From Cetobacterium sp. NK01 (GTDB lineage: Bacteria; Fusobacteriota; Fusobacteriia; Fusobacteriales; Fusobacteriaceae), in contig NZ_JANIBO010000004.1 of NCBI RefSeq assembly GCF_024506395.1, positions 1 through 64,000 on the forward strand: a DNA stretch of 64,000 nt. Reading direction: 5' to 3'. The notes beneath the pieces are model-generated. The model did no database searches and had not been told where the DNA came from. It saw nothing but the letters and a program-made list of their open reading frames with translations. The position numbers were made by a program, and so were the translations under genes. Every line of letters begins with the position of its first letter. The first letter of the stretch is position 1. Below, piece after piece: positions 1 to 64,000 of this stretch.

Positions 1-2223
1 ATGGCAAATTATCATTTGAATATATCTTATGGTAGAGTTGGAAAAGGTGGACCACATATTGACTATATTTTAGGACAAAATAAATATGCTAATAAAGAAA
101 ATGAGATTAAATATACTAATCACAATTTGCCTAATTGGTGCAAATCTCCTAAAGAATTTTGGGTAGCTGGTGATGATAAAGAAAGAATCAATGGTACAGT
201 CTATAAAGAGATTAGAATATCTCTTCCTAATGAATTATCTCATGAGAAAAATATCGAACTTCTAAATGAGTTTATAGATACTATTTTAGAAGGAAAATAC
301 CACTATTCTGTATCTATTCATAGTAAAGAAAGTTCATACAAAAAAGATATCTTAAATACTCACGCTCATATAATGTTTTCACCAAGAGAACTTGATGGAA
401 TTGAACGAAATAAAGATATTTTTTTTAAAAGAGCTAATGCTAAATCTCCAGAGCTTGGGGGTTGTAAGAAAAATACAAGCTGGAATAATATAGAAAAATT
501 ATTAGAGATAAGAAAACTTTGGGAAGATATACAAAATAAATATTTAGAAAATGAAAAAAGTAATGAGAGAGTTTCATGTGAAACTTTAGAAAAACAAAGA
601 GCAATTGCTTTAGAAAAAGGAGATATTTTTTTAGCTAAATCTTTAGATAGAGACCCAGTTCAAATAGATGGTTATCTATTAAAAAAATCTAAAGATAAAT
701 TAAATGAAATGGATAAAGATAAAATAGAATATTTTAAAATAATTAGAGAGATAAAAGAGTTAAAAGATGAAATTCTAAAATTAGAAAGATTAGAAGCTGA
801 AAAATCTTTGAAAAGAGATGCAATTAAAGAGATTGATTTAGAGTTAAATAGTTTTAGTAATAGTAAATACCAAGATATTTTAGACACTCATGAGAAGTTA
901 GAAGGAATAAATGTGCAGATCTTAAAAGTTGAACATGAACTTTTAAGCAGTTTTAATATGGAGAAAAATAGATTAGATTCTTTAAATCTATTATTGAAAA
1001 ATTTAAACAATGATAAACTTAATTTAGAAAAGTATTTGGATCAATTTGAAGAAACAATACAAGAGAATGAATTTAAAGTTTATGCAGAAGAAAAATTAAA
1101 AAATAGTTTCAATACTATGTTTAATATATTTAATCAAAGTAACTATGAAATAAAAAAAGCTGAAAAGATCTTAAAAAATATTCCAAGACAGTTGGAAAAT
1201 TTAGAAACTACAAGTTTAAATATTCTAACTAAAGGTGAGTACTCTAAGTTAAAGAAACAATTAGATTCCAATGAATTAAACTTAATGATATATAAAGCTG
1301 GTTATAAGTATAGAGATGGTAGCGATAAGGAGTTAAATTTCTTTAAAAAAGAGATTGAGAGATTAAGCGAGTCAAATAAAGTTATTTTATCTCAAATTGA
1401 GAAAATAAAAAGCGATTATTCCACTCCTGAAATGAAAAATAAAAAGATTAGAATAGAAAAAAGTATAGAGTCAAAGTTGCTAAAAGAAAAAGAGTTGCAA
1501 AAATCTATCCTGTTAGACAGACAAATAATAGCTCTTACACTTCGTAAAAAGCTCGTTAATATGGATGTCGACGTTTTTGAGCACTATTTATATAAACTCG
1601 AGTCAGAACGCTTTAAATCGCATTTAAAAGCTTCGAAGTCATCTGAGATTTATAATTATTTTAAAAATATGAAATTTGAAGATATAGAACGACTAGCTTT
1701 AAACAGTTTAAGTAAGGGAAGATACTTTAAAGCTATGAAAGAATATGAAGTTTTAGATAAAAAAAGAATTGAGTTAGAAATAGAAAAAGATTCATATACA
1801 ACACTATCTAAAAAGTTATTGCATTTAGGATCTTTGTCTAAAGTAAATAGAGAACTTAAAAATGTTAATGGGTCTCTTTTAAGATTAGAAAAAGAGTTTA
1901 AAGAGATCCAAGTATCAATTGGTGATAAAAAACTTCATGAAGAAATATCTAGAATTAATAATTTAAAAGATGATATTGGTAATAGATATTATAAACAAAG
2001 TAATATGTTTGAAGAAAAATCTAAGCTTAATGAATTTTTTATTAAAGAAACAAATAAATTAAAAAGAGATTTAGATTCTGAAAAAGATATATCTGATAGA
2101 TTTACTAAAGCATCTGTAAAAACAAATTATATTAATTTAAGAGGAAAAATCTTAGGTAACTATTTAGTTGATTTCGAAATAGAAAAAAAGAAAAGAAAAA
2201 GTTTTGAATTAGATTTTTATTAA
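1..2223 (+). CDS. mobA: MobA/MobL-family relaxase
   Basis: This is a conjugative-mobilisation relaxase that would nick plasmid DNA at an origin of transfer. The N-terminal ~190 residues carry the HUH-type domain: a histidine triad is visible as H107 in VSIHSKE and H121/H123 in NTHAHIMFSPRE. Tyrosines near the N-terminus (YILGQ, about residue 22) are candidates for the nicking residue. From about residue 200 to the end (740 aa in total) the protein is lysine/glutamate-rich and strongly predicted coiled coil, as in long MobA/MobL proteins. The ATG lies on base 1, so upstream sequence, the oriT and a possible longer N-terminus cannot be seen. No second mobilisation gene follows. The neighbouring parA supports a plasmid origin. 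Confidence 0.85.
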   Translation: MANYHLNISYGRVGKGGPHIDYILGQNKYANKENEIKYTNHNLPNWCKSPKEFWVAGDDKERINGTVYKEIRISLPNELSHEKNIELLNEFIDTILEGKYHYSVSIHSKESSYKKDILNTHAHIMFSPRELDGIERNKDIFFKRANAKSPELGGCKKNTSWNNIEKLLEIRKLWEDIQNKYLENEKSNERVSCETLEKQRAIALEKGDIFLAKSLDRDPVQIDGYLLKKSKDKLNEMDKDKIEYFKIIREIKELKDEILKLERLEAEKSLKRDAIKEIDLELNSFSNSKYQDILDTHEKLEGINVQILKVEHELLSSFNMEKNRLDSLNLLLKNLNNDKLNLEKYLDQFEETIQENEFKVYAEEKLKNSFNTMFNIFNQSNYEIKKAEKILKNIPRQLENLETTSLNILTKGEYSKLKKQLDSNELNLMIYKAGYKYRDGSDKELNFFKKEIERLSESNKVILSQIEKIKSDYSTPEMKNKKIRIEKSIESKLLKEKELQKSILLDRQIIALTLRKKLVNMDVDVFEHYLYKLESERFKSHLKASKSSEIYNYFKNMKFEDIERLALNSLSKGRYFKAMKEYEVLDKKRIELEIEKDSYTTLSKKLLHLGSLSKVNRELKNVNGSLLRLEKEFKEIQVSIGDKKLHEEISRINNLKDDIGNRYYKQSNMFEEKSKLNEFFIKETNKLKRDLDSEKDISDRFTKASVKTNYINLRGKILGNYLVDFEIEKKKRKSFELDFY

Positions 2224-2252
2224 AAAAAGAGACTATCCTAAAGATAAATCTC

Positions 2253-2394
2253 TTCTACTCGCAAGATAGATTATAACATTAAAAATATTTAAAATCAATG
2301 ACTCTATTTTTTAGGCTTGACATAATATAAAAAAAGAAGTATGATTTACTAAATGGAATATAAAAATTTAATGATAAGTTTTTTCTACTCGCAA
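2253..2394. repeat. Pair of 12-bp direct repeats flanking the parA promoter
   Basis: The 12-mer TTCTACTCGCAA occurs at 2253-2264 and again at 2383-2394, in the same orientation and 130 bp apart. It brackets the promoter at 2317-2345: the first copy is about 50 bp upstream of the -35 box and the second about 40 bp downstream of the -10 box. GC-containing repeats stand out in this AT-rich gap. Iterons, ParA/ParB operators or half of a partition site are possible. Nothing in the sequence decides between these. Confidence 0.5.
2317..2345 (+). promoter_or_regulatory. Near-consensus sigma70 promoter of the par operon
   Basis: TTGACA (2317-2322), a 17-bp spacer and TATGAT (2340-2345). It lies about 90 bp upstream of the small ORF that precedes parA and is the only strong promoter in the gap after mobA. 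Confidence 0.7.
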
Positions 2395-2437
2395 TAGAAA
2401 TTCATTGGATTTTTCTAAAAATTTAGGAGGATAATTA

Positions 2438-2569
2438 ATGAAAATAAATTATAGTGAAAATTTAATAACAGTTACATTAAATTTAAATGGAGCAAAAATA
2501 TCTTTAGAGGGAAAAGATTCAAAAGAAATAGAAAGAGCTTTAAAAAATCTTAAATTGTTATTGAATTAA
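2438..2569 (+). CDS. 43-aa hypothetical protein upstream of parA
   Basis: This short ORF starts at ATG 2438 behind a perfect AGGAGG (2425-2430) and ends 10 bp before parA, so the two are probably co-transcribed and translationally linked. The product has alternating polar/hydrophobic strands (ITVTLNLNGAKISLEG) followed by a basic amphipathic helix (SKEIERALKNLKLLL). That beta-then-helix layout recalls small DNA-binding plasmid proteins, but I do not recognise the family. Support comes from the start signal, codon use and position. Confidence 0.6.
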   Translation: MKINYSENLITVTLNLNGAKISLEGKDSKEIERALKNLKLLLN

Positions 2570-2579
2570 GGAGTTATTG

Positions 2580-3671
2580 ATGATAAAAAAATTATCGTTT
2601 TCATATAAAAAAGATGGAAGGTTAAATGGTTGCAGATTAAATTTATCTAAAGATATTCTTAACTTTTTGTCAATAACAGAAGAAAACAATAGTATTATTT
2701 TTGAATATAAAAATAATGAAATTATTTTAAAATATGGAAAAACTTTAATAGAGCAAGAGCAAAAAACAGAAGATGGAAAAATATTATTTTTAATAAAAAA
2801 TTATAAAGTTAAGTTTGATAAAGTTGGAAAATATAAATCTCCAAAATTAGTTATACCTTTACCCATTATAAATAGTTTAGGTCTAACTGAAGATAAAAAA
2901 GAAGTTGTAATTAATACTTTAGAGGATATCGTAAGCATAAAGCCAAATGTGGAGGGAAAAGTGGATAAACAAGGAAAAGTATATACAATAAAAGTTAACA
3001 AAGGTGGGGTTGGAAAAACTTTTTTAACAGTTCAATTATCAGTAGGATTATCATTAATAGGTAAGAGAGTTTTAATTTTAACATCTGATTCTCAAAATAA
3101 CGTATTAGATTATACAGCGCCTCAAGAAAGTAAACCAATATTTAATACAGGATTAAAAGCTTTTGTAAAAGGTGAGGATGGTGATATTATAAGAATAAGA
3201 GAAAATGTTGATTTCATTCCTCTTGAAGATTCTAAATTTTCTACGACATTTTTAAGTAATTTACCAAAATTTATAAAAAAAATGAAAGCTGAATATGATT
3301 ATATTTTAATTGATAGTATCCCAACAATGAAATTAGATACAATATTTGTAGAATGTTCAGATAAAGTTATCATACCGTGTTTTTGTGATAGAGTTACAGT
3401 TGAAGGAGTTATAAATGTAGTTGAAGAAGCAGGAATTAATAAAGTTTTTTCAATAGTAGTAAATAAATATAGAAATACAACAAATCAAAATAAATATTTA
3501 GACGATCTAAAAAATGTTTTAGGTCAGACAAATATTTTACTTCCTGAGCCAATAAAAGAATTATCTCAAATAGAAACACTTTTAGAAAAAGGAAAAAGTA
3601 TTTGGGAAACGAATTCGAAAGGATTACAAGAAGTTCAAGATAGTTTAATTGAAGTTATAAAAGGTATGTAA
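2580..3671 (+). CDS. parA: ParA-type partition ATPase with N-terminal extension
   Basis: This is a deviant Walker-type ATPase that probably segregates the replicon. The Walker A signature KGGVGKT lies at about residues 141-147, followed by a region with LILTSDSQNN and the DYILIDSIPT Walker B-type strand. The first ~130 residues form an extra domain that looks AbrB-like (beta-rich, with KSPKLVIPLPIINSLGL). Such a domain could bind DNA and repress the operon. A longer reading begins at TTG 2577, but the AAGGAG at 2568-2573 places ATG 2580 at good spacing. The short ORF upstream and the DUF3102-like gene downstream make a three-gene partition operon. Confidence 0.85.
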   Translation: MIKKLSFSYKKDGRLNGCRLNLSKDILNFLSITEENNSIIFEYKNNEIILKYGKTLIEQEQKTEDGKILFLIKNYKVKFDKVGKYKSPKLVIPLPIINSLGLTEDKKEVVINTLEDIVSIKPNVEGKVDKQGKVYTIKVNKGGVGKTFLTVQLSVGLSLIGKRVLILTSDSQNNVLDYTAPQESKPIFNTGLKAFVKGEDGDIIRIRENVDFIPLEDSKFSTTFLSNLPKFIKKMKAEYDYILIDSIPTMKLDTIFVECSDKVIIPCFCDRVTVEGVINVVEEAGINKVFSIVVNKYRNTTNQNKYLDDLKNVLGQTNILLPEPIKELSQIETLLEKGKSIWETNSKGLQEVQDSLIEVIKGM

Positions 3672-3685
3672 CACATGTGTTACAT
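3666..3685. promoter_or_regulatory. Perfect 20-bp palindrome, candidate parS/centromere
   Basis: ATGTAACACA is followed directly by its exact reverse complement. The palindrome overlaps the last two codons and stop of parA and lies about 30 bp before the next gene. It is not followed by a T-run, so it is unlikely to be a terminator. Position between parA and its partner gene, and a GC-containing core, fit a ParB-type binding site, but this is inference. Confidence 0.5.
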
Positions 3686-3713
3686 CAGAATATTTTAAAG
3701 CGAGGGGTATTCA

Positions 3714-4346
3714 ATGGGAGCAATTGATAGATTGAGAAGAGCTACTGAAGGAGCTAATAAAGAAATTAGTGAAAAAGAAAATAAAATTAAAACTTTAGAA
3801 ATAATAAAGAATATAGCTAAAATAGACTTTTCTAAAAGTGAAGAAGAAAATGAATTCTTAGAAGTAAAAACAAAAGAAATTTTAAACTTACAAGCAAATG
3901 CTTCAATTCAACTTGGAAGAATATTCAAAGAAGTTTCGGAAAAAATTCAAGAGGATATGACGTATTGTCAATGGTTAGATTTAATAGGTTTTAATAGAAT
4001 GACAGCTCTTAGACATAAGAGAAGATTTGAATTATTTGAAAATACAAACAATGATATAGCTAAAGAAATAGTAGGATCGTTAACTTTTAGAGAAATTGAA
4101 CAAATATATAAAAATTTGCAAGAAAATTTAATATATTTAAATACGTCAAATAGTATAATAGAATTTAAAAGTATTTTAAAAGAAAAAAATTTGATAGAAA
4201 AAAAAGAAGTAAAAAAAGAAATTGAAACAAATATTAATTTTGAAATCTTTAACGATATTAAAGAAAAAATATTAAATGTTGATAAAAAGAAAAAAGAAGA
4301 GATAGAGAAATTATTATTAAAAATAGAAAAACTATTAAAGAGTTAA
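3714..4346 (+). CDS. Putative partition partner, DUF3102-like
   Basis: A 210-aa charged protein starting at ATG 3714 behind GAGGGG. Residues ~50-115 (LQANASIQLGRIFKEVSEK, then MTYCQWLDLIGFNRMTALR) resemble the DUF3102 pattern of a helical domain followed by a winged or helix-turn-helix-like segment, a family often found beside plasmid parA genes. N- and C-terminal parts are lysine/glutamate-rich and coiled-coil-like. It lies 42 bp downstream of parA, across the 20-bp palindrome. I infer it is the ParB-like DNA-binding partner; it lacks a recognisable classical ParB/Srx nuclease box. Confidence 0.5.
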   Translation: MGAIDRLRRATEGANKEISEKENKIKTLEIIKNIAKIDFSKSEEENEFLEVKTKEILNLQANASIQLGRIFKEVSEKIQEDMTYCQWLDLIGFNRMTALRHKRRFELFENTNNDIAKEIVGSLTFREIEQIYKNLQENLIYLNTSNSIIEFKSILKEKNLIEKKEVKKEIETNINFEIFNDIKEKILNVDKKKKEEIEKLLLKIEKLLKS

Positions 4347-4378
4347 AAATAGAAGAAGAAATTTAAGGAGTGTTTTTA

Positions 4379-5263
4379 TTGAAAAAACAAGTGAAAAAAG
4401 GGGAGTTACACACTAATAATCCTCACAAAGGAAAGTATGATTTTGGGATTTTGGGGGATAATCTTCCTGAGTTAAAATTATTCATTATAAAAAATCCTGC
4501 TGGAGAAGATACCATTGATTTTAGTAATAATCAATCTGTAGTTACTTTAAATAAAGCTTTAATAAAAACGTATTATAATGTTGATAATTGGGATATTCCA
4601 GAAGGTTTTTTATGCCCACCTATTCCAGGAAGAGCAGATTATATTCATTATATAGCGGATTTAATTTTAAAAAAGAAGAATGTAAATGTTTTAGATATAG
4701 GAACAGGAGCTAATTGTATATATCCTATTATTGGAAGTCAAACTTATGATTGGAACTATACTGCTTCAGATATAGATCCTAAGTCTATTGATAATGCTCA
4801 AAAAATAATTAATTCAAATAAAAATCTAAAAAATAAAATAAAACTTAAACTTCAAAATGATAAAAATCATATATTTATTGGAATTATTGAAAAAAAAGAT
4901 AGATTTGATTTAACTATGTGTAATCCTCCATTTCACTCATCTTTAGAAGAGGCTTTAAATGCAAATAAAAGAAAAGTTGATAATCTTAATAAAAAAAATA
5001 AAACAATAAAAAAAGGTTTAAATTTTGGAGGGCAAAAAGCTGAATTATGGTGTTCGGGTGGTGAAAAACTTTTTCTAAAAAAAATGGCAAAAGAGAGTGC
5101 TATTTTTTCCAAACAAGTAAATTATTTTACATCATTGGTTTCTAACAAAGAAAATTTGAAACCAACAATAAAAATTCTCGAAAAATTGGGTGCAAAATAT
5201 AAAATTTTAGAAATGAGTCAGGGACAGAAAATAAGCAGAATATTAGCTTGGACCTTCAACTAG
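4379..5263 (+). CDS. rlmF: 23S rRNA (adenine(1618)-N6)-methyltransferase
   Basis: This is an SAM-dependent methyltransferase that modifies A1618 of 23S rRNA. The SAM-binding motif I is LDIGTGANCIYPI, followed by the acidic TASDIDPKS, and the adenine-N6 catalytic motif is NPPF in DLTMCNPPFHSS. The N-terminus (GELHTNNPHKGKYDF) and the FGGQKAELWCSGGE segment are family hallmarks. The open frame reaches GTG 4370, but AAGGAG at 4365-4370 overlaps that codon. TTG 4379 sits at correct spacing and matches the expected short N-terminus. It is a housekeeping RNA-modification gene placed 30 bp after plasmid partition genes, which is unusual. Confidence 0.92.
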   Translation: MKKQVKKGELHTNNPHKGKYDFGILGDNLPELKLFIIKNPAGEDTIDFSNNQSVVTLNKALIKTYYNVDNWDIPEGFLCPPIPGRADYIHYIADLILKKKNVNVLDIGTGANCIYPIIGSQTYDWNYTASDIDPKSIDNAQKIINSNKNLKNKIKLKLQNDKNHIFIGIIEKKDRFDLTMCNPPFHSSLEEALNANKRKVDNLNKKNKTIKKGLNFGGQKAELWCSGGEKLFLKKMAKESAIFSKQVNYFTSLVSNKENLKPTIKILEKLGAKYKILEMSQGQKISRILAWTFN

Positions 5264-5268
5264 ATAGT

Positions 5269-5311
5269 AAAAATGTTGTGATAAGATAAATATCAAATCA
5301 CAACATTTTTT
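5269..5311. terminator. Bidirectional terminator between rlmF and lysA1
   Basis: A ~13-bp stem (AAATGTTGTGAT pairing with ATCACAACATTT) has an A-run on one side and a T-run on the other, so it can stop transcripts from both converging genes. Confidence 0.8.
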
Positions 5312-5315
5312 ATTA

Positions 5316-6623
5316 TTATATATCTTCTAATAATAAGTCATTTTTTATTAAGTCTTCATAAGTTTCTCGTTTTGAAATTAGATAACTTTTTCCATTTTTA
5401 ACAAATACAACAGGTGGTTTTAAGGCTTTATTATAATTACTACTCATTGAATGGCCATATGCTCCAGTACAACTTACAATTATTAAATCTCCTTCATCAC
5501 ATTTACTTAGCTTGGTATCTTTTATAATAATATCTCCTGATTCACAACATTTTCCTGCTAAAGTCACACATTCTTTTTTTTCATTATTTAATTTATTAGC
5601 AACAATACTTTCATATTTTGCATTATAAAGAGCAGGTCTTATATTATCTGTCATTCCTCCATCTATAAATATATACTTTTCTCCACCAAAAGTTTTTTTC
5701 AATCCTCCAACTGAATAAAGGGTGCTACCTGCTTGAGCAACAATAGAACGACCTGGTTCAATTGACACATTTTCAATTTTGAAATTCTCGGTTTCTAGAG
5801 TTTCTTCTAAAGAAGTTATAATTTTTTTCATTAATTTTTTTAGATCTACATCTGTATCATCATCTGTATATCTAACTCCAAATCCTCCACCAATATTTAT
5901 TTCCGGTATATTTATATTTAAATTCTGAGAAATCTCTTTTGTAAATTTAACCATAGTTTTAATTCCTTCACAAAAAGCTAGTTCATCAAAAATTTGTGAT
6001 CCAATATGACAATGAAATCCTAAAAAATTTAACTCTTCTTTTTCAATTATTTCTTTTACAATTTTAATGATATCTTTGTCAAAAATAGATTCTCCAAATT
6101 TAGAGGTATGCTTTGCTGTTTTTATATATTCATGAGTATGTGCATCTATACCTATATTTAAACGAAGCATAACATTAATTTTTTTATCAAATATTTTACA
6201 TATTTTTGCAACTTTTTCAGCTTCAAATCTATTATCTAAAATTATACTGCCAATGTTATTTTTGACACATAATTCTATTTCTTCCAAAGATTTATTATTT
6301 CCGTGCATATGAATTTTTTTAGCATCAATTTTTGTAGATAAAATAGTATGAAGTTCTCCTGCTGAAACAGCATCAATATCTAATCCGAATTTATCAATAA
6401 TTTGAACCATGCCTTTTGATAAATATGCCTTTGAAGCATACACAATTGTAGTCTTAAATTTTTCGCTAATAAAACCCTCTTTTATTGCTTTAATTTTCTT
6501 TTCCATTAAATCTAAATCATATATGTATAACGGTGTACCAAATTCTTTTTTTAGTTGTGTAACTAAAATTCCGCCAATTTCTAAAACGCCATCCTTATTT
6601 TTCATACTTCCCAAATATTTCAT
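5316..6623 (-). CDS. lysA: Diaminopimelate decarboxylase, copy 1
   Basis: This PLP enzyme decarboxylates meso-diaminopimelate to lysine (fold-type III, alanine-racemase-like barrel). The PLP lysine is K65 in YASKAYLSK. Other family features are GFHCHIGSQI, the phosphate-binding INIGGGFG, EPGRSIVA and the partner-subunit active-site motif GKCCESGD. The frame extends 4 codons upstream to a TTG, but that stretch is the Shine-Dalgarno GGAGG itself. The ATG at 6623 aligns with the start of the second copy at 38232. It is the second gene of an operon behind the AGCS symporter (20-bp gap) under a lysine riboswitch, which supports the lysine assignment. Confidence 0.9.
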   Translation of the reverse strand: MKYLGSMKNKDGVLEIGGILVTQLKKEFGTPLYIYDLDLMEKKIKAIKEGFISEKFKTTIVYASKAYLSKGMVQIIDKFGLDIDAVSAGELHTILSTKIDAKKIHMHGNNKSLEEIELCVKNNIGSIILDNRFEAEKVAKICKIFDKKINVMLRLNIGIDAHTHEYIKTAKHTSKFGESIFDKDIIKIVKEIIEKEELNFLGFHCHIGSQIFDELAFCEGIKTMVKFTKEISQNLNINIPEINIGGGFGVRYTDDDTDVDLKKLMKKIITSLEETLETENFKIENVSIEPGRSIVAQAGSTLYSVGGLKKTFGGEKYIFIDGGMTDNIRPALYNAKYESIVANKLNNEKKECVTLAGKCCESGDIIIKDTKLSKCDEGDLIIVSCTGAYGHSMSSNYNKALKPPVVFVKNGKSYLISKRETYEDLIKNDLLLEDI

Positions 6624-6643
6624 AATAGCCTCCAAACTTATTT

Positions 6644-8155
6644 TTAATTTAGTTCTTCTATTTCTTTTTTATAATTAGTAATTGTTGCTGAAATTTCTTC
6701 ATAATTGTCTAAAGAATTTTTAGTATATTTAAATCCAATTATAATTAAAGGAACATTTATATAAACCATCATAATATTTGTTAAATCACTTATTATCCAA
6801 ATATTATCTAATTCAGCTCCTGACCATACACAAGCTACTCCAAATGGAATGAAAATTAGAGATGAAATTAGTTTCATACTATTTAAGAATATTTTTTTTC
6901 TTGATATCTCAGTTGCAGATACTTCTATAAAAGCAATCATTCCTAGAATCGTTGAAAAAGCAAACATACCATAACACATAGCAACAAGAAGTTGAATAGG
7001 TTTTTCTAATATTGAAGGAGAAAGTGTTTTTAATGACATTATAAAATATCCTAATTTATCTCCTCTTAATGATAGAAAATCAAATCCATCTAAATTCCAT
7101 AAATTTGCAATTATGACTAAGAAGCCTGAAATTGTACAGATGACAAAAGTATCTATAAAAACACCGAAGGATTGAATAAATCCTTGCTCCACAGGATGTT
7201 TTGCATCAGCTGCAGCTGCAGCCATAGTAACAGTTCCTTGACCAGCCTCGTTAGACATAAGTCCTCTTTTTATACCTTGTTGTAAAGCTATTCCCATAGC
7301 ACCTCCAAAAATAGCGTCAGGAGAAAAAGCTTGGCTAAAAACTGAAGTAAAAAAATAAGGAACTTTATCTAAGTTTGTTGCAATTAAAAATAAAGCTATA
7401 ATAAAATATGTTACTGCCATTATAGGAACTATATAATCTGTAACAGCAGCCACTCTTTTTATACCGCCAAATATAATGATCGTTGTAAATAAAATTATAC
7501 AAAGCCCTATAACTAAATAAATCATATCAGTTCTAGCATAAGAATTTCCAGTAATTTGACTAGCAACAGATCCAAAAGCTGTAAACATATGGAAAACCTG
7601 TGAAGGTAAAGTAAATAATGCATAAAGAATATATGCAAAAGCTATTAAAAATCCAACTAATTTACTATTTTTAATAAGACGTCTTCCATAATAAGCAATT
7701 CCTCCAACATAATCATCTCCATTTTTTTCTTTAAAAATTTGAGAAAGTGTTGCTTCGACAAAACATGTTGCCATTCCAAAAAATGCACTAACCCACATCC
7801 AAAATAAAGCACCAGGTCCTCCTGCTAAAACAGCACCTGTAACTCCCATAATATTACCTGGGCCAATTCTTGTAGCGCTACTTAATAAAAAAGAAGCCAT
7901 TGGAGAAATCCCAACTTTTGTTTCGTTTTTATTTTTTAAAATTTCAATACTTTTTTTAAAGTATCGTACTTGAACAAAATTAAGTTTTAGTGTAAAGTAT
8001 AGTCCGCATCCAATTAATAATAAAATAGCTAATGAAAATTCACCAATTATTGGAATAGATTTATAAAGTTCAAAATTTCTAGGAAATTCCCACAAGAGAT
8101 CTGTTATAGGATTTAAAAAGCTAAAAATATTGTTAACCGTATTTAAGTATGTCAT
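6644..8155 (-). CDS. Alanine/glycine:cation symporter family (AGCS) transporter
   Basis: This is a sodium-coupled amino acid importer of the AGCS (AlsT/DagA) family, a polytopic inner-membrane protein with about 10 helices. Family motifs visible are SSATRIGPGNIMGVTGAV near the N-terminus, LFWMWVSAFFGMATCFVEATL, and the conserved GLMSNEAGQGTVTMAAAAAD. The frame runs 28 codons upstream, but those overlap the leader terminator. ATG 8155 has GGAGG eight bases before it. It is followed by lysA1 and preceded by a lysine riboswitch, so its substrate may be lysine, diaminopimelate or another lysine-related compound rather than alanine. That substrate is an inference. Confidence 0.85.
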   Translation of the reverse strand: MTYLNTVNNIFSFLNPITDLLWEFPRNFELYKSIPIIGEFSLAILLLIGCGLYFTLKLNFVQVRYFKKSIEILKNKNETKVGISPMASFLLSSATRIGPGNIMGVTGAVLAGGPGALFWMWVSAFFGMATCFVEATLSQIFKEKNGDDYVGGIAYYGRRLIKNSKLVGFLIAFAYILYALFTLPSQVFHMFTAFGSVASQITGNSYARTDMIYLVIGLCIILFTTIIIFGGIKRVAAVTDYIVPIMAVTYFIIALFLIATNLDKVPYFFTSVFSQAFSPDAIFGGAMGIALQQGIKRGLMSNEAGQGTVTMAAAAADAKHPVEQGFIQSFGVFIDTFVICTISGFLVIIANLWNLDGFDFLSLRGDKLGYFIMSLKTLSPSILEKPIQLLVAMCYGMFAFSTILGMIAFIEVSATEISRKKIFLNSMKLISSLIFIPFGVACVWSGAELDNIWIISDLTNIMMVYINVPLIIIGFKYTKNSLDNYEEISATITNYKKEIEELN

Positions 8156-8193
8156 TTCTAATTCCTCCGTTTGTATTATTTTAAATTTTTTAA

Positions 8194-8227
8194 CAAAAAA
8201 AACTACCATAAATTTTATGGTAGTTTT
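8194..8227 (-). terminator. Riboswitch-controlled attenuator terminator
   Basis: Read on the minus strand, AAAACTACCATAAA pairs with TTTATGGTAGTTTT and runs into seven or more Ts, 40 bp before the symporter start. It lies between the lysine aptamer and the gene, so it is the expression platform: ligand-bound aptamer should favour it. Confidence 0.85.
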
Positions 8228-8271
8228 GTAAAAATTCATTATAAGTATACGTATAAAAATTATTTACAATT

Positions 8272-8443
8272 TTAGGATAGCACAACATTAGAAATACTAA
8301 TGACAGTCATATAGATATTTTCTATATGCCCAATAAAAATTTTTGACCTAAATTTTTATTTCGGCAAACTTCCCTTTCAGTTAATTTCAAAGCCTTGTCT
8401 AACTCCATTAACTTACTATTGTTATTTGCAACCTCTACCTTTA
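8272..8443 (-). ncRNA. Lysine riboswitch (L box)
   Basis: The minus-strand leader carries the lysine aptamer signature in order: AGGTAGAGGTTGC, then ATAGTAA, then CTGAAAGGGAAG with GTTTGCCGAA, then TTGGGCATATAG with a closing hairpin and ACTGTCA, and finally GCTATCCT, which closes P1 with AGGTAG. The ~170-nt length is normal. A terminator follows. It controls the AGCS symporter and lysA1. Confidence 0.9.
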
Positions 8444-8460
8444 TTTTTTTTGTTAAAAAT

Positions 8461-8489
8461 ATGCTAACACAAAAAAAAATTAAAAGCAA
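8461..8489 (-). promoter_or_regulatory. Promoter of the riboswitch-symporter-lysA1 transcript
   Basis: On the minus strand, TTGCTT, a 17-bp spacer and TAGCAT lie about 10 bp ahead of the predicted 5' end of the lysine aptamer. Confidence 0.5.
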
Positions 8490-8525
8490 GTCTTTTATTT
8501 TTTTATTTAAAAAAAGGAATTTTAA

Positions 8526-8707
8526 TATAATATAAGAAGTAATAGACAGAAGTTTTTACTTCTCATAAAACCTTCCCAAATTTTATTTTCTAGGAAAAGT
8601 GATATCTTTTCCAAAAAGTTAACAATGTATATTTATCAAAAAAAGAAAGGAGTTTATGATAAACTCCTCTCTTTTATTTATAAGTTAAAAAAATTAGGAG
8701 GTAGTAA
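8526..8707 (+). other. Structured 5' leader of the nitroreductase gene
   Basis: A TATAAT (8526-8531) is followed by a ~170-nt untranslated leader with three hairpins: AGAAGT/ACTTCT near 8550-8565, GGAAAAG/CTTTTCC at 8593-8612 and AGGAGTTTAT/ATAAACTCCT at 8648-8668. The last has only a weak T-tract after it (CTCTTTTATTT) on the plus strand. The leader does not match a riboswitch class I know. The gap between the riboswitch promoter and the gene otherwise holds nothing coding. Confidence 0.4.
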
Positions 8708-9295
8708 ATGGAAATTTTAAATTTAATTAAAAATGCTCGTTCTCATAGAAGTTTTAAAAATATAGTTGTTCCTATGAAAGATTTGATGAAAATTATAGAG
8801 GGAGCACATTTTTCATCGGCAGGTGCTAACAAACAATTTTTAAGGTATTTTTTAATTAATGACAAAGAAACTTGTAGTAAACTTTTTAAAGATGTGATTT
8901 GGGCTAGTCAAATTGAATGGAAACCACTGGAAGATGAAGCTCCAGGAGCATATATAGTAATTTTTACAGATAACCCACCTAAATTGCCTCTAAATTTTAT
9001 TTATGCAGATTGTGGAATAGCTCTTCAAAACATGAAATTAATAGCTACATCATTAGGATATGGTGCTAACTTTATGGAACCTGTAAAAAAAGATGAGATT
9101 TTATCTTTATTGAACTTATCTAATGAATATATACCACTTTTTGTTATGCCAATAGGTGTTCCAACAGATGAAATTATTTTGACAGAGGCTATTGATGGAA
9201 ATATGAAATATTATAGAGAGGATTTAGGAGAACATAACTATAAACATTTTGTTCCTAAATTACCTTTAGACAAACTTATAATAGGTAAAAAATGA
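8708..9295 (+). CDS. Nitroreductase family protein
   Basis: This is an FMN-dependent NAD(P)H oxidoreductase of the nitroreductase superfamily, 195 aa and cytoplasmic. Seen in the sequence are the N-terminal NARSHRSFKN motif (the phosphate-contacting RSxRxF-like element), GAHFSSAGANKQFLRYFLI, the dimer helix region DCGIALQNMKLIATSLGYGANF, and LFVMPIGVPTDE. The start follows AGGAGG at good distance. The likely substrate (nitroaromatics, quinones or enals) cannot be told from sequence. It is monocistronic: a long leader precedes it and a terminator follows. Confidence 0.85.
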   Translation: MEILNLIKNARSHRSFKNIVVPMKDLMKIIEGAHFSSAGANKQFLRYFLINDKETCSKLFKDVIWASQIEWKPLEDEAPGAYIVIFTDNPPKLPLNFIYADCGIALQNMKLIATSLGYGANFMEPVKKDEILSLLNLSNEYIPLFVMPIGVPTDEIILTEAIDGNMKYYREDLGEHNYKHFVPKLPLDKLIIGKK

Positions 9296-9302
9296 ATTTA
9301 TT

Positions 9303-9333
9303 AAAAATAGAGAATATTATATTCTCTATTTTT
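9303..9333. terminator. Bidirectional terminator, nitroreductase / ywbE
   Basis: AAAAATAGAGAATA pairs with TATTCTCTATTTTT. The stem overlaps the last codon of the converging ywbE gene. Confidence 0.8.
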
Positions 9334-9523
9334 ATTTTATCTCTTTTACTCTTCCAACAGTTCCGTCCTCAAGTCTTACTTTTATTCCATGAGGATGATT
9401 AAAAGATTTTGTAAGTATATCTTTTACAATTCCTTCAGTCAATTTTCCAGTTCGTTGATCTTCTTTTTTTACAATCATAACTTTTAAACCAATTGTAATA
9501 TTTTTTCTATTTTTATTATCCAC
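9332..9523 (-). CDS. ywbE: YwbE family protein (DUF2196)
   Basis: A 63-aa basic protein of the YwbE family, whose function is unknown. The diagnostic sequence is IGLKVMIVKKEDQRTGKLTEG, then VKDILT, then HPHGIKVRLEDGTVGRVK, a small SH3/KOW-like beta barrel that suggests nucleic-acid binding. The start is a GTG behind AGGAGA. It converges on the nitroreductase across a shared terminator. Confidence 0.85.
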   Translation of the reverse strand: MDNKNRKNITIGLKVMIVKKEDQRTGKLTEGIVKDILTKSFNHPHGIKVRLEDGTVGRVKEIK

Positions 9524-9587
9524 AAATCTTCTCCTAAAATTATTTATTTTTTAATTAATATTGTTTATAAAATTTTCTAAATTAATG

Positions 9588-10226
9588 TCAATCAAAATTA
9601 AATTTTATAGATTTTAATACTTTTTTAATTCCAAAATATATTAAAGCAAGACCAACTCCTGAATTTAATAAGATTAATATTTTTTTTGGTAAAAAATTGT
9701 TTGTAACAGATCCTAAAAAAATTATTAGAGTTAGGAAAAAAAATGTAGCTAAAAGAGCTCCAAGTGCAAAAAGAAATGTAGAAACCTTTGTAAAGTTTGC
9801 TTCATCAATTTTTGTAGAAAAAACCCCTATCCAAAAAATAATTGTCATAGGATTTGCAGCTGTTAAAAGGAGTGCTTTAAAAAAAGGAGAGTTTGAACTA
9901 AAGTTTTCTGATATATTTATCTTTGGGAGAAATGATAGTCCAAAATATCCTAAAAAAAGTTCAACTCCAAAAATAATAAGTATTAGAGCTCCTAAAATAT
10001 TAAATCTATGCTGAATTTTTTTCTTTTTTATAAAAGATGAAATTCCTAAAATTGCAAGGGTTATGTAAAAAGCATCTCCAAAAACGACCCCCAAAACTCC
10101 TAATTCGGCTTGATAAAAGGTTTCATTAATTCCTAGGGAAAAAATATATAAACATACTGGTCCTATAGCAATTTGTAACAACATACCAAATTTAAATCCC
10201 TCAAATATCAAAAGTACCGTTATCAT
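9588..10226 (-). CDS. LysE family amino acid exporter
   Basis: This is a six-helix inner-membrane exporter of the LysE/RhtB superfamily, 212 aa. The N-terminal GFKFGMLLQIAIGPVCLYIFSLG contains the family proline-containing first-loop motif (normally GPxxL), followed by ELGVLGVVFGDAFYITLAILG. The later TAANPMTIIFWIGVF is the second conserved NPxxxxxW-type motif. It may export basic or other amino acids and so balance the importers in this window; the substrate is not readable. The Shine-Dalgarno is weak (TAGG), so the start is less certain than for its neighbours. Confidence 0.8.
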   Translation of the reverse strand: MITVLLIFEGFKFGMLLQIAIGPVCLYIFSLGINETFYQAELGVLGVVFGDAFYITLAILGISSFIKKKKIQHRFNILGALILIIFGVELFLGYFGLSFLPKINISENFSSNSPFFKALLLTAANPMTIIFWIGVFSTKIDEANFTKVSTFLFALGALLATFFFLTLIIFLGSVTNNFLPKKILILLNSGVGLALIYFGIKKVLKSIKFNFD

Positions 10227-10307
10227 AAACCTATAAAAATCTATAAAATTTTATAAGTTTAATTCCTTATTCATAGAATCCTATTTCAATAAATTAATTT
10301 ATCTACT

Positions 10308-10652
10308 TTAGTTTGATATAACTCTCCAAAGACTTAAATTCCAGCATAACGAACGATACATATTATAGTTTTTTTCTTTAGGAAACTCTATTCTATTAAA
10401 TTCAGACTTATATTTCATATAAGTTATAAATTTATAGAAGTTTTGTTCTGCTATAGCCTTTGAAAGATATCTATTTTTCATCATATTTTTAACATTTAAA
10501 TTTTCCATTATAATTTTAGATAGTTTGGTTTTCACTATCTTATTAGTAATTTGATGAAGATTATTGTTTCTAATATTAGAAATTTTTCTATGAACGAGCC
10601 TTATTTTTTCTCTAGCTTCACGATATTTCGGCTCTTTTGGTAACGGTTATTC
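10308..10652 (-). pseudogene. TnpB central fragment
   Basis: The minus strand encodes a continuous TnpB-like segment beginning at PLPKEPKYREAREKI and continuing through RLVHRKISN, HQITNKIVKTKLSKIIMENLNVKNMM and KSEFNRIEF. This includes the RuvC-II glutamate (IIMENLNVKNM), but the RuvC-I region upstream and the zinc finger downstream are missing. An in-frame stop lies just before it. It should not be annotated as a gene. Confidence 0.75.
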
Positions 10653-10792
10653 ACCTCCCTAAATTTTTTATATTTTCGTGAAACCTGTTTTATCCCAATT
10701 TAGCAAACTACTCCAACTTATAGAAGTGGGAATTTCTTGGGAAGTCCCTAACTAGTGTTAAGTATATTGACCGTTCCTACCCTGTAGATATT

Positions 10793-10858
10793 TCAATAAG
10801 CTAGTAGAGTTCTATCAACTTTACGAATATTTATACTTGCATTAAGGTCTCTATCCAT
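10793..10858 (-). pseudogene. TnpB C-terminal tail
   Basis: Twenty-one codons (DRDLNASINIRKVDR then TLLAY and stop) match the end of the TnpB at 50.9 kb and include the RuvC-III aspartate. Everything upstream in that copy is replaced by TnpA sequence. Confidence 0.75.
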
Positions 10859-11126
10859 AACATTGATTTAATGTTGAGAAACTCTTTTTTACGAGCCTAC
10901 TAGAAGCACTCTTATAAGCATTAATGAATTTAGAAAACTCTGTTTTTGGAGTCATTCTAATGAGTATACGAATATGATCTTTATCATGTTCCCAATCTGT
11001 AAGAATAATATCGTACTTAGGAGCAATTTTAATAAAAATATTCTTGAGTCTTTCAGATATGATATCATTTAAGACTTTTCTACGATATTTAATACAAAAG
11101 ACAATATGTATATTTATGCTAAATAC
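10851..11126 (-). pseudogene. TnpA (Y1 HUH transposase) fragment
   Basis: Minus-strand frame: NIHIVFCIKYRRKVL, then FIKIAPKYDIILTDWEHDKDH and FSKFINAYKSASSRLVKK. This is an IS200/IS605 TnpA lacking its N-terminus (in-frame TAA at 11127). The second histidine of the HUH motif is changed to arginine (DHIRILI, codon at 10968-10970), while the candidate catalytic tyrosine in NAYKS remains. It is inactive. Confidence 0.75.
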
Positions 11127-11231
11127 TTAATGTGTATTTTTATCTAAGATTATTGAAATACCTACTTTTTATTTATTGCGATTGATATATTTTACCATAC
11201 ATTTTTGGAAACTGTAAATAAAAAGGAAAGG

Positions 11232-11275
11232 CAATTCATCTCACCACCTAAATAGGTAGGAGAATTTTTGCCAAA
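11232..11275. repeat. IS200/IS605-type end hairpin
   Basis: The sequence has the form CTCACCACCTAAATAGGTAGGAG within GGCAATT and TTTTTGCC flanks, a typical subterminal hairpin. A related relic lies at 61358-61400. Confidence 0.55.
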
Positions 11276-11322
11276 CACTGTTAAAACTTCTAAAACCTTT
11301 ATTTATATTTTTTAATTCACTC

Positions 11323-11351
11323 TTGACTTTCGAGTTAAAATAAAGTATATA
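11323..11351 (+). promoter_or_regulatory. Promoter of the ABC importer operon
   Basis: TTGACT (11323-11328), a 17-bp spacer and TATATA (11346-11351), about 55 bp before the binding-protein start. Confidence 0.6.
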
Positions 11352-11406
11352 CTCATACTAATATTGATTGGAATATTGCACTATTTGAATTTACAGGAGG
11401 GAATTA

Positions 11407-12924
11407 ATGAAAAAAACTTTAGGTCGAATTGGAATTTTAATGCTCATAGCATCATCACTTAGTTTTGCAGAAGGAAAAGATATAACTGTAGCAGTTAATG
11501 CTAACTTTATCTCTTTAGATCCTCATAATCTTTCAGATACACTTTCAGGAACTGCAGTATCAACTATGTATGAAGGACTTTTTACATATAATGATGACAT
11601 GACATTAAGACCAACATTAGCAACGGGGTATACAATATCTGAAGATGGTTTAGTTTATACAATTCCAATTAGACAAGGAATTAAATTTCAAGATGGAACG
11701 CCACTTAATGCAGCAGCAGTAAAATTTAATTTTGATAGAGTTATGGATGAAAAAAATAATTTAAGAAGACGTAGAAACTTTGTTGCAGTTGATAAAGTTG
11801 AAATATCAGGTGAGTATGAAATTAAGTTGATTCTTAAACAACCTTTTGCACCTATGTTAAATAGAATAGCTTCATTGAAAATAGTTAGTCCAGCTGCTCT
11901 TGAAAAATATGGAGCTCAAGGAATTATTACAAATCCTGTAGGAACAGGAGCTTATACTTATGTAAATTGGACTCAAGGGGATAAATTAGTTGTTAAAAGA
12001 AATGATGAATATTGGGGAGAAAAACCAAATGTAGATACAATAACGTTTAGACCTGTTATGGAAAATGGATCTAGAATAGCAATGCTACAAACGGGAGAAG
12101 CTGATTTTATTTATCCAATGCCAACTGAACAGGTTAAAAAACTTGAAAAATCTGATGATGTAGAGATTATGAAAGGATTTTCAACTATAACAAGGTATGT
12201 AACATTGAATACAAATAAAGATATATTTTCAAATAAAAAAGTTAGACAAGCAATAAATCATGCGATTAATAAAAATGCATATTCAGCTGTTGTAAAGTCA
12301 GGATACTTAGTTCCATTGACATCTCCAGTTCCAGAAGCATTAGAGTATCATGTAAAATTAACACCTTATAACTACGATGTAAATAAAGCTAAAGAATTAA
12401 TGAAAGAAGCTGGATATCCAAATGGATTTAAAGCTACTATTTGGGGATCGAATAATACTGAAGATATGAAAGGTATGCAGTTTATTCATCAACAACTTGC
12501 TCAAATTGGAATAGATGTTGAAGTTATGCCGATGGAAGAGGGGACTCTTTCAAATTCAATCTATAGTGTACAAACTCCAGAAGATGCTACTATAAATATG
12601 TGGTATGTAAACTGGTCATCATTTGATATAGATGGAGCTACTAAAAATCTATTTCATAGTAAGTTTGCACCACCTGTTTCTGCAAATACCGCATATTACA
12701 ATAATCCAAAAGTAGATGAACTTCTTGAAAAAGGAGCAACAGAAGTAAATCCTCAAAAAAGAGGGGAAGTTTATGCTCAGTTACAAGAAACTATTTGGGA
12801 AGATGCGCCTTGGATATTCTTAGGTTCTGATCAACTACTTTCTGCTAAAAGAAAAACAACTCAAGGTGTTTATGTGATGCCTGACGGAACTATAAATTTT
12901 GCTAAAGCTAACACTACTAAATAA
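11407..12924 (+). CDS. gsiB: GsiB-like peptide/glutathione ABC substrate-binding protein
   Basis: This is an exported solute receptor of the SBP_bac_5 family, 505 aa. A signal peptide (KKTLGRIGILMLIASSLSFA) ends near residue 21. The mature part has ITVAVNANFISLDPHNLSDT, GIKFQDGTPLNAAAVKFNFDRVMD, NPVGTGAYTYVNWTQGDKLVV, MLQTGEADFIYPMP and KELMKEAGYPNGFKATIWGS. These are very close to the pattern of the E. coli glutathione-binding GsiB rather than OppA or DppA. It lacks a lipobox, unusual for a Gram-positive but normal for a diderm such as Fusobacteriota. It is the first gene of a six-gene operon; a terminator just after it probably makes it the most abundant product. The true ligand (glutathione or a short peptide) is inference. 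Confidence 0.85.
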   Translation: MKKTLGRIGILMLIASSLSFAEGKDITVAVNANFISLDPHNLSDTLSGTAVSTMYEGLFTYNDDMTLRPTLATGYTISEDGLVYTIPIRQGIKFQDGTPLNAAAVKFNFDRVMDEKNNLRRRRNFVAVDKVEISGEYEIKLILKQPFAPMLNRIASLKIVSPAALEKYGAQGIITNPVGTGAYTYVNWTQGDKLVVKRNDEYWGEKPNVDTITFRPVMENGSRIAMLQTGEADFIYPMPTEQVKKLEKSDDVEIMKGFSTITRYVTLNTNKDIFSNKKVRQAINHAINKNAYSAVVKSGYLVPLTSPVPEALEYHVKLTPYNYDVNKAKELMKEAGYPNGFKATIWGSNNTEDMKGMQFIHQQLAQIGIDVEVMPMEEGTLSNSIYSVQTPEDATINMWYVNWSSFDIDGATKNLFHSKFAPPVSANTAYYNNPKVDELLEKGATEVNPQKRGEVYAQLQETIWEDAPWIFLGSDQLLSAKRKTTQGVYVMPDGTINFAKANTTK

Positions 12925-12940
12925 AACTATAAAATTATGT

Positions 12941-12970
12941 AGGTAGTTGTTTTTTACAACTACCTTTTTA
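12941..12970 (+). terminator. Intra-operon terminator after gsiB
   Basis: AGGTAGTTGT pairs with ACAACTACCT and a short T-run follows. It lies between the binding-protein and permease genes and probably lowers downstream expression rather than ending the operon. Confidence 0.7.
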
Positions 12971-12996
12971 TTATAAATTTTTAAAAGGAGAGTACT

Positions 12997-13917
12997 ATGA
13001 AGGGTTACTTTTTTCGAAGATTAGTTAACACAATTCCTATATTATTTATAGTTTCAATTTTGATTTTTATGTTTATTCATTTAATTCCAGGAGATCCAGC
13101 TAGATTACTTGCTGGTCAAAATGCCACAATTGATGAGATTCAATTGATGAGAGAACATTTAGGGCTTACAAAGCCTCTTCATATACAATATTTTAACTTT
13201 GTAAAAACTTTTTTTAGTGGAGAGCTTGGAAATTCAATTAAGACAGGGCTTCCTATAAAAGATATGATATCTCCAAGATTTAAACCAACTTTTATGTTAG
13301 CTATTTTATCGATTATTTGGGCAACAATCTTTGGGGTAGTTGCTGGAATAATTTCAGCTATTAATAGAGGTAAGGTTTTAGATTATGTTGTAATGATAGG
13401 AGCTATATCGGGAATATCTTTACCACTTTTTTGGTTAGGGTTAATGTTAATTCAAGTATTTTCTGTTAACCTTGGTTGGTTTCCTACAGGAGGAACAGAC
13501 TCATTTAAAAGTTATATTCTTCCCGCTATAACTTTAGGAGCTGGAATAACATCAATGATAGCGAGATATACGAGATCATCTATGTGTGAAATTTTAAAAG
13601 AACCTTATATTAGAACTTCAAGAGCTAAAGGGATTAGTGAATTTTGGGTTATTATGAAGCACACTCTTAGAAATTCTCTTATAGATGTAGTGACTATAGT
13701 TGGATTACAATTTGGATTTTTATTAGCAGGATCAGTTTTAGTAGAAACAGTTTTTACAATTCCAGGTTTAGGAAGATTGCTTATTGATTCTATCCTTTTT
13801 AGAGATTATACAGTTATTCAAGTAATTTTATTAATTTTTACTTTACAGTTTATTGTAGTTAATCTTGTAGTGGATGTTTTATATGGAATTTTAAATCCCA
13901 AAATTAGATACGATTAA
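12997..13917 (+). CDS. gsiC: ABC importer permease subunit 1 (GsiC/DppB type)
   Basis: Inner-membrane permease of the dipeptide/oligopeptide/nickel importer family, 306 aa and about six helices. The start region FFRRLVNTIPILFIVSILIFMFIHLIPGDP is typical of DppB/GsiC proteins. The EAA loop that contacts the ATPases is visible as YIRTSRAKGISEFWVIMKHTLRNSLI. The C-terminal LVVDVLYGILNPKIRYD is a family hallmark. The start follows AAAGGAG. The next gene begins 14 bp downstream. Confidence 0.9.
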   Translation: MKGYFFRRLVNTIPILFIVSILIFMFIHLIPGDPARLLAGQNATIDEIQLMREHLGLTKPLHIQYFNFVKTFFSGELGNSIKTGLPIKDMISPRFKPTFMLAILSIIWATIFGVVAGIISAINRGKVLDYVVMIGAISGISLPLFWLGLMLIQVFSVNLGWFPTGGTDSFKSYILPAITLGAGITSMIARYTRSSMCEILKEPYIRTSRAKGISEFWVIMKHTLRNSLIDVVTIVGLQFGFLLAGSVLVETVFTIPGLGRLLIDSILFRDYTVIQVILLIFTLQFIVVNLVVDVLYGILNPKIRYD

Positions 13918-13931
13918 AAAGGAGAGATATT

Positions 13932-14783
13932 ATGGATGAGAAAGATGTTTTCAAAAATCCTTTTAGGGAGTTTTTAGAGAATTTTTTTAAAAGAAAAGTT
14001 GCAGTTATTTCACTTTTATTTATAATTTTTTTAGTTATTATAGCTATTTTTCAACCAGTTCCATATGATTTAAACTACGCTGACTATGAAAATCTATTAG
14101 CTGAACCTAGTTCAAAACATTGGTTTGGAACTGATGAATACGGTAGGGATCTTTTTAGTAGAGTTGTCGCAGGAACTAGGTTGTCTCTTTTGGTTTCTTT
14201 AACAGCTGTTTCAATTGGAGCATTTATAGGATGTATTTTAGGACTTGTAGCAGGATATTATGGTGGAAAAATAGAAAGTATTATTATGAGATGTTGTGAT
14301 GTAATGTTCTCTTTTCCTGGATTACTTCTTGCTATTGGAATAGTTGCTATTATAGGACCTGGACTTATAAATGTTATTATATCTATTGCAATTTATGGAA
14401 TTCCATCTTTTACAAGAATAGTTCGAAGTGCCACTATCTCTTTGAAAAAACAACTTTATATAGAAGCTTGCAAATCTATTGGAGTTAGCGATTTTAGAAT
14501 ACTATTAGTTCATATTTTACCAGGAACTCTTCCAGCACTAATTGTAACTTTAACAATGAGAATTGGTACAGCAATAATATCAGCTGCATCTTTAAGTTTC
14601 TTAGGATTTGGAGCAAGTCCTACAAATCCAGATTGGGGAGCAATGCTTTCAACAGGAAGAGATTATATTGGACTAGCACCTCATATGCTTTTTTATCCTG
14701 GACTTATGATTTTCTTAACAGTATTATCTTTTAACTTACTTGGCGATGGTTTAAGGGATACTTTAGACCCAAAACTTAATTAG
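13932..14783 (+). CDS. gsiD: ABC importer permease subunit 2 (GsiD/DppC type)
   Basis: Second inner-membrane permease, 283 aa. It has the long N-terminal helix, the conserved periplasmic HWFGTDEYGRDLFSRVVAGTR motif, the EAA loop YIEACKSIGVSDFRILLVHILPGTL, and the C-terminal NLLGDGLRDTLDPKLN signature of DppC-like subunits. It starts 14 bp after gsiC behind AGGAGAG and pairs with GsiC to form the translocation pore. Confidence 0.9.
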   Translation: MDEKDVFKNPFREFLENFFKRKVAVISLLFIIFLVIIAIFQPVPYDLNYADYENLLAEPSSKHWFGTDEYGRDLFSRVVAGTRLSLLVSLTAVSIGAFIGCILGLVAGYYGGKIESIIMRCCDVMFSFPGLLLAIGIVAIIGPGLINVIISIAIYGIPSFTRIVRSATISLKKQLYIEACKSIGVSDFRILLVHILPGTLPALIVTLTMRIGTAIISAASLSFLGFGASPTNPDWGAMLSTGRDYIGLAPHMLFYPGLMIFLTVLSFNLLGDGLRDTLDPKLN

Positions 14784-14791
14784 GAGAGATT

Positions 14792-15772
14792 ATGACAAAT
14801 TACTTATTAGAAGTTAAAAATTTGAAAACACAGTTTAAAAAAGATAAAAAAATTTTAACAGCTATTGAAGATGTATCTTTTAAAATAGAGAAGGGTGAAA
14901 CACTAGGTCTTGTTGGTGAAAGTGGAAGTGGAAAATCAGTAACTTCTATGTCTATTATGAGACTTCATGAAGAGAATGCTCTAATAAATGGAAAGATTTT
15001 TTTTCAAGGTGAAGATATTTTAAATCTTTCTAATAGAGATATGAAAAAAATTCGTGGTGGGAAAATAGCCACAATATTTCAAGATCCAATGTCGTCTTTA
15101 AATCCAATTTTAAAAATAAAAGACCAACTTATGGAATGTACAAAGATTCATTTAGGTTATAGTAAAAAAGAGGCTGAAAGTCATGCTTTAAAAATGCTAC
15201 AACTAGTTGGAATTCCTAGTCCAGAAAATGTTTTAAATAGATATCCTCATCAACTTAGTGGAGGAATGTGTCAAAGAGTTATGATAGCAATGGCTATGTC
15301 TTGTAATCCTCAGCTTTTAATAGCAGATGAACCGACAACAGCTTTAGATGTTACAATTCAAGCACAAATTATGGAGCTATTATTAGAGTTAAAAGAAAAA
15401 CATCAAATGGGAATACTTTTGATAACTCATGATTTGGGAGTTATTGCAGAAACTTGTGATAATGTTATTGTTATGTATGCAGGACGAATAATGGAAAAAG
15501 CTAGTGTACAAGAGTTATTTGATAGCCCGATGCACCCATATACAAAAGGACTTATAGCATCTGTTCCAAAACTTGGAAGTGGAGCAACAGCATTACCGTA
15601 TATAGAGGGAAAAGTTCCAGATTTAGCAAGTATGCCAAATGGGTGTAAATTTGCTCCAAGATGTAAGGTAGCAATTGAAAAATGTTCAGTGGCAGAACCA
15701 AAACTTAAAGAGTTGTCAAATGGTAGAAAGTGTAGATGCCATCTAATTTTAGAAGAGGAGGGAATTTCATGA
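14792..15772 (+). CDS. Oligopeptide-type ABC ATPase 1 (DppD-like)
   Basis: Cytoplasmic ATPase subunit, 326 aa. It has Walker A GESGSGKS, signature LSGGMCQRVMIA, Walker B LLIADEPTTALD and switch histidine LLITHDL. The C-terminal oligopeptide-importer extension has the GCKFAPRC cysteine cluster and MHPYTKGLIASVP. It overlaps the next gene by four bases (ATGA), so translation is coupled. E. coli GsiA is one fused double ATPase; here the function is split over two genes. Confidence 0.9.
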   Translation: MTNYLLEVKNLKTQFKKDKKILTAIEDVSFKIEKGETLGLVGESGSGKSVTSMSIMRLHEENALINGKIFFQGEDILNLSNRDMKKIRGGKIATIFQDPMSSLNPILKIKDQLMECTKIHLGYSKKEAESHALKMLQLVGIPSPENVLNRYPHQLSGGMCQRVMIAMAMSCNPQLLIADEPTTALDVTIQAQIMELLLELKEKHQMGILLITHDLGVIAETCDNVIVMYAGRIMEKASVQELFDSPMHPYTKGLIASVPKLGSGATALPYIEGKVPDLASMPNGCKFAPRCKVAIEKCSVAEPKLKELSNGRKCRCHLILEEEGIS

Positions 15773-16746
15773 GAGAGGTTTTAGTTCAACTAAATGGAGT
15801 AAGTAAAAAATTCCTAGTTCCTCAAAAAGGATTTAAAAAAGAGAAAAAATATGTACATGCAGTTAACAATGTCTCTTTAGAAATTTTTAAAGGTGAAACT
15901 TTATCTATAGTTGGTGAAAGTGGCTGCGGAAAATCAACTTTAGGAAGAGTTATAAATAAAATATTAGATGTTGAAGAGGGAACAATTGAGTTTAAAGGAA
16001 TAGATATAACTAAACATAATTCAAGGGAGATGCTTCCTTTTAGAAAAGATATGCAAGTTATATTTCAAGATCCTTACGGTTCTTTAAATCCAAGAATGAA
16101 AATAAAAAATTTAGTTTCAGAGCCTCTTCTTGTTCATTCTGAATTTTCTGTAAAAGAAAGAGAAAAGAAAGCTTTGGAACTTTTAGATATGGTAGGACTT
16201 AGCAGTAGTCATGGAGAAAGGTTTCCTCATGAGTTTAGTGGAGGACAAAGGCAACGTGTTGGAATAGCTAGAGCAATCTCTGTAAATCCAAGTTTGATTA
16301 TAGCAGATGAACCTATATCAGCGTTAGATGTTAGTATTCAAGCTCAAGTTATAAATATTTTTAAAGATTTACAGGAAAGATTTAATCTGACATATTTTTT
16401 TATATCTCATGACTTAAGTGTAGTAGAACTTATATCTGATAGAGTAGGAGTTATGTATTTAGGAAATTTAGTAGAGATAGGGGATAAGAAAAATATTTAT
16501 AATAATCCCAAACATCCATATACAGAAGCTTTGTTATCAGCAATACCCGTAGCTGAAGCAAATAAAAAAAGAGAGAGAATTATTTTAAAAGGAGACATAC
16601 CTAGTCCAATTGATAGGCCAACTGGATGTCCATTTTCTACAAGATGCCCAAAAGTTTTTAATTTATGTAAAGAGAAAATGCCAACTTTAAAAGATTGTTC
16701 AGATGGAAAAAGTGAGCATAAAGTAGCATGTCATTTGATAAAATAA
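15769..16746 (+). CDS. Oligopeptide-type ABC ATPase 2 (DppF-like)
   Basis: Partner ATPase, 325 aa. It has Walker A GESGCGKSTLG, signature FSGGQRQRVGIA, Walker B LIIADEPISALD and FFISHDL. The C-terminal GCPFSTRC cysteine motif and KHPYTEALLSAIPVAEA are as in DppF. The frame opens 11 codons earlier, but GAGGAGGGAATTTC places the ATG at 15769, overlapping the stop of ATPase 1 as ATGA. It forms a heterodimer with ATPase 1 to power import through GsiC/GsiD. Confidence 0.9.
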   Translation: MREVLVQLNGVSKKFLVPQKGFKKEKKYVHAVNNVSLEIFKGETLSIVGESGCGKSTLGRVINKILDVEEGTIEFKGIDITKHNSREMLPFRKDMQVIFQDPYGSLNPRMKIKNLVSEPLLVHSEFSVKEREKKALELLDMVGLSSSHGERFPHEFSGGQRQRVGIARAISVNPSLIIADEPISALDVSIQAQVINIFKDLQERFNLTYFFISHDLSVVELISDRVGVMYLGNLVEIGDKKNIYNNPKHPYTEALLSAIPVAEANKKRERIILKGDIPSPIDRPTGCPFSTRCPKVFNLCKEKMPTLKDCSDGKSEHKVACHLIK

Positions 16747-16766
16747 ACAGACAAAAGGAGAGTACA

Positions 16767-18245
16767 ATGAAAAGAGTTTTAGTAGGATCTATGCATCATG
16801 AATCAAATTCTTTTAATCCAATTATCACAGATGAAAAGGATTTTTCTATAAAATATGGAGAGGATTCATTAAATTTTGAAACAAAAAATAATTCTTTAAG
16901 AGGAATAGTTGATACTTTAAAAGAAAATGGATATGATGTTATTCCAACACTTAGTGCAAGAGCAGTTCCAAATGGCGAGGTAAGCTACGAACTTTATAGT
17001 AGATTAAAAAAAGAATTTATAGAGAGAGCTTTAGAAGCAGATAAAATTAAAAAATTAGATGGAATTAACTTAGCTCTTCACGGTTCTATGAGAGTAGTTG
17101 GGTTAGGAGAAGCAGAAGGCGATCTTTTAGAGGAGCTTAGAAAACATTTTAAAGATATTCCTATTGTAGTTGCCCTTGATATGCATACAACTATGACTGA
17201 TAAAATGCATAAATATGCTGATGCATATGTTGGATATAAATGTGCTCCGCATACTGATTGTTTTGAAACTGGAGAGCATGCTGCAAAGATGTTAATACAT
17301 ATTTTTAAAGAAAATAAAATACCTAAAAAATCTTGGGTAAGAGTTCCTATGTTAATAGCAGGAGAACAATCAGAAACTTCAACTGAGCCAATGGTTTATT
17401 TTATAAATAGATGTAGAGAGTATGAAAAGAAACAGGGAGTTTTAGCTGTTTCCATTCTTATGGGATATCCTTGGGCAGATAGCGAAGATGCTTCTGTGGG
17501 AATCTATGTTATAGCAGAAGATGAAAATTTAGCAAATACAATTTCAAAAGAGCTAGGTCAAGAGTTTTTTGATAGAAGGGAAGAGTTTTCTTTTCACACA
17601 GAAACTTATCAGCCTGAAAAAGCTTATGAGGTTGCTTTAAAAGCTTTAGAGGAAAATAAATTTCCAATATATCTATCAGATTCTGGAGACAATCCCACTG
17701 CTGGATCATCATCAGATTGTACAGGATTTTTAAAAATAATTTTAGAAAATTCCAAAACAAAGGATATAATAAGTCCAGTTATTTATGGAGGGATTTATGA
17801 TCCTGAAGCAACACTGTTTTGTAAAGGAAAAGTTGGACAAATTATAGAGGTTGTTGCAGGAGCAAAGTTTGATACCAAAACTACAAAACCTTTAACTTTA
17901 AAGGGAGAGGTAATTAATTATTTAGAAAAATGGGGAACATATGAAAGTGATTTAGCAGTTTTAAGAGTAAATAATGTAGATATAATTTTAGCAGAGAAAC
18001 ATGTAGGATATGTGACTCCTGAAATGTATGAGGATTTAGGATTAGATCCTAAAAATCGTAATATTATTGTTTGTAAATTAGGATATTTAACTGAACATCA
18101 TAAACTTCTTTCTAAAAGAAATATTATGGCTTTAACAACAGGAAGTACAAATGAAGATATTTTAAATATAAAATATGAAAAAGTTAAAAGACCTATTTTT
18201 CCACTTGATAAAACTTTTGAATATAAAGCATCTGCAAAAAATTAA
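16767..18245 (+). CDS. M81 family metallopeptidase (MlrC-like)
   Basis: A predicted zinc-dependent hydrolase of the M81/MlrC family, 492 aa, cytoplasmic. MlrC is the microcystinase that cuts linearised microcystin peptides; most homologues act on unknown small peptides. Visible motifs are VGSMHHESNSFNP, the ALHGSM loop, VALDMHTTMTDKM (candidate metal ligands), YKCAPHTDCFETG, and SDSGDNPTAGSSSD from the C-terminal half. The frame reaches back 13 codons into the ATPase gene, but AAAGGAG at ~16754 sets ATG 16767. As the last gene of the importer operon it probably processes the imported substrate. Confidence 0.8.
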   Translation: MKRVLVGSMHHESNSFNPIITDEKDFSIKYGEDSLNFETKNNSLRGIVDTLKENGYDVIPTLSARAVPNGEVSYELYSRLKKEFIERALEADKIKKLDGINLALHGSMRVVGLGEAEGDLLEELRKHFKDIPIVVALDMHTTMTDKMHKYADAYVGYKCAPHTDCFETGEHAAKMLIHIFKENKIPKKSWVRVPMLIAGEQSETSTEPMVYFINRCREYEKKQGVLAVSILMGYPWADSEDASVGIYVIAEDENLANTISKELGQEFFDRREEFSFHTETYQPEKAYEVALKALEENKFPIYLSDSGDNPTAGSSSDCTGFLKIILENSKTKDIISPVIYGGIYDPEATLFCKGKVGQIIEVVAGAKFDTKTTKPLTLKGEVINYLEKWGTYESDLAVLRVNNVDIILAEKHVGYVTPEMYEDLGLDPKNRNIIVCKLGYLTEHHKLLSKRNIMALTTGSTNEDILNIKYEKVKRPIFPLDKTFEYKASAKN

Positions 18246-18320
18246 AAGAAATTTACACTTATATCTAGAAGAATTTTTTTAGAAAAATAAAAAAATTTCA
18301 AATAGATAAAAAAAAAAAAA

Positions 18321-18563
18321 TAAGGTATACTACTAGTAGCATAATTAAAATTTGGAGGGAATATGTTAAAGGGAACAGTTAAATGGTTTAATAAAGAGAA
18401 AGGGTTTGGTTTTATAACTTGCGAAGATGGAAATGATCATTTTGTTCATTTTTCTGGAATAAACGCTGAGGGGTTCAGAGTTTTAGAGGAAGGACAATTA
18501 GTATCTTTTACAGTTGAAATGGGAGATAAGGGAACTATTGCAAAAGAAGTAACAATAAGATAG
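18321..18563 (+). CDS. Cold-shock domain protein with promoter
   Basis: The coding part is 18363-18563 (66 aa). It is a single cold-shock domain that binds single-stranded RNA/DNA. RNP1 is KGFGFIT and RNP2 is DHFVHFSGI, with the opening [19 protein letters not shown]2 has H where most homologues have V (DVFVHF). An extended promoter element TATACT lies ahead of it near 18327, behind a 13-base A-run, and GGAGGG precedes the ATG. A stem-loop follows the gene. The 5' part of this interval is promoter, not protein. Confidence 0.9.
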
Positions 18564-18591
18564 TTTAAAAATAATAGTTTTATAATTTTTT

Positions 18592-18624
18592 AAGAGATGA
18601 CTTTAAAAGAGTCATCTCTTTTAA
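18592..18624. terminator. Terminator after the cold-shock gene
   Basis: AAGAGATGACT pairs with AGTCATCTCTT and a short T-run follows. It lies between the cold-shock gene and the converging histidine kinase. Confidence 0.7.
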
Positions 18625-18646
18625 GTTGTATGATTTTCTTAGTAAT

Positions 18647-19978
18647 TTAATTTCTTAAAAATTCAATTATAAAAGAGAAATTATCTTCTAAGATTTTAAT
18701 TGTGTATTTTAATTTTAATAACTCTAAAATATTTTTAACAATATAAAGACCTAGTCCAGATCCTTCTATTTCTTTTCCTAATGTGTTATTGCCTCTTTTA
18801 AAAGGAGATAATAAAGTAGCAATGTCTTCTTCTAAAATTTTAGAAGTTTTATTTGTAAAAATTATATTTTGTTTATTAAATTTAATATTAATAGTTTCAT
18901 TTTCAGGAGAATATTTTAAAGCATTTTGAATTAGATTCTCAATGACTATTTTAAAAAGTTTATAGTCAGTTTGTATACTAAATTGTTTATGTCCCTCTAT
19001 TCTTATATCTATATTTTTTTCAAGTTCTAAAAGTTCATACTTATATAAAGTCTTTTGAATAAGATCTTTTAAATTAAAATTTTCATTATTTAAAGAATTT
19101 TTGGAATAAGTTAATTTTGAAAGAATTAATAAATTTTGTATTAACTCATTCATTTCGTTAGTTTCTTTAATTAAAGAGTTATAAAGTTTTTTTCTATCGC
19201 TATTTGATAAATTATTATTTTCTCTTAGATTTTGTGAAATCATATTTATAGAAGCGATAGGAGTTTTTAATTCGTGAGAAGCATTTCCAATAAAATTTTC
19301 TAAACTAGACATAGCTTTACTCAATTCCAAAGACATTTTTTCAATAGAAATTGCTAATTCACCTATCTCATCATTTGTTTTTATATTTAATTTCTCTATA
19401 AAGTTTAAATTAGATATTTTATGAGCAGCAACGTTTAGTGTTTCTAAATTTTTAGTAAGTTTTTTTGAAAAATATCTTCCTAAAAGTAAACTTAAAAAGA
19501 TAGCTATAAACATTGAAATTATTTGAATCAAAAAAACTTCATATTTATAATTTTCTAAAGAGATTAATGGAAGTATTAAAATTAAAGGATCATTATTAAT
19601 AAGAGTGTAGTAAACTAAATGTCTTCCACCCATTTTAGTTTTTATAAGAGAAACTTCGTTTTGAACTGGTGTATTTTCCATTAAAAAATTATTTCTTTTT
19701 CCGAGCTTTTTGCCTTTATAATTATTATTGAGATTACTATAATTAACCTGAATGCCATCTGAACTAATATCCTCAATATAACTATTTAATTCGGTTTCAT
19801 TATTTTTTAAAGCTGATATTTTCATAGCAATTATTGGAAGTTCAGCTTTTTTTCTATATATATAAAAATTATCTAAACTGATTAGATTTAAAATTTGTAC
19901 AATAGCAACGCTAGTAAATGAAAGAAAAATAGAATAAATCATAAGTTTTTTAAAAAAATTAAGCTTTATCTTCATCAT
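18647..19978 (-). CDS. Sensor histidine kinase 1
   Basis: This is a membrane sensor kinase of the OmpR-type two-component class, about 444 aa. The layout is a short cytoplasmic tail (KIKLNFFKKL), TM1, an extracytoplasmic sensor of ~120 residues with no recognisable fold, TM2, a HAMP segment (KTNDEIGELAISIEKMS), a HisKA dimerisation domain with phospho-histidine in NASHELKTPIAS, then HATPase motifs NLIQNALKYS (N box) and GSGLGLYIV (G box). The frame opens at 19996, but the start is the ATGATG at 19978/19975, which overlaps the end of the response regulator gene, so the two are coupled. It is clearly paralogous to the pair at 27.3-29.3 kb. Confidence 0.88.
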   Translation of the reverse strand: MMKIKLNFFKKLMIYSIFLSFTSVAIVQILNLISLDNFYIYRKKAELPIIAMKISALKNNETELNSYIEDISSDGIQVNYSNLNNNYKGKKLGKRNNFLMENTPVQNEVSLIKTKMGGRHLVYYTLINNDPLILILPLISLENYKYEVFLIQIISMFIAIFLSLLLGRYFSKKLTKNLETLNVAAHKISNLNFIEKLNIKTNDEIGELAISIEKMSLELSKAMSSLENFIGNASHELKTPIASINMISQNLRENNNLSNSDRKKLYNSLIKETNEMNELIQNLLILSKLTYSKNSLNNENFNLKDLIQKTLYKYELLELEKNIDIRIEGHKQFSIQTDYKLFKIVIENLIQNALKYSPENETINIKFNKQNIIFTNKTSKILEEDIATLLSPFKRGNNTLGKEIEGSGLGLYIVKNILELLKLKYTIKILEDNFSFIIEFLRN

Positions 19979-20621
19979 AAGAATACCCAATTCCACGAAG
20001 AGTTTTTATTCTTTCACTAAAAATCCCCATTTTTTTTCTTAATCTTTTAATTATTGTATCTACAGCGCGATCCTCTCCTTCGTAATCAAATCCCCATATT
20101 TTATTTATAAGTTTTTCTCGACTCAGGACTAAGCCCTTATTTCTAATAAAATACTCTAATATTTGACTTTCTTTAGGAGATAACTCTATTTTTTCATTAT
20201 TTATTGTTAGTTCTAAGGTTCTACTATCGAATCCCAATCCATTATAATAATAAGAGCTTTTATCATCTATTTTCAATATTCTTTTAACTCTTGCTAAAAG
20301 TATTTTTAAATTAATAGGCTTTGTAATATAATCATCAGCACCGAGTTCTAAACCTCTTAATTCATCATATTCGCTATCTCTTGCGGTCATCATAATAACA
20401 GGAGTATCACTATTAGACCTAATTTCATTACAAATTTCCCAACCATTCATATTAGGAAGATTAATATCTAATAGAACTAAATCTGGTTTTTCATTATAAA
20501 ATTTATCAATTGATTTTTTTCCATCGTGTACTACAATTAGTTGAAAGTTTTCATTTTTAAAAAAAAGTTCTATAGAGTTAGCTAAATTTATTTCGTCTTC
20601 AATAATTAATATTTTTTTCAA
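19959..20621 (-). CDS. OmpR-family response regulator 1
   Basis: Cytoplasmic response regulator, 220 aa. The receiver domain has the acidic pair EDE near the N-terminus, phospho-acceptor D52 in LVLLDINLP, T79 in MMTARD and K101 in ITKPI. The C-terminal winged helix has LSPKESQILEYFIRNKGLVLSREKL, DRAVDTIIKRLRKKM and the final TLRGIGYSYDE. It is first in the operon with histidine kinase 1 (overlapping). A small exported protein is encoded just upstream and may be a target or partner. Confidence 0.9.
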   Translation of the reverse strand: MKKILIIEDEINLANSIELFFKNENFQLIVVHDGKKSIDKFYNEKPDLVLLDINLPNMNGWEICNEIRSNSDTPVIMMTARDSEYDELRGLELGADDYITKPINLKILLARVKRILKIDDKSSYYYNGLGFDSRTLELTINNEKIELSPKESQILEYFIRNKGLVLSREKLINKIWGFDYEGEDRAVDTIIKRLRKKMGIFSERIKTLRGIGYSYDEDKA

Positions 20622-20697
20622 GATATTTCCTTTCTGTATATATTTTTTAGTTTAATAAAATGTATCATACTTTAAACATTTTATGCAAATTGAAATT

Positions 20698-20722
20698 TAA
20701 AAAAGCGTAGTAAATCTACGCT
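20698..20722 (-). terminator. Terminator after the small exported protein gene
   Basis: On the minus strand AGCGTAG pairs with CTACGCT and is followed by six Ts. It separates the exported-protein gene from the two-component operon. Confidence 0.7.
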
Positions 20723-20741
20723 CTTTACGGTAATTAAAAAC

Positions 20742-21038
20742 TTAATTAACCTTTGTATTTGATGAAGTAGTATTAGCTGTTTGATTATTTAGCATTCTTC
20801 CTTGGCCGTTACCTCTCATTTTTCCTTTGCCTTGAGTTTGATTTTGTGCTCTTCCAGGACCTATAGATTCGCCCTTATTAGCTCTTTCATTCGTACCTGT
20901 TACAACACAAATACCGTTATTTGCAGCCATTCTTGTTGTTTTATTTGGCTGAGAATTTCCTGCTAATTTTCCTGTTCCATTTGCTGAAAATGTAACTGTT
21001 CCTAATATTAAAACTCCTAAAACTAATAATTTTTTCAT
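20742..21038 (-). CDS. Small exported Asn/Gly/Gln-rich protein
   Basis: A 98-aa protein with a clear signal peptide (MKKLLVLGVLILGTVTFSA, cleavage near residue 19). The mature ~79 residues are low-complexity and rich in N, G, Q, T, K and R, with repeated GNGQ/GKGKM/GQGRM-like units (GKGKMRGNGQGRML) and one cysteine (GICVVTG). I do not recognise the family. It lies upstream of response regulator 1 on the same strand and is followed by its own terminator. A periplasmic or surface role is inferred; it could be an output of the adjacent two-component system. Confidence 0.7.
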   Translation of the reverse strand: MKKLLVLGVLILGTVTFSANGTGKLAGNSQPNKTTRMAANNGICVVTGTNERANKGESIGPGRAQNQTQGKGKMRGNGQGRMLNNQTANTTSSNTKVN

Positions 21039-21290
21039 TATTTTCCTCCTTTAAATTTTTTCTTGTTCTTTATATTTATATAATAAGATTTTTATGTGTT
21101 ATGAATGTGGCAAAAAAATAAATAAGAGAAAATTTAGATATGTTTAAGTAAATTATTTTTTTTATAATGTAAATATTTTTTTAGGTCAAAATTTAGAAAT
21201 AAAAAATAAAAACTGGTATATTGAATGTTTTTTTAAATTATGATATTTTAAAAGAAAGTTTTTAAAAAATAAAATGTCGGGGGACAGGCT
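21039..21290 (+). other. AT-rich intergenic region with no recognised gene
   Basis: About 250 bases between divergently read small genes. It holds poly-T tracts and possible -10 boxes (TATAAT near 21165), and nothing I can name. Confidence 0.4.
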
Positions 21291-21380
21291 ATGATTAAAA
21301 AAGATATTATAATTAACGAGAAAAAGAGACAGTTTACTTATCTATTAAAAAGTGAAATTTATCTTGCTGGTTATAGGTAG
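21291..21380 (+). CDS. 29-aa small ORF, possible leader of the next gene
   Basis: ATG 21291 follows the G-rich CGGGGGAC. The product is short and basic with an aromatic C-terminus (MIKKDIIINEKKRQFTYLL then KSEIYLAGYR). Its TAG overlaps the ribosome binding site of the next small gene, which starts 10 bases later, so the two look like a bicistronic unit. It could be a leader peptide or a tiny protein; I do not recognise it. Confidence 0.35.
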   Translation: MIKKDIIINEKKRQFTYLLKSEIYLAGYR

Positions 21381-21390
21381 GGAGGTTGTT

Positions 21391-21534
21391 ATGGTTTTTG
21401 TATTTATGTTTATTGTTTGTTTAGGATATTTAATTTATGTAAGAGGTGGTTATAGTGTTGATACTTCTTTAAAAGATGAAGAAAAAATTTATAAGATTAA
21501 GCAAAAAGAAAAAGAAGAAGATACTGTAGAATAA
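21391..21534 (+). CDS. 47-aa single-pass membrane protein
   Basis: ATG 21391 follows GGGAGG. One N-terminal membrane segment (VFVFMFIVCLGYLIYV) is followed by a short charged tail (DEEKIYKIKQKEKEEDTVE). An open frame extends upstream to 21352, but the ribosome binding site argues for this start. The shape recalls small fusobacterial membrane proteins of the CcoQ/FixQ kind, but no redox neighbour supports that, so I leave it unnamed. Confidence 0.55.
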   Translation: MVFVFMFIVCLGYLIYVRGGYSVDTSLKDEEKIYKIKQKEKEEDTVE

Positions 21535-21557
21535 AAATACTATTAAAATTAAATATG

Positions 21558-21606
21558 AAAAAGAGGTTATAAAATGAGTTTTTCTCAAAATATTAACCTC
21601 TTTTTT
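21558..21606. terminator. Bidirectional terminator
   Basis: AAAAAGAGGTTA pairs with TTAACCTCTTTTT around a ~24-nt loop. It serves the small membrane protein gene and the converging DUF5996 gene. Confidence 0.75.
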
Positions 21607-21615
21607 ATTATAAAA

Positions 21616-22530
21616 TTAATATTTTCTTCTAGTTTTTTGAAGAGGTAATTCCAATGGTTTATTATATATATCTAAATTACTCCAATTTTGAACTTTTGTA
21701 GCAGTATCATAAATAAATTGATAAAAATTTAGAATAGTTTCTTCAGAATTAGGAGTTTTTATGGCATCACTTAATTTTAAAATAAACTGATTATTATAGT
21801 ATGCATTCTCAATAGGAATTTTGACATTTTTATACTCATTTTGAGAATTAGGCCATATAAAACCAAAGAAATAAGGTTCACCAATATCGTTATTTCCAAG
21901 ATTAAATCCAAATTCAATTTCTTCAGCATCAACACCGTATCTAAATCCAACAGGAAGAGATTGATCTACTTGTAAAAGTTTACCAGAGTATCTTACAGTC
22001 CCTATATCAAGACATCCCCAATAAAAATTAATTTTACTTCTTCTTCCACGAAATGGTGCAGCAAATTTAGAAAGTATTTTATAGGAATATTTAACTGTTT
22101 GAAACCATTTTTCAACAGAATTTTTATCATATGACTTATGTTCTTCATCTTTATTGAATGGTGTAGTAAAGTGCCATTCTTGTGGGATTGGATTAATATC
22201 AGTTCTATATCCCAAAAATTCAAGTTTTTCTAAAAAGTGTTTATAAAATTGTGCAACAGAAACACCATTGTTAAGGGGAATAATAGCTTCTTTATTACAC
22301 TCCCCAAGGATAAGCATTTCATGCTTAGAAAAATTAAAAGAAATTTGGAAGAGACCATTTTCAGAAGGAATATTTCCAGTTGAGATTCCAGTTGGAGTAA
22401 TATAAAATAAAGCAGATTCCCACTCTGGTTCTTGAGGAACTCTTTCAAGAGCTACTTTGCCAGCCATCTGAATATACATTCCTAAAGTGTCTACAGTTTC
22501 TTTCCAGTCATTATAATTTAAAATTTCCAT
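21616..22530 (-). CDS. DUF5996 family protein
   Basis: A cytoplasmic 304-aa protein of the DUF5996 family, function unknown. The family pattern is visible: ETVDTLGMYIQMAGKVALERVP, ALFYITPTGISTGNIP, FQISFNFSKHEMLI, SVAQFYKHFLEKLEFLG and WHFTTPFNKDEEHKSYD. A conserved pocket of charged and aromatic residues (FYWGCLDIGTVRYSGK) follows. It starts behind AGGAGG at ATG 22530. A GC-rich hairpin with G-tracts lies 40 bases upstream in its leader. No operon partners. Confidence 0.8.
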   Translation of the reverse strand: MEILNYNDWKETVDTLGMYIQMAGKVALERVPQEPEWESALFYITPTGISTGNIPSENGLFQISFNFSKHEMLILGECNKEAIIPLNNGVSVAQFYKHFLEKLEFLGYRTDINPIPQEWHFTTPFNKDEEHKSYDKNSVEKWFQTVKYSYKILSKFAAPFRGRRSKINFYWGCLDIGTVRYSGKLLQVDQSLPVGFRYGVDAEEIEFGFNLGNNDIGEPYFFGFIWPNSQNEYKNVKIPIENAYYNNQFILKLSDAIKTPNSEETILNFYQFIYDTATKVQNWSNLDIYNKPLELPLQKTRRKY

Positions 22531-22572
22531 AAGTCCTCCTTAATTTCTAAAAAATTATTGATTTCAAAAAAT

Positions 22573-22612
22573 AGTAAGAGCCTCGGGGGGGGAGAGGCTC
22601 TTACTGGGGGGG
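22573..22612. terminator. 12-bp hairpin with poly-G loop in the DUF5996 leader
   Basis: AGTAAGAGCCTC pairs perfectly with GAGGCTCTTACT around a loop of eight Gs and an A. A second run of seven Gs follows on the plus strand. Read on the minus strand, the stem is followed by ATTTTTTG and could act as an attenuator ahead of the DUF5996 gene. Long G/C homopolymers are rare in this AT-rich DNA. Confidence 0.55.
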
Positions 22613-22771
22613 ATTAAAATTATTTTACTATTAGCACTTATTATAATATTTAGACAATAGACTTATATAAAAAGTTTTAATTTTTTTTTATTTTTATAAA
22701 AAATATATAAATAAAGGAAAAAATGATAAAAAACTGTAATATGTTTAAAACAATTATTAGGGAGGTAAGAT

Positions 22772-23515
22772 ATGACAACTCTAGGAATAATATTTTTAGT
22801 ATTTTTAATTGGATATGTTCTTATAAAAAGAAGAGACCTGATTAGATTAAATTTAAGAATAAGAAGATTAAATTATATTCAATTAGTTGTAGTGTTTGTG
22901 CTTTTGATATTTATAATAAATTTTATAGACAAAAAACTAGCATATGAGATATCCAATAGATATCCCCAAGGATTATTAGCTGTTTATCCTACATTAAATG
23001 AAAATTTAACAAATTTTTTTAAAATTATAACTCATTTGGGAGAACCTGATTTCATAGCTATTGGAGCGTTACCTATTTTCTTATATTCTAAGTATAAAAA
23101 AGATAAAAATTTAGAAACAATTATTTTGAAATTAATAGTTATAATGGTTTTTGCTTCATTAATATCAACTGTTCTAAAAGTTTTTGTTATGAGAAGTCGA
23201 CCATATCAAGGATGGAATAATTTAGGATTTTATTTTATTTTAGATAGCTTACAAAATAGAATACCATTCAATGGAAATTATATGTCATTTCCTTCAGGAC
23301 ATACTTTAGTAGCCTCAGCTACTTATTTTTTCTTAGCGCTAGTAAGCAAAGAAAAATATATCAAAATATTTTGGGTAATATTAGCAATATTAGTGGCAAT
23401 ATCAAGAGTATATTTGTCTTATCATTGGCTAAGTGATGTGTTTATAAGTTTAATTATTGGACTTTTCTTAGCTAAGAAATATAAAGAAACTTTTATAGAG
23501 AAAGAAATTAAATAA
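22772..23515 (+). CDS. PAP2-superfamily membrane phosphatase
   Basis: A six-helix inner-membrane phosphatase of the PAP2 family, 247 aa. All three catalytic motifs are present: KVFVMRSRPYQ (KxxxxxxRP), FPSGHTLVAS (PSGH) and SRVYLSYHWLSDVF (SRxxxxxHxxxD). Family members dephosphorylate undecaprenyl diphosphate or phosphatidic acid/phosphatidylglycerophosphate on the periplasmic side. The active-site motifs face the outer loops, which fits. The start follows GGGAGG. It is monocistronic; a small membrane protein gene lies downstream after 137 bases. Confidence 0.85.
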   Translation: MTTLGIIFLVFLIGYVLIKRRDLIRLNLRIRRLNYIQLVVVFVLLIFIINFIDKKLAYEISNRYPQGLLAVYPTLNENLTNFFKIITHLGEPDFIAIGALPIFLYSKYKKDKNLETIILKLIVIMVFASLISTVLKVFVMRSRPYQGWNNLGFYFILDSLQNRIPFNGNYMSFPSGHTLVASATYFFLALVSKEKYIKIFWVILAILVAISRVYLSYHWLSDVFISLIIGLFLAKKYKETFIEKEIK

Positions 23516-23651
23516 AAAATTATAGAAAAATTAAACAATACTTATTGAGGTTATAATAAGAAATATAAGAATTAAATTCTTTTATTCTAGATAAATATAA
23601 TGTATAATATTCACAAGGGGAATATATATATTATATTTGCGGGGGAAAAGC

Positions 23652-23810
23652 ATGAGATTATTATTTTTATTTCAAATTTTCTTTTTTTATTCAATAATTA
23701 GAGATTATCGTACTGAATTAGAAGGAGTTTATGAAAAGTCTATATTCTTAATACTTAAAATTTGTATGGGATTATTTACTTATTTTACATTACTTTTAAT
23801 TATTGATTAG
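23652..23810 (+). CDS. 52-aa small membrane protein
   Basis: ATG 23652 follows a G-rich GCGGGGGAAAAG. The product has two hydrophobic stretches (LLFLFQIFFFYSII and FLILKICMGLFTYFTLLLII) around a charged turn (RDYRTELEGVYEKS). It ends in a good bidirectional terminator at 23818. A promoter-like TATATTAT lies upstream. I do not recognise a family. The unusual GGGGG-type ribosome binding site is shared with the ORF at 21291. Confidence 0.5.
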   Translation: MRLLFLFQIFFFYSIIRDYRTELEGVYEKSIFLILKICMGLFTYFTLLLIID

Positions 23811-23816
23811 ATAAAA

Positions 23817-23848
23817 TAAAGAGATGTATTTTAAATACATCTCTTTTT
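23817..23848. terminator. Bidirectional terminator
   Basis: AAAGAGATGTATTT pairs with AAATACATCTCTTTTT, between the small membrane protein gene and the converging cyclotransferase-like gene. Confidence 0.8.
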
Positions 23849-23857
23849 GTTTAAAGA

Positions 23858-24259
23858 CTAATTTTTATATTGTTTCCAATCTCCTGATGGAACAAAAATA
23901 AGATCAGCATATGAAAAATTGGGATTAGTTGTATTATAGATATATACATCTAAAAGCTCAATTTCACCAGTTTCTAAATTTTTAACTTCTTTTTTAATTT
24001 TATTATATTCGTTTAAAGAGTTATTTTCTCCAAAATAATTTTCCATTTTATCAATAGCAACTAAATCACAATTTTCTACGGTAATAATTTCACCAGTTAC
24101 AACTCCATTTTCTTCTAATAAAGCTGGATAATCTTTATTTTTTATGGCATAAAGTTTACCTCTAACTTGACCAAGTTCAATTTTTTTAGCGGCTTTATTT
24201 ATATATTTATTAAAATTAAAAAATCCTTTTCTTAAACTTCCGTAAACAAAAATTTTCAT
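23858..24259 (-). CDS. Gamma-glutamylcyclotransferase family protein (AIG2-like)
   Basis: A cytoplasmic protein of about 133 aa with the GGCT/AIG2 fold. Seen are the substrate-binding YGSLRKG motif at the N-terminus (MKIFVYGSLRKGFFNF), GKLYAIKNKDYPALLEENGVVTGEI and the acidic DKMENYFGE, which contains the glutamate expected at the catalytic site. These enzymes release 5-oxoproline from gamma-glutamyl compounds. The open frame extends 42 hydrophobic codons upstream, but GGAGGATTCTT sets the start at ATG 24259. Confidence 0.8.
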   Translation of the reverse strand: MKIFVYGSLRKGFFNFNKYINKAAKKIELGQVRGKLYAIKNKDYPALLEENGVVTGEIITVENCDLVAIDKMENYFGENNSLNEYNKIKKEVKNLETGEIELLDVYIYNTTNPNFSYADLIFVPSGDWKQYKN

Positions 24260-24408
24260 AAGAATCCTCCTTAGTGATAACATTTCTATCATTAAATAAT
24301 AACACATAATAGGAAAAATGTCCAAATAATTGTTAGGTATAATTAAAATATAGAGATTTGATAAAATATAGAGTATAATAAACAAAATTAATATATTTTG
24401 GAGGAGAT

Positions 24409-24777
24409 ATGAAAAAAAGATATTTAACTTTGATCTTAATAGCTTTTGGCATGATAGGATGTCAAAATCTTAATGAAAAACAGGAGATAAAAATAAATCT
24501 TATAGGAAATACAACTTCTAAAGACAAATTAGGAGTTTTACTCTTTTCTTATGATACTAAAGTTGCAGATAAAAAAGCTGATTTAGTAAGTAAAAAAAAT
24601 ATTGAATTGAAAGAGAAAAATAATACAATTATTTTTAAAATTCCAAAAAATGAAATCAATAAGAATTATTATATAAGTTTAGAAGAAAATGAAAATTACA
24701 TTATTGATTATAGTAATGGAACTGTACCAAATGTTGAAATCCTTAAAAATAATGAGGTTAAAATAAAGAAAAAATAA
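24409..24777 (+). CDS. Hypothetical lipoprotein
   Basis: A 122-aa exported protein with a type II signal peptide. The N-terminus is KKRYLTLILIAFGMIGCQN, with lipobox GMIGC and lipidated cysteine at about residue 18. The mature part is lysine/asparagine-rich and beta-strand-like (IKINLIGNTTSKDKLGVLLFSY; FKIPKNEINKNYYISLEE), reminiscent of a small Ig-like fold. Family not recognised. The start follows GGAGGAG. It is divergent from the cyclotransferase gene. Confidence 0.65.
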   Translation: MKKRYLTLILIAFGMIGCQNLNEKQEIKINLIGNTTSKDKLGVLLFSYDTKVADKKADLVSKKNIELKEKNNTIIFKIPKNEINKNYYISLEENENYIIDYSNGTVPNVEILKNNEVKIKKK

Positions 24778-24892
24778 TATAAAATTAATAATTATTTTCA
24801 CTAATTTTTAATTAGTTCAACTTATATTAAACTAAAAATTTTACTTTTAAAAAATGAAATATATAATTATTATAAAAAATAGAAACTTAAAT

Positions 24893-24927
24893 AAAAAGTA
24901 GAGAATATATTATTTCTCTACTTTTTA
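24893..24927. terminator. Bidirectional terminator
   Basis: AAAAAGTAGAGAA pairs with TTCTCTACTTTTT, between the lipoprotein gene and the converging hydrogenase gene. Confidence 0.8.
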
Positions 24928-24945
24928 TTAAATCTTTTTAATTGT

Positions 24946-25617
24946 TTAGTAATTTTCTTTTCTCACTTCAAAGAATCCTTGTGAATATAAACAAACATCA
25001 CAAACTTCAGGGGCTTTTCTTCCAATTACAAGATGACCACAGTTAATACATTCCCAAATTTTTTCTTCTGATTTTTCAAATACAGCTTTCATTTCAACAT
25101 TACTTAATAATTTACGATATCTTTCTTCATGAGCTTTTTCTATTTTGGCTACATTTCTAAATTTGTTAGCAAGATCAAAAAAACCTTCTTCATCAGCTTC
25201 TTTGGCAAATTTATCATACATGCTTGTCCATTCATAATTTTCACCTTCAGCAGCATGAAGTAAATTTTCAGAAGTATTTCCAAGCATTCCTAATTCTTTA
25301 AACCATAATTTAGAATGTTCTCTTTCATTTCCTGCTGTTTTTAAGAAAATATCATGGATCTGTGTATACCCTTCATTTTTAGCCACATCTGCAAAAAAGG
25401 TATACTTATTTCTAGCAAGTGATTCTCCTGCTAAAGCCTCTAATAAATTTTTTTCAGTTTTAGTTCCTTTATATTTATTAGCATCTTTATTTTCATCAAC
25501 ATTTTCTTGTATTTTTACAAATACAGAAGCTGGCTGCTTACAAATAGGACATACAAACCCTTCTTCTAACTCTCCTTCGTGGATATAACCACATACTGTG
25601 CAACGATATTTAACCAT
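24946..25617 (-). CDS. Possible internally started rubredoxin-rubrerythrin product
   Basis: Inside the fusion gene, the codons for LGGNK read TTAGGAGGTAATAAA and are followed by ATG (M460, at 25617). This is a perfect Shine-Dalgarno at ideal spacing in the same frame, exactly at the domain border before YRCTVCGY. Initiation there would give a free 223-aa rubredoxin-rubrerythrin peroxide reductase. Whether it is used, or is a relic of a fusion of two genes that lost the stop codon, cannot be told from sequence. Confidence 0.45.
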
Positions 25618-26994
25618 TTTATTACCTCCTAAGTCTAAACTTCTATCAGTATATGATGTGTGTAACATCTTTTCAGCTAGTTCACTTAAAGGCTTTCCGT
25701 AGAATTCCTTATATAATATTTTTATCTCTTCATTATCATCACTATTTCTAATTTTTAATTGAGAATCTCGTTTATATAGACCATCTATTCTATTTTGTCT
25801 TAAAATATCTCCCTTTAATTGTATATCCTTTGGTTGACCACCACCACCAATACATCCACCAGGACAAGTCATAACTTCAATAAAATGATATTGTTTCGTT
25901 TCTGATTTCATCTTTTTTATAAACTTTGAAACATTCATAGTTCCATAGATAACTGCTATATTAATTTCAAGGTCATTTATTTTAATGCTTGCCTCTTTTA
26001 TATCTTTTAATCCTCTGACTTCTTCTAAATCATAAAAATTATTTGGTGGATTTTTTCCAGTTAAATATTTATAAGTTGTTCTTAGCGCTGCTTCCATAAC
26101 ACCGCCAGTATTGGCAAATATAACCCCCGCTCCAGATCCTTCTCCCATTAATTTATCATAAGAACTTTCATTTAGTGTATTAAAATTAATATTCATTTTT
26201 TTTGCCCAAAGAGCTAGTTCTCTAACTGTTATAACATAATCCATATCTCTCATATTTTCATTATTATAATATTTTCCAGATGAATTCATCTCTGCTCTTT
26301 TGATTTCAAATTTTTTAGCAGTACAAGGAGTTAAAGCTACATTAACAATTTTATTAGGATCTATACCCATTTTTTTTGCAAAATAAGTTTTTATAGTTGG
26401 TCCTTGCATACCAATAGGACTTTTAGAAGTTGAAATATGATTTAATATATTGGGATGAAATGTTTCTGCATATTTAATCCACGCAGGGCAACAACTTGTA
26501 AATTGAGGAAGAGGTCTATTTTTTGTTTTGATTCTTTCTAAAAGCTCACTAGCTTCTTCTATAATTGTTAAATCTGCTGCAAAATTTGTATCTAACACAT
26601 AATCTGCTCCTAATAATCTAAGGAGAGAAATCATTTGTCCTTCTACAAAAGCTCCATCTTCTAAAGTAAATTCTTCTCCAATTGAAACTCTTACAGCAGG
26701 AGATGTTGAAAAAATTACAATTTTATCTTTATCCATTATTGCTTCTTGAACTTTATTAAAATCATAAATCTCTGTTATACTTTCTACTGGACATACATTA
26801 GCACATTGTCCACAGTTTATGCAAACAGCTATATCATTAGTTTCTTCCAATGAATAATGTCCATTTACACCTATATAATCTGTACAAATATTTTTACAAA
26901 GACCACATTTTATACATTTATTTTCATCTCTTTTTATTGATGGATTATTTTCTTCGATTGCAACTCTAATTTCAGTAGATAAATGTTTACTCAT
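24946..26994 (-). CDS. [FeFe]-hydrogenase fused to rubredoxin and rubrerythrin
   Basis: A 682-aa cytoplasmic fusion. Residues 1-75 hold two [4Fe-4S] ferredoxin motifs (C27/C30/C33/C37 and C58/C61/C64/C68). Residues ~85-400 are the H-cluster domain: TSCCPAW (C168, C169), [11 protein letters not shown] (C224) and [16 protein letters not shown] (C377, C381). Residues ~462-492 form a rubredoxin (C465xxC468, C482xxC485). From ~510 comes a rubrerythrin ferritin-like di-iron domain ([25 protein letters not shown]), then a last rubredoxin (CINCGH, CDVC). TSCCPAW and LTPC, in place of the usual MPC, resemble group B hydrogenases. The layout suggests hydrogen-linked electrons reducing peroxide or oxygen. 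The start follows AAGGAG. An internal start signal lies before the rubredoxin (see 24946-25617). Confidence 0.92.
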
Positions 26995-27319
26995 GTAATT
27001 TTCTCCTTAACTTAACATATTTTTGAATAATAACCATTAATTTATTACAACGATTGCATAATACTCCTAAAAAATTGGATTGTCAACAATAAAATATCTT
27101 ATGTTAATCTTTTTTATTCATAGTTGCAGTATTTATAATGCTAAGATAATTTATTTAAAATAAAATTATTTAAAATTTGACATAATTCTGAAACAAATAT
27201 TTGATATTCTTAGTATGTAAAGTAAATTGATTAAATATTTTATAAAAAATACGAGATTATCTAGTGTATTCATCGTATAATCTAGTATAATTATTTAAAT
27301 ATTAGAAAGGAATTTATTT
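26995..27319. promoter_or_regulatory. Divergent control region, hydrogenase / response regulator 2
   Basis: About 325 bases without a gene. It holds the hydrogenase ribosome binding site (AAGGAG), several TA-rich -10 candidates, and an imperfect inverted repeat at ~27250-27290 in which AGATTAT and ATAATCT flank CTAGTGTATTCATCGT. TATAAT follows near 27276. The repeat is a plausible binding site for response regulator 2, whose gene starts at 27320. Confidence 0.4.
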
Positions 27320-27979
27320 ATGAAGAAAAAAATTTTAATTATAGAAGATGAAAAAGATTTAGCTAATATTATCAAAAGCAGTTTAGAAAAAGAAAAGTTT
27401 GAAACTAAAATAGTAACTCAGGGAGATTTAGCTATTGATGAATTTTATAGTTTTTCTCCAAATTTAATACTTTTAGATATTAATCTTCCTAAAAAAAATG
27501 GTTGGGAAATTTGTGATGAAATAAGACGCTATTCTAAAGTTCCAATTATAATTATGACCGCTAGAGATACTGAACTAGATGAAATTCATGGATTAAAATT
27601 AGGTGCTGATGACTATATTACAAAACCAATAAGTATAAAAGTCATTATATTAAAAATAAAAAAAATCTTAAAAATGGAAGATAATGAATTTTTTTATTTA
27701 GATGGATTAACTTTCGACTATAATACTTTTAAAGTCAATTTTAATAATGAAGAAGTTATTTTAACTAAAAGAGAAGCATTACTTTTAGAATATTTTTTTA
27801 GAAATCAAAATTTAATTCTAGCTAGAGAAACATTATTAAATGAAGTTTGGGGATTTGAATTTAGTGGCGATGAGAGAGCGGTAGATACTCTTGTTACTCG
27901 TTTGAGAAAAAAACTTGGAGTTTATGGAGATTATATAAAATCAATACGAGGAGTTGGATATGTCTTTAATCAAAATTAA
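27320..27979 (+). CDS. OmpR-family response regulator 2
   Basis: Cytoplasmic regulator, 219 aa, paralogous to regulator 1. The receiver domain has EDE near residue 10, D53 in LILLDINLP, MTARD and K102 in ITKPI. The winged helix has LTKREALLLEYFFRNQNLILARETL, DERAVDTLVTRLRKKL and SIRGVGYVFNQN. The start follows AAAGGAATT. It overlaps its kinase gene by 20 bases and is divergent from the hydrogenase gene, which it might regulate (inference). Confidence 0.9.
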   Translation: MKKKILIIEDEKDLANIIKSSLEKEKFETKIVTQGDLAIDEFYSFSPNLILLDINLPKKNGWEICDEIRRYSKVPIIIMTARDTELDEIHGLKLGADDYITKPISIKVIILKIKKILKMEDNEFFYLDGLTFDYNTFKVNFNNEEVILTKREALLLEYFFRNQNLILARETLLNEVWGFEFSGDERAVDTLVTRLRKKLGVYGDYIKSIRGVGYVFNQN

Positions 27980-29303
27980 AGTTAATCTCTTTAGTAAAAT
28001 ATTTGGATTTTCTATTTTTCTTATTTTAATAACAATTTTAATAAACTATATCTTTAATGCTCTTTTTTTAGAAAAATTTTATGTATATAGAAAAAAAGAG
28101 ACAATGTTAAAAGTCATTAAAAATGCTAAAATAATTTATGAAACAAAATCTAGTGATGATTTTGAAAATTATATTTATGATATTAAAGAATCTACTGGAA
28201 TAGATATAGATATTAAAAATTTACAAAAGAAGCATATGATGATGAGTAATCACATGATGAGAAGGAGCAATAGTATCCAAGATATTCCATATAATAAATT
28301 TATTGCTAAAGAATTTTTAGGAAATGATGCTAAAATTCTTTATTATGGTGAAGAAATTTCTAATAAAACAGCTTTGTTTGTAAGTACATCACTCTCTGTA
28401 ATTCAATCTCATAGTCACGAAAGTAATGTATTTAATTTTATAACAGCAATATTAGCCCTTATTATATCTTTAGCAAGTGGTCTAATATTTTCTAAAAGAA
28501 TTACTAAAGATATAAGTTATTTAAATGAAAAGGCTAGTAAAATATCTCAACTAGACTTTCCTGATAAAATTCAAATAAATAGAAATGATGAAATAGGAGA
28601 ATTGAGTCTTAGTTTAAATAAAATGTCTCAAGAACTTTCATCTTCCATTAAAAATTTAAAATCCTTTGTTTCTAATGCATCACATGAGCTAAGAACCCCT
28701 GTTTCTATTATTTGTACTCATGCTACAGCTTTATTAGAACATAAAGATATGAATGAAACTGAACAGCGAAAATATTATAATATTATTTTAAGAGTGGGAA
28801 ATGAAATGAAAGAGCTTATTGAAAATCTTCTAACTCTTTCAAAATTAGATAATACAGTTTTTAAAATAAAGAAAGAATTTGTGGATTTGAAAGTAATTCT
28901 AGAAGGTGCTTTGGAAAAATATGATATTTTAGAGTTAGAAAAAGATATTAATATAGATGTCAAAATGGAGAATGAAATAATTATGTGTGATCCTAGAATA
29001 ATAAAATTAGTTATTAACAATCTTGTTCAAAATGCTTTAAAATATAGTCCAATTGGAGGACAAATAGATATCTTCCAAGAAGATGATTATTTAGTAATAA
29101 AAAATAGTTTTCAAGGTTATTTGGAAAATAATGAAGATGTTTTAATACAGCCATTTGCAAGAGGAAAAAATGCAGAAGATTTTAACTTTGATGGAATGGG
29201 TCTAGGGCTTTCAATTGTTGATAAAGCCCTAAAATTATCTAATATTGAATATAATTTGGAAATTATTGAAAATATATTTTTGTTTAAATTAAAATTATTT
29301 TAA
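27960..29303 (+). CDS. Sensor histidine kinase 2 with Met/His-rich sensor
   Basis: Membrane sensor kinase of 447 aa. TM1 (IFGFSIFLILITILINYIF) is followed by an extracytoplasmic region, TM2 (ITAILALIISLASGLIF), HAMP (NRNDEIGELSLSLNKMS), a HisKA domain with NASHELRTPVS, N box NNLVQNALKYS and G box GMGLGLSIV. The sensor contains KHMMMSNHMMRR (residues ~91-102) and a SHSHES cluster just before TM2, both possible soft-metal ligands such as copper or silver. The frame opens at TTG 27954; ATG 27960, inside the end of the regulator gene, is preferred. Kinase 1 lacks these clusters. Confidence 0.88.
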   Translation: MSLIKIKVNLFSKIFGFSIFLILITILINYIFNALFLEKFYVYRKKETMLKVIKNAKIIYETKSSDDFENYIYDIKESTGIDIDIKNLQKKHMMMSNHMMRRSNSIQDIPYNKFIAKEFLGNDAKILYYGEEISNKTALFVSTSLSVIQSHSHESNVFNFITAILALIISLASGLIFSKRITKDISYLNEKASKISQLDFPDKIQINRNDEIGELSLSLNKMSQELSSSIKNLKSFVSNASHELRTPVSIICTHATALLEHKDMNETEQRKYYNIILRVGNEMKELIENLLTLSKLDNTVFKIKKEFVDLKVILEGALEKYDILELEKDINIDVKMENEIIMCDPRIIKLVINNLVQNALKYSPIGGQIDIFQEDDYLVIKNSFQGYLENNEDVLIQPFARGKNAEDFNFDGMGLGLSIVDKALKLSNIEYNLEIIENIFLFKLKLF

Positions 29304-29346
29304 TCTGAAATATTTTATAAAAATAATAATAATTTTCAAACTTTTT

Positions 29347-29376
29347 TTGAGAAAATAAACGTCTAAAAGTTATAAT
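29347..29376 (+). promoter_or_regulatory. Promoter of a candidate noncoding RNA
   Basis: TTGAGA (29347-29352), an 18-bp spacer and TATAAT (29371-29376), in a gap with no ORF on either strand. Confidence 0.5.
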
Positions 29377-29382
29377 AATAGT

Positions 29383-29681
29383 TAGAAAGTAGAAAAGGAT
29401 TTAGTCTTTAATTTTAAAGTAGTAAAATAGCCATCACACAGTTTCAAAGATGTTTTAATTTTTAAAAAATGAAGAAAAATAGTATTTTAATTAATTTTAA
29501 CAAATCATGAAGTTGTTTTTCTAACTATTATATGAGGTAATAGATTTAAAGTCAGTAAACTGTTTTACTTTTAAGAGATTTAAAAAGTTTTTTAAGAAAA
29601 TGATTGAAAGTTTTAAAGTTATTAGAAGGTGATTTAGTAGTGAAGTAGAGGGATTTGTGATGGTTGCCCTCTACTTTTTTT
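29383..29681 (+). ncRNA. Candidate ~300-nt structured noncoding RNA
   Basis: A promoter (29347-29376) and a strong terminator (AAGTAGAGGG at 29643 pairing with CCCTCTACTT, then seven Ts) bracket ~300 bases with no usable ORF. A long-range pairing is visible between 29406-29432 (TTTAATTTTAAAGTAGTAAAA) and 29555-29582 (GTTTTACTTTTAAGAGATTTAAA), which encloses ~130 nt. A long closing helix with an open middle would fit a 6S-like or other regulatory RNA, but I cannot assign a family. It is equally possible that it is an untranslated relic. Confidence 0.4.
29643..29681 (+). terminator. Terminator of the candidate noncoding RNA
   Basis: A 10-bp stem, AAGTAGAGGG with CCCTCTACTT, with a T-run on the plus strand only. 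No plus-strand gene ends within 330 bases upstream. Confidence 0.75.
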
Positions 29682-29736
29682 ATTCATCATTTAAAAGCTT
29701 ACTTAAAATTAATTATTATAAAATTTAATCGAAACT

Positions 29737-30255
29737 CTAATTTTCTTTCCAATTATAATTTTCATAGTGAACTTTTATTTCATCATATCTATCTATAAAT
29801 TTATTTTCTTCATTAGAATATCCAAAAGCCACAACTCCAAAAGGAATTATATGTTCTGGTAAATTAAAGTACTTCTTCATTTTTTCTACTCTTTCCACTT
29901 CAGGATAAAAACCAAGCCAAACTCCTCCTAGTCCCTCTTCTACAATTTGAAGTAACATATTTTGAATAGCCGCACTTAAATCTTGCTGTAACCACATATT
30001 ATCTTTTTCTACTAATTTTGTATTTCCTAAAACAACTATAGAAACTTTAGATTTACTTACTGGGATTGCGTAAGGACTCATTTTTGAAATATCATTTTTC
30101 TTTTCTTCACTTTCAATAACAATAAACTCCCAAGGTTTAAAATTATGTGCTGATGGCGCTTGCATCCCAGCTCTTAAAATCCTTTCTATTTTTTCACATT
30201 CAACATCTTTGTCTAAAAAACTTCTAATACTTCTTCTGTAAAAAATTGAATTCAT
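29737..30255 (-). CDS. Nitroreductase family protein 2
   Basis: FMN oxidoreductase of 172 aa. It has the N-terminal YRRSIRSFLDKDVE flavin-phosphate motif, GMQAPSAHNFKPWEFIVI, QQDLSAAIQNMLLQIVEEGLGGVWLGFYPE and FGVVAFGYSNEE, all typical of small nitroreductases. An extension of six codons exists, but AAAGGAGAACAT sets ATG 30255. It is the second gene of an operon with the OYE-type flavoenzyme (18-base gap); both face a divergent HxlR regulator, suggesting induction by an electrophile. Confidence 0.88.
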   Translation of the reverse strand: MNSIFYRRSIRSFLDKDVECEKIERILRAGMQAPSAHNFKPWEFIVIESEEKKNDISKMSPYAIPVSKSKVSIVVLGNTKLVEKDNMWLQQDLSAAIQNMLLQIVEEGLGGVWLGFYPEVERVEKMKKYFNLPEHIIPFGVVAFGYSNEENKFIDRYDEIKVHYENYNWKEN

Positions 30256-30273
30256 ATGTTCTCCTTTATCCAA

Positions 30274-31383
30274 CTATTTTTTTAAATTAAAAATACATCT
30301 CTTCCCTGGTGTAAAATAACATTTATTACACGATACACATTTTGGTTTTTTCAAGTCTCCTGACATCCAAATATTAACTAAATTAGGTTCGCAAGTCAAT
30401 GGTCTAGACATTGAAAAATACTCAATTTTACTACTGTTTAAAATCTCCTCCATCACATCTATATGTCTATTTCCACCTATTAAAATAACTGGAATATCAA
30501 TCATTTCAGCTAATTTTTTAGCGTAGTCTTTAAAATATGATTCGTTAGTTTTAGAAACTACAACTTTAGTTCTCGCAGCGCCTAAATTATTATCTGATAC
30601 CTCTTTTATAGATTCATTTCCACCTGTAACCTCTATTGCATCAATCCCTAACTCTGCAAGTTTTTTAGCAACATACATACTATCTTCTTCTGTAAGTCCC
30701 CCCTCTTTAACATAGTCAGCAGAGTTTAACTTTATCCAAATAGGAAAATCTTTTCCTACAGACTTTCTCATAGCTGTAAAAATTTCAAATATAATTCTTC
30801 CTCTATTTTCAATACAACCACCATATTCATCAGTTCTTTTGTTATAATATGGTGATAAAAATTGACTAAGAAGATATCCATGCCCACTATGTATTTCAAC
30901 ACCATCAAATCCTGATTTTTTAACTCTTAATGCTGCGTCAGCATATGCTTTAACTAAATAGTTTATCTCTTCTTTTGTAATCTCTTTAGCCCAAGTTCCA
31001 GTATTTTCATTTTGCATAGTTGAAGGTCCCCAAATAGTTCTTTCTCCAACATTAAACGTTGTCATGAACCCTCCGTAAACTATTTGCATTATTATATTAG
31101 CTCCATATTCATGAATTTTATTTGTAAATTTTTTATATTCAGGAATAAAACTATCATCATATATCCCCATCATTCCAGGATTTGGTTGCTCATCTTTAGT
31201 AACAAAAGCGTATCCTGTAATAAGAGTTGAAGCTCCACCTTGAGCTAATTCTTCATAGATGGCTGAAAGCTCTGGAGTTAAGTGTCCTTTTTCATCAGCT
31301 AAATCTTCCCATAATGCGCCTCTTATTATTCTATTTTTCATCTCTAAATTACCAAGTTTTGTTTTATCAAAAATACTTTTCAT
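30274..31383 (-). CDS. NADH:flavin oxidoreductase (Old Yellow Enzyme family)
   Basis: FMN TIM-barrel oxidoreductase, 369 aa. Visible are the start KTKLGNLEMKNRIIRGALWE, the catalytic HSGHGYLLSQFLSPYYNKRTDEYGG motif, WIKLNS, and IPVILIGGNR phosphate-binding. The C-terminal CVSCNKCYFTPGKRC is a cysteine cluster like the Fe-S site in 2,4-dienoyl-CoA-reductase-like members, here at the end of a single-domain protein. It reduces alpha,beta-unsaturated compounds; the substrate is unknown. It starts behind AAAGGAG and is co-transcribed with nitroreductase 2. Confidence 0.88.
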   Translation of the reverse strand: MKSIFDKTKLGNLEMKNRIIRGALWEDLADEKGHLTPELSAIYEELAQGGASTLITGYAFVTKDEQPNPGMMGIYDDSFIPEYKKFTNKIHEYGANIIMQIVYGGFMTTFNVGERTIWGPSTMQNENTGTWAKEITKEEINYLVKAYADAALRVKKSGFDGVEIHSGHGYLLSQFLSPYYNKRTDEYGGCIENRGRIIFEIFTAMRKSVGKDFPIWIKLNSADYVKEGGLTEEDSMYVAKKLAELGIDAIEVTGGNESIKEVSDNNLGAARTKVVVSKTNESYFKDYAKKLAEMIDIPVILIGGNRHIDVMEEILNSSKIEYFSMSRPLTCEPNLVNIWMSGDLKKPKCVSCNKCYFTPGKRCIFNLKK

Positions 31384-31453
31384 AATCGTTCTCCTTTAAT
31401 CTTTTATATTATGACAAAATTATATTTCATTATAATTATTTTAACAAGTACGC

Positions 31454-31487
31454 ACTTTTTTGTAAGACTACTTACTTTTTTGTAAGA
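31454..31487. promoter_or_regulatory. Candidate HxlR operator: 14-bp repeat with 20-bp period
   Basis: ACTTTTTTGTAAGA occurs at 31454-31467 and again at 31474-31487, exactly two helical turns apart, in the divergent gap between the OYE gene and the HxlR gene. A third, weaker GTACGCAC lies just before it. This spacing suits a winged-helix dimer. Confidence 0.55.
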
Positions 31488-31616
31488 ATTTAAATGAGAA
31501 CAGGAGTTTTGTATAAAAAATTTTATATAATATTAAAAAAATTTTGTTATTTGACATTAATAATTAAAATGTTAAAATAAAGTTACTAAAATTTTTAAAA
31601 ATCAAAGGGAGATAAA

Positions 31617-31952
31617 ATGTTAAATTATAAAGATAAGAACTATTTTTGTCAATTAGATTTAGGTTTAGAATTTATTCGTGGAAAATGGAAAGCATTAATT
31701 ATCTGCCATTTAAAAGATGAACCTGTTAGATTTTTAGAACTTCAAAGAAGAATCCGTGGAATTACTCAAAAAATATTAAATGAACAACTTAAAGCCTTAG
31801 AAGAGGAAAAAATTATAGAAAGAGTTGTTTATCCTGAAGTACCACCGAGAGTTGAATATAAACTTACAGAAAAAGGGTTAGCTCTTTTACCTGCTTTAGA
31901 AATGATTGAGAAATGGGCTGAAAAATATTTAGAATCATGTTCTATTGAGTAA
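31617..31952 (+). CDS. HxlR-family transcriptional regulator 1
   Basis: A 111-aa winged-helix DNA-binding protein. Family features are the N-terminal cysteine (YFCQLDLGLEFIRGKWKALII), RFLELQRRIRGITQKILNEQLKALEEEKIIERVVYPEVPPRVEYKLTEKG and a C-terminal dimer helix. Members with such a cysteine sense reactive electrophiles or diamide. It is divergent from the OYE/nitroreductase operon, which it likely controls through the repeats at 31454-31487. The start follows AAGGGAG. Confidence 0.9.
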   Translation: MLNYKDKNYFCQLDLGLEFIRGKWKALIICHLKDEPVRFLELQRRIRGITQKILNEQLKALEEEKIIERVVYPEVPPRVEYKLTEKGLALLPALEMIEKWAEKYLESCSIE

Positions 31953-31969
31953 AAGTAAAAAATTAATAA

Positions 31970-32003
31970 CAAAAAGAGGTTTGCTATTTGCTAACCTCTT
32001 TTT
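31970..32003. terminator. Bidirectional terminator
   Basis: AAAAAGAGGTTTGC pairs with GCTAACCTCTTTTTT between the HxlR gene and the converging AIM24 gene. Confidence 0.75.
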
Positions 32004-32014
32004 TATGCTCTCTA

Positions 32015-32701
32015 TTATTTTTCTTTTGGAAATGGAATATAATCAACCAAAAGATCTACAAAAGATTGAATATTTCTCGTTTGAATAATAACTTTACCTT
32101 TTCCTCTAAATGTATTTAATAGTCCTTCTCCTGATCTAAAGCCAAATAATCCACTAGCTATTTCTAAAGTATAATCTAATGTTTCTTGCCAACAAACTAC
32201 ATGGCCATTATCAATTTGAAAAGGAACATTTCCATCTAATTCTATTTCTATTAAATCTCCAAAACCATTTACTAAAAGTTCTCCCTCGCCCTTAGATTTT
32301 AAAATAAAAAATCCACCAGTATTACCTAATATTGAATTTAGCATTCTTTTTTGTCTAGTAGAAATATAATCAACAGATGTGTTACAAGCCAAAAAAGCTC
32401 CATCATTAATATACCATTGATGACCTGAAGATACATTTAAAATTTTTATATTTCCAAATCCTTTTGGAGCAACTCCAATTCTTCCTGAAGATTTTGCTGT
32501 TGCTACAGAAGTAAAAAAGCTTTCTCCACCAAAAAAAGCTTTTCCTATAGCTGAGAACAATCCACCATTAACTTTACCCTCTAAATTTATACAGCTATCT
32601 TTGTAAACCATACATCCAGGTTCAATCCTTATACTTTCACCTTTTTCTAATTGAAATTCAACTAATGATGCACTAGTTGAATTAGTTTGATTTATTTTCA
32701 T
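32015..32701 (-). CDS. AIM24/TIGR00266 family protein
   Basis: A 228-aa double-psi-like beta-barrel protein of the AIM24 family, whose bacterial role is unknown. The pattern is clear: ASLVEFQLEKGESIRIEPGCMVYKD, GGLFSAIGKAFFGGESFFTSVATA, GRIGVAPKGFGNIKIL, WYINDGAFLACNTSVDY, GGFFILKSKGEGELLVNGFGDLIEIEL and GLFGFRSGEGLLNTFRGKGKVIIQTRN. It has no signal peptide. It is a single gene between terminators, ending in PFPKEK. Confidence 0.85.
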   Translation of the reverse strand: MKINQTNSTSASLVEFQLEKGESIRIEPGCMVYKDSCINLEGKVNGGLFSAIGKAFFGGESFFTSVATAKSSGRIGVAPKGFGNIKILNVSSGHQWYINDGAFLACNTSVDYISTRQKRMLNSILGNTGGFFILKSKGEGELLVNGFGDLIEIELDGNVPFQIDNGHVVCWQETLDYTLEIASGLFGFRSGEGLLNTFRGKGKVIIQTRNIQSFVDLLVDYIPFPKEK

Positions 32702-32861
32702 TTTTCTACCTCATTTTTATTTTTTAATTCCATCTAAAATAGAATATACTGATATAGTATAGCAATCTAGATTTTTTTAGTAAAGATATTTTATAATAAA
32801 AAAGGTTTTTTATTTTTTATTCGTAAATACCCTGTAAAATAATTGTTTAACAGGAGGGTTT

Positions 32862-34262
32862 ATGGACAATACAAATAATAGTAGCATTACTCCAATTGCA
32901 TTTACAGCATTAACAATCTCTTCTATTTTTACAACTTCAAATTTGCCTACATTGGGAACTAGTGGTGGTAAGTTGATTTTTTACTTAATCATAACTGCTA
33001 TTTTATTTTTTATTCCTTTAACAATTGTTGTTGCAGAATTATCTACAACTGAAGGGTATGGAACTAATGTATTTTCTTGGATAAGTTATTCTTTTGGAGA
33101 TAAAATTGGACTTTCAACTACTTTTTGGGAATGGTTACAAGCTATTGTTATGAGTATTCCGATGCTTTACTTTGTTACTGGGACATTTTCATATGCTTTA
33201 TCAGCTCCTGAAATGAATTCAAATCCTTTGTATAAAGCATTTGTCTGTATATTCTTTTATTTATTTTTAGTTTGTCTCCAAATAACAGAGCCAAAATTTG
33301 TCATAAAAATAGAAGCTTTTGGATTTTGGTTTTGTGTAATTGGACCGTTAATTATCTGCTTTATACTAGGAATTATATACGCTTTAAATGTTCGATCCTT
33401 ACCTTTTCCAATAGAGAAAAGCAGTTTTATTCCACCATTAAATTCTAAAGAAACTTTATTAAACTTTGTTCCTTTTGTTCTTAGTTTAACAGGAGTAGAG
33501 GCTTGTGGTCCTTTTATAAATAGATTAAAAAATATAAATAAAGATTTTCCAAAAGCTATTTTAATAGTAATAATAACAGTTATTTTTACAAATTTAATTG
33601 GTAGTAGTTCAATTGCTATTATTTTTCCTGTAGATAAAATAGATCTAAGTACTGGTTTTATTAATACAGTGGATTTTCTTTTTAAATATTTCGGCATTCC
33701 TCTAGTTTTTGCAAGATTAATTGCATTTTTTATTGTATTAGGTTTACTTCCCAAAGTAAGTAATTGGGTAATAAGTCCTGCACTTGCTTTACAAAATAGT
33801 GCTGCTGATGGATTATTACCTAAATATTTTATCTATGAAAATTCTATTAAAACCCCTACTTATACTTTATGTTATCAAGGTTTTTTATTTATCATTTTAA
33901 TTTTATTATTATCTTTATCAAAATCTGGAAATACTGCATTTTTAGTTGCAATCTATTTAGATGTTGCAATTTATTCTTGTGTTTATATATTTATTTTTTT
34001 ATCATATATTAAATCAACATTTAAAAATAGAAATTCAAAAAATATTTTTAATATCCCAATATTTATTAAAAGAATAATTGGTTTTTTGGCTTTATTTACA
34101 ATGTTTTTTATTTTATTTGCTAGTTTTTTACCACCAGCTTCTATTCCTAAGAATGAAATTAATCTTTATTTTGGAATATTAATTCCATGTTTTATTTTTA
34201 TTATTTTAGCTCCTTTTATATTTCAATATTTTTATAAAAATAAAAAGCTGGAGAACAAATAG
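32862..34262 (+). CDS. APC-family amino acid permease
   Basis: A 466-aa inner-membrane transporter of the amino acid-polyamine-organocation superfamily, with about 12 hydrophobic segments. The N-terminus (ITPIAFTALTISSIFTTSNLPTLGTSGG) is the unwound TM1 region. ELSTTEGYGTNVFSWISYSFG matches TM2-TM3 of the GadC/YbeC-like branch, and FVLSLTGVEACGPFINRLKN is TM6 with the EACG variant of the usual motif. That suggests a glutamate/GABA or similar antiporter subgroup, but the substrate is unknown. The start follows AGGAGGG. It is monocistronic. Confidence 0.82.
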   Translation: MDNTNNSSITPIAFTALTISSIFTTSNLPTLGTSGGKLIFYLIITAILFFIPLTIVVAELSTTEGYGTNVFSWISYSFGDKIGLSTTFWEWLQAIVMSIPMLYFVTGTFSYALSAPEMNSNPLYKAFVCIFFYLFLVCLQITEPKFVIKIEAFGFWFCVIGPLIICFILGIIYALNVRSLPFPIEKSSFIPPLNSKETLLNFVPFVLSLTGVEACGPFINRLKNINKDFPKAILIVIITVIFTNLIGSSSIAIIFPVDKIDLSTGFINTVDFLFKYFGIPLVFARLIAFFIVLGLLPKVSNWVISPALALQNSAADGLLPKYFIYENSIKTPTYTLCYQGFLFIILILLLSLSKSGNTAFLVAIYLDVAIYSCVYIFIFLSYIKSTFKNRNSKNIFNIPIFIKRIIGFLALFTMFFILFASFLPPASIPKNEINLYFGILIPCFIFIILAPFIFQYFYKNKKLENK

Positions 34263-34293
34263 AGTAATTACTCTATTTGTACCAGCTTTTTTT
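34242..34293. terminator. Bidirectional terminator, permease / tyrosine recombinase
   Basis: A long hairpin: AAAAAGCTGG with CCAGCTTTTTT outside, and AAATAGAGTAATT with its complement inside. It overlaps the ends of both genes. Confidence 0.85.
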
Positions 34294-34834
34294 AAAATCC
34301 TAATCTTTGTTTATCTCTGTAAGTATCAGCTTTTTCTTTATTTATTTGAATATATCTTTGCGTAACAGAAACACTTGAATGATTTAGTAGCTGCTGAACA
34401 AACATAATATCTTTTGTTTCTTCATAAGCTAAAGTTGCAAATGCTTTTCTAAAACTATGAGTGCTTATAAAACTATTATCTATATTTTCATAATCACAAG
34501 CTTGAGCTATTTGATATTGTACTTTTCTTACAAAAGCTTGAACAGCTTTTTCATTTGAAGCAAATATATAATTATCTTCTCTTGTTCTATTTTTAAAAAG
34601 ATACTCTACAAGTTCTATATTAATTCTTGTAATTTGAGGTTTTTTTGTTTTTTTCTCTATAATTTCTAATTTTCCAAATTGAATATCCGAAAATTTAAGT
34701 TTTGCAATATCTTGAATTCTAAGACCTGTATTTAATTCTATTAAAAGGGCGTTTCTTACATCTTGTTTTATTTTTTTAGAGCCTAATATTTTATCAATCT
34801 CTTCTTGTGAAATTGCTTTAGTTATCTTCCCCAT
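34292..34834 (-). CDS. Short tyrosine recombinase (catalytic domain only)
   Basis: A site-specific recombinase of about 180 aa that lacks the usual N-terminal arm/core-binding domain (full integrases and XerC/D have 290 or more). Catalytic residues are all present: R39 in NTGLRIQD, K62/K65 in EKKTKKP, H126 and R129 in THSFRK, H152 in LLNHSS and nucleophile Y161 in TQRYIQI. Upstream ATGs exist; GAGGTGG just before makes the ATG at 34834 or 34837 most likely. A 28-bp dif-like palindrome lies 86 bases upstream. Such short recombinases occur on plasmids and in phase-variable loci, so resolution of dimers or DNA inversion is plausible. Confidence 0.85.
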   Translation of the reverse strand: MGKITKAISQEEIDKILGSKKIKQDVRNALLIELNTGLRIQDIAKLKFSDIQFGKLEIIEKKTKKPQITRINIELVEYLFKNRTREDNYIFASNEKAVQAFVRKVQYQIAQACDYENIDNSFISTHSFRKAFATLAYEETKDIMFVQQLLNHSSVSVTQRYIQINKEKADTYRDKQRLGF

Positions 34835-34919
34835 CATCCACCTCATAGTTAATATCAAACTGTATTCTTTATATTATTATTGATTATATCATTTAATATT
34901 TTAAAAATCAATCTATCAA

Positions 34920-34947
34920 ATCTCGTATTATAAAAATAATACGAGAT
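34920..34947. other. dif-like recombination site 1
   Basis: Arm ATCTCGTATTA (34920-34930), 6-bp spacer TAAAAA and an exact inverted arm TAATACGAGAT (34937-34947): the 11-6-11 geometry of Xer dif sites. No T-run follows, which argues against a terminator. It sits just upstream of the short tyrosine recombinase gene. The same arms recur at 48407. Confidence 0.55.
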
Positions 34948-35051
34948 TATAAAATTAAATTTCAAAATAAATGAAATATATTTCTAAAGGAATATTTATT
35001 TAACTTTTGAATATATATTTATAAATAATATAATGAATACGGAGGTATCTT

Positions 35052-35213
35052 ATGATTTATTTTAATTCTAATGCTTTATCAACATTAAATAAAAAGAAGA
35101 GCAGTCGTAAAAAGATTACCTTCAATAAAAAAGATTCAAATAAATATCGAACTGAAAAATTATTATTACTCTCTTTTATGATTTCAACTATTTACTGCGC
35201 ATTTTATGGATAA
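35052..35213 (+). CDS. 53-aa small basic membrane-associated protein
   Basis: ATG 35052 follows GGAGGTATCTT. The N-terminal half is very basic (LNKKKSSRKKITFNKKDSNKYR) and the C-terminal end is a single hydrophobic segment (LLLLSFMISTIYCAFYG), so it could be tail-anchored. A strong terminator follows at 35241. Family not recognised. Confidence 0.5.
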   Translation: MIYFNSNALSTLNKKKSSRKKITFNKKDSNKYRTEKLLLLSFMISTIYCAFYG

Positions 35214-35240
35214 ATCTAGTTTTATGGACTAATATATATT

Positions 35241-35273
35241 AAAAAAAGTCTCTATTATAAGAGACTTTTTTTT
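35241..35273. terminator. Bidirectional terminator
   Basis: AAAAAAAGTCTCT pairs with AGAGACTTTTTTTT. It serves the small protein gene and the converging transporter gene. Confidence 0.85.
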
Positions 35274-36747
35274 AATATCCTATAAAATATGCGATAACGA
35301 TTGCAGTAGCTCCGATACTTAGCCAGATTCCCATAAGAGGAGCCATCCACTTTACCCATTTTTCATATGAGATTTGTGAAATTGCAAGGTAACTCATAAG
35401 TCCTCCTGCAGTTGGATTGATATAGTTTGTAAATCCATCTCCATATTGAAAAGCTAAAACAACAGTTTGTCTAGAAACTCCTATCATATCGCCTAAAGGA
35501 GCCATAATGGGCATAGTTGTTGCAGCTTGTCCGCTTCCTGATGGAATAAATAGATTTGTTATAATTTGAACGAAATACATAAGTAAAGCTGAGATAACTC
35601 CCGGCAAAGATGAAATTTTACTAGAGAGATAGAATAAAATTGTATCTATAATTTGTCCATCTTCTAACACAACTAGGATTCCACGAGCTAATCCCACAGC
35701 AAGGGCTCCGAATACAACTCCTCTAGCTCCATCTAAAAAGTTATTTGCAGAATCAGTAGGGGAGATTCCCGCAACAAAACTAGAAGCAATTCCCATGAAC
35801 ATAAATATACTAATTAATTGCTCTGTTCCCCATCCGTGTTTTAAAACTCCATATGTTAAAGTTATAAATCCAACTAACATAACTAAAAGAACACCTTTTT
35901 GTCTAAGAGTTAAATCTGGAATCTCTTGATTATTTGTTGATATATTAGACATAGATTTTTGTTTAACCTCTAAATCAAATACCACACTACTAAAAGGATT
36001 TTCCTTTACTTTTCTAGCATATCTCATAATATATAAAACTGTAGCAACATATAAAACTATATAAACTATTACTCTAAATCCCATTCCAGAGTAAATTGGA
36101 AGTCCAGCTATTGAGTGAGCAACTCCAACCGTAAATGGATTTATAAATCCACCAACGAAACCAACTCCAGCTCCTAAAGCTACCATAGCCATTCCAACCA
36201 TAGCATCAAATCCAAGAGCTCTAGCTAAAAGAACTCCCAGTGGAACAAAAGCTATAGCTTCTGTATTCATACCAATTGCTACTCCTCCAATTGAAAATAC
36301 AAACATGACAACTGGAATTAAAAGCATACCTTTATTTCTGAATAGGTAAGCTACTTTTGCTATTCCAGAATCAATGGCACCTGTTTTTTGAATCATATTA
36401 AAAAATCCACAAACTAAAAATGTGAAAAAAACAATTCCAGAGGTTGCTTGAAGACCTCTAATTAATACAGTAAATAGATTGTGCTCAGTAAAAGAGAAAA
36501 ACTTAACAGGTGTATTGGCAACATATGTAAAAGTTTCTGGAGCTATAATCATTCTACCTGAATTTACATCTTTAACTCTTTCATAAACACCAGCAGGAAT
36601 TATGTAGGTTCCTATAAATGATAAAATAATCATTCCAACAATAATTACATAGGTATGAGGAATTTTAAACTTCTCTATTTTAAGTTCCTTTCCTTTTACA
36701 TCCACTCCACCATTATTTTTTAAATTTAGATTTGATTCACTATTCAT
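35272..36747 (-). CDS. YfcC-family (DcuC/ArsB-superfamily) transporter
   Basis: A 491-aa inner-membrane transporter with about 12 helices, of the YfcC/short-chain-dicarboxylate family. Seen are IPHTYVIIVGMIILSFIGTYIIPAGVYERV at the start, the paired motifs IGMNTEAIAFVPLGVLLARALGFDAMVG and TNLFIPSGSGQAATTMPIMAPLGDMIGVSRQ, plus GDGFTNYINPTAGG. Substrates in the family are amino acids, peptides or dicarboxylates. It lies 15 bases after murI in the same operon, so an amino-acid substrate is plausible. Confidence 0.82.
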   Translation of the reverse strand: MNSESNLNLKNNGGVDVKGKELKIEKFKIPHTYVIIVGMIILSFIGTYIIPAGVYERVKDVNSGRMIIAPETFTYVANTPVKFFSFTEHNLFTVLIRGLQATSGIVFFTFLVCGFFNMIQKTGAIDSGIAKVAYLFRNKGMLLIPVVMFVFSIGGVAIGMNTEAIAFVPLGVLLARALGFDAMVGMAMVALGAGVGFVGGFINPFTVGVAHSIAGLPIYSGMGFRVIVYIVLYVATVLYIMRYARKVKENPFSSVVFDLEVKQKSMSNISTNNQEIPDLTLRQKGVLLVMLVGFITLTYGVLKHGWGTEQLISIFMFMGIASSFVAGISPTDSANNFLDGARGVVFGALAVGLARGILVVLEDGQIIDTILFYLSSKISSLPGVISALLMYFVQIITNLFIPSGSGQAATTMPIMAPLGDMIGVSRQTVVLAFQYGDGFTNYINPTAGGLMSYLAISQISYEKWVKWMAPLMGIWLSIGATAIVIAYFIGY

Positions 36748-36762
36748 ATAACACTCCCCTTT

Positions 36763-37539
36763 TTAAATTTTATATACATTAACCATTTTTTGATCCAATA
36801 GCTGTTCCCTAACAGTTATAAAATTTTCTAAATCTCCAGTTACATAGTAACTTATTTTATTATAATTTTTTAAATTTGCAATACTTTTTAATTTTTTTAA
36901 TTGTTCACCAACTAATCTAGCAGTTTCCTTAGCTGGATTAACTATAGTACACTTAGCTATATCTCTAATTTTTTCTTCTAAGTATGGGTAGTGAGTACAA
37001 CCTAAAATTAGAGTATCAATATCCTTAGGTAAATTTTCGATATAATTTTTTAAAATATTGTGAGACTCCTCATTGTCCTTCCAACCTTTCTCTATCATAG
37101 GGCAAAGCAGTTCACATCCTTGTTGATATACCTCATAATTTTCATTTAAATTTTGTATAACATTTTTATAAGCATTTGTTTTAGCTGTTAATGGAGTTGA
37201 AAGCACTCCAATTTTTTTATTTTTACTTTCTCTTAGTGCCATAGTAGCCCCTGGATTTATAACACCTATAATTGGAAGAGTAGGAAACTTTTCTTTTAAA
37301 TAATCTAGAGAAGCTACAGTAGCTGTGTTGCAAGCTATGACTATGAGATCAACATCTTTATTTATTAAAAATTTACTAATTTTATAACAAAGTTTTTGAA
37401 TATCCTCAATTGTTTTAGTTCCATATGGGGAGTTAAAACTATCACCATAATAGATAAATTCAGTAGAACTTAACTCTTTTAATAACTCTTTTAAAACTGT
37501 TAACCCACCAACACCAGAATCAAAAACTCCTACTTTCAT
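36763..37539 (-). CDS. murI: Glutamate racemase
   Basis: A cofactor-independent racemase that makes D-glutamate for peptidoglycan, 258 aa. Motifs are VGVFDSGVGGLTVL (acid/base Asp region), the first catalytic cysteine in IACNTATV, GVINPGATMAL and the second cysteine in GCTHYPYLEEKI. It starts behind AGGAGG at ATG 37539. The 5' leader carries a terminator-type hairpin preceded by a 44-nt element shared with the lysA2 leader. Besides wall synthesis it may link D-glutamate to the adjacent D-amino acid genes. Confidence 0.92.
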   Translation of the reverse strand: MKVGVFDSGVGGLTVLKELLKELSSTEFIYYGDSFNSPYGTKTIEDIQKLCYKISKFLINKDVDLIVIACNTATVASLDYLKEKFPTLPIIGVINPGATMALRESKNKKIGVLSTPLTAKTNAYKNVIQNLNENYEVYQQGCELLCPMIEKGWKDNEESHNILKNYIENLPKDIDTLILGCTHYPYLEEKIRDIAKCTIVNPAKETARLVGEQLKKLKSIANLKNYNKISYYVTGDLENFITVREQLLDQKMVNVYKI

Positions 37540-37571
37540 ATTTTCCTCCTTATACTATATAAAAAATGTAT

Positions 37572-37633
37572 AAAAAAAAGTCTAAAATTATTCTTACATA
37601 GTTTTGAAAACTATTTTAAAGATAATTTTAGAC
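37572..37633 (-). terminator. Terminator in the murI leader
   Basis: On the minus strand GTCTAAAATTAT pairs with ATAATTTTAGAC around an inner AGTTTT/AAAACT hairpin, and eight Ts follow, 33 bases before the murI start. It is downstream of the promoter at 37700-37728, so it can act as an attenuator. Confidence 0.75.
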
Positions 37634-37665
37634 CTCATTTACTTTTAGAATCATAAATAAGTGTA
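37622..37665 (-). promoter_or_regulatory. 44-nt leader element, copy A (murI)
   Basis: On the minus strand: TACACTTATTTAT, a 10-nt variable loop, then GTAAATGAGG and TCTAAAATTAT. CTTATTTA pairs with TAAATGAG as a hairpin, and the 3' part is the 5' arm of the murI-leader terminator. It is 36/44 identical (hand alignment) to copy B at 38124-38167, which lies on the opposite strand. Confidence 0.6.
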
Positions 37666-37699
37666 TTTTTTTATTTCTTCATTTATTCAATTAATAGAT

Positions 37700-37728
37700 G
37701 TTATACCTCAAGTTTTAACTTCTGTCAA
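37700..37728 (-). promoter_or_regulatory. Promoter of the murI-yfcC operon
   Basis: TTGACA, a 17-bp spacer and TATAAC on the minus strand. The predicted start near 37693 gives a ~150-nt untranslated leader. Confidence 0.7.
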
Positions 37729-37750
37729 ATTTTTGTTTTTATTTTTTTAT

Positions 37751-37779
37751 TTGACTTTTAAGAGTTCTTGGAGTATATA
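37751..37779 (+). promoter_or_regulatory. Promoter of the DUF3870-lysA2 operon
   Basis: TTGACT, a 17-bp spacer and TATATA on the plus strand, divergent from the murI promoter with about 22 bp between the -35 boxes. Confidence 0.7.
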
Positions 37780-37817
37780 TTATTCATAGGAATTATTTGA
37801 TACTAGGGGAGATAGTT

Positions 37818-38123
37818 ATGAAAGAAAAGTATATTGTTGGGACTGCAAAAACGTCTATAGATAATGCAATAACTAAAAATTATAACAGCTTTTTTGTGGG
37901 TTTTATCATTGATGAAAATGGAAAAATTTTAGATGTTGAAGCTTCTGCAATTTTAAAGATAACGAATGATTTTATTAAAAAAATCTTTGTTGGAAAAGAC
38001 TTTATAAAAGATTTTGAAGAGATAAGTTCTATCATATTAAAAAATTATTTAGGATCCTCTCAAAAATCTATAATCGTAGCCTATAAAGACGCTATAAAAA
38101 AATATAATCAATCAGCGAATTAA
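37818..38123 (+). CDS. DUF3870 family protein
   Basis: A 101-aa cytoplasmic protein of the DUF3870 family, function unknown. The family pattern is visible: KYIVGTAKTSIDNAITKNYNSFFVGFIIDENGKILDVEASAILKITNDFI, FVGKDF and NYLGSSQKSIIVAYKDAIKKYN. The frame reaches back to 37797, but AGGGGAG sets ATG 37818. It is the first gene of the operon with lysA2, the M20 amidohydrolase, the beta-lactamase-like hydrolase and D-aminoacylase. DUF3870 genes are often beside amino-acid racemase or aminoacylase genes, which fits. Confidence 0.8.
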   Translation: MKEKYIVGTAKTSIDNAITKNYNSFFVGFIIDENGKILDVEASAILKITNDFIKKIFVGKDFIKDFEEISSIILKNYLGSSQKSIIVAYKDAIKKYNQSAN

Positions 38124-38167
38124 TACACTTATTTATCAAAAAAAACGTAAATAAGGTCTAAAATTCT
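38124..38167 (+). promoter_or_regulatory. 44-nt leader element, copy B (lysA2)
   Basis: Directly after the DUF3870 stop: TACACTTATTTAT, a 10-nt variable loop, then GTAAATAAGG and TCTAAAATTCT. CTTATTTA pairs with TAAATAAG. The 3' part is the 5' arm of the terminator at 38154-38196. Same length, order and fusion to a terminator as copy A. Confidence 0.6.
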
Positions 38168-38196
38168 AATTAATATAGAGTTTTAGGCCTTTTTTT
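38154..38196 (+). terminator. Intra-operon attenuator before lysA2
   Basis: AGGTCTAAAATTCT pairs with AGAGTTTTAGGCCT, followed by seven Ts. It sits between the DUF3870 gene and lysA2, with no obvious new promoter after it. Confidence 0.8.
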
Positions 38197-38231
38197 GTAT
38201 TTTAATAGTTTTATTAATCAAGGAGGATACA

Positions 38232-39542
38232 GTGAAATATTTAGGAACAATGACTAATGTAGATGGAGTTTTAGAAATAGGTGGAGTTTCTGTAAAAGAA
38301 TTGCAGGAAAAGTATGGCACTCCTCTTTATGTTTATGATTTAGAGTTTATGGAGAAAAATATAAAAGATTTAAAGGAATCTTTTGTCAGTGAAAAATTTA
38401 AAACAACTATAGTTTATGCTTCAAAAGCTTATTTATCTAAAGGAATGGCTCAAATTATTGAAAAGAATGGACTTGATATTGATGCTGTTTCAGGTGGAGA
38501 GCTGTACACTATTTTAACTTCGAGTTTTCCTACAAAAAGAGTTCATATGCACGGTAATAATAAATCTTTAGAAGAGATTGAGATGTGTGTAAAAAACGGG
38601 ATTGGGAGTATTATTTTAGATAATAGATTTGAAGCTGAAAAAGTTGCACTTGTGTGTAGAAAATTTAATAAAAAAATGAATGTTATGTTAAGATTAAATA
38701 TTGGAATAGATGCTCATACTCATGAATATATAAAAACATCAAAGCACTCATCTAAGTTTGGGGAGTCTATTTTTGATAAAGATATTGTTAAAATAGTTAA
38801 GGATATTGTAGATAGACCTGAGTTAAATTTTTTAGGATTTCATAGTCATATTGGATCTCAGATTTTTGATGAGTTAGCTTTTTGCGAAGGTGTTGAAACT
38901 ATGGTTGAGTTCACAAAGAAAATTTCAGAAAAACTTAATATATACATTCCAGATATAAATATTGGAGGAGGGTTTGGAGTTAGATATACCCAAGAGGATA
39001 CTGATGTTAATCTGAAAAAAATCATGAAAAAAATCATCAGATGTTTAGAAAATAGTTTAGTAAAAGAAGGGATAGATATAAAAAATGTAACTATAGAACC
39101 TGGGCGATCTATCGTAGCTCAAGCTGGAAGTACTCTTTATATGGTTGGTGGTGAAAAAGAAACATATGGTGGTGAAAAATATATTTTTATTGATGGAGGA
39201 ATGACGGATAATATAAGACCAGCTCTTTATCAAGCTAAATATGAGAGTATCGTTGCAAATAAACTTAATGAAACAGAGAAAGAGATTGTAACTATTGCTG
39301 GTAAATGTTGTGAATCGGGAGATATCATAGCTAAAAATGTAAGGTTAGGAAAATGTAGGGAAAATGATTTAATTCTTGTTAGCTGTACAGGGGCATATGG
39401 ACATTCTATGAGTAGTAATTACAATAAAGCTTTAAAACCAGCAGTGGTATTTGTAAAAGATGGAAAAAGTTATCTTGTTTCTAAAAGAGAAAGTTATGAT
39501 GATTTAACAAAAAATGATATACTATTGGAAAATATATTTTAA
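38232..39542 (+). CDS. lysA: Diaminopimelate decarboxylase, copy 2
   Basis: PLP-dependent decarboxylase of 436 aa, nearly colinear with copy 1 at 5316-6623 and of high identity by eye. PLP lysine in YASKAYLSK, HSHIGSQIF, INIGGGFGVRY, EPGRSIVAQAGSTLY and GKCCESGD are all present. The start is a GTG behind AGGAGG. It lies in a D-amino acid/N-acyl amino acid operon instead of a lysine-riboswitch operon, so the two copies are under different control. Substrate could be meso-diaminopimelate released from wall peptides. Confidence 0.9.
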   Translation: MKYLGTMTNVDGVLEIGGVSVKELQEKYGTPLYVYDLEFMEKNIKDLKESFVSEKFKTTIVYASKAYLSKGMAQIIEKNGLDIDAVSGGELYTILTSSFPTKRVHMHGNNKSLEEIEMCVKNGIGSIILDNRFEAEKVALVCRKFNKKMNVMLRLNIGIDAHTHEYIKTSKHSSKFGESIFDKDIVKIVKDIVDRPELNFLGFHSHIGSQIFDELAFCEGVETMVEFTKKISEKLNIYIPDINIGGGFGVRYTQEDTDVNLKKIMKKIIRCLENSLVKEGIDIKNVTIEPGRSIVAQAGSTLYMVGGEKETYGGEKYIFIDGGMTDNIRPALYQAKYESIVANKLNETEKEIVTIAGKCCESGDIIAKNVRLGKCRENDLILVSCTGAYGHSMSSNYNKALKPAVVFVKDGKSYLVSKRESYDDLTKNDILLENIF

Positions 39543-39555
39543 GGAGATGCAATTT

Positions 39556-40725
39556 ATGAATATAGAACTTTTAAAAAAACACAGCGAAAATATAAAAAAT
39601 TGGTTAGTAAAGGTGAGGAGAGATTTTCATGAGCACCCAGAATTAGGAACTCAAGAGTTTAGAACTCACGATAAAATTTGTGAATATTTAGATGAGATGA
39701 ATATTCCTCATAGAACTTCATTTGACACAGGAGTTATAGCTGAGATTGAGGGAGAAAATAAAAATATAACGATAGCATTAAGAGGGGATATAGATGCACT
39801 TCCTATACAGGATATAAAAAGTGTAGATTATGCTTCAAAAAATAGTGGAATTTGCCATGCCTGTGGACATGATGTACACACAACTGTAGTTTTAGGAGTG
39901 GCAAAATATTTTTATGAAACAAAGGAGAAGCCACCTGTAAATATAAGATTATTTTTTCAACCTGCTGAAGAAACTGTTGGAGGGGCAAAACCTATGATTG
40001 AAGATGGAGCTCTTGATGGAGTTAATGCTGTTTATGGATTACATGTAGATGAAACTATAGATGTTGGAAAAATTGGAATAAAGTATGGAGCTATGAATGC
40101 TTCTTCAGATACCTTAAAAATAAAGATAAAGGGAGAAAGTTGTCATGGTGCTTATCCAAGTAGAGGCGTGGATGCACTTTTAATAGCATCTCATGTTATT
40201 ATTGCTCTACAGAGTATTGTGAGTAGAAATTTAGATGCTAGAGAATCTGGTGTAATAACAATTGGAACAATAAATGGTGGAACTGCTGGGAATATTATAT
40301 CAAATGAGATTGAGCTTAGAGGAACTTTGAGAACTTTAGATCCAGATGTTAGAGCTAGAATGAAAAAAAGAATTGAAGAGATTGTAACAACTCTACCTTT
40401 AGCTTTTGGTGGAAAGGGTGAGATTAATATAGAGCCTGGTTATACAGCTTTAATAAACCATGATAAATCTGTAGATATTATTAAAAAAAGTGCTACTGAA
40501 CTTTTTGGAGAGAATAGTATCTATGAAAAAAAGTTAGCCAATATGGGAGTGGAAGACTTTGCGTATTTCATTGAAAACACTGAGGGAGCATTTTTTACTT
40601 TAGGAGTTAGAAATACCGAGAAAAATATAAAAACTCAGGCTCATAATGGAAACTTTGATATTGATGAGGAAGCAATTGTTAATGGAGTAATGATGCAAAT
40701 ATTAAATGTATATAACTCAATTTAA
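39556..40725 (+). CDS. M20 family amidohydrolase 1
   Basis: A metal-dependent N-acyl amino acid/peptide amidohydrolase, 389 aa, cytoplasmic. It starts as these enzymes do (VRRDFHEHPELGTQEFRTHDKI), with metal ligands in ALRGDIDALP, ICHACGHDVHTTV and PAEETVGGAKPM, a lid domain (SCHGAYPSRGVDAL) and the final MGVEDFAYFIE. Members cleave N-acyl, gamma-glutamyl or hippurate-type bonds. The frame opens within lysA2, but AAGGAGATGCAATTT sets ATG 39556. It is in an operon between lysA2 and the beta-lactamase-like gene. Confidence 0.88.
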   Translation: MNIELLKKHSENIKNWLVKVRRDFHEHPELGTQEFRTHDKICEYLDEMNIPHRTSFDTGVIAEIEGENKNITIALRGDIDALPIQDIKSVDYASKNSGICHACGHDVHTTVVLGVAKYFYETKEKPPVNIRLFFQPAEETVGGAKPMIEDGALDGVNAVYGLHVDETIDVGKIGIKYGAMNASSDTLKIKIKGESCHGAYPSRGVDALLIASHVIIALQSIVSRNLDARESGVITIGTINGGTAGNIISNEIELRGTLRTLDPDVRARMKKRIEEIVTTLPLAFGGKGEINIEPGYTALINHDKSVDIIKKSATELFGENSIYEKKLANMGVEDFAYFIENTEGAFFTLGVRNTEKNIKTQAHNGNFDIDEEAIVNGVMMQILNVYNSI

Positions 40726-40735
40726 GGAGGGAATC

Positions 40736-41494
40736 ATGAAAAGATTTGATCAACTAAAATCTAATTTACAAAATATAATTAATGAATTTTCAGGAAAAGT
40801 AGGCATTATAGTTAAGGTTGATGGAGAAGAGATATTTTCTAAAAATGAAAGTAAAATTTTTCAATCAGCTAGTTTGATAAAGCTTTTTATTTTAGAGGCA
40901 CTCCTAGAAAAAATATCTCAAGGTGAATTATCTTATAGTGATAAAAAAAGTGTGGATTCAATGGAAAAAGTTCCAGGTTTCGGAGTTTTAAAAGTTTTAG
41001 ACGACAATTTAAGTGTGACAATAAAAGATTTAGCGACACTTATGATAACTTTAAGTGATAATACAGCTACGAACATGTTGATAGATATTTTAGGAATAAA
41101 TTACATTCAAAGTTTTATTGAGAAAAAAAGTTACTATGAGACTCAACTTCAAAGAAAAATGTATGACTCTGAAGCTAGAGAGAGGGGATTAGACAATTTT
41201 ACAAGTGCTAGAGATACCCTAAAAGTTTTAGAAAATCTATATTGTGATGAGACAGCACTTTTTATTCTAAAAAATCAACTGTGTAACTCTAAAATTCCTC
41301 TATATTTTTTTAGAAAAGTAGAGATAGCCCATAAAACTGGTGATTTAACAAATATAGAGCATGATGCAGGAAGAATATTTTTCAAAAATAGCTTTGTAGA
41401 TTTGATTATTTTAGCAGAGGGAGAAAATAAAGAAGCTGTTCTCTTAAATAATAGATTGGGTGAATGTATATATGAAAACTTTAAAAACTGTTGA
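40736..41494 (+). CDS. Class A beta-lactamase-fold serine hydrolase, no signal peptide
   Basis: A 252-aa serine hydrolase. All class A motifs are present: SxxK as S46-LIK49 (QSASLIKLF), SDN at 107-109 (LSDNTATNM), an ERGLD omega-loop element near 149-153 (usual ExxLN) and K200-TG (HKTGDL). It has no signal peptide, so it should be cytosolic, where penicillin is not met. Together with M20 and D-aminoacylase neighbours it more likely hydrolyses a small D-amino acid amide, ester or peptide. AAGGAGGG precedes ATG 40736; the stop overlaps the next gene. Confidence 0.8.
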   Translation: MKRFDQLKSNLQNIINEFSGKVGIIVKVDGEEIFSKNESKIFQSASLIKLFILEALLEKISQGELSYSDKKSVDSMEKVPGFGVLKVLDDNLSVTIKDLATLMITLSDNTATNMLIDILGINYIQSFIEKKSYYETQLQRKMYDSEARERGLDNFTSARDTLKVLENLYCDETALFILKNQLCNSKIPLYFFRKVEIAHKTGDLTNIEHDAGRIFFKNSFVDLIILAEGENKEAVLLNNRLGECIYENFKNC

Positions 41495-43112
41495 TGAAAA
41501 AAAATATGATTTAGTTATAGAAAATGGAACTGTTGTCTTTGGTAGTCTCAAAGAAAAAGAACTTCTAAATATAGGAATAATGGGAGATAAAATTGAGGCT
41601 ATCTCTAAAGATAAACTGATTGGAAAGAAAATTATTGATGCTAGGAATCTTTATGTGACTCCAGGATTTATAGATATTCATAGTCACTCAGATATTTCTG
41701 GATTTATATATGAAAGTTGCCCAAGTAAAGTTTATCAAGGAGTGACATCAGAAATTAATGGAAATTGTGGAATAGGAATCTTTCCGTGGTCAGATGAGAA
41801 TAGAGAAAATCTTAAAAAGTATATTCAAACTCATTCAGATATAAATTATTATCCACTAGATTTAAGTAAAACTAAATCTTTTTTAGATTTAAAAAAATTT
41901 TTAGAAAAGGGAAAACTTGTAACTAATCAAGGATTTCTTGTTGGAGCTGGGTGTATTCGAATAGCTATAATGGGGTTTAAGTCAAGCGAGGCCAATGAAA
42001 GTGAAATTGAAAAGATGAAGAGACTTTTGGAAAAACAATTTGAGGAGGGTGCCCTTGGAATATCTTTTGGATTGATATATCAACCAGGAAATTTTATGAG
42101 CCAAAGGGAGATTCTAGAACTTTTAAAAGTTGTAAAAAAGTATGATAGAGTTGCATCTTTTCATATGAGAGATGAGGTTAATGAAATTGAAAAATCCATA
42201 GAAGAGGTTATTTATTACGGTAGAGAAACTAGAGCAAAGGTCAATGTTTCCCACTTAAAAGTTATGAACAAAAAAAATTGGGGAAAGTCTAGAAAAATTA
42301 TAGAGATGTTAGAGAAAGCTTCTAAATCTGGAGTATCAATATCTTTTGATCAATATCCTTATGAAGCTACTTGTACAAATCTTTTTGTTCTTATACCTCA
42401 AAATATTTTCGATGGAGATATAGAAACTTTTATAAAGGAGATTCCTAATTTCTCTGATAAAGTGATGTCTTTAATAAGAGAAAAGATTGAAAAAAGAGGG
42501 GGAAGTAATAATATTTTGGTATCTAATAGTTATTTAAAAGATACTTATTTCAATGGAAAAACAATCTCTGAGATTTCAAAACATCTAAATTTAAGTGAAG
42601 AAAAAACTGTTTTATATATACTTGAAAAATCTAAAGGAAAGGCTCAAGCTATATATTTCTCTATGGATTTAAAGGATGTAAAGGAGTTTTTTAAAAGTGA
42701 TTTGGGAGTTATTGCTAGTGATGGGAACTCTTTACCAATGGAGGATAAATTTAGATTGGGAAATCCTCATCCGAGAAATTTTGGGACATTTCCAAAATAT
42801 ATATGGATGATTAAAGATGAGGTTTCAATAGAAAAAATAATAAATAGAATTACCGAGAGACCAGCTAAACTCTTTAGATTAGAGGGACGTGGAGAGATTA
42901 AAAATGGAAACTTTGCAGATATTACCATTTTTGATTTGGATAAAATTAAAGATAGTTCTACTTTTGAAAACTCTTTTCAATTTCCAGTGGGGATAGAATA
43001 TGTTATTATAAATGGAAAAATAGTTTTAAAAGATAAAAAAATTTGCTCAGAAAATTTTGGATATATTTTAGAAAAAAAAAGTCTAAGTTTGATATTAAAA
43101 GAAATTAGATAA
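41472..43112 (+). CDS. N-acyl-D-amino acid deacylase family protein 1
   Basis: A zinc amidohydrolase of the D-aminoacylase family, about 546 aa. The metal-site motifs are IDIHSHSD, the bridging cysteine in NGNCGIG, SFHMRDE, VSHLKVM and ASDGNSLP. The N-terminal (DLVIENGTVVFG) and C-terminal (NGNFADITIFD) parts form the beta-sandwich of composite amidohydrolases. It would release free D-amino acids from N-acyl or formyl forms. Reading starts either at GTG 41460 or ATG 41472, both inside the preceding gene, so translation is coupled. Last gene of the operon. Confidence 0.87.
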   Translation: MKTLKTVDEKKYDLVIENGTVVFGSLKEKELLNIGIMGDKIEAISKDKLIGKKIIDARNLYVTPGFIDIHSHSDISGFIYESCPSKVYQGVTSEINGNCGIGIFPWSDENRENLKKYIQTHSDINYYPLDLSKTKSFLDLKKFLEKGKLVTNQGFLVGAGCIRIAIMGFKSSEANESEIEKMKRLLEKQFEEGALGISFGLIYQPGNFMSQREILELLKVVKKYDRVASFHMRDEVNEIEKSIEEVIYYGRETRAKVNVSHLKVMNKKNWGKSRKIIEMLEKASKSGVSISFDQYPYEATCTNLFVLIPQNIFDGDIETFIKEIPNFSDKVMSLIREKIEKRGGSNNILVSNSYLKDTYFNGKTISEISKHLNLSEEKTVLYILEKSKGKAQAIYFSMDLKDVKEFFKSDLGVIASDGNSLPMEDKFRLGNPHPRNFGTFPKYIWMIKDEVSIEKIINRITERPAKLFRLEGRGEIKNGNFADITIFDLDKIKDSSTFENSFQFPVGIEYVIINGKIVLKDKKICSENFGYILEKKSLSLILKEIR

Positions 43113-43235
43113 GTTTAATTATACTTTCATAAATATATTTAAAGTTATTGGTGTATTTAATATATAAAAATGGGAAATCTAAAATATAGTAAATTAATTA
43201 AAATATAATAAAAAAATTATTTTTTAGGAGGTTTT

Positions 43236-43592
43236 ATGACACCGAAACAAATTTTAAACAAGTGGGTAGATGCATTTAATCAAGCTGATGCAGACTCCTT
43301 AGCAAATCTTTACGATGATAATGCAATAAATCATCAAGTAGCCAATGAGCCAGTAATCGGAAAAATGGCTATAAAAGAAATGTTTAAAAATGAATTTTCA
43401 ACTGCAAAAATGGTTTGTATAGTTGAAAATATTTTTGAAGATGGACAATGGGCTATTATGGAATGGAAGGATCCAGTTGGCTTTAGAGGATGTGGATTTT
43501 TTCATATAGTTAATAATAAAATTATATTTCAAAGAGGATATTGGGATAAACTCTCTTTTTTAAAACAAAATAATCTACCTATAGATTTTTAA
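43236..43592 (+). CDS. SnoaL/NTF2-like fold protein
   Basis: A 118-aa cone-shaped NTF2-like protein. The typical start (ILNKWVDAFNQADADSLANLYDDNAINHQVAN) and the strand pattern (WAIMEWKDPVGFRGCGFFHIVNNKIIFQRGYWDKL) are diagnostic. These proteins are small isomerases, hydrolases or ligand-binding proteins; the activity cannot be told. The start follows AGGAGG. It is monocistronic, convergent with an HxlR regulator across a terminator. Confidence 0.8.
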   Translation: MTPKQILNKWVDAFNQADADSLANLYDDNAINHQVANEPVIGKMAIKEMFKNEFSTAKMVCIVENIFEDGQWAIMEWKDPVGFRGCGFFHIVNNKIIFQRGYWDKLSFLKQNNLPIDF

Positions 43593-43679
43593 AACTAAAA
43601 ATAATTTAAAAAAAGATATTTATGATAATAGTAGTTCCAACAGGTAAAAAACAGAGACTGTTAATTATAAAGTTATTTT

Positions 43680-43706
43680 GAGAGAGGAGTTTATCCTCTC
43701 TCTTTA
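43680..43706. terminator. Bidirectional terminator
   Basis: GAGAGAGGA pairs with TCCTCTCTC and a T-run follows, between the SnoaL-like gene and the HxlR gene. Confidence 0.75.
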
Positions 43707-44027
43707 TTAATTATTACTTCCCCATTCATGCATAAGTTTTAAAATATCGATAAATTGCATTCCTCTTTCTGTCATAGAATATTCAACTTTAGGTGGAATC
43801 TGTGTATATTCAACTCTATTTACTAAACCATCTTCTACAAGTTCTTTTAATTGTTGGGTTAACATTTTGTGGTTTATTCCATTTAATTTGTTCTTTAGTT
43901 CTCCGTATCTGTGAGTTCCTTCAATACCTAGATACCATAATATGATAGGCTTCCATTTTCCACCAATAAAAGACAATGTATATTCTATAGAACATTTATA
44001 TTTTTCTTTTCTCTCTTTACTTATCAT
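43707..44027 (-). CDS. HxlR-family transcriptional regulator 2
   Basis: Winged-helix repressor of about 106 aa. It has the family start KYKCSIEYTLSFIGGKWKPIILWYL with the N-terminal cysteine, RYGELKNKLNGINHKMLTQQLKELVEDGLVNRVEYTQIPPKVEYSMTERG and a C-terminal dimer helix. The frame opens two codons earlier; AAAGGAG favours ATG 44027. It is divergent from the VOC protein gene, with a palindrome between them. Confidence 0.88.
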   Translation of the reverse strand: MISKERKEKYKCSIEYTLSFIGGKWKPIILWYLGIEGTHRYGELKNKLNGINHKMLTQQLKELVEDGLVNRVEYTQIPPKVEYSMTERGMQFIDILKLMHEWGSNN

Positions 44028-44044
44028 CGTCATCTCCTTTACTT

Positions 44045-44073
44045 ACTTTTTAGGTAGTATATTACTAAAAAGT
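44045..44073. promoter_or_regulatory. Candidate HxlR operator palindrome
   Basis: ACTTTTTAG (44045-44053) and its exact inverse CTAAAAAGT (44065-44073) around an 11-bp centre, in the gap between HxlR 2 and the VOC gene. Confidence 0.6.
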
Positions 44074-44160
44074 GCATACTTTACTAAATTATTATATTAA
44101 TATATACTAACACAGTAAATAACGCAAGTTAAAATTTTAAATAATTTAGGAGGAGAAAAT

Positions 44161-44664
44161 ATGTATCCAAGAAATTTTTCACACATAGGAATATCAGTAC
44201 CAAATTTAGAGGAGGCTGTTAAATTTTATAAAGAGGTTATGAACTGGTATGTTATAATGGAACCTACATTAGTTAAGGAAGAAAAAGAAACAGCAATAGG
44301 AATGATGTGTATTGATGTTTTTGGAGAAGGGTGGAAAGAATTTAAAATAGCTCACCTTTCAACAGGTGATGGAATAGGAATTGAAATGTTTGAGTTTCCT
44401 CAAAATGATAAACCTAAACATGAATTTAATCCATATCCAACAGGAGTATTTCATTTTTCAGTAAAGGACCCCAACATAGAGCAATTAACTGCTAAAATTA
44501 TAGGAGCAGGTGGAAAGCAAAGAATGCCAATTAGAGAATATTATCCAGGAGAAAAACCATATAAAATGGTTTATTGTGAAGATCCATTTGGAAATATTAT
44601 AGAAATTTATACTCATTCATATGAGATGCACTATGGGGCTGGAGCTTATCAACACGAATTATAA
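44161..44664 (+). CDS. VOC-family (glyoxalase/dioxygenase-like) protein
   Basis: A 167-aa vicinal-oxygen-chelate protein with two beta-alpha-beta-beta-beta modules: FSHIGISVPNLEEAVKFYKEVM starts module 1 and GVFHFSVKDPNIEQLTAKIIGAGG starts module 2. Metal-ligand candidates are H8, the glutamate in IGIEMFEFP, H in GVFHFSV and the final E in GNIIEIYTHSYE. It may act on lactoylglutathione-like or aromatic electrophile substrates. GGAGGAG precedes the ATG. Divergent HxlR control suggests induction by a reactive compound. Confidence 0.85.
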   Translation: MYPRNFSHIGISVPNLEEAVKFYKEVMNWYVIMEPTLVKEEKETAIGMMCIDVFGEGWKEFKIAHLSTGDGIGIEMFEFPQNDKPKHEFNPYPTGVFHFSVKDPNIEQLTAKIIGAGGKQRMPIREYYPGEKPYKMVYCEDPFGNIIEIYTHSYEMHYGAGAYQHEL

Positions 44665-44763
44665 TTTATTAATAAGTAGAAAAGAAAAAGAGTGTTAATA
44701 GATATAATACAAGAAAAGTTTGGTCAATTGAATAAAACTTTATATTACTGATAAAAAGTAATT

Positions 44764-44804
44764 AGTAGCCAAAGTCTTATTTTTTCAGATCTTGGCTACT
44801 TTAA
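44764..44804. terminator. Bidirectional terminator, VOC / P-type ATPase
   Basis: AGTAGCCAAAG and CTTGGCTACT pair (GTAGCCAA/TTGGCTAC) around a T-rich loop, and a T-run follows. Confidence 0.7.
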
Positions 44805-44912
44805 TTTGCATCGAGATTTCTAAAAAATATTAAATATTATTACAAAGATAAATATAATGATTCAATTCATTAGTTGTCTCTCTTATAACTAAATGAGGTA
44901 TATTTATTAGTT

Positions 44913-47534
44913 TTATCTACTTAAAATTCTTCTTAAAAATTTTAAAGATTCAGAAAAAATAACTATTAAAAATGAAAAAGCAAATATAATTAAATATTCA
45001 TTAAAATCTAAAAAATTTAAAGAAAACAATCGTCTAAGAAACAATCCAATAAATATTTGAATTATTATTGTGACTAGAAAAATTATATTAAGAGTTTTAT
45101 TATCAAATAAATTATACAATACAGATTTTTTGTTAATACTCTTACAATTGTAAACATTAAGTGTTACAAGAAATGCAAATAAATTAAATGTATAAGTAGG
45201 AACCATCTCTTTATTTATATGAAAAACTCTAACAAAAAATGTTATAACTAAAACCATAAATAAGGCATTAGCTAAAATACCTATCCATAAATCTTCAGTC
45301 ATTATACTTTTGCTTTTATCTCTTGGAGGTTCATACATTATATATTTTCTTGTTTTTTCAAAACTTAAAGATATAGCAAGAGGACCATCCATCATTATAT
45401 TAATCCAAAGAATTTGTATTGGTTTCAAAGGCGTTCCCCAATCTAAAAGTTCAAATATTAATATTAAAAATAGTGCTGCAACATTTACTGTTTGTTGAAA
45501 TTGAATAAATTTTTGGAAATTTTCATAAATACCTCTTCCAGATTCGATTGCTTTTACAATAGTTGCAAAAGAGTCATTCAATAATACAATATCTGCTGTT
45601 TCCTTAGAAACTTCTGTTCCAGCAATTCCCATAGCAATTCCAACTTCAGCTCGCTTTAAAGAAGGTGCATCATTTATTCCATCTCCTGTAACAGCAACAG
45701 ACTTTCCACTTTCCATTAAGGCATTTACAACTCTTAATTTAGTTAAAGGATTACTTCTTCCAATAACAGCAATATTTTTTAGCTTCCCATTTAGTTCATA
45801 TTCGCTCATTTGATCAATTTCTTTAGCCTCGAGTATTAATGAGTTTTCTTTAATAAGACCTAATTCATTGGCCACTGTTGTTGCGGTAAACATACTGTCT
45901 CCTGTTAATATTTTAATATCTATATTAGCTTTTTGACAAATATCAATAGCTTCAAAAACTTCTTTTCTAATTGGATCAGATATAGATACAAATCCATCAT
46001 AAGTAAAATTTTTTAAGAGGTTACTTTCATTTGTTCTCCAATCTTCATTTTTTATAAAAATTTTATGAGAAAAAGCTAATACTCTTCTACCTAAATTTTG
46101 TTCTTTAATAATTAATTTCATTTGAGTATTTTTTTCTTCAGAAGAAAGGTTAGATACTTCAAATACTTTCTCAGGTGCTCCTTTAAAAAGAAGCAAATAG
46201 TTTTCTTTTTCTAAACTATTTGTAATTACAGTTCCCATACTCTTTTTACTAGAACTAAAAGGATACTGATATATAACTTTATTTTCTTTAAAATTTAATT
46301 CTTTAAAATTTTCTCTGTAATAATTTAAAAGTGCTACTTCTGTTGGATTTCCTACAAACTCTTTTTGTGTATCAAAGTTTCCTTTTAATAAACTACTATT
46401 ATTAAAGTATATATTTTTAAAAATTAAATCTCTATTTAAACTCATTATATTTACAACACTCATTTTATTTTCTGTTAATGTTCCTGTTTTATCAGAACAA
46501 ATCACATCTATTGCTCCAATAGATTCACAAACAGCAAGTTTTTTGACAAGAGCATTATCTTTTGAAAGTCTCATTACACCAAGAGCTAATGTTGCAGCTA
46601 TCATTGTTGGTAATCCTTCAGGTATTGTTGATACAATAAGAACAATACAAATTGTAATAGCTTGAGCAATATTAGATAATGTGAGATTGTTATCTATGTG
46701 GTAATTAAAAATCTTTAAACAAAATACAATAATAGAAATTCCAATTCCTACAATAGCAATTTTCTTTCCTAAACTTCCAAGCTCCTTTTGAAGAGGTGTT
46801 AATATATTATATTCAACTTGTACAGATTGAGAAATTTTCCCAATTTCCGTATCATCTCCTATGGCCGTAACTATAATTTTAGCTGATCCACCTATTACAA
46901 AAGTTCCAGAATACACCATATTTAATCTTTCACCTAAAGAAAAGTCCTCTCCTTCTAATGGTTCTTGTATTTTTCTTGCTGCAACACTTTCTCCAGTAAG
47001 CATAGATTCATCAATAGATAGATCAAAGCACTCGATTATTCTACCATCAGCAGGAACTTTATCTCCAGTATTTATAAAAATAATATCTCCTGGAAAAATA
47101 TCTTCAGTAGAGATTATAGATATAATATTATTTCTTAATACTTTTATAGTTCCAGTATCTCCAATTTTTTTTAAAGCTGAAAAGGCATCTTGAGATTTTT
47201 TTTCCATAAATACAGTTACAGTTGTCGCCAATATAACAGAAAAAATTATTCCAATAGTTTGGCCCCAGTCAGGTTCTTGATGTTCTACAATAGAAATAAT
47301 ATTTATTAAAATAGTTAAAAAAATAGCAACGATAAGAACTTTTACCATAGGTTCTGAAAGAGCAACTATAACTCTAGTTAAAAATGATTTTTCTGGAATT
47401 TTACTCAGTACATTTTTTTTATTAGATTCTAACCATTTATCAACTTGTTCTTTAGATAAACCAGTTTCTTTACTTTCTAAAATATTATAAATTGTCTTAA
47501 TTTCATTTTTATAGAAAATATTTTTTTCCTTCAT
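44913..47534 (-). CDS. Calcium-type P-type (P2) cation-transporting ATPase
   Basis: A ~873-aa inner-membrane cation pump. It has the actuator motif SMLTGES, the phosphorylation site ICSDKTGTLTENKMS, nucleotide-binding KGAPEKVFE, hinge VTGDGINDAPSLK and ten membrane helices. STIPEGLPTMIAATLALG in TM4 is the P2 (SERCA/PMCA/PacL) calcium-binding signature, and NIMMDGPLAISLSFEK the TM6 equivalent. The frame opens three codons earlier; GGAGGTGATTTTT sets ATG 47534. It is divergent from an Asp-rich exported protein, which is a suggestive partner for calcium. Confidence 0.92.
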   Translation of the reverse strand: MKEKNIFYKNEIKTIYNILESKETGLSKEQVDKWLESNKKNVLSKIPEKSFLTRVIVALSEPMVKVLIVAIFLTILINIISIVEHQEPDWGQTIGIIFSVILATTVTVFMEKKSQDAFSALKKIGDTGTIKVLRNNIISIISTEDIFPGDIIFINTGDKVPADGRIIECFDLSIDESMLTGESVAARKIQEPLEGEDFSLGERLNMVYSGTFVIGGSAKIIVTAIGDDTEIGKISQSVQVEYNILTPLQKELGSLGKKIAIVGIGISIIVFCLKIFNYHIDNNLTLSNIAQAITICIVLIVSTIPEGLPTMIAATLALGVMRLSKDNALVKKLAVCESIGAIDVICSDKTGTLTENKMSVVNIMSLNRDLIFKNIYFNNSSLLKGNFDTQKEFVGNPTEVALLNYYRENFKELNFKENKVIYQYPFSSSKKSMGTVITNSLEKENYLLLFKGAPEKVFEVSNLSSEEKNTQMKLIIKEQNLGRRVLAFSHKIFIKNEDWRTNESNLLKNFTYDGFVSISDPIRKEVFEAIDICQKANIDIKILTGDSMFTATTVANELGLIKENSLILEAKEIDQMSEYELNGKLKNIAVIGRSNPLTKLRVVNALMESGKSVAVTGDGINDAPSLKRAEVGIAMGIAGTEVSKETADIVLLNDSFATIVKAIESGRGIYENFQKFIQFQQTVNVAALFLILIFELLDWGTPLKPIQILWINIMMDGPLAISLSFEKTRKYIMYEPPRDKSKSIMTEDLWIGILANALFMVLVITFFVRVFHINKEMVPTYTFNLFAFLVTLNVYNCKSINKKSVLYNLFDNKTLNIIFLVTIIIQIFIGLFLRRLFSLNFLDFNEYLIIFAFSFLIVIFSESLKFLRRILSR

Positions 47535-47726
47535 AAAAATCACCTCCTATAATGTATTCATATTTACCGTTTTTTAAAACTAATCCTTTTGTATAAAAAA
47601 TTTTATCAAAATAAATTTGAATAATTATCTTAAATCTATATATTTTCATATAGCAAAAGTTTTCTATTATTTCTTTGATTTTAGTGATATAATATAGGCT
47701 ATAAATATTTATTTAAAGGAGTTTAT

Positions 47727-48032
47727 ATGAATAAGAAAATTTATATATTTTTTATGGTTACAGCTATTTTTAGTAGTTCACAAGCTAAAGATTTGGATTC
47801 TTTACTTGAGAATTATAGTGATGCTATTTCTGAAAAAATCGAAGACAAAGTTAAATCTATAAATGAAAATTTAACTGATGAAATTGATAAATTTGGAAGA
47901 AAGTTCATTATTCCTATAGATAATGATGACAAAGAAAATAGATACAAAAAAGATGATGACGATGATAAAAGTAATAGGTATAATAAAAAATATTATGATA
48001 AAGATGATGACGACGACGATAATGATGATTAG
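47727..48032 (+). CDS. Small exported protein with Asp-rich tail
   Basis: A 101-aa exported protein. A signal peptide (MNKKIYIFFMVTAIFSSSQA) ends near residue 20. A coiled-coil stretch (SLLENYSDAISEKIEDKVKSINENL) follows. The last ~40 residues are Lys/Tyr/Asn with long aspartate runs (KKDDDDDKS and DKDDDDDDNDD). Such tails bind calcium or other divalent cations with low affinity. The start follows AAGGAG. It is divergent from the calcium-type ATPase gene. Family not recognised. Confidence 0.65.
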   Translation: MNKKIYIFFMVTAIFSSSQAKDLDSLLENYSDAISEKIEDKVKSINENLTDEIDKFGRKFIIPIDNDDKENRYKKDDDDDKSNRYNKKYYDKDDDDDDNDD

Positions 48033-48084
48033 TAAAAAAGATTCTCTAATATTTACCATCTTTCAAAAGAGAAGTATTTAAATT

Positions 48085-48200
48085 AATAAGCTAGTAGAGT
48101 TCGTTATACTAGCATTAAGGTCTAACATGACCACATTCATATTTATAGACTCTATCTCCTAAAGAAAGTGAGTCTTTTGGTAGCAGCTTTAATTTTATAA
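48085..48200 (-). pseudogene. TnpB C-terminal zinc-finger relic
   Basis: The minus strand reads LPKDSLSLGDRVYKYECGHVRP and then a stop, followed by frame-broken remains of the NASINI tail. This matches the zinc-finger and RuvC-III end of IS605-family TnpB. The first finger cysteine pair is missing and several stops are present. It is a decayed insertion footprint only. Confidence 0.65.
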
Positions 48201-48627
48201 TTTTTTTAAAGGGTTGAAATTAAGAGAGTCAGTTTGTTTCTACAATTTAAAAACCTATAACATAAATATATGAAAAAATACTGTTTTAACTTATTTATAT
48301 TATTCTTTATTTTATATCTATATCTCGTATTATATAAATTTAATTCTCGGTATTTTTATATTAATTTTAGATATATGGATTTATCTTAATAAAAACAATA
48401 AAGTAGATCTCGTATTATTGACATAATACGAGATCTACTAAAATTAAATAAAAATTTATCTCTATAAAAACTCATCTATATTTTAAATTTAATATTTATA
48501 GCATTTATATGATTAACTTCATTTTAAACACATAATTACAGGCTATAAAAAATAAAAATTATTTAAAAATAATTTTATGCTACAATATCACAACTTGTAA
48601 TATTCATTCTATTAATCTAATTGAATT
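48201..48627. other. Noncoding gap containing dif-like site 2
   Basis: AT-rich, with no ORF on either strand. It holds a half-site ATCTCGTATTA at 48322-48332, the full dif-like site at 48407-48434 and a run of A/T. I see no promoter with good spacing for the downstream gene, which is read from the other side. Confidence 0.5.
48407..48434. other. dif-like recombination site 2
   Basis: The same 11-bp arms as site 1 (ATCTCGTATTA and its inverse) around spacer TTGACA. The inverted repeat extends five more bases on each side (AGTAG/CTACT), making 16-bp arms. It lies 13.5 kb from site 1. Confidence 0.55.
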
Positions 48628-49689
48628 TTATTTTAAAACTCTTTCAATTCTTTCATTTATTAAAGGTAAAATTTCACATATATGCATCCCAGTATTATTT
48701 CTAATTAAATTCACATTTGGATATAAAATAACCTCATCTCCTTCACAAATAGAATTATCACCAGCTATAAAAGTATTATCCATTGTCACAGATAATATTT
48801 TATAGGGCTTTTTATTTATTATACACATACTATTTTCATTACACTTTAAAAAACCATCTCCATAGCCAATCTTTATTTTTACAATATTTTTATAATCTTC
48901 ACTACTCAAGTTATCTTTTGAAGTATATGCTAAGTACTTAGAATCTTTAATATCTCTTATTCCAGCTACTTTTCCCTTTAATTGAAAAACTTGTTTCAGT
49001 CCTTCATGAAAAAATCCTTCTTCTTGCAATCCATAAATGAATATTCCACTTCTCATATGAGTCATAAAATCTTGAGCTCCATAAAATAAAATTCCAACGC
49101 TATTTTGAATATGTATCATTTGAAATTTTTCTTTTCCTAAAAAAAATACAACTTCATTAAATTTATCTATCAGTTCCTTTCCTTCATTGAAATCAGTAGC
49201 ATAAAGATGAGAGTAAATTCCATTAAATTCTAGATTTTTATCTACTATATAAGATTTTAATTTTAAAATATCTAGTAGTTCTATTCCATTTCTTCCAAAT
49301 CCAAAATCTATTTTTAGCTGAATTTGTTTTGAAGAAATACCATTATTTACTAAATTTTTAAGCTCTCTAAAGCTGTTAGCAGTTACAATTATAGAATCAT
49401 AATCTTTTATATACGAAAAAGAACTTTCGTCTATAGTTTCAAAAACTAAAACTTTACACTTCTTTAGCTCCTCATTTTTTAAAATTTTTAGAGCTTCATT
49501 CAATCGAGCAACACTAAACTCTTTATAACCATTTTTATATAAAGCTTTAGCAATAAGCTCTATTCCATGCCCATAAGCATTTGCCTTAATAACAGGAAGG
49601 ACACTTTTTTTATATTTTTCTTTAAGATAATTAATATTATTTACAAGATTTTTTTCTGAAATTTCCATATAAAATGACTTTATTTCCAT
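48628..49689 (-). CDS. alr: Alanine racemase family protein
   Basis: PLP-dependent amino acid racemase, 353 aa. The PLP lysine is K35 in LPVIKANAYGHG. The barrel continues with KIDFGFGRNGIE, IYSHLYATDF, QNSVGILF and MRSGIFIYGL. The C-terminal domain has LAYTSKDN, whose tyrosine matches the catalytic one, and KIGYGDGF where most enzymes have GYADG. Divergence in several active-site positions (FGFGRNG for GMxRxG) leaves open a substrate other than alanine. It starts two bases after the binding-protein stop, in the same operon, so amino acid uptake and racemisation are coupled. Confidence 0.82.
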   Translation of the reverse strand: MEIKSFYMEISEKNLVNNINYLKEKYKKSVLPVIKANAYGHGIELIAKALYKNGYKEFSVARLNEALKILKNEELKKCKVLVFETIDESSFSYIKDYDSIIVTANSFRELKNLVNNGISSKQIQLKIDFGFGRNGIELLDILKLKSYIVDKNLEFNGIYSHLYATDFNEGKELIDKFNEVVFFLGKEKFQMIHIQNSVGILFYGAQDFMTHMRSGIFIYGLQEEGFFHEGLKQVFQLKGKVAGIRDIKDSKYLAYTSKDNLSSEDYKNIVKIKIGYGDGFLKCNENSMCIINKKPYKILSVTMDNTFIAGDNSICEGDEVILYPNVNLIRNNTGMHICEILPLINERIERVLK

Positions 49690-49691
49690 AA

Positions 49692-50429
49692 TTATATACC
49701 ATACTTTTCTTTTAAACTTTGAATAGTTCCATCATCTAACATCTTTTTTAATTCTGTATCAATTTTATTTTTTAGCTCTTCATCACTTTTATTAAAAGCC
49801 ATTGCTTTGCTTTCTCCAGAAGCAACTCCGATGCTTTCTATCTCGGGATTGTTCTCTATATACTTTTGAGCAACAGTTTCATCTAATAACATAGCATCTA
49901 TTTTATTAGCTTTTAATGCTAATAAAGCTGATGTGTGTCCAGTAAAAGGAATCACTTGTGCACCTGGGACTTGTCTTGCAATTCCCTCTTCAGTTGTACC
50001 TAATTCTACACCAAATTTTTTATTTTGCAGTTCTTTTGGATTTTTTAAGTTATTATTTTTTAAAACTATATAACAAATATTCGGAGCTATATATGGTGTT
50101 GAAAAGTTAATAAAGTTTTTTCTTTCTTCAGTTACAGTCATTCCAGCTATAATCATATCCACCTTTTTTGTCTGTAAAGCTGATATAAGTCCATCAAAAT
50201 TCATATTAGACCATTTATAATTAAATCCTACTCTTTTAGAAAGCTCCTCAATAATGTCAGCATCAAACCCAACAACCTTATTATTTTCTAAATATTCATA
50301 AGGTGGATATTCAGCGTTTGTTCCAATCACATAAGTCTTTTCATTAACCTCTGTTTTTTTCTCATCTTTTGTACACCCCAAAAATACTACAAATAATAAA
50401 ACTACCATTGATATAATAATCTTTTTCAT
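49692..50429 (-). CDS. Amino acid ABC substrate-binding lipoprotein, orphan
   Basis: A family 3 extracytoplasmic solute-binding protein, 245 aa. The lipobox is VVFLGC (lipidated cysteine at about residue 19). The mature part has NAEYPPYEYLENNKVVGFDADIIEELSKRVG, SALQTKKVDMIIAGMTVTEERK and FGVELGTTEEGIARQVPGAQVIPF, the hallmarks of polar amino acid receptors. No permease or ATPase gene is near, so it must use a partner elsewhere, or act as a sensor. It is the first gene of the operon with alr, behind a leader with an attenuator. Confidence 0.87.
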   Translation of the reverse strand: MKKIIISMVVLLFVVFLGCTKDEKKTEVNEKTYVIGTNAEYPPYEYLENNKVVGFDADIIEELSKRVGFNYKWSNMNFDGLISALQTKKVDMIIAGMTVTEERKNFINFSTPYIAPNICYIVLKNNNLKNPKELQNKKFGVELGTTEEGIARQVPGAQVIPFTGHTSALLALKANKIDAMLLDETVAQKYIENNPEIESIGVASGESKAMAFNKSDEELKNKIDTELKKMLDDGTIQSLKEKYGI

Positions 50430-50454
50430 CTCTTCCCTCCATAAAAAATTTTAT

Positions 50455-50492
50455 AAAAAAAATACCTGCCTTAAAAGACAGGTATTAATCAC
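50455..50492 (-). terminator. Attenuator terminator in the SBP-alr leader
   Basis: On the minus strand AATACCTGTC pairs with G(G)CAGGTATT around TTTTAAG, followed by eight Ts, about 25 bases before the binding-protein start and ~190 nt after the promoter. Confidence 0.75.
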
Positions 50493-50544
50493 AAAAAATA
50501 TAACTAAAAACTATTTAATCAATAAAAAATTAATTAAATTTTAA

Positions 50545-50628
50545 TTATAAAATAAAGCAATTGAGCCTACTATCTCTAAGGATTACAAATTTATTAAGTT
50601 GTTTTGTATTCCTTAAATTCCTTAGCAT
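50545..50628 (-). CDS. Candidate 27-aa leader peptide of the SBP-alr operon
   Basis: ATG 50628 follows AAAGGAGGAAGAG, one of the best ribosome binding sites in the window. The product (MLRNLRNTKQLNKFVILRD then SRLNCFIL) has six leucines and four arginines among 27 residues and two early AGG codons. It lies between a consensus promoter and a terminator, the layout of translational attenuation. It might also be a small independent protein. Confidence 0.5.
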   Translation of the reverse strand: MLRNLRNTKQLNKFVILRDSRLNCFIL

Positions 50629-50656
50629 TCTCTTCCTCCTTTTATAATTTTGTCAG

Positions 50657-50685
50657 ATTATAACATCTAAAGTTTTATAAGTCAA
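50657..50685 (-). promoter_or_regulatory. Promoter of the SBP-alr operon
   Basis: TTGACT, a 17-bp spacer and TATAAT on the minus strand; a near-perfect promoter. Confidence 0.75.
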
Positions 50686-50728
50686 TAAAATATGTTATGC
50701 AAATAATATATTACAATAACATATTTTA
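50686..50728. promoter_or_regulatory. 13-bp inverted repeat upstream of the SBP-alr promoter
   Basis: TAAAATATGTTAT (50686-50698) and its exact inverse ATAACATATTTTA (50716-50728) around a 17-bp centre, abutting the -35 box. It is a likely regulator binding site. Confidence 0.55.
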
Positions 50729-50756
50729 TATATTGTACAAAGATTTTTTTTATCAA

Positions 50757-51970
50757 AATGCCCTGAGAAAACCTCTTCTTCTATTAGGGGGAGGATAAAT
50801 CTAGGCAATCTTTTTAGTTTTTTAGATTAAAATATTTAGAAATTATGGTACAATACAATAATAATAAAATTTAAAAAATGGAGGTGAAAAACTATGAAGA
50901 CGTATAACTTAGCTTTTAAATATAGGGTATATCCTAATGAAGTTCAAGCCAATATAATTAATGCAACTTTTGGTTGTACTAGACTTGTATATAATAGATT
51001 CTTAGCTCAGAGAAAAGAATTGTATGAGACAGAAAAAAAATCTGTAACTTACAATACTCAAGCTAAAGAGCTCCCACTACTTAAACTTGAATTACCATTC
51101 TTGAAAGAGGTTGATTCAATAGCGTTACAACAAGCGCTTAAAAATTTAGAAACTGCGTATAAGAATTTCTTTCAAAACCGTACAGCATTTCCTAAATTTA
51201 AATCTAAAAAATCAACTAGAAAATCGTATAATACAGTATCTACAAGTAATAATATCAGAAAGGATATTAAAGAAGTTCCAAGCGATAACAATATTGTTGG
51301 GCTTGATTTTTCTATGTCAGAATTATTTGTTAGCTCTGAAAACCAAAGAGCTGACTATCCTAGATTTTTTAGAAAGTTAGAAACTAAATTAGCTAAAGCT
51401 CAAAGAGAGCTATCTCGTAAAGTTAAATTCTCAAGTAATTGGAATAAGACTAAATTAAAAGTTGCTAAAATCCACCAAACAATCAAAAACAGTAGAAAAG
51501 ATTTTTTACACAAATTATCAAATGAACTTGTGACTAAATATAACGCGATAATACTTGAAGACCTTAATATGAAAGGTATGAGTGGAGCATTAAATTTTGG
51601 TAAATCTGTCGCTGATAATGGTTGGAGAATGTTTACGACTATGCTTCAATACAAATCAATATTTTTAGGTAAACAAGTAATTAAAATTGACAAGTGGTTT
51701 CCATCGTCAAAAACTTGTTCATTTTGTGGTACTATAAAAGCTGAGTTGGCACTATATTCAAGAGTTTACAAATGTGATGAATATAACTCAGAGATAGATA
51801 AAGACCTAAACGCAAGTATAAATATTCGTGAGGTTGGTAGAGAGCTACTAGCCTATTAAAATATATATCACAGGGTAGGAACTACCCGTAGAGCGTGATT
51901 AATATATCTGACATGAGTCAGATACTTTCCACGAAGCCCCGCCCTCTATTAGGGCGGTGGTAGTTCACAT
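50757..51970 (+). mobile_element. Degenerate IS200/IS605-family element with TnpB only
   Basis: The unit contains a left-end-like hairpin (ACCTCTTCTTC, TATTAGG, GGGAGG near 50775-50800), a tnpB gene, and a right end with the hairpin CGCCCTCTATTAGGGCG and GTAGTTCAC. The right end would hold the omega RNA scaffold in active elements. No TnpA is present and the tnpB is damaged. Confidence 0.75.
50894..51859 (+). pseudogene. tnpB: TnpB-like RNA-guided nuclease gene with internal deletion
   Basis: A 321-aa TnpB-like frame. The start NLAFKYRVYPNEVQANIINATFGCTRLVYNRFL and the RuvC triad are present: D in NIVGLDFSMSE, E in AIILEDLNMKGM and D in IDKDLNASINI. Between residues ~125 and 132 the frame jumps from STSNNIRK to DIKEVPSDN, so the usual ~45-residue stretch before RuvC-I appears to be missing. 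The zinc finger reads CSFCG then CDEY, with the fourth cysteine lost. Family proteins normally have 350-400 residues. The nuclease is probably inactive. It starts behind GGAGGTG. Confidence 0.8.
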
Positions 51971-52005
51971 ATACTTGTTGAAATAAATTTAAAAGGAGAA
52001 CAACT

Positions 52006-53355
52006 ATGAAAATAGCAATAAATAATGGACACTTAATTGATCCTAAAAATAATATATCTGAAAAATTAAATATCAGTATTGAAAATGGTAAAATAGTTGA
52101 GCTTTCTAAAAATATTTTAACTGGAGATAAAGTAATTGATGCAAACAATTTATATGTAACTCCTGGATTTATTGACATGCATATGCATGAAGATAAAATA
52201 CTAGATGGAAAGATTAAAATAAATATTTTTGAAAAACTTTTAAAAATGGGGGTAACTTCTGCTATAGGAGGAAATTGTGGAATTGGTATTGAAAATATTA
52301 GTGAATATTTAAATTTAGTTGATCTTGGATTTCCTATAAACTACGGAACACTTTTACCTCATGAAATTTTAAGAAAATACATTGATATTCATGATAGATA
52401 TGCGAATCTAGAGAATAAAAATATAGAAAAAATGTATCACTTTGGAAAAAATCTTATAAAAGAAAATGGTCTTTTAGGGATAAGCTTTGGTATTGAATAT
52501 ATTCCAGGAATAGATTTTAATGAATTAATAACATTAGCTAGACTTGGAAAAAATAGAATTGTTTCTGCTCACTTGAGAGAGGATGGAGAAAATGTTTTAA
52601 AGTCTTTAAATGAATTTTTAGAAATTGGAAAATTTTCAGATACCCATTTACAAATTTCTCACATAGGAAGTATGGCTGGATATGGACAAATGGATAAATT
52701 TTTAACTGAAATTGAAAATAAAAAAGAACATGATATCAAAATAATGTATGATTGTTATCCATATAAGGCTTTTAGCACACTAATAGGTTCGGCTGTTTTT
52801 GATAATAATTATATTGAAAATCATAATTTTGTTTATGAACAACTACAAATTGCCAGCGGTCCATTAAAAGGTAATTTATGCACAAAAAAGATTTTTGAAC
52901 AATTAAGAAAAGCTTCTCCTGAGACTCTTGTTATTGGACATATGATGATTGAAAAAGATATTGATACTGCTATTTTAAATAAAAATACTGTTATTGTCAG
53001 TGATGGAATTTTAACTGAATCAGGTGAAGGACACCCTAGAGCAGCTGGGACTTTTCCAAAGTTTCTAAAAGAGTATGTAAAAGATAAAAAATTACTATCT
53101 ATAGAAGAAGCTATTGAAAAAATAACATTTTCTCCAGCTAAAATACTTGGAATAAATAAAGGTTCTTTAGAAATCGGAGCTGACGCCGATATTACAATTT
53201 TTTCTTTAGACGAAATTGAAGATCAAGCAACTTTTGAAAATACAACTTTACCTCCAAAAGGGATAAAATATGTTATTATCAATGGTAAACTTGCTTTAAT
53301 TGATAATGATGTTGTAAATTTTAACTCTGGAAAATCTATACGAAAATTTTTATAA
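52006..53355 (+). CDS. N-acyl-D-amino acid deacylase family protein 2
   Basis: Composite amidohydrolase of 449 aa, shorter than copy 1. Metal-site motifs are IDMHMHED, the cysteine in GGNCGIG, SAHLRED, ISHIGSM and VSDGILTE. The N- and C-terminal strands (IAINNGHLIDPKNN; GSLEIGADADITIFSLDEIE) form the beta-sandwich. Substrate may be N-acyl-D-glutamate/aspartate or a related compound. The start follows AAAGGAG. It begins 36 bases after the IS right end, so its native promoter may have been displaced. Confidence 0.85.
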   Translation: MKIAINNGHLIDPKNNISEKLNISIENGKIVELSKNILTGDKVIDANNLYVTPGFIDMHMHEDKILDGKIKINIFEKLLKMGVTSAIGGNCGIGIENISEYLNLVDLGFPINYGTLLPHEILRKYIDIHDRYANLENKNIEKMYHFGKNLIKENGLLGISFGIEYIPGIDFNELITLARLGKNRIVSAHLREDGENVLKSLNEFLEIGKFSDTHLQISHIGSMAGYGQMDKFLTEIENKKEHDIKIMYDCYPYKAFSTLIGSAVFDNNYIENHNFVYEQLQIASGPLKGNLCTKKIFEQLRKASPETLVIGHMMIEKDIDTAILNKNTVIVSDGILTESGEGHPRAAGTFPKFLKEYVKDKKLLSIEEAIEKITFSPAKILGINKGSLEIGADADITIFSLDEIEDQATFENTTLPPKGIKYVIINGKLALIDNDVVNFNSGKSIRKFL

Positions 53356-53363
53356 AAAAATAT

Positions 53364-53397
53364 AAAAAAGAGGAAAATTAATTTTCCTCTTTTTTAA
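53364..53397. terminator. Bidirectional terminator
   Basis: AAAAAAGAGGAAAATTAA pairs with its complement ending in CCTCTTTTTT, between D-aminoacylase 2 and the converging M20 gene. Confidence 0.85.
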
Positions 53398-53408
53398 TAT
53401 CATTAAAA

Positions 53409-54596
53409 TTATTTAAATTTTTCTAAATAATCATATGCTACTTGTGCTAAAGCTTTAGAACTAATCTCTAAATGTTTATCATCCCATTTTAAACGTGGAT
53501 GATGTAAAAGGGTCTCAATATCCTCCTGATTTTCCTTTGTTCCTATAAAGAAAAAATTACTTGGAACTCTATTTGATATATAAGAAAAATCTTCTGAACC
53601 CATAAGTGGCTCAGTCATTAAAATTACATTATCCTCTCCTACTACATTAGCCAATGATAATTTGGTAGAAGTAAATAAATTAGAGTCATTTTTTAATGTC
53701 GGATACATTCTTTCAATTATGAAATTATAGCTTGCTCCATAGGCATTGCAAAGTCCTTCTAAAATACTATCCATCTTATTTAAAATATCTGTTGTTAAAT
53801 TTTCATCAAAAGTTCTAATTGTCCCTTTAATAGTCAACTTATCAGGAATTACATTTCCTGCTTCTCCAGCTTTAATGCTGCAACAAGATAAAACTGCTGG
53901 TTGCATTGCTGAAATATTTCTACTTATAATATTTTGAAAATTTATAATTGCTTGACATCCTATTATAATAGGATCCACTGTTTTTTCTGGAGTAGAACCA
54001 TGACCTCCAACCCCATTAATCTCTATATCAAATCCTGTTGGATGAGCCATTAAATTACCGTCTTTAAATAATATCTTTCCTGCTAGATAATTAGGCCATA
54101 GATGACATGCATATGCTGCATCAACTTTAGGATCTTCTAATATTCCTTCATCAATCATAGGTTTTGCTCCACCTGGCCCCTCTTCAGCCGGTTGAAAAAC
54201 TAATTTAATATTTCCTGATATATTTTCCTTAAGTTCATTTAGAATCATCGCAGCTCCTAATAAGCCTGCCACATGTCCATCATGACCACATGCATGCATG
54301 ACACCAGGAACTAAAGATTTGTATTCACATTCTGTCTCTTCATTAATTGGAAGAGCATCCATATCAGCTCTTAATAAAACTGTTTTACCTGGTTTCCCTC
54401 CTTTAATTAATGCTACAACTCCTGTTTTAGCAATTTCACTTTTGTATGGAATTCCCAATATATCAAGCTCTCTTTTTATCAATTGAGCTGTTTTAAATTC
54501 TTGAAATCCAAGTTCTGGATATTGGTGTAATTCTCTTCTTATAGCTCTTATTTTTTCTAAATTTTTTTTAGCAAGAGCATCTATTTTATGTATCAT
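53409..54596 (-). CDS. M20 family amidohydrolase 2 (AbgB/HipO-like)
   Basis: Metal-dependent amidohydrolase, 395 aa. Motifs are IRRELHQYPELGFQEFKTAQLI, LLRADMDALPINEET, MHACGHDGHVAGLL, FQPAEEGPGGAKPM, the lid GHGSTPEKTVDP and MGSEDFSYI. It follows AbgT by 20 bases, as AbgA/AbgB accompany AbgT in E. coli. It therefore probably hydrolyses the imported acyl-glutamate-like compound. The frame opens four codons earlier with a TTG that is part of TTGGAGG; ATG 54596 is preferred. Confidence 0.88.
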   Translation of the reverse strand: MIHKIDALAKKNLEKIRAIRRELHQYPELGFQEFKTAQLIKRELDILGIPYKSEIAKTGVVALIKGGKPGKTVLLRADMDALPINEETECEYKSLVPGVMHACGHDGHVAGLLGAAMILNELKENISGNIKLVFQPAEEGPGGAKPMIDEGILEDPKVDAAYACHLWPNYLAGKILFKDGNLMAHPTGFDIEINGVGGHGSTPEKTVDPIIIGCQAIINFQNIISRNISAMQPAVLSCCSIKAGEAGNVIPDKLTIKGTIRTFDENLTTDILNKMDSILEGLCNAYGASYNFIIERMYPTLKNDSNLFTSTKLSLANVVGEDNVILMTEPLMGSEDFSYISNRVPSNFFFIGTKENQEDIETLLHHPRLKWDDKHLEISSKALAQVAYDYLEKFK

Positions 54597-54616
54597 TTTT
54601 ACCTCCAAATACTATT

Positions 54617-56149
54617 TTATATTCCTAAAGATAATTCGAACATTATAAATGTAACTAAAAGGGATATGCTAGCCAATAAAGTAGTAATAGCATAAGGAAT
54701 CATATTTGCAACAAGAGTTCCTATTCCAAAATTTTTATCGTATTTTTTACAAACTGCCAAAATTAAAGGTAAATATGGAAATAATGGAGATATCATATTT
54801 GTAGAAGAATCTCCGATTCTATAAGCTATCTGCGTTAAAGATGGGTCATAATCTAATAACATAAACATCGGAATAAAAATAGGAGATAATATTGCCCATT
54901 TAGCCGAAGCACTACCAATAAATAAATTTATAAATCCTACTAAAAATATAAACATTACCATTAAGGGTATTCCTGATAATGAAGTTTGACTAAGTCTTTC
55001 AGCTCCCTTTATAGCTAAAACAATCCCTAAATTACTTTTTCCAAAAAGATTAAGAAATTGTGCCGCTACAAAAACTATGAAAATATATCCACCCATTTCT
55101 CCTAAGCTTTGTCCTACCATCTTAACGATATCTTTATCATTTTTTATTTTATTTGTTATTTTTCCAAATACCATTCCTGGAATCATAAAAGCAAGCATCA
55201 TAATTATAATTAATCCACCCATAAACGGGGACTTAACAGATACTAATGAGCCTGAAGCATCTCTTAAAAAAGATGTTTTTCCAACAGTTAAAGAAAAGAT
55301 AAACAAAAAGTAAATTATTAAAGAGTATCCTGCATATTTTAGTCCTTTTTTTTCTAAATTTCCAATTTTACTGTTATCAGCTTTTGTCAAATTTTTATCA
55401 AATGGAAATCGTGGTTCTATAAATTTTTTAGTAACAAATGTTATTATAAACATTTGTAAACAAGCATTTAGCATATTAAAAAATATAGTCATTGCTGGAC
55501 TTCTCATAAAAGATGGATCCAATGTTTGAGCTGCTGGTATGGTAAACGAAGTTATCAAAATATCATTTAAACTTACAAAAAGTCCAGAACAAAATCCTAT
55601 GGCTGCTCCTGCATATGCTAAAAGTATTCCTATAATTGGATTTTTGTTAAGTTTTAAAAAAATTAACGCTGCTAAAGGAGGAAGTACAACAAAACCTGCA
55701 TCTCCAATTCCTGTAAAAATTAATCCCATAATAACAACCGCATAATAAACTACTCCTTTTGGAACTCTAACCATAACTGTATTTAATAATGTTTCTAATA
55801 AACCACTCTTATCAGCAACACCAATTCCAATCATAGCAACTAAAACAACTCCAAGTGGTGGATAAGTTTGAAATACATTTATCATTTCTACTAAAATTTG
55901 CTTTAAATTTGTTTTACTTAGTAAATCATTAACTGTAATAACTTCTTTTGTTATTGGGTGAATAGCTGTAACATTAAATCTATTACAAAAATATGAAACT
56001 ATTAAAATTAAAACACATAGCATTATAAAAATAGTAACAGAATCAGGAAGTTTATTTCCTACTTTTTCAAATAAGTCTAAAATTTTATTAGCTATTCCTG
56101 AAGAATTATTTTTTTTTAAAATAAGAGACTCATCTTCAAATTTACTCAT
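54617..56149 (-). CDS. abgT: AbgT-family transporter
   Basis: A 510-aa inner-membrane transporter of the AbgT family, which imports p-aminobenzoyl-glutamate or exports sulfonamides. It has about 11 helices and two re-entrant loops. Seen are FEKVGNKLPDSVTIFIMLCVLI, TYPPLGVVLVAMIGIGVADKSGLLE, FTGIGDAGFVVLPPLAALIF, AAIGFCSGLFVSLNDILI and the C-terminal INLFIGSASAKWAILSPIFIPMFMLLDYDP and RIGDSSTNMISPLFPYLPLILA. It lies between hutH and the M20 gene in one operon, so an N-acyl or formimino glutamate substrate is a possibility. Confidence 0.87.
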   Translation of the reverse strand: MSKFEDESLILKKNNSSGIANKILDLFEKVGNKLPDSVTIFIMLCVLILIVSYFCNRFNVTAIHPITKEVITVNDLLSKTNLKQILVEMINVFQTYPPLGVVLVAMIGIGVADKSGLLETLLNTVMVRVPKGVVYYAVVIMGLIFTGIGDAGFVVLPPLAALIFLKLNKNPIIGILLAYAGAAIGFCSGLFVSLNDILITSFTIPAAQTLDPSFMRSPAMTIFFNMLNACLQMFIITFVTKKFIEPRFPFDKNLTKADNSKIGNLEKKGLKYAGYSLIIYFLFIFSLTVGKTSFLRDASGSLVSVKSPFMGGLIIIMMLAFMIPGMVFGKITNKIKNDKDIVKMVGQSLGEMGGYIFIVFVAAQFLNLFGKSNLGIVLAIKGAERLSQTSLSGIPLMVMFIFLVGFINLFIGSASAKWAILSPIFIPMFMLLDYDPSLTQIAYRIGDSSTNMISPLFPYLPLILAVCKKYDKNFGIGTLVANMIPYAITTLLASISLLVTFIMFELSLGI

Positions 56150-56163
56150 AGATACCTCCTAAA

Positions 56164-57705
56164 CTAATTTTTTATATGTTGATGTGCTTTTTCTAACGAA
56201 TCAATTATCAAATTATTTTTTATTATTTCCTCAACAGTATCTATATCAGGATACATAACTCTATCTTTATCATAATACTTTACATTTTCTCTGATGATTT
56301 TGTAAGCTTCTTGAGTCATTAAACCAAGAGAGTCTTTAGATTTTTTTAGATCAATTGCCTGACAAGCACATAAAATTTCCATAGCTATAACTTTTCTAGC
56401 ATTTCCTAAAATTTCTCCAGCTTTTCTAGCTGCTATTGTTCCCATAGACACATGATCTTCTTGATTAGCTGAAGATGGAATAGAATCTACAGATGCAGGA
56501 TGAGCTAAAACTTTATTTTCTGAAACTAAAGACGCTGCACTATATTGAACAATCATAAAACCAGAATTAACTCCACCGTTTTCAACTAAAAATGCAGGTA
56601 ATCCATTATTTAATTGAGGATTAACAAGTCTTTCAATTCTTCTCTCAGATATATTAGCCATTTCAGAAAGAGCTATTCCTAAAAAATCAAATGGTAATGC
56701 CATCGGTTGTCCATGGAAATTTCCACCAGAAATAACTTCATCCTCTTCTACAAATATAATTGGATTATCTGTAACTGCATTCATCTCTATCTCTACTTTT
56801 GTTTTGATAAAATTAAATGCATCTTTACTTGCTCCATGGATTTGTGGAATACATCTTAAAGAGTAAGGATCTTGAGTTCTTAATTCTCCTTGTTTTGTTA
56901 TACATTTACTTCCTTTTAAAATTTTTCTTATATTTTCTGCTGTTGTTATTTGTCCAGCATGAGGTCTTACTTTATGAACCTTCTTATCAAAAGCACAAAT
57001 TATACCATTCAATGCTTCTATGCTTAGAGCTCCAGCTAAATCAAGATGTTTCATTAAATTTAAAGCATCATAAGTTACATGAGCACCAATAGATGTCATA
57101 ACCTGTGTTCCATTTATAAGGGCTAATCCTTCTTTTGATGAAAGTGATTCTAATACTTTTATATTGGCTTTCTCCATAGCTTCTTTTCCTGAAAGCAATT
57201 CTTCTTTATAGTAAGCTTTTCCTAAACCAAGCATAACTAAAACCATGTGAGATAAAGGAGCTAAATCTCCAGAAGCTCCTAAAGAACCTTTTTCTGGAAT
57301 ATATGGAGTTACATTTTTATTGATCATTTCAACTAAAGTATCTAAAGTTATTTTTCTAACTCCTGAGTGACCTTTACAAAGATTTACAACACGTAATAAC
57401 ATTATCCCACGAACATATTCAATAGATAAAGGATTTCCAACTCCACAAGAATGACTCATTATCAAATTTTTTTGAAGAACTTCGGTTTCATCCTCGGAAA
57501 TAATTTGATCTGAAAATTTTCCAAAACCAGTTGTAATTCCATAACAAACTTTTTGATCTGCAACATATCTTTCAACTAGTTCCCTAGCTTTTTCAACATC
57601 CTTATAAGTTTCTTCTGAAATCATAACTTTATAACCTTTTCTAGTAACATTAATAAAATCTTCCAGTAAAATTTCTTTTTTCTCAATTGTGTAAATATTT
57701 TTCAT
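56164..57705 (-). CDS. hutH: Histidine ammonia-lyase
   Basis: Converts L-histidine to urocanate and ammonia, 513 aa, cytoplasmic homotetramer. The self-made MIO cofactor comes from A144-S145-G146 in GSLGASGDLAPLSH. Other signatures are CYGITTGFGKFSD (catalytic tyrosine), QKNLIMSHSCGVG, VTDNPIIF and MVQYSAASLVSENK. It starts behind GGAGG. It heads an operon with AbgT and M20, and is divergent from hutU-hutI, so both arms of histidine breakdown share one control region. Confidence 0.93.
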   Translation of the reverse strand: MKNIYTIEKKEILLEDFINVTRKGYKVMISEETYKDVEKARELVERYVADQKVCYGITTGFGKFSDQIISEDETEVLQKNLIMSHSCGVGNPLSIEYVRGIMLLRVVNLCKGHSGVRKITLDTLVEMINKNVTPYIPEKGSLGASGDLAPLSHMVLVMLGLGKAYYKEELLSGKEAMEKANIKVLESLSSKEGLALINGTQVMTSIGAHVTYDALNLMKHLDLAGALSIEALNGIICAFDKKVHKVRPHAGQITTAENIRKILKGSKCITKQGELRTQDPYSLRCIPQIHGASKDAFNFIKTKVEIEMNAVTDNPIIFVEEDEVISGGNFHGQPMALPFDFLGIALSEMANISERRIERLVNPQLNNGLPAFLVENGGVNSGFMIVQYSAASLVSENKVLAHPASVDSIPSSANQEDHVSMGTIAARKAGEILGNARKVIAMEILCACQAIDLKKSKDSLGLMTQEAYKIIRENVKYYDKDRVMYPDIDTVEEIIKNNLIIDSLEKAHQHIKN

Positions 57706-58070
57706 ATTTCCTCCTTGTAAAGTAACTTAAATTAATATTTTTATTTATATAAATTTTATTTTTAATTTTTAAAAATAACACTTCTATTTTTAAAGTCTAT
57801 TTATTAACTCTATAATTTTATTAATCCCTTATATACCTTTTAAAAATTTGAAAGTCAATAATATTTTTAAAAAAAAATAAATAAAATTATTTCTAGACTA
57901 TGATTTTATTCTCTTAGAGAGAATTGTATTTTTTATAAATAAAATACATTTAATTTTTATATTGTATTTTTTCAAAAAATAAAGGTATTAACAATAGCAG
58001 AAAGTAATAAAAAATTTTTATCTAATTATTAAAGTCATTTTAAAAATATAAAATATGGAGGTTTTAAATT
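57706..58070. promoter_or_regulatory. Divergent hut control region
   Basis: The 365-base gap contains a hutH-directed promoter on the minus strand (TTGACT at 57858-57853, a 17-bp spacer, TATATA at 57835-57830) and a palindrome TGTATTTT/AAAATACA (57925-57948). A repeated half-site TTGTATTTTTTCAAAAAATA lies at ~57963. The palindrome sits between the two promoters and is the best operator candidate. No regulator gene is adjacent. The hutU ribosome binding site is GGAGG. Confidence 0.5.
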
Positions 58071-60086
58071 ATGTTAAATCAAGAGATTTTTAATGCTATG
58101 ACAATTAAATTAACTGCTAATGATATTCCTATGGAAATACCTAAAATTGATCCAAAAGTTAGAAGAGCTCCAAAAAGGGTAGTACATTTAGAAAAAGATG
58201 AAATAGCTTTAGCACTTAAAAATGCCTTAAGATATATTCCTGAAGAATTCCATGAAATGTTAGCTCCAGAATTTTTAGAAGAGTTAAAAACTCACGGTAG
58301 AATATACGGATATAGATTTAGACCTACAGGAAATATTCACGGAAAACCAATTTTTGAATATGAAGGAAAATGTACTGATGCAAAGGCAATTCAAGTTATG
58401 ATAGATAATAATTTAGATTTTGACATAGCTCTTTACCCATATGAACTTGTAACTTATGGTGAAACAGGACAAGTTTGTCAAAACTGGATGCAATATAGAT
58501 TAATTAAAAAATATCTTGAAAATATAACAATGGATCAAACTTTAGTTGTAGCTTCTGGACATCCAACAGGACTATTTAAATCTCATCCTTCAGCACCAAG
58601 AGTTATAATAACTAATGGACTTATGATTGGAGCTTTTGATGATTATGATAACTGGGCAAGAGGTGCAGCTCTTGGAGTAGCTAACTATGGTCAGATGACT
58701 GCAGGAGGATGGATGTACATTGGACCGCAAGGAATAGTTCATGGTACATATTCTACAATTTTAAACGCAGGAAGACTTTTCTGTGGCGTTCCTGCTGATG
58801 GAGATTTAGCGGGTAAATTATTTGTAACATCAGGACTTGGAGGAATGAGTGGTGCTCAAGGAAAGGCTACTGTTATAGCTAAAGGAGTTTCTATAATTGC
58901 AGAAGTTGATTTATCTAGAATTCAAACTAGATTAGAACAAGGTTGGATAAATAAATTTGTTACAACTCCTAAAGAAGCTTTTGATTTAGCTAAAGAAAAA
59001 ATGGATTCAAAAACTCCATATGCTATTGCTTATTTAGGAAATATAGTAGACTTATTAGAATATGCAGATACAAATAATGTTCATATAGATTTATTATCTG
59101 ATCAAACATCTTGTCATGCTGTTTATGACGGTGGATATTGTCCTGTTGGAATAACATTTGAAGAGAGAACAAGATTATTAGCAGAGGATAGAGAAACTTT
59201 TAGAAAATTGGTAGATGAAACTTTAAGAAGACATTACAATGTAATTAAAAATTTAACTAATAAAGGAGTTTATTTCTTTGATTATGGAAATAGTTTCTTA
59301 AAATCTATCTATGATATTGGAATTAAAGAGATATCAAAAAATGGAAGAGATGATAAAGGCGGTTTTATATTTCCATCATATGTTGAGGATATTTTAGGGC
59401 CAGAATTATTTGATTATGGTTATGGTCCATTTAGATGGGTTTGTTTGTCAGGAAAAAAAGAGGATCTTTTAAAAACTGATGCAGCAGCTCTTGAATTAGT
59501 TGATCCAAATAGAAGATACCAAGATAGAGATAATTATATGTGGATTAAAGATGCAGATGAAAATGGACTTGTTGTAGGAACACAAGCTAGAATATTTTAT
59601 CAAGATGCTATGAGCAGAACTCAAATAGCTTTAAAATTTAATGATATGGTTAGAAAAGGTGAAATAGGACCAGTTATGTTAGGACGTGACCATCATGATG
59701 TTTCAGGAACAGATTCACCATTTAGAGAAACATCAAATATAAAAGATGGAAGTAATATAATGGCTGATATGGCAACGCAATGTTTTGCAGGAAATGCTGC
59801 TAGAGGAATGACTATGATAGCTCTACATAATGGTGGAGGAGTAGGAATTGGGAAATCTATAAATGGTGGATTTGGAATGGTTTTAGATGGAAGTAAAAGA
59901 GTAGATGATATTTTAGCTCAAGCAATGCCATGGGATGTTATGGGAGGAGTAGCAAGAAGAGCATGGGCAAGAAATCCGCACTCAATTGAAACTGTTATGG
60001 AATTTAATAAAAATAATGAAGGAACAGATCATATAACTTTACCATATATTGTAGATGAAAATTTAATAGAAAAATTAGTAAAATAA
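58071..60086 (+). CDS. hutU: Urocanate hydratase, long form
   Basis: Converts urocanate to imidazolonepropionate using NAD as electrophile, 671 aa. This is longer than the ~555-residue proteobacterial enzyme and matches the long Firmicutes/Fusobacteria form. Motifs are LVVASGHPTGLFKSHP, GMSGAQGKATVIAKG, YLGNIVDLLEY, DQTSCHAVYDGGYCPVG, FFDYGNSFLKS and MLGRDHHDVSGTDSPFRE. The start follows GGAGG. hutI follows after 25 bases. Confidence 0.92.
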   Translation: MLNQEIFNAMTIKLTANDIPMEIPKIDPKVRRAPKRVVHLEKDEIALALKNALRYIPEEFHEMLAPEFLEELKTHGRIYGYRFRPTGNIHGKPIFEYEGKCTDAKAIQVMIDNNLDFDIALYPYELVTYGETGQVCQNWMQYRLIKKYLENITMDQTLVVASGHPTGLFKSHPSAPRVIITNGLMIGAFDDYDNWARGAALGVANYGQMTAGGWMYIGPQGIVHGTYSTILNAGRLFCGVPADGDLAGKLFVTSGLGGMSGAQGKATVIAKGVSIIAEVDLSRIQTRLEQGWINKFVTTPKEAFDLAKEKMDSKTPYAIAYLGNIVDLLEYADTNNVHIDLLSDQTSCHAVYDGGYCPVGITFEERTRLLAEDRETFRKLVDETLRRHYNVIKNLTNKGVYFFDYGNSFLKSIYDIGIKEISKNGRDDKGGFIFPSYVEDILGPELFDYGYGPFRWVCLSGKKEDLLKTDAAALELVDPNRRYQDRDNYMWIKDADENGLVVGTQARIFYQDAMSRTQIALKFNDMVRKGEIGPVMLGRDHHDVSGTDSPFRETSNIKDGSNIMADMATQCFAGNAARGMTMIALHNGGGVGIGKSINGGFGMVLDGSKRVDDILAQAMPWDVMGGVARRAWARNPHSIETVMEFNKNNEGTDHITLPYIVDENLIEKLVK

Positions 60087-60111
60087 AATTTAATAGATAA
60101 AGGAGTTAAAT

Positions 60112-61356
60112 ATGGTAAGTGATTTGCTAATTTATAATATAGGAACTTTAATAACTTCTAAAGAGATAGAATTATCTAATAAAAACCTTATGGAAAATAT
60201 TGAAATATTAACAGATGCATATGTGGCTATAAAAAACGGAACTATTCTTCTTTTAGGTGAAGGGCCCTATGATAAAAATATTATAGATAATAAAACAATT
60301 TTAATCGATGCAGAAAAATCTGTAGTCACTCCAGGTTTAATAGATTCGCATACCCATTTGGTTCATGGTGGTTCTAGAGAAAATGAAATGTTTTTAAAAG
60401 CTAAAGGTGCAACTTACATGGATATTTTAAATGCTGGTGGTGGAATCTTAAGCACTGTAAAGGCTACAAAAGAAGCTACAAAAGAGGAATTAGTTGAAAA
60501 AGCTAAAATTAGTTTAAAAAAAATGTTAGCCTTTGGTGTTACTACAATTGAAAGTAAAAGTGGGTACGGTTTAGATTTAGAAACAGAGATTAAACAGTTG
60601 GAAGTTAACAAAATTTTGGCTAATGAACAACCTATTGATATTGTTTCAACCTTTATGGGAGCTCATGCTATTCCAAAAGAATATAAAGGAAAGGAAGAAG
60701 ACTTTATCAAAAAAGTTATTAAAATGCTTCCTATAATAAAAGATAAAAATTTAGCGGAATTTTGTGATATATTTTGTGAGCATGGAATTTTTTCTATAGA
60801 ACAAAGTAGAAAAATTTTAAAAGAAGCAAAAAAATTTGGATTTAAATTAAAAATCCATGCTGATGAAATTGAAAGTATTGGAGGAGCTGAATTAGCAGGA
60901 GAGTTAGAAACTACATCTTCTGAGCATTTAATGGCTATTAGTGATGAAGGAATAATTGCTTTAAAAAATAACGGAGTCATTGCTAATATTCTTCCTGGAA
61001 CATCTTTTTATTTAAAAAAAGAATATGCTCCTGTAAGAAAAATGATCGATTACGGAGTTCAAATAGCTTTATCAACAGATTATAATCCTGGATCCTGTCC
61101 TACTGAAAATTTACAACTAATTATGCAAATAGCTGCTTTATACTTAAATATGTCTCCAATAGAAGTTATAAAAGCAGTTACCATAAATGGGGCAAAATCA
61201 TTAAATAAAGAGAAACAAATAGGTTCTATTGAAATTGGAAAAAAAGCTGATTTAGTTATTTTTAACTCTAAATCTCTGGAGTACATTCTTTATCATTTTG
61301 GTATTAATCATACAAAGATGGTTATAAAAAATGGTGATATTGTATATAATAATTAG
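60112..61356 (+). CDS. hutI: Imidazolonepropionase
   Basis: Zinc amidohydrolase that opens imidazolonepropionate to formiminoglutamate, 414 aa. Metal motifs are IDSHTHLVHGGSRENE, KIHADEIESIGG, the glutamate/histidine region SSEHLMAI, and LSTDYNPGSCPTENL. The C-terminal IGKKADLVIFN completes the composite domain. The start follows AAAGGAG, 25 bases after hutU. The next enzymes (formiminoglutamate cyclodeaminase or hydrolase) are not in the window. Confidence 0.93.
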   Translation: MVSDLLIYNIGTLITSKEIELSNKNLMENIEILTDAYVAIKNGTILLLGEGPYDKNIIDNKTILIDAEKSVVTPGLIDSHTHLVHGGSRENEMFLKAKGATYMDILNAGGGILSTVKATKEATKEELVEKAKISLKKMLAFGVTTIESKSGYGLDLETEIKQLEVNKILANEQPIDIVSTFMGAHAIPKEYKGKEEDFIKKVIKMLPIIKDKNLAEFCDIFCEHGIFSIEQSRKILKEAKKFGFKLKIHADEIESIGGAELAGELETTSSEHLMAISDEGIIALKNNGVIANILPGTSFYLKKEYAPVRKMIDYGVQIALSTDYNPGSCPTENLQLIMQIAALYLNMSPIEVIKAVTINGAKSLNKEKQIGSIEIGKKADLVIFNSKSLEYILYHFGINHTKMVIKNGDIVYNN

Positions 61357-61357
61357 T

Positions 61358-61400
61358 GAATCTCACCACCCTAAATAGAGGAAGAGATTTTCTAAAGAGT
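61358..61400. repeat. Solo IS200/IS605-type end relic
   Basis: CTCACCACCCTAAATAGAGG then AAGAGATTTT, directly after the hutI stop, resembles the hairpin end at 11232. No transposase remains are next to it. Confidence 0.4.
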
Positions 61401-61423
61401 TACAGAAAATTTTAGTTAAACCT

Positions 61424-61461
61424 TAAAAAAAACACGATTTTTAACTAATCGTGTTTTTTTA
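61424..61461. terminator. Bidirectional terminator
   Basis: AAAAAAACACGATT pairs with AATCGTGTTTTTTT, between hutI and the converging PTS gene. Confidence 0.85.
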
Positions 61462-61472
61462 TATTTAAATTT

Positions 61473-62957
61473 TTAATTTTTTAAAAGATTTTTTATATCT
61501 CCAGCAATAAATTGAGCTTTTGCTCCAAATATAACTTGAACTCCATATTTTCCTACTTTTATAGTTCCACTTGAACCTAACTTTTTAAAACCTGCTTCAT
61601 CTACTAATGAGGTATCTTTTACCTCTACTCTTAATCTTGTTATACAATAATCAATAGAGGTAATATTTTCATTTCCACCTAAATAATTTATAGCCATTGC
61701 AGCAATCTCTTTATCTGTAAAATTATCATTTTGGTTTTCTGAGTCGTTTATAACTTCTCTACCAGGTGTTTTTAAGTCAAACTTTCTTATTAGAAATCTA
61801 AATCCAAAATAATAACACATAGCCATAACAGTTCCAAAAACAAGAACCATTATATAATTTGTTTCATATCCTGAAAATGATGGCAATATTCCAAATGATA
61901 AGAAATCAATAAATCCTGCAGAGAATGACTTTGCTATATGCACATTTAATAAATACATCATCATATAAGATATTCCCGCAAAAATAGCATTAAAAAGATA
62001 AAGTACCGGTGCTACAAATATAAATGTAAATTCAATTGGTTCTGTTATTCCAGTTAAAAAACAAGTAAATGCTGCTGATAATAATATCCCTGCAACTAAT
62101 TTTTTATTCTTAGGAAGAGCTTCATGATACATCGCTAAACCTGCAGCTGGTAAAGCCATTAACATTAATGGATACTCTCCTTGTAAAAATTTTCCTGCAT
62201 TTTTATAACTTTCTGATGAAAAACTTTTTATTCCTTCCTCAAACATTTTAAACCAAATAGCTTGATCTCCATTAATAATATTTCCAGACTGTGTGGTATA
62301 TTCACCAAAGTTGAACCAATAAGGAGAATAAAAATATGATGTAATCCAGTAGGAATTAGTGCTCTTTCAGTAAATCCAAAGATAAAAGTTGATAATGCTT
62401 GATTTTCTCCATTTGCTAATTTAGATAGTAATCCAATCGTATTTTGAATTGGTTCCCAAACAAACGGAAACCCTAAACCTATTAGAAAAGCAAAAAGTGC
62501 TGTAATAATTGGCACAAATCTTTTCCTGAAAAAATCCTAAAAAATCAGGTAGTTTTATATTGAAAAATTTATTATACATTGTTGCAGCTAATACTCCAGA
62601 TATAAGTCCACTAAATATACCACTTTGTAAAGTTGGAATCCCCATAACACTAGCATAAGCTCCACCTTGAGAAGCCATTTCCGGAGTTACACCTGCAACA
62701 ATTCCAGCAGTTGAATTTATTATTAATATAGCTACAATTGAAGCTAGTGCTGCTATTCCAGACTCTCCGGCTAATCCTACAGCTGCTCCAACAGCAAATA
62801 ATAATGGTAGATTATCAAATAATATTCCACCGGCATTAGTCATTAACGGAAGATTTAATCGATCGCCAAAAGCCAATAGTATCCCAGCAGCTGGTAAAAT
62901 AGAGATGGGTAGCATCAATGCTTTTCCTATCTTTTGTAAATTAGAAAATATTTTCAT
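61473..62957 (-). pseudogene. PTS glucose/N-acetylglucosamine-type EIICB with two single-base indels
   Basis: A sugar phosphotransferase permease of ~495 codons split by frame changes. Frame 1 (62957-~62520) gives [26 protein letters not shown] through LPDFLGFF. The middle (~62520-62340) lies in another frame ([43 protein letters not shown]). The end (from ~62335) returns to frame 1 (YSPYWFNFGEYT by conceptual repair, MFEEGIKSF, FLTGITEPIEF). The EIIB domain has the phosphocysteine in DYCITRLRVEV. One extra T in a T-run near 62530 and one missing T near 62340 explain both shifts. No EIIA domain. Either a true pseudogene or consensus errors. GGGAGG precedes ATG 62957. Confidence 0.8.
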
Positions 62958-63016
62958 TTCATTTTCCTCCCTTTTATTAAACAATAAGTTTTTTTAAAAT
63001 ACACTTTACATTCACA

Positions 63017-63045
63017 ATAGTATATAATTTATATATTTTTGTCAA
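63017..63045 (-). promoter_or_regulatory. Promoter of the PTS gene
   Basis: TTGACA, a 17-bp spacer and TACTAT on the minus strand, followed by ATTGTGAATGT, which resembles the operator on the other side of the divergon. Confidence 0.55.
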
Positions 63046-63073
63046 GTTTTTTCGAAATTAAATGAGCCATATA

Positions 63074-63123
63074 TTGACAATATTTTAAAATAATAGTATT
63101 GTAATACTATATAATACAATATT
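63074..63123 (+). promoter_or_regulatory. Promoter and palindrome of the HTH gene
   Basis: TTGACA at 63074-63079 with TATTGT 17 bases later, overlapped by an inverted repeat in which TATTGTA and TACAATA flank ATACTATATAA (63097-63123). The palindrome covers the start region, as expected for autoregulation. Confidence 0.5.
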
Positions 63124-63142
63124 TATTAATCTTTGGAGGTTT

Positions 63143-63484
63143 ATGAAAAGTAACAATAATATCAATAAACTTAAAATTATTAAAATGTTTTTAGAAAATA
63201 AAAAAACTTTAAAAGAAATATCATATGAAGAGAATATTCCATATAGTACTTTAAAAAGATGGATAAAAAAATTTAGAGATGATGGAACAGAAGCGCTAAA
63301 TTTAAAAGAACGAAGTGATAAAAATTCCTTCCGAAAAGTCGACAATACTTTACTTGTAACTATTAGGAATTTTTACTTAGAAAATAAAAATAATTCTTTA
63401 CAAACAATTTATAATGACCTAAAAAATAATTTTAACTCTAATATAAGCTTTAATACATTTTATACAAATGTTAAATTTAGATGA
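63143..63484 (+). CDS. HTH protein, transposase-OrfA-like
   Basis: A 113-aa protein that starts behind GGAGG. A helix-turn-helix domain of the transposase/terminase type is clear: KLKIIKMFLENKKTLKEISYEENIPYSTLKRWIKKFRDDG, followed by a second helical domain (SFRKVDNTLLVTIRNFYLENKNNSLQTIYNDLKNNF). It resembles the DNA-binding N-terminal part of Mu- or IS481-like transposases. The stop overlaps the next ORF in the -1 frame. It is divergent from the PTS gene, so it may have been recruited as a regulator. Confidence 0.6.
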   Translation: MKSNNNINKLKIIKMFLENKKTLKEISYEENIPYSTLKRWIKKFRDDGTEALNLKERSDKNSFRKVDNTLLVTIRNFYLENKNNSLQTIYNDLKNNFNSNISFNTFYTNVKFR

Positions 63485-64000
63485 ATATTTAAAAAACAAA
63501 TCTAGTACTGAAATTAATAAAAATATAAAAAATGGGGATGTGTATATTTTAAAATCCTTTATATCTTATAATTTCATTGAAATTAACAATACAAAAAAAT
63601 TACCTATTATTTTTCTAATTTTCAATGCTTCTGATTTAGATATAATTGATTTTCATATTGAATTTTCACTTACTAATTCCCAAAATATATTAGCTTTTTT
63701 AAGAGAAAGTATTATTCTAGGACTTCTTAAATACAACGTAACTTATTTACCAAAAGAAATTTTAAATGACTCTAGTTTTAAACTATCTAATAATATAAAA
63801 AAACAAATTAATGATTCTTTATCTTTAAAAATTCATGATTTTACCCATGAAAATAAAGAAATTGAGAGATTTATAAATTTTTTGAATAGTGACATTGAAA
63901 AAAATTTAAAGAATAATATTACATATGAAAATCTCTATGATTTTTTGAGTAACTATTTAAAGGTTAATAAAAATTTGCCTACATTTATAGAAACTGAAGA
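63478..64000 (+). CDS. Integrase-core-like protein, continues past window end
   Basis: An open frame from ATG 63478 (overlapping the HTH gene) to the window end, at least 174 codons. The stretch KKLPIIFLIFNASDLDIIDFHIEFS, NSQNILAFLRESIILGLLKYN, then VTYLPKEILNDSSFK follows the strand-helix order of an rve/DDE core (compare the PxxxVxIDxxSRxIVGYxxS and LPxxIxxDNG patterns). The first catalytic Asp is not at its expected place (ISYNFIEI), and DNG is ND-SS. The fold seems kept and catalysis lost. With the HTH ORF it may be one protein made by frameshift, or a broken one. Confidence 0.45.

What the first reader, a model, noticed from the sequence alone, without database searches (positions are those of the whole stretch)
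50430..50728. Leader peptide and attenuator control of an SBP-alr operon
A near-perfect promoter, a 13-bp inverted repeat next to it, a 27-codon ORF with a very strong ribosome binding site, and a T8 terminator line up before an orphan amino acid receptor and a racemase. The peptide is rich in Leu and Arg with AGG codons near its start, which suggests ribosome-mediated attenuation. Coupling a receptor without a permease to alanine racemase is itself unusual.
Basis: partly seen in the sequence, partly recalled or inferred. Interest (0 to 1): 0.52.

Follow-up and report, generated by a model that had tools for sequence, protein, structure and literature searches.

The report
Arginine-codon leader attenuator before SBP-alr
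A short arginine-rich leader peptide and a transcription terminator sit in front of an amino-acid receptor and a racemase gene in a fish-gut-type bacterium, and the same kind of leader recurs in front of arginine genes across this bacterial order, which suggests that these bacteria sense arginine by ribosome stalling.

Summary
On the minus strand lie a strong promoter, a 14-bp inverted repeat, a 27-codon ORF with a strong SD, and an 11-bp T8 terminator just before SBP-alr. In six genomes of two Fusobacteriaceae genera the same SBP has a homologous leader ORF, Arg3 and Arg6 are invariant, and the terminator covaries. A model of these leaders finds related ones before argC, SBP-argG, amino-acid permeases and M20 hydrolases. 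As an independent test, 21 of 30 argC loci carry an SD-led ORF with at least two Arg in codons 2-10 followed by a terminator; hisG loci 0 of 30, shuffles 0. Under a like rule his loci give His-run leaders, so the codon matches the pathway. No ArgR passes the cut-off in 96 genomes of the order (controls 8 of 14). Best reading: ribosome-mediated attenuation sensing arginine. Arg-tRNA shortage stalls the ribosome on codons 3-8, frees the 3' half of the ORF hairpin, and this captures the terminator's 5' arm. The complementarity is significant over 20 non-redundant leaders, not for the window alone, and shows no covariation. Leucine is not the signal. Nothing is shown experimentally. No published description was found in the open-licence papers searched.

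The parts
50685..50729 (-). 14-bp inverted repeat (arms 50716-50729 and 50685-50698) touching the -35 side of the promoter; possible operator
   Evidence: weakly conserved
50657..50685 (-). promoter TTGACT-17-TATAAT with extended -10
   Evidence: conserved in G008, G006 and as TTGACT..TATAAT in G024, G025, G027
50630..50642 (-). Shine-Dalgarno region of the leader ORF (AAAGGAGGAAGAG)
50545..50628 (-). leader ORF, 27 codons; Arg codons 3 (AGG), 6 (AGG), 18 (AGA), 21 (AGG)
50575..50617 (-). P1: ORF hairpin, 5' strand 50617-50603 (spans Arg codon 6) with 3' strand 50589-50575
   Evidence: 88.1% of cells paired, 3 pairs with double changes
50570..50577 (-). element 2 core AGAGAUAG, proposed antiterminator strand
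50514..50538 (-). P2: AU hairpin between ORF and terminator, also predicted in relatives
50474..50481 (-). element 3 CUGUCUUU: terminator 5' arm that element 2 can pair with
50455..50486 (-). intrinsic terminator (11-bp stem, 4-nt loop, T run)
   Evidence: 100% of cells paired, 3 pairs with double changes
49692..50429 (-). amino-acid substrate-binding lipoprotein (SBP_bac_3; best NCBIfam hit TIGR01096 Lys/Arg/Orn, below cut-off)
48628..49689 (-). alanine-racemase-like PLP enzyme (TIGR00492 160.4 bits, cut-off 168)
48402..48439 (-). terminator-like hairpin after alr, 17-bp stem: likely operon end

Best explanation
A ribosome-mediated transcription attenuator that senses arginine. The transcript starts at the promoter at 50685-50657 and is translated from the leader ATG. 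SHOWN (by sequence and comparison): the ORF, its early Arg codons, the ORF hairpin P1 and the terminator exist and are conserved; leaders of the same anatomy recur before arginine genes. INFERRED: with enough Arg-tRNA the ribosome passes the early Arg codons, P1 reforms or stays formed, the terminator forms and SBP-alr is not transcribed. When Arg-tRNA is short the ribosome stalls on codons 3-6, covers the 5' strand of P1 and frees its 3' strand (AGAGAUAG). That strand pairs with CUGUCUUU of the terminator's 5' arm before the 3' arm is made, so polymerase reads through into SBP-alr. If the leader is not translated at all, P1 forms and transcription stops. The operon would thus be a low-arginine response, in one regulon with SBP-argG and a permease-ATPase-SBP operon of the same genome.
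For: Leader conserved in 6 genomes of 2 genera, always before this SBP. Arg3 and Arg6 invariant in 6 of 6. Terminator covaries, 100% of cells paired; P1 partly covaries. Profile searches reached leaders before argC, permease and SBP genes (5 of the 11 weak hits read). Independent test on argC: 21 of 30 loci positive, hisG 0 of 30, 0 in 60x30 shuffles. Without any Arg criterion Arg is 69 of 198 residues at codons 2-10, against 2.7% of codons in 13 window CDS. In the own genome a sister leader MTMRRVLRT precedes SBP-argG and MLFRIDRNRV precedes a permease-ATPase-SBP operon. His loci give His-run leaders by the criterion-free rule. Element 2 x terminator 5' arm: better than swapped pairs p 6.7e-6 and shuffles p 9.5e-6 over 20 non-redundant leaders. 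Terminator 5' arm paired upstream 0.68 when stalled, 0.44 naked, 0.37 with the ribosome at stop; above shuffles p 1.3e-5. No ArgR over cut-off in 96 genomes.
Against: For the window alone element 2 x 5' arm is not significant (z -1.4 against shuffles, +0.2 against swaps). The antiterminator shows no covariation; 2 of its 8 pairs are broken in 3 and 5 of the 6 sequences, and the G008 stalled fold does not show it. Coding signal between orthologues is modest (window-G006: 6 synonymous, 4 non-synonymous codon changes, P 0.02; G024-G027: 1 synonymous, 4 non-synonymous). A small gene with its own terminator would have the same anatomy. No expression data. The 21 argC leaders were selected for Arg, so only the tally is free of that bias.
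Confidence: 0.78

Rival explanations
1. Leucine-sensing attenuation, as the first reader left open: the Leu codons 2, 5, 11, 17 are the cue.
For: Leu2 is invariant in the six orthologues and several Leu codons change synonymously.
Against: Leu5 is Ser in G008; argC leaders such as MRRYRRIRSKYN lack Leu in the cluster; Leu is 12 and Arg 69 of 198 residues there; downstream genes are argC, argG and arginine-type transport.
Confidence: 0.04
2. Nascent-peptide sensing: free arginine, ornithine or a ribosome-targeting drug acts on the ribosome carrying the Arg-x-x-Arg nascent chain, rather than uncharged tRNA at Arg codons.
For: Peptide residues beyond Arg are also similar between genera (F/Y, I/F, R/K, D/E). 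Arg-Leu-Arg leader peptides are known for drug-induced stalling (PMC8632094, passages).
Against: The Arg clusters are so close to the start that only 2-8 residues would be in the tunnel; the peptide otherwise varies widely over the family; the targets are arginine genes, where induction at low arginine is expected.
Confidence: 0.1
3. The short ORF is an independent small gene (or sRNA) with its own terminator; SBP-alr is expressed by constant partial readthrough.
For: ORF, SD and terminator form a complete unit; the antiterminator lacks covariation.
Against: Such units stand just upstream of amino-acid genes, with codon identity following the pathway; peptide bodies are not conserved over the family as a functional protein would be.
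Confidence: 0.06
4. A metabolite riboswitch or T-box in the leader controls the terminator.
For: Strong, conserved fold (z -5.9).
Against: No Rfam hit at gathering score; the best at E up to 5 is a chance-level PreQ1 outside the leader; the conserved part is coding, with SD and start codon.
Confidence: 0.02

Closest known systems
his / trp / leu leader-peptide attenuators (ribosome-mediated transcription attenuation; general knowledge, recalled)
   Same: Promoter, SD-led short ORF with cognate codons, ORF hairpin, intrinsic terminator before the first gene; proposed 1:2, 2:3, 3:4 switch.
   Different: Cue is arginine; the Arg cluster is at codons 3-8, right after initiation, whereas the his-type leaders found here have the His run at the 3' end of the ORF. 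Most early Arg codons are AGG, rare in the window's genes.
Salmonella speF orf34 leader (PMC6386406, abstract read)
   Same: Short ORF whose Arg codons make the ribosome pause at low arginine and change the downstream RNA fold.
   Different: orf34 acts on Rho-dependent termination, speF translation and RNase G decay, and has two consecutive Arg codons in a conserved domain; here an intrinsic terminator and an early Arg cluster.
uORFC-8-2 cysS motif and other uORF candidates (PMC8632094, passages read)
   Same: Comparative prediction of codon-specific attenuators in a bacterial lineage.
   Different: Cys or Phe codons, Rhodobacterales and Acholeplasma; the word Fusobacterium does not occur in that paper.
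ArgR/AhrC arginine repressor regulons (recalled)
   Same: Control of arg biosynthesis and arginine transport by arginine supply.
   Different: DNA-binding repressor; not found over cut-off in the order.

Membership tests
ribosome-mediated transcription attenuator | SD-led short ORF between promoter and first gene, conserved | tested here: met
ribosome-mediated transcription attenuator | intrinsic terminator between leader ORF and gene, conserved by covariation | tested here: met
ribosome-mediated transcription attenuator | enrichment of one cognate amino acid matching the pathway of the genes | tested here: met
   Arg before argC and SBP-argG; His before his loci. For SBP-alr itself the pathway is only inferred
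ribosome-mediated transcription attenuator | mutually exclusive antiterminator | tested here: inconclusive
   significant over 20 leaders, not for the window alone, no covariation
ribosome-mediated transcription attenuator | readthrough responds to charging of the cognate tRNA | not testable with these tools
   needs expression data
T-box or known riboswitch | match to an Rfam covariance model | tested here: not met
ArgR regulon | ArgR protein in the genome | tested here: not met
   0 of 96 over cut-off, 1 sub-threshold; controls 8 of 14
macrolide-type arrest leader | resistance gene downstream | tested here: not met
   SBP, alr, argC, argG, permeases

The most novel reading that the evidence does not exclude
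Fusobacteriales have no ArgR and instead run an order-wide arginine regulon (argC operon, SBP-argG, arginine-type ABC transporters, M20 hydrolases, a dimethylargininase-like gene, SBP-alr) through Arg-specific leader-peptide attenuators of an early-stall design built on the rare AGG codon; the window's SBP-alr operon is a member, which puts an amino-acid racemase under arginine control.
Probability: 0.65. Interest if true: 0.7.

Novelty: new variant of a known kind. Interest (0 to 1): 0.6.

Why it matters
It would give a whole order, including oral and gut fusobacteria, a defined arginine-sensing mechanism where the usual repressor is missing, and a ready set of leaders for testing how ribosome stalling right after initiation can control termination. 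It also predicts functions: genes behind such leaders, the orphan receptor and the alr-like racemase among them, likely serve arginine or a related basic amino acid.

Tried and rejected
Leucine as cue, riboswitch or T-box, and the inverted repeat as a conserved operator were considered and rejected or left weak (8, 12; 99). A first alignment used the wrong strand of one locus and was replaced. An antiterminator with the terminator loop and 3' arm (T3) was tested beside the 5'-arm one and was mostly no better than shuffles, so it was dropped. The leader peptide as a single query found only the three Cetobacterium copies among 61 genomes; all other hits had E 0.38 or worse. Of the 11 weak-hit loci read, six were not leaders (L125, L126, L127, L128, L106, L109). 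Of 19 further loci scanned, 12 gave nothing by the rule, and L156 has no gene close behind. Of 13 loci, seven gave nothing, and the L223 'terminator' overlaps the ORF. Of 30 SBP loci, 11 had both an SD-led short ORF and a terminator by that scan; L053 and L054 had their terminator found only by the later rule. Among argC loci 9 of 30 failed the rule: G018 has a candidate with one early Arg; of the other eight I read two more closely (G089, G086), and by eye both have a MIKFIRRIRERN ORF with a weaker SD, which is not counted. L107 was dropped from the structure statistics because no terminator was found by the rule, and L055 did not enter the set of 40. The single 2-Arg candidate among his loci (G070) is unexplained. 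hisG is often not the first gene of its operon, so 0 of 30 is a soft control; one search looked 1500 nt upstream.

Full report
WHAT IS THERE. The window lies in contig C4 (118 kb) of a Cetobacterium-like genome. The nearest named matches are NZ_CP092521.1, a 181,744-bp plasmid of C. somerae that equals G006:C3 in length and coordinates, and NZ_CAMQXC010000157.1, an uncultured Cetobacterium that equals G008:C157 in length and match. Read on the minus strand: inverted repeat 50729-50685, promoter 50685-50657, SD, 27-codon ORF 50628-50545, AU hairpin 50538-50514, terminator 50486-50461 with its T run, then SBP 50429-49692 and alr 49689-48628. The repeat has 14-bp arms and is rare in shuffles (1 of 300), but relatives keep only short arms, so I do not build on it.

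THE SITE HAS BEEN HIT BY AN INSERTION. In G008 and G006 the SBP is divergent from an N-acyl-D-amino-acid-deacylase-like gene with about 360 nt between them. In the window an IS605-type element with tnpB only (about 50754-51968) sits between the repeat and that gene. The leader and its promoter are intact.

CONSERVATION. The leader ORF is found in G008 (MLRNSRNTKQLNKFVILRDSRLNCFIL) and G006 (MLRNLRTINQLNKFVILRDSRLNYFIL). Between window and G006 there are 6 synonymous and 4 non-synonymous codon changes and no frame change; random change of equal size gives at least 6 synonymous codons in 2% of trials. In three genomes of another genus of the family (G024, G025, G027) the SBP-alr pair is kept at 61-63% identity, and upstream stands MLRRLRNRLKINNNYMFLKESLWFE or a near copy, with the promoter TTGACT..TATAAT, SD and a T8 terminator. 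A profile of the six peptides finds these six among 96 genomes of the order at E below 1e-11; the next hit is at 0.015. In G008 the contig ends inside the SBP, so alr cannot be seen there. The terminator is kept with double changes (100% of cells paired; 3 pairs with double changes), and P1 in part (88%).

THE LEADER BELONGS TO A WIDER FAMILY. A covariance model of the ORF region, together with weak hits of the peptide profile, led to 11 loci that I read; 5 have promoter, SD, Arg-rich short ORF, terminator and an amino-acid gene: argC (G033), SBP (G034, G035), ABC permease (G017, G022). Scanning 30 SBP loci found a second type, MTMRRVLRT and variants, in seven; argG follows the SBP in six of these seven, the seventh locus holding only 376 nt beyond the SBP. 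Further loci add permeases, M20 hydrolases and SBPs (7 of 19 loci by the rule, 6 of 13). One SBP locus with such a leader (L053) continues into a dimethylargininase-like gene (70-residue fragment searched, below the family cut-off). A named case is the F. animalis plasmid pSB029A: MLRRRMIRKTKN upstream of a permease, ATPase and 'basic amino acid' SBP operon. The window's own genome has three such leaders: SBP-alr, SBP-argG at C1 about 376 kb, and permease-ATPase-SBP at C1 about 1.138 Mb. The last could supply the permease that the window SBP lacks (inference).

INDEPENDENT TEST. If the leaders sense arginine, the arginine biosynthesis operon should have them. argC over the cut-off occurs in 32 of 96 genomes. 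Of the 30 loci fetched, 21 have an SD-led ATG ORF with at least two Arg in codons 2-10 and a terminator behind it; hisG loci 0 of 30; shuffled argC upstreams 0 in 60 rounds of 30. Dropping the Arg criterion and asking for a strong SD, 22 of 30 have exactly one candidate, and Arg is 69 of 198 residues at codons 2-10, the next being Ile with 30. The same criterion-free rule over 1500 nt upstream of hisG gives 10 candidates, 9 with at least three His, such as MLRKTFIAFHHHHHC. So the order uses leader attenuation in general, and the codon follows the pathway. Arg is 2.7% of codons in 13 window CDS, with AGG 6 of 159 Arg codons; in codons 2-10 of the 40 leaders Arg is 118 of 360, with AGG 82 of 118. 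ArgR (PF01316) passes its cut-off in 0 of 96 genomes and in 8 of 14 control genomes.

MECHANISM. In naked leaders the Arg-coding 5' part of the ORF pairs with nt about 40-85 (P1); over 20 non-redundant leaders this is stronger than in swapped pairs (p 1e-4) and shuffles (p 7e-6). The 3' side of P1 is complementary to the terminator's 5' arm (p 6.7e-6 against swaps, 9.5e-6 against shuffles). Folding transcripts that end at the terminator loop, the 5' arm is paired upstream with mean probability 0.68 if a ribosome covers the RNA up to the last early Arg, 0.44 without a ribosome, and 0.37 with the ribosome at the stop codon; the stall effect exceeds shuffled controls (p 1.3e-5; window 0.25 against -0.17 with sd 0.17). 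In the window the pair is AGAGAUAG (50577-50570) with CUGUCUUU (50481-50474), in the other genus AAAGA with UCUUU. Against it: for the window alone the complementarity is not significant, there is no covariation, and G008 does not show it in its best fold. Stalling itself, and its link to Arg-tRNA, are inferred.

FUNCTION OF THE OPERON. The SBP is nearest to Lys/Arg/Orn, Gln and cystine binders and below the NCBIfam cut-offs; its closest solved relatives include ArtJ and reconstructed ancestors. The racemase is just below the alr cut-off (160.4 against 168), and its nearest solved relatives are alanine and serine racemases. That it acts on arginine or ornithine is a guess from the regulation. 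In the C. somerae plasmid alr is interrupted by a Tn3-family element.

LITERATURE. Full-text searches of open-licence PMC papers for leader peptides, attenuation, arginine and Fusobacteria found no description of this regulon (search listings only). In an F. nucleatum transcriptome paper (PMC11005410) a term search found no occurrence of leader, attenuat-, arginine or riboswitch. The nearest precedent is Salmonella speF orf34 (PMC6386406, abstract). Closed-access papers were not searched.

VERDICT. It is a new, arginine-specific variant of a known mechanism, and its spread in an order without detectable ArgR is the more interesting part.

Noticed in passing
window 50754-51968 (+): IS200/IS605-type element carrying only tnpB (321 aa, matched in two stretches, perhaps internally deleted), inserted after TTAT between the SBP promoter and the divergent deacylase gene; related IS ends occur at C4 about 81.9 kb and 104.7 kb.
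   Followed up: partly
L098 / NZ_CP092521.1 171153-176241: In the C. somerae plasmid the alr gene is split by a Tn3-family transposon with its recombinase gene.
   Followed up: partly
L192, L197, L199-L201, L203, L207 and others: His-run leader peptides (e.g. MLNKMIITFHHHHHS) with terminators about 1.2-1.4 kb upstream of hisG: 9 of 10 candidates over 30 loci.
   Followed up: partly
L229 368-2294 (-), own genome C1 about 376 kb: SBP-argG operon behind an Arg-rich leader, MTMRRVLRT type.
   Followed up: yes
window 8270-8445 (-): Lysine riboswitch, 108.5 bits.
   Followed up: no
window 10263-10332 (-): RAGATH-18 RNA, 62.4 bits.
   Followed up: no
window 39514-43112 (+) and 52006-53355 (+): Cluster of M20 hydrolase, beta-lactamase-like serine hydrolase and two D-aminoacylase-like amidohydrolases; with lysA and murI nearby in the C. 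somerae plasmid it looks like D-amino-acid or peptidoglycan-fragment use.
   Followed up: no

Follow-up and report, generated by a model that had tools for sequence, protein, structure and literature searches.

It is well known that, in eukaryotes, domesticated DDE transposases can serve as transcription factors. In bacteria, the transposon-derived regulator known to us is TldR, and the local control of glucose-type PTS genes is associated with regulators of the GlcT type and with Mlc/NagC, whose logic is that of a repressor released when the sugar is present. The TldR are reported to be RNA-guided transcription regulators derived from TnpB (PMC13418256). The gene family described in this work resembles them in that a transposon-encoded protein would have turned into a bacterial transcription regulator, but it would derive from a DDE transposase and use a DNA box, and no TnpB family is found among its Pfam matches. 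It would share with Mlc/NagC and GlcT-type regulators the local control of a glucose-type PTS gene; these are unrelated families, and none of them appeared among the families found for our proteins. The closest systems by sequence and fold are TnsB of Tn7-like and type V-K transposons, with an HTH, an RNase H-like core and a Mu-C barrel in the same order, and MuA of phage Mu, with a similar core fold and a Mu-transpos_C domain. Unlike TnsB (584 aa), the family has about 360 aa (400-430 in some genera), has not kept the catalytic triad, shows no terminal repeats in our searches, and has a fixed PTS neighbour. Unlike MuA, it has lost the triad and is not part of a phage: an intact member has no match in phage records, and MuA is not found in the PDB by the sequence profile of the family. 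We propose that these proteins are, very probably, domesticated and catalytically dead transposases of the TnsB type acting as predicted local transcription regulators of a glucose-type PTS.

The window, by which we mean the whole stretch of 64,000 nucleotides that was analysed, corresponds to C4:1-64000 in a genome of 3.1 Mb and 8 contigs. The features at its right end are the following (coordinates in the window, strand, description):

61473-62246, minus strand, C-terminal piece of the broken PTS IIBC gene (ORF)
62228-62515, minus strand, middle piece of the broken PTS IIBC gene (ORF)
62421-62984, minus strand, N-terminal piece of the broken PTS glucose-type IIBC gene (ORF; intact copy at L010:6366-7886)
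63019-63024, minus strand, predicted PTS -10 TATACT, 15 bp from the -35 (TACTAT at 17 bp), a consensus match only
63040-63045, minus strand, predicted PTS -35 TTGACA, overlapping the GTCAA half of the box, a consensus match only
63041-63068, plus strand, box GTCAA-N17-TGAGCC (GGCTCA-N17-TTGAC on the PTS strand), regulator binding site predicted from conservation
63074-63079, plus strand, predicted regulator -35 TTGACA, by eye, a consensus match only
63093-63110, no strand assigned, palindrome ATAGTATTGTAATACTAT, overlapping the regulator -10, judged not to be an operator
63097-63102, plus strand, predicted regulator -10 TATTGT, 17 bp from its -35, by eye, a consensus match only
63143-63484, plus strand, regulator piece 1, the HTH part (113-aa ORF), matching residues 1-107 of the intact protein on contig C3
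63468-64000, plus strand, regulator piece 2, the RNase H-like core and Mu-C barrel, matching residues 112-364 of the intact C3 protein

An earlier note on this DNA had described an HTH ORF and an overlapping ORF, divergent from a PTS IIBC gene, and this arrangement is real. The second ORF had been placed in the -1 frame of the first; the two are in frames 3 and 1, and since the offset is 325 (3 x 108 + 1) the second is in the +1 frame. Extending the sequence past position 64000, as the note had proposed, we found that this ORF, still open at the window end, continues to a stop at C4:64235 and has 255 aa. The HTH of the first ORF is significant (HTH_28, 1.9e-07; HTH_23, 2.2e-06), and the second ORF by itself has no family match (best E 0.064 in one search, none in another). 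The adjacent PTS gene is also broken, into three ORF pieces. On contig C3 of the same genome, a second copy is intact in both genes, with a regulator of 364 aa (L010:8045-9139) and a PTS gene of 506 aa (L010:6366-7886).

In the intact C3 protein, HTH_28 (1.9e-07) and Mu-transpos_C (1.5e-04, 22.1 bits vs a cut-off of 21.7) are both detected, and each of the 29 relatives used to build the family profile (alignment A1) matches both domains (E <= 0.01). Against the PDB, the profile retrieves TnsB of a type V-K CRISPR-associated transposon (E 2.6e-16), in a collinear alignment from the HTH to the barrel. The structure predicted for L106, a 50% identical relative, from a 17-sequence alignment (mean pLDDT 82.6, pTM 0.63) has TnsB as its top Foldseek match (7svw, E 2.4e-14), followed closely by MuA and IstA, and VIA-align gives nearly the same scores for TnsB (8aa5, Z 15.2 over 205 residues at 3.2 A) and MuA (1bco, Z 15.1 over 215 residues at 3.0 A). 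The succession of HTH, RNase H-like core and Mu-C barrel is that of TnsB and Mu-type transposases, as expected under descent from them. TnsB-like models match just part of the family well: among the three proteins scanned with PADLOC, the Ilyobacter-like L063 was assigned to TnsB (1.7e-18), the C3 protein to nothing, and L060 weakly to CARF (9.6e-4). Of the description as a "Mu/IS481-type transposase" given in the earlier note, the profile, the Mu-transpos_C domain and the fold uphold the Mu/TnsB part; membership in IS481 was rejected (NF033577, 38.9 bits for the C3 protein against a curated cut-off of 224). Membership in IS3 was rejected as well, the score being far below the cut-off.

The same note had remarked that the core lacks the expected acidic residues, and the family bears this out. 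At the sites of the TnsB catalytic triad, which we take to be D205, D287 and E321 (the letters in the profile alignment agree), the first Asp is present in 0/29 members, the second in 15/29, and the Glu in 5/29; the first site was placed by sequence alignment. The columns that are acidic in at least 85% of the members (residues 25, 29, 59 and 114, C3 numbering) all precede the core, and the 29-member alignment has no conserved acidic column within it. On this pattern the core is predicted to be catalytically dead. A search for TniB was non-discriminating as a test for an AAA+ partner because 92 of the 98 genomes and 13 of the 14 controls match, mostly through long AAA+ frames.

Carriers of the regulator make up 45 of the 98 Fusobacteriota genomes, namely 44 of the 61 genomes in the window's own family and one of another family (Haliovirga abyssi), with none among the 36 others. 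The vast majority of carriers (40/45) have a single locus; G000, G008, G016, G026 and G028 have two or three, and the locus of G006, split across two contigs, was counted as one. A scan of GTDB contigs gave 17 loci, the titles of which are all Fusobacteriaceae, Fusobacterium, Cetobacterium, Propionigenium, Ilyobacter or Psychrilyobacter. Values of dN/dS range from 0.03 to 0.15 in 13 of 15 pairs, with 0.37 for the accessory pair L010/L041 and one undefined pair; several dS exceed 1 and those ratios are therefore rough. The family appears to be under purifying selection, and we judge from the comparison of genomes that the regulator is a host gene. Four weak matches were dropped as chance: G000:C1:573433 falls in a nucleotidyl-transferase gene, and G008:C73:79284, G009:C1:1437852 and one in G017:C10 share one gene cluster.

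The linkage to PTS genes is conserved, as one would expect of a PTS regulator. If unannotated ORFs shorter than about 117 aa are passed over, a divergent PTS gene comes next upstream in all 52 loci having upstream sequence (a 53rd entry is a fragment without it). This gene is ptsG at 42 loci, crr at six, and ptsH and ptsI at two each. The distances between regulators correlate with those between ptsG genes (Mantel r 0.64, a value reached in none of 2000 permutations, with 45 of the 52 loci usable).

The divergent intergenic regions share a conserved element that went unnamed in the earlier note and lies at 63041-63068 in the window. Its family form is GTCAA-N16..19-TGAGCY, and it keeps a fixed place with respect to the PTS -35. 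Since the complement of GTCAA is TTGAC, the -35 itself, the order on the PTS strand is RGCTCA, 16-19 bases, TTGAC; the box coincides in part with the -35 hexamer, a sequence conserved in its own right. With spacings of 14-20 allowed, it is found exactly in 37/52 loci and with at most one mismatch in 49/52. At this latter stringency a Markov control (40 rounds of all 52) gave 0.175 on average and never more than 2; the sequences used for the count are those from which the pattern had been derived. Of these 49 loci, 46 have a spacing of 17 or 18. At up to one mismatch, the standard box is absent from three of the 52 loci (L042, L065 and L071); L065 has its TGAGCC displaced outward by ten bases. 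A further box of the same geometry occurs at the regulator's own -35 in L063.

The box also co-occurs with the protein at the scale of genomes. Its exact form has three matches in the source genome, which are the three regulator loci, against one for the reversed control, and across the phylum it lies 61-202 bp upstream of 38 of the 52 regulator matches, in the same orientation for 37 of the 38. A strict, A/T-aware form is present in 43/45 carriers (it was not found in G004 and G082) vs 6/53 non-carriers, and its reversed control has 3 matches in the 98 genomes. As a further control we took the full-length ptsG relatives with at least 54% identity that were, among the matches listed, in non-carriers (G015, G027, G036, G055, G092 and G094). 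These six regulator-less ptsG (54-60% identity, among the matches listed) have no box within 400 bp upstream; one TGAGCC upstream of such a gene lies in the neighbouring ORF, and in two of the six genomes a different regulator-like gene, SorC-like by eye, precedes ptsG. The box thus goes with the protein and not with ptsG, given both the genome counts and these six boxless genes among the matches listed.

There are 16 strict-box matches outside regulator loci, 10 in carriers and 6 in non-carriers, the latter all inside ORFs. We inspected 13 of them, that is, all except G078:C3:1496017 and those in G028:C79 and G016:C78; 12 are inside ORFs and were dropped as chance. The remaining one is intergenic (L175, in G016:C101, positions 1932-1960), between a sugar-binding-protein/ABC operon and a ROK-family gene. 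This operon is a possible second member of the regulon and, because one box precedes it, the regulator may have targets besides the PTS.

The palindrome ATAGTATTGTAATACTAT at 63093-63110, to which the earlier note had drawn attention, does exist. As an operator it was discarded: when the stretch was resampled 500 times under a Markov model, 16.4% of the samples held an equally good palindrome and, among six other loci, it recurs only in the near-identical L010 and L041, so that we do not regard it as a conserved signal. The similar sequence reported at the PTS promoter is also present, within the PTS -10 region; the conserved element is the other one, at 63041-63068.

The segment that carries the window copy is duplicated and takes in the PTS gene and two further genes. 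Its second copy, on C3, shows 97.5% identity across 2.8 kb and 94.8% across another 1.75 kb. The third regulator locus of the genome, the core one, is at C1:352578-353630 and is about 33% identical; the intact loci are those on C3 and C1. The source organism is a Cetobacterium: the C. somerae plasmid NZ_CP143321.1 matches window positions 61426-64000 over the full length at 97.6%, with neighbours resembling those on C3 and the gene annotated "helix-turn-helix domain-containing protein". On this plasmid (p2 of strain ceto; L188, 7719-8811), the regulator loses its frame at about residue 320, counted on the intact protein, a different place from the break in the window copy. Selection on the accessory copies may be relaxed.

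Several other genes were observed around these copies. Downstream in the duplicated segment there is a DUF4268 protein (L009 7493-8878, i.e., C4:64492-65877); the C3 copy adds a zeta-toxin-like protein, with a near-identical counterpart in a zeta-like ORF on C4. On C3, about 2.4 kb from the intact regulator, L010 11506-12303 encodes a class D beta-lactamase, above the cut-off of the general class D model and below the OXA-85-like model's own cut-off. Past the window end, ORFs at L009 10831-18080 (C4:67830-75079) resemble by eye a type I-B CRISPR-Cas operon. Finally, 99 bases of the window (29588-29686) are 93% identical to L010 14247-14151 on C3, on the opposite strand.

These copies bear on what kind of gene the window holds. 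The overlap of its two ORFs recalls IS3-type elements, which have overlapping ORFs, and the earlier note had suggested a programmed frameshift. Such a mechanism, fusing both ORFs into an active product, is extremely unlikely: the C3 copy reads in a single frame, as do 49 of the 52 family loci, which have a single ORF of at least 331 aa (the rest are two loci cut by contig ends and the window copy itself), the adjoining PTS gene is broken too, and the C. somerae plasmid copy breaks frame elsewhere. Because of the intact C3 copy and this differently placed break, we judge that the window copy is a decaying duplicate of the regulator and PTS pair rather than a frameshifting gene; an assembly error may also lie behind the frame breaks on C4. 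The transposase architecture and the duplication of the locus within the source genome could also be those of an ordinary insertion sequence or transposon that lies beside the PTS gene by chance. The earlier note had named what would reveal such an element, flanking inverted repeats with many identical copies. We looked for these and found neither: the genome has three loci, of which one has an identity of only about 33%, the two ends of the duplicated segment share just short matches at chance level, and 2.7 kb of the window contains just imperfect inverted repeats of 16-31 nt in AT-rich DNA. This search covered the ends of the duplicated segment and these 2.7 kb. Hence, the combination of terminal inverted repeats and several near-identical copies that would mark a mobile element was not observed and, with the triad absent, one locus in most carriers, a PTS neighbour at every locus, and the PTS gene plus two more genes inside the duplicated segment, we regard an ordinary transposon as very unlikely.

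A host gene of this kind could still be a passenger kept for another task, the box being another regulator's site or a promoter alone. The GTCAA half is indeed the -35, and A/T tracts near -45 might be an UP element. Yet TGAGCY stands in strict register where the regulator is present and is missing at all six regulator-less ptsG among the matches listed, and the contrast between carriers and non-carriers (43/45 vs 6/53) points the same way, which makes the passenger explanation improbable. Closer to our proposal, the same domesticated protein might be a repressor that sits over the PTS -35 and keeps the promoter off as long as sugar is absent. This has a substantial chance of being right, if somewhat short of even. 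The -35 lies within the box, the PTS hexamers are near consensus (TTGAC in most loci, and a -10 with 5 of 6 positions at 17 bp in 27/52, promoter calls made without a control), and the second box of L063 is placed as in negative autoregulation. On the other hand, the TGAGCY half is clear of the core promoter and keeps an activator-like distance to the -35, and in L065 it has moved outward by ten bases. Because of this near-fixed spacing and the shift in L065, we slightly favor activation, which would occur through contact with RNA polymerase, over repression.

The comparative evidence (the family, the loss of the triad, the synteny and the box) gives strong support to the idea, already in the earlier note, that a transposase whose core has degenerated was recruited to regulate the adjacent PTS. 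In our proposal, a TnsB/Mu-type DDE transposase would have been immobilised in an ancestor of the Fusobacteriaceae, would have lost its catalytic triad, and would have been retained as a transcription factor acting locally on the glucose-type PTS operon. The N-terminal HTH domains would recognise the GGCTCA box 16-19 bp (mostly 17 or 18) upstream of the PTS -35, and the bound protein would control the PTS promoter. We assign the reading of the box to the HTH part because it is the most conserved region of the protein (invariant K21, L23, Y34, T36-W40, G48, L52, R57 and D59). The RNase H-like core may serve as a dimerisation or sensing module. What the sequence comparisons establish is the family with its synteny, the box and its co-occurrence with the protein, the absence of the triad, and purifying selection; DNA binding by the regulator, the sign of regulation, any inducer and this role of the core are inferred.

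TnsB and MuA pair two transposon ends, and the regulator might, by analogy, pair two boxes. In many members of the Fusobacterium type (e.g., L044:4225-5352), the conserved IIEPF peptide, encoded close to the beginning of the regulator gene, is spelled ATA ATT GAG CCT TTT, which repeats the core of the box. The codon of its conserved Glu is GAG in 32/38 rows vs 3/35 to 16/32 in the six other well-conserved Glu columns passing the filter, in a count of related rows that are not independent and from which L009, L174, L047, L067 and L068 were excluded beforehand. A shuffle of synonymous codons gives p<=0.05 in just 16/52 loci, and the second site is absent in the window's own subfamily. We therefore hold it as a tentative and rather unlikely idea that an oligomer pairs the PTS -35 box with the IIEPF-codon box 107-164 bp away, in a transpososome-like manner, and that the resulting loop ties control of the PTS to autoregulation.

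The domestication of transposases into regulators is already known, and a TnsB-type case at a bacterial sugar PTS is apparently new within the open-licence literature: in the parts of it that were covered, we found no report of this family or of a TnsB-derived bacterial regulator. Since both its DNA site and its target are predicted and natural variants number in the dozens, the path from transposase to regulator becomes directly testable. Genes annotated merely as "helix-turn-helix domain-containing protein" may be such regulators. If our reading is true, the family would be a bacterial counterpart of the eukaryotic cases, one that arose from a transposase of the TnsB/Mu type and has been retained in a family of bacteria to serve a central metabolic function.
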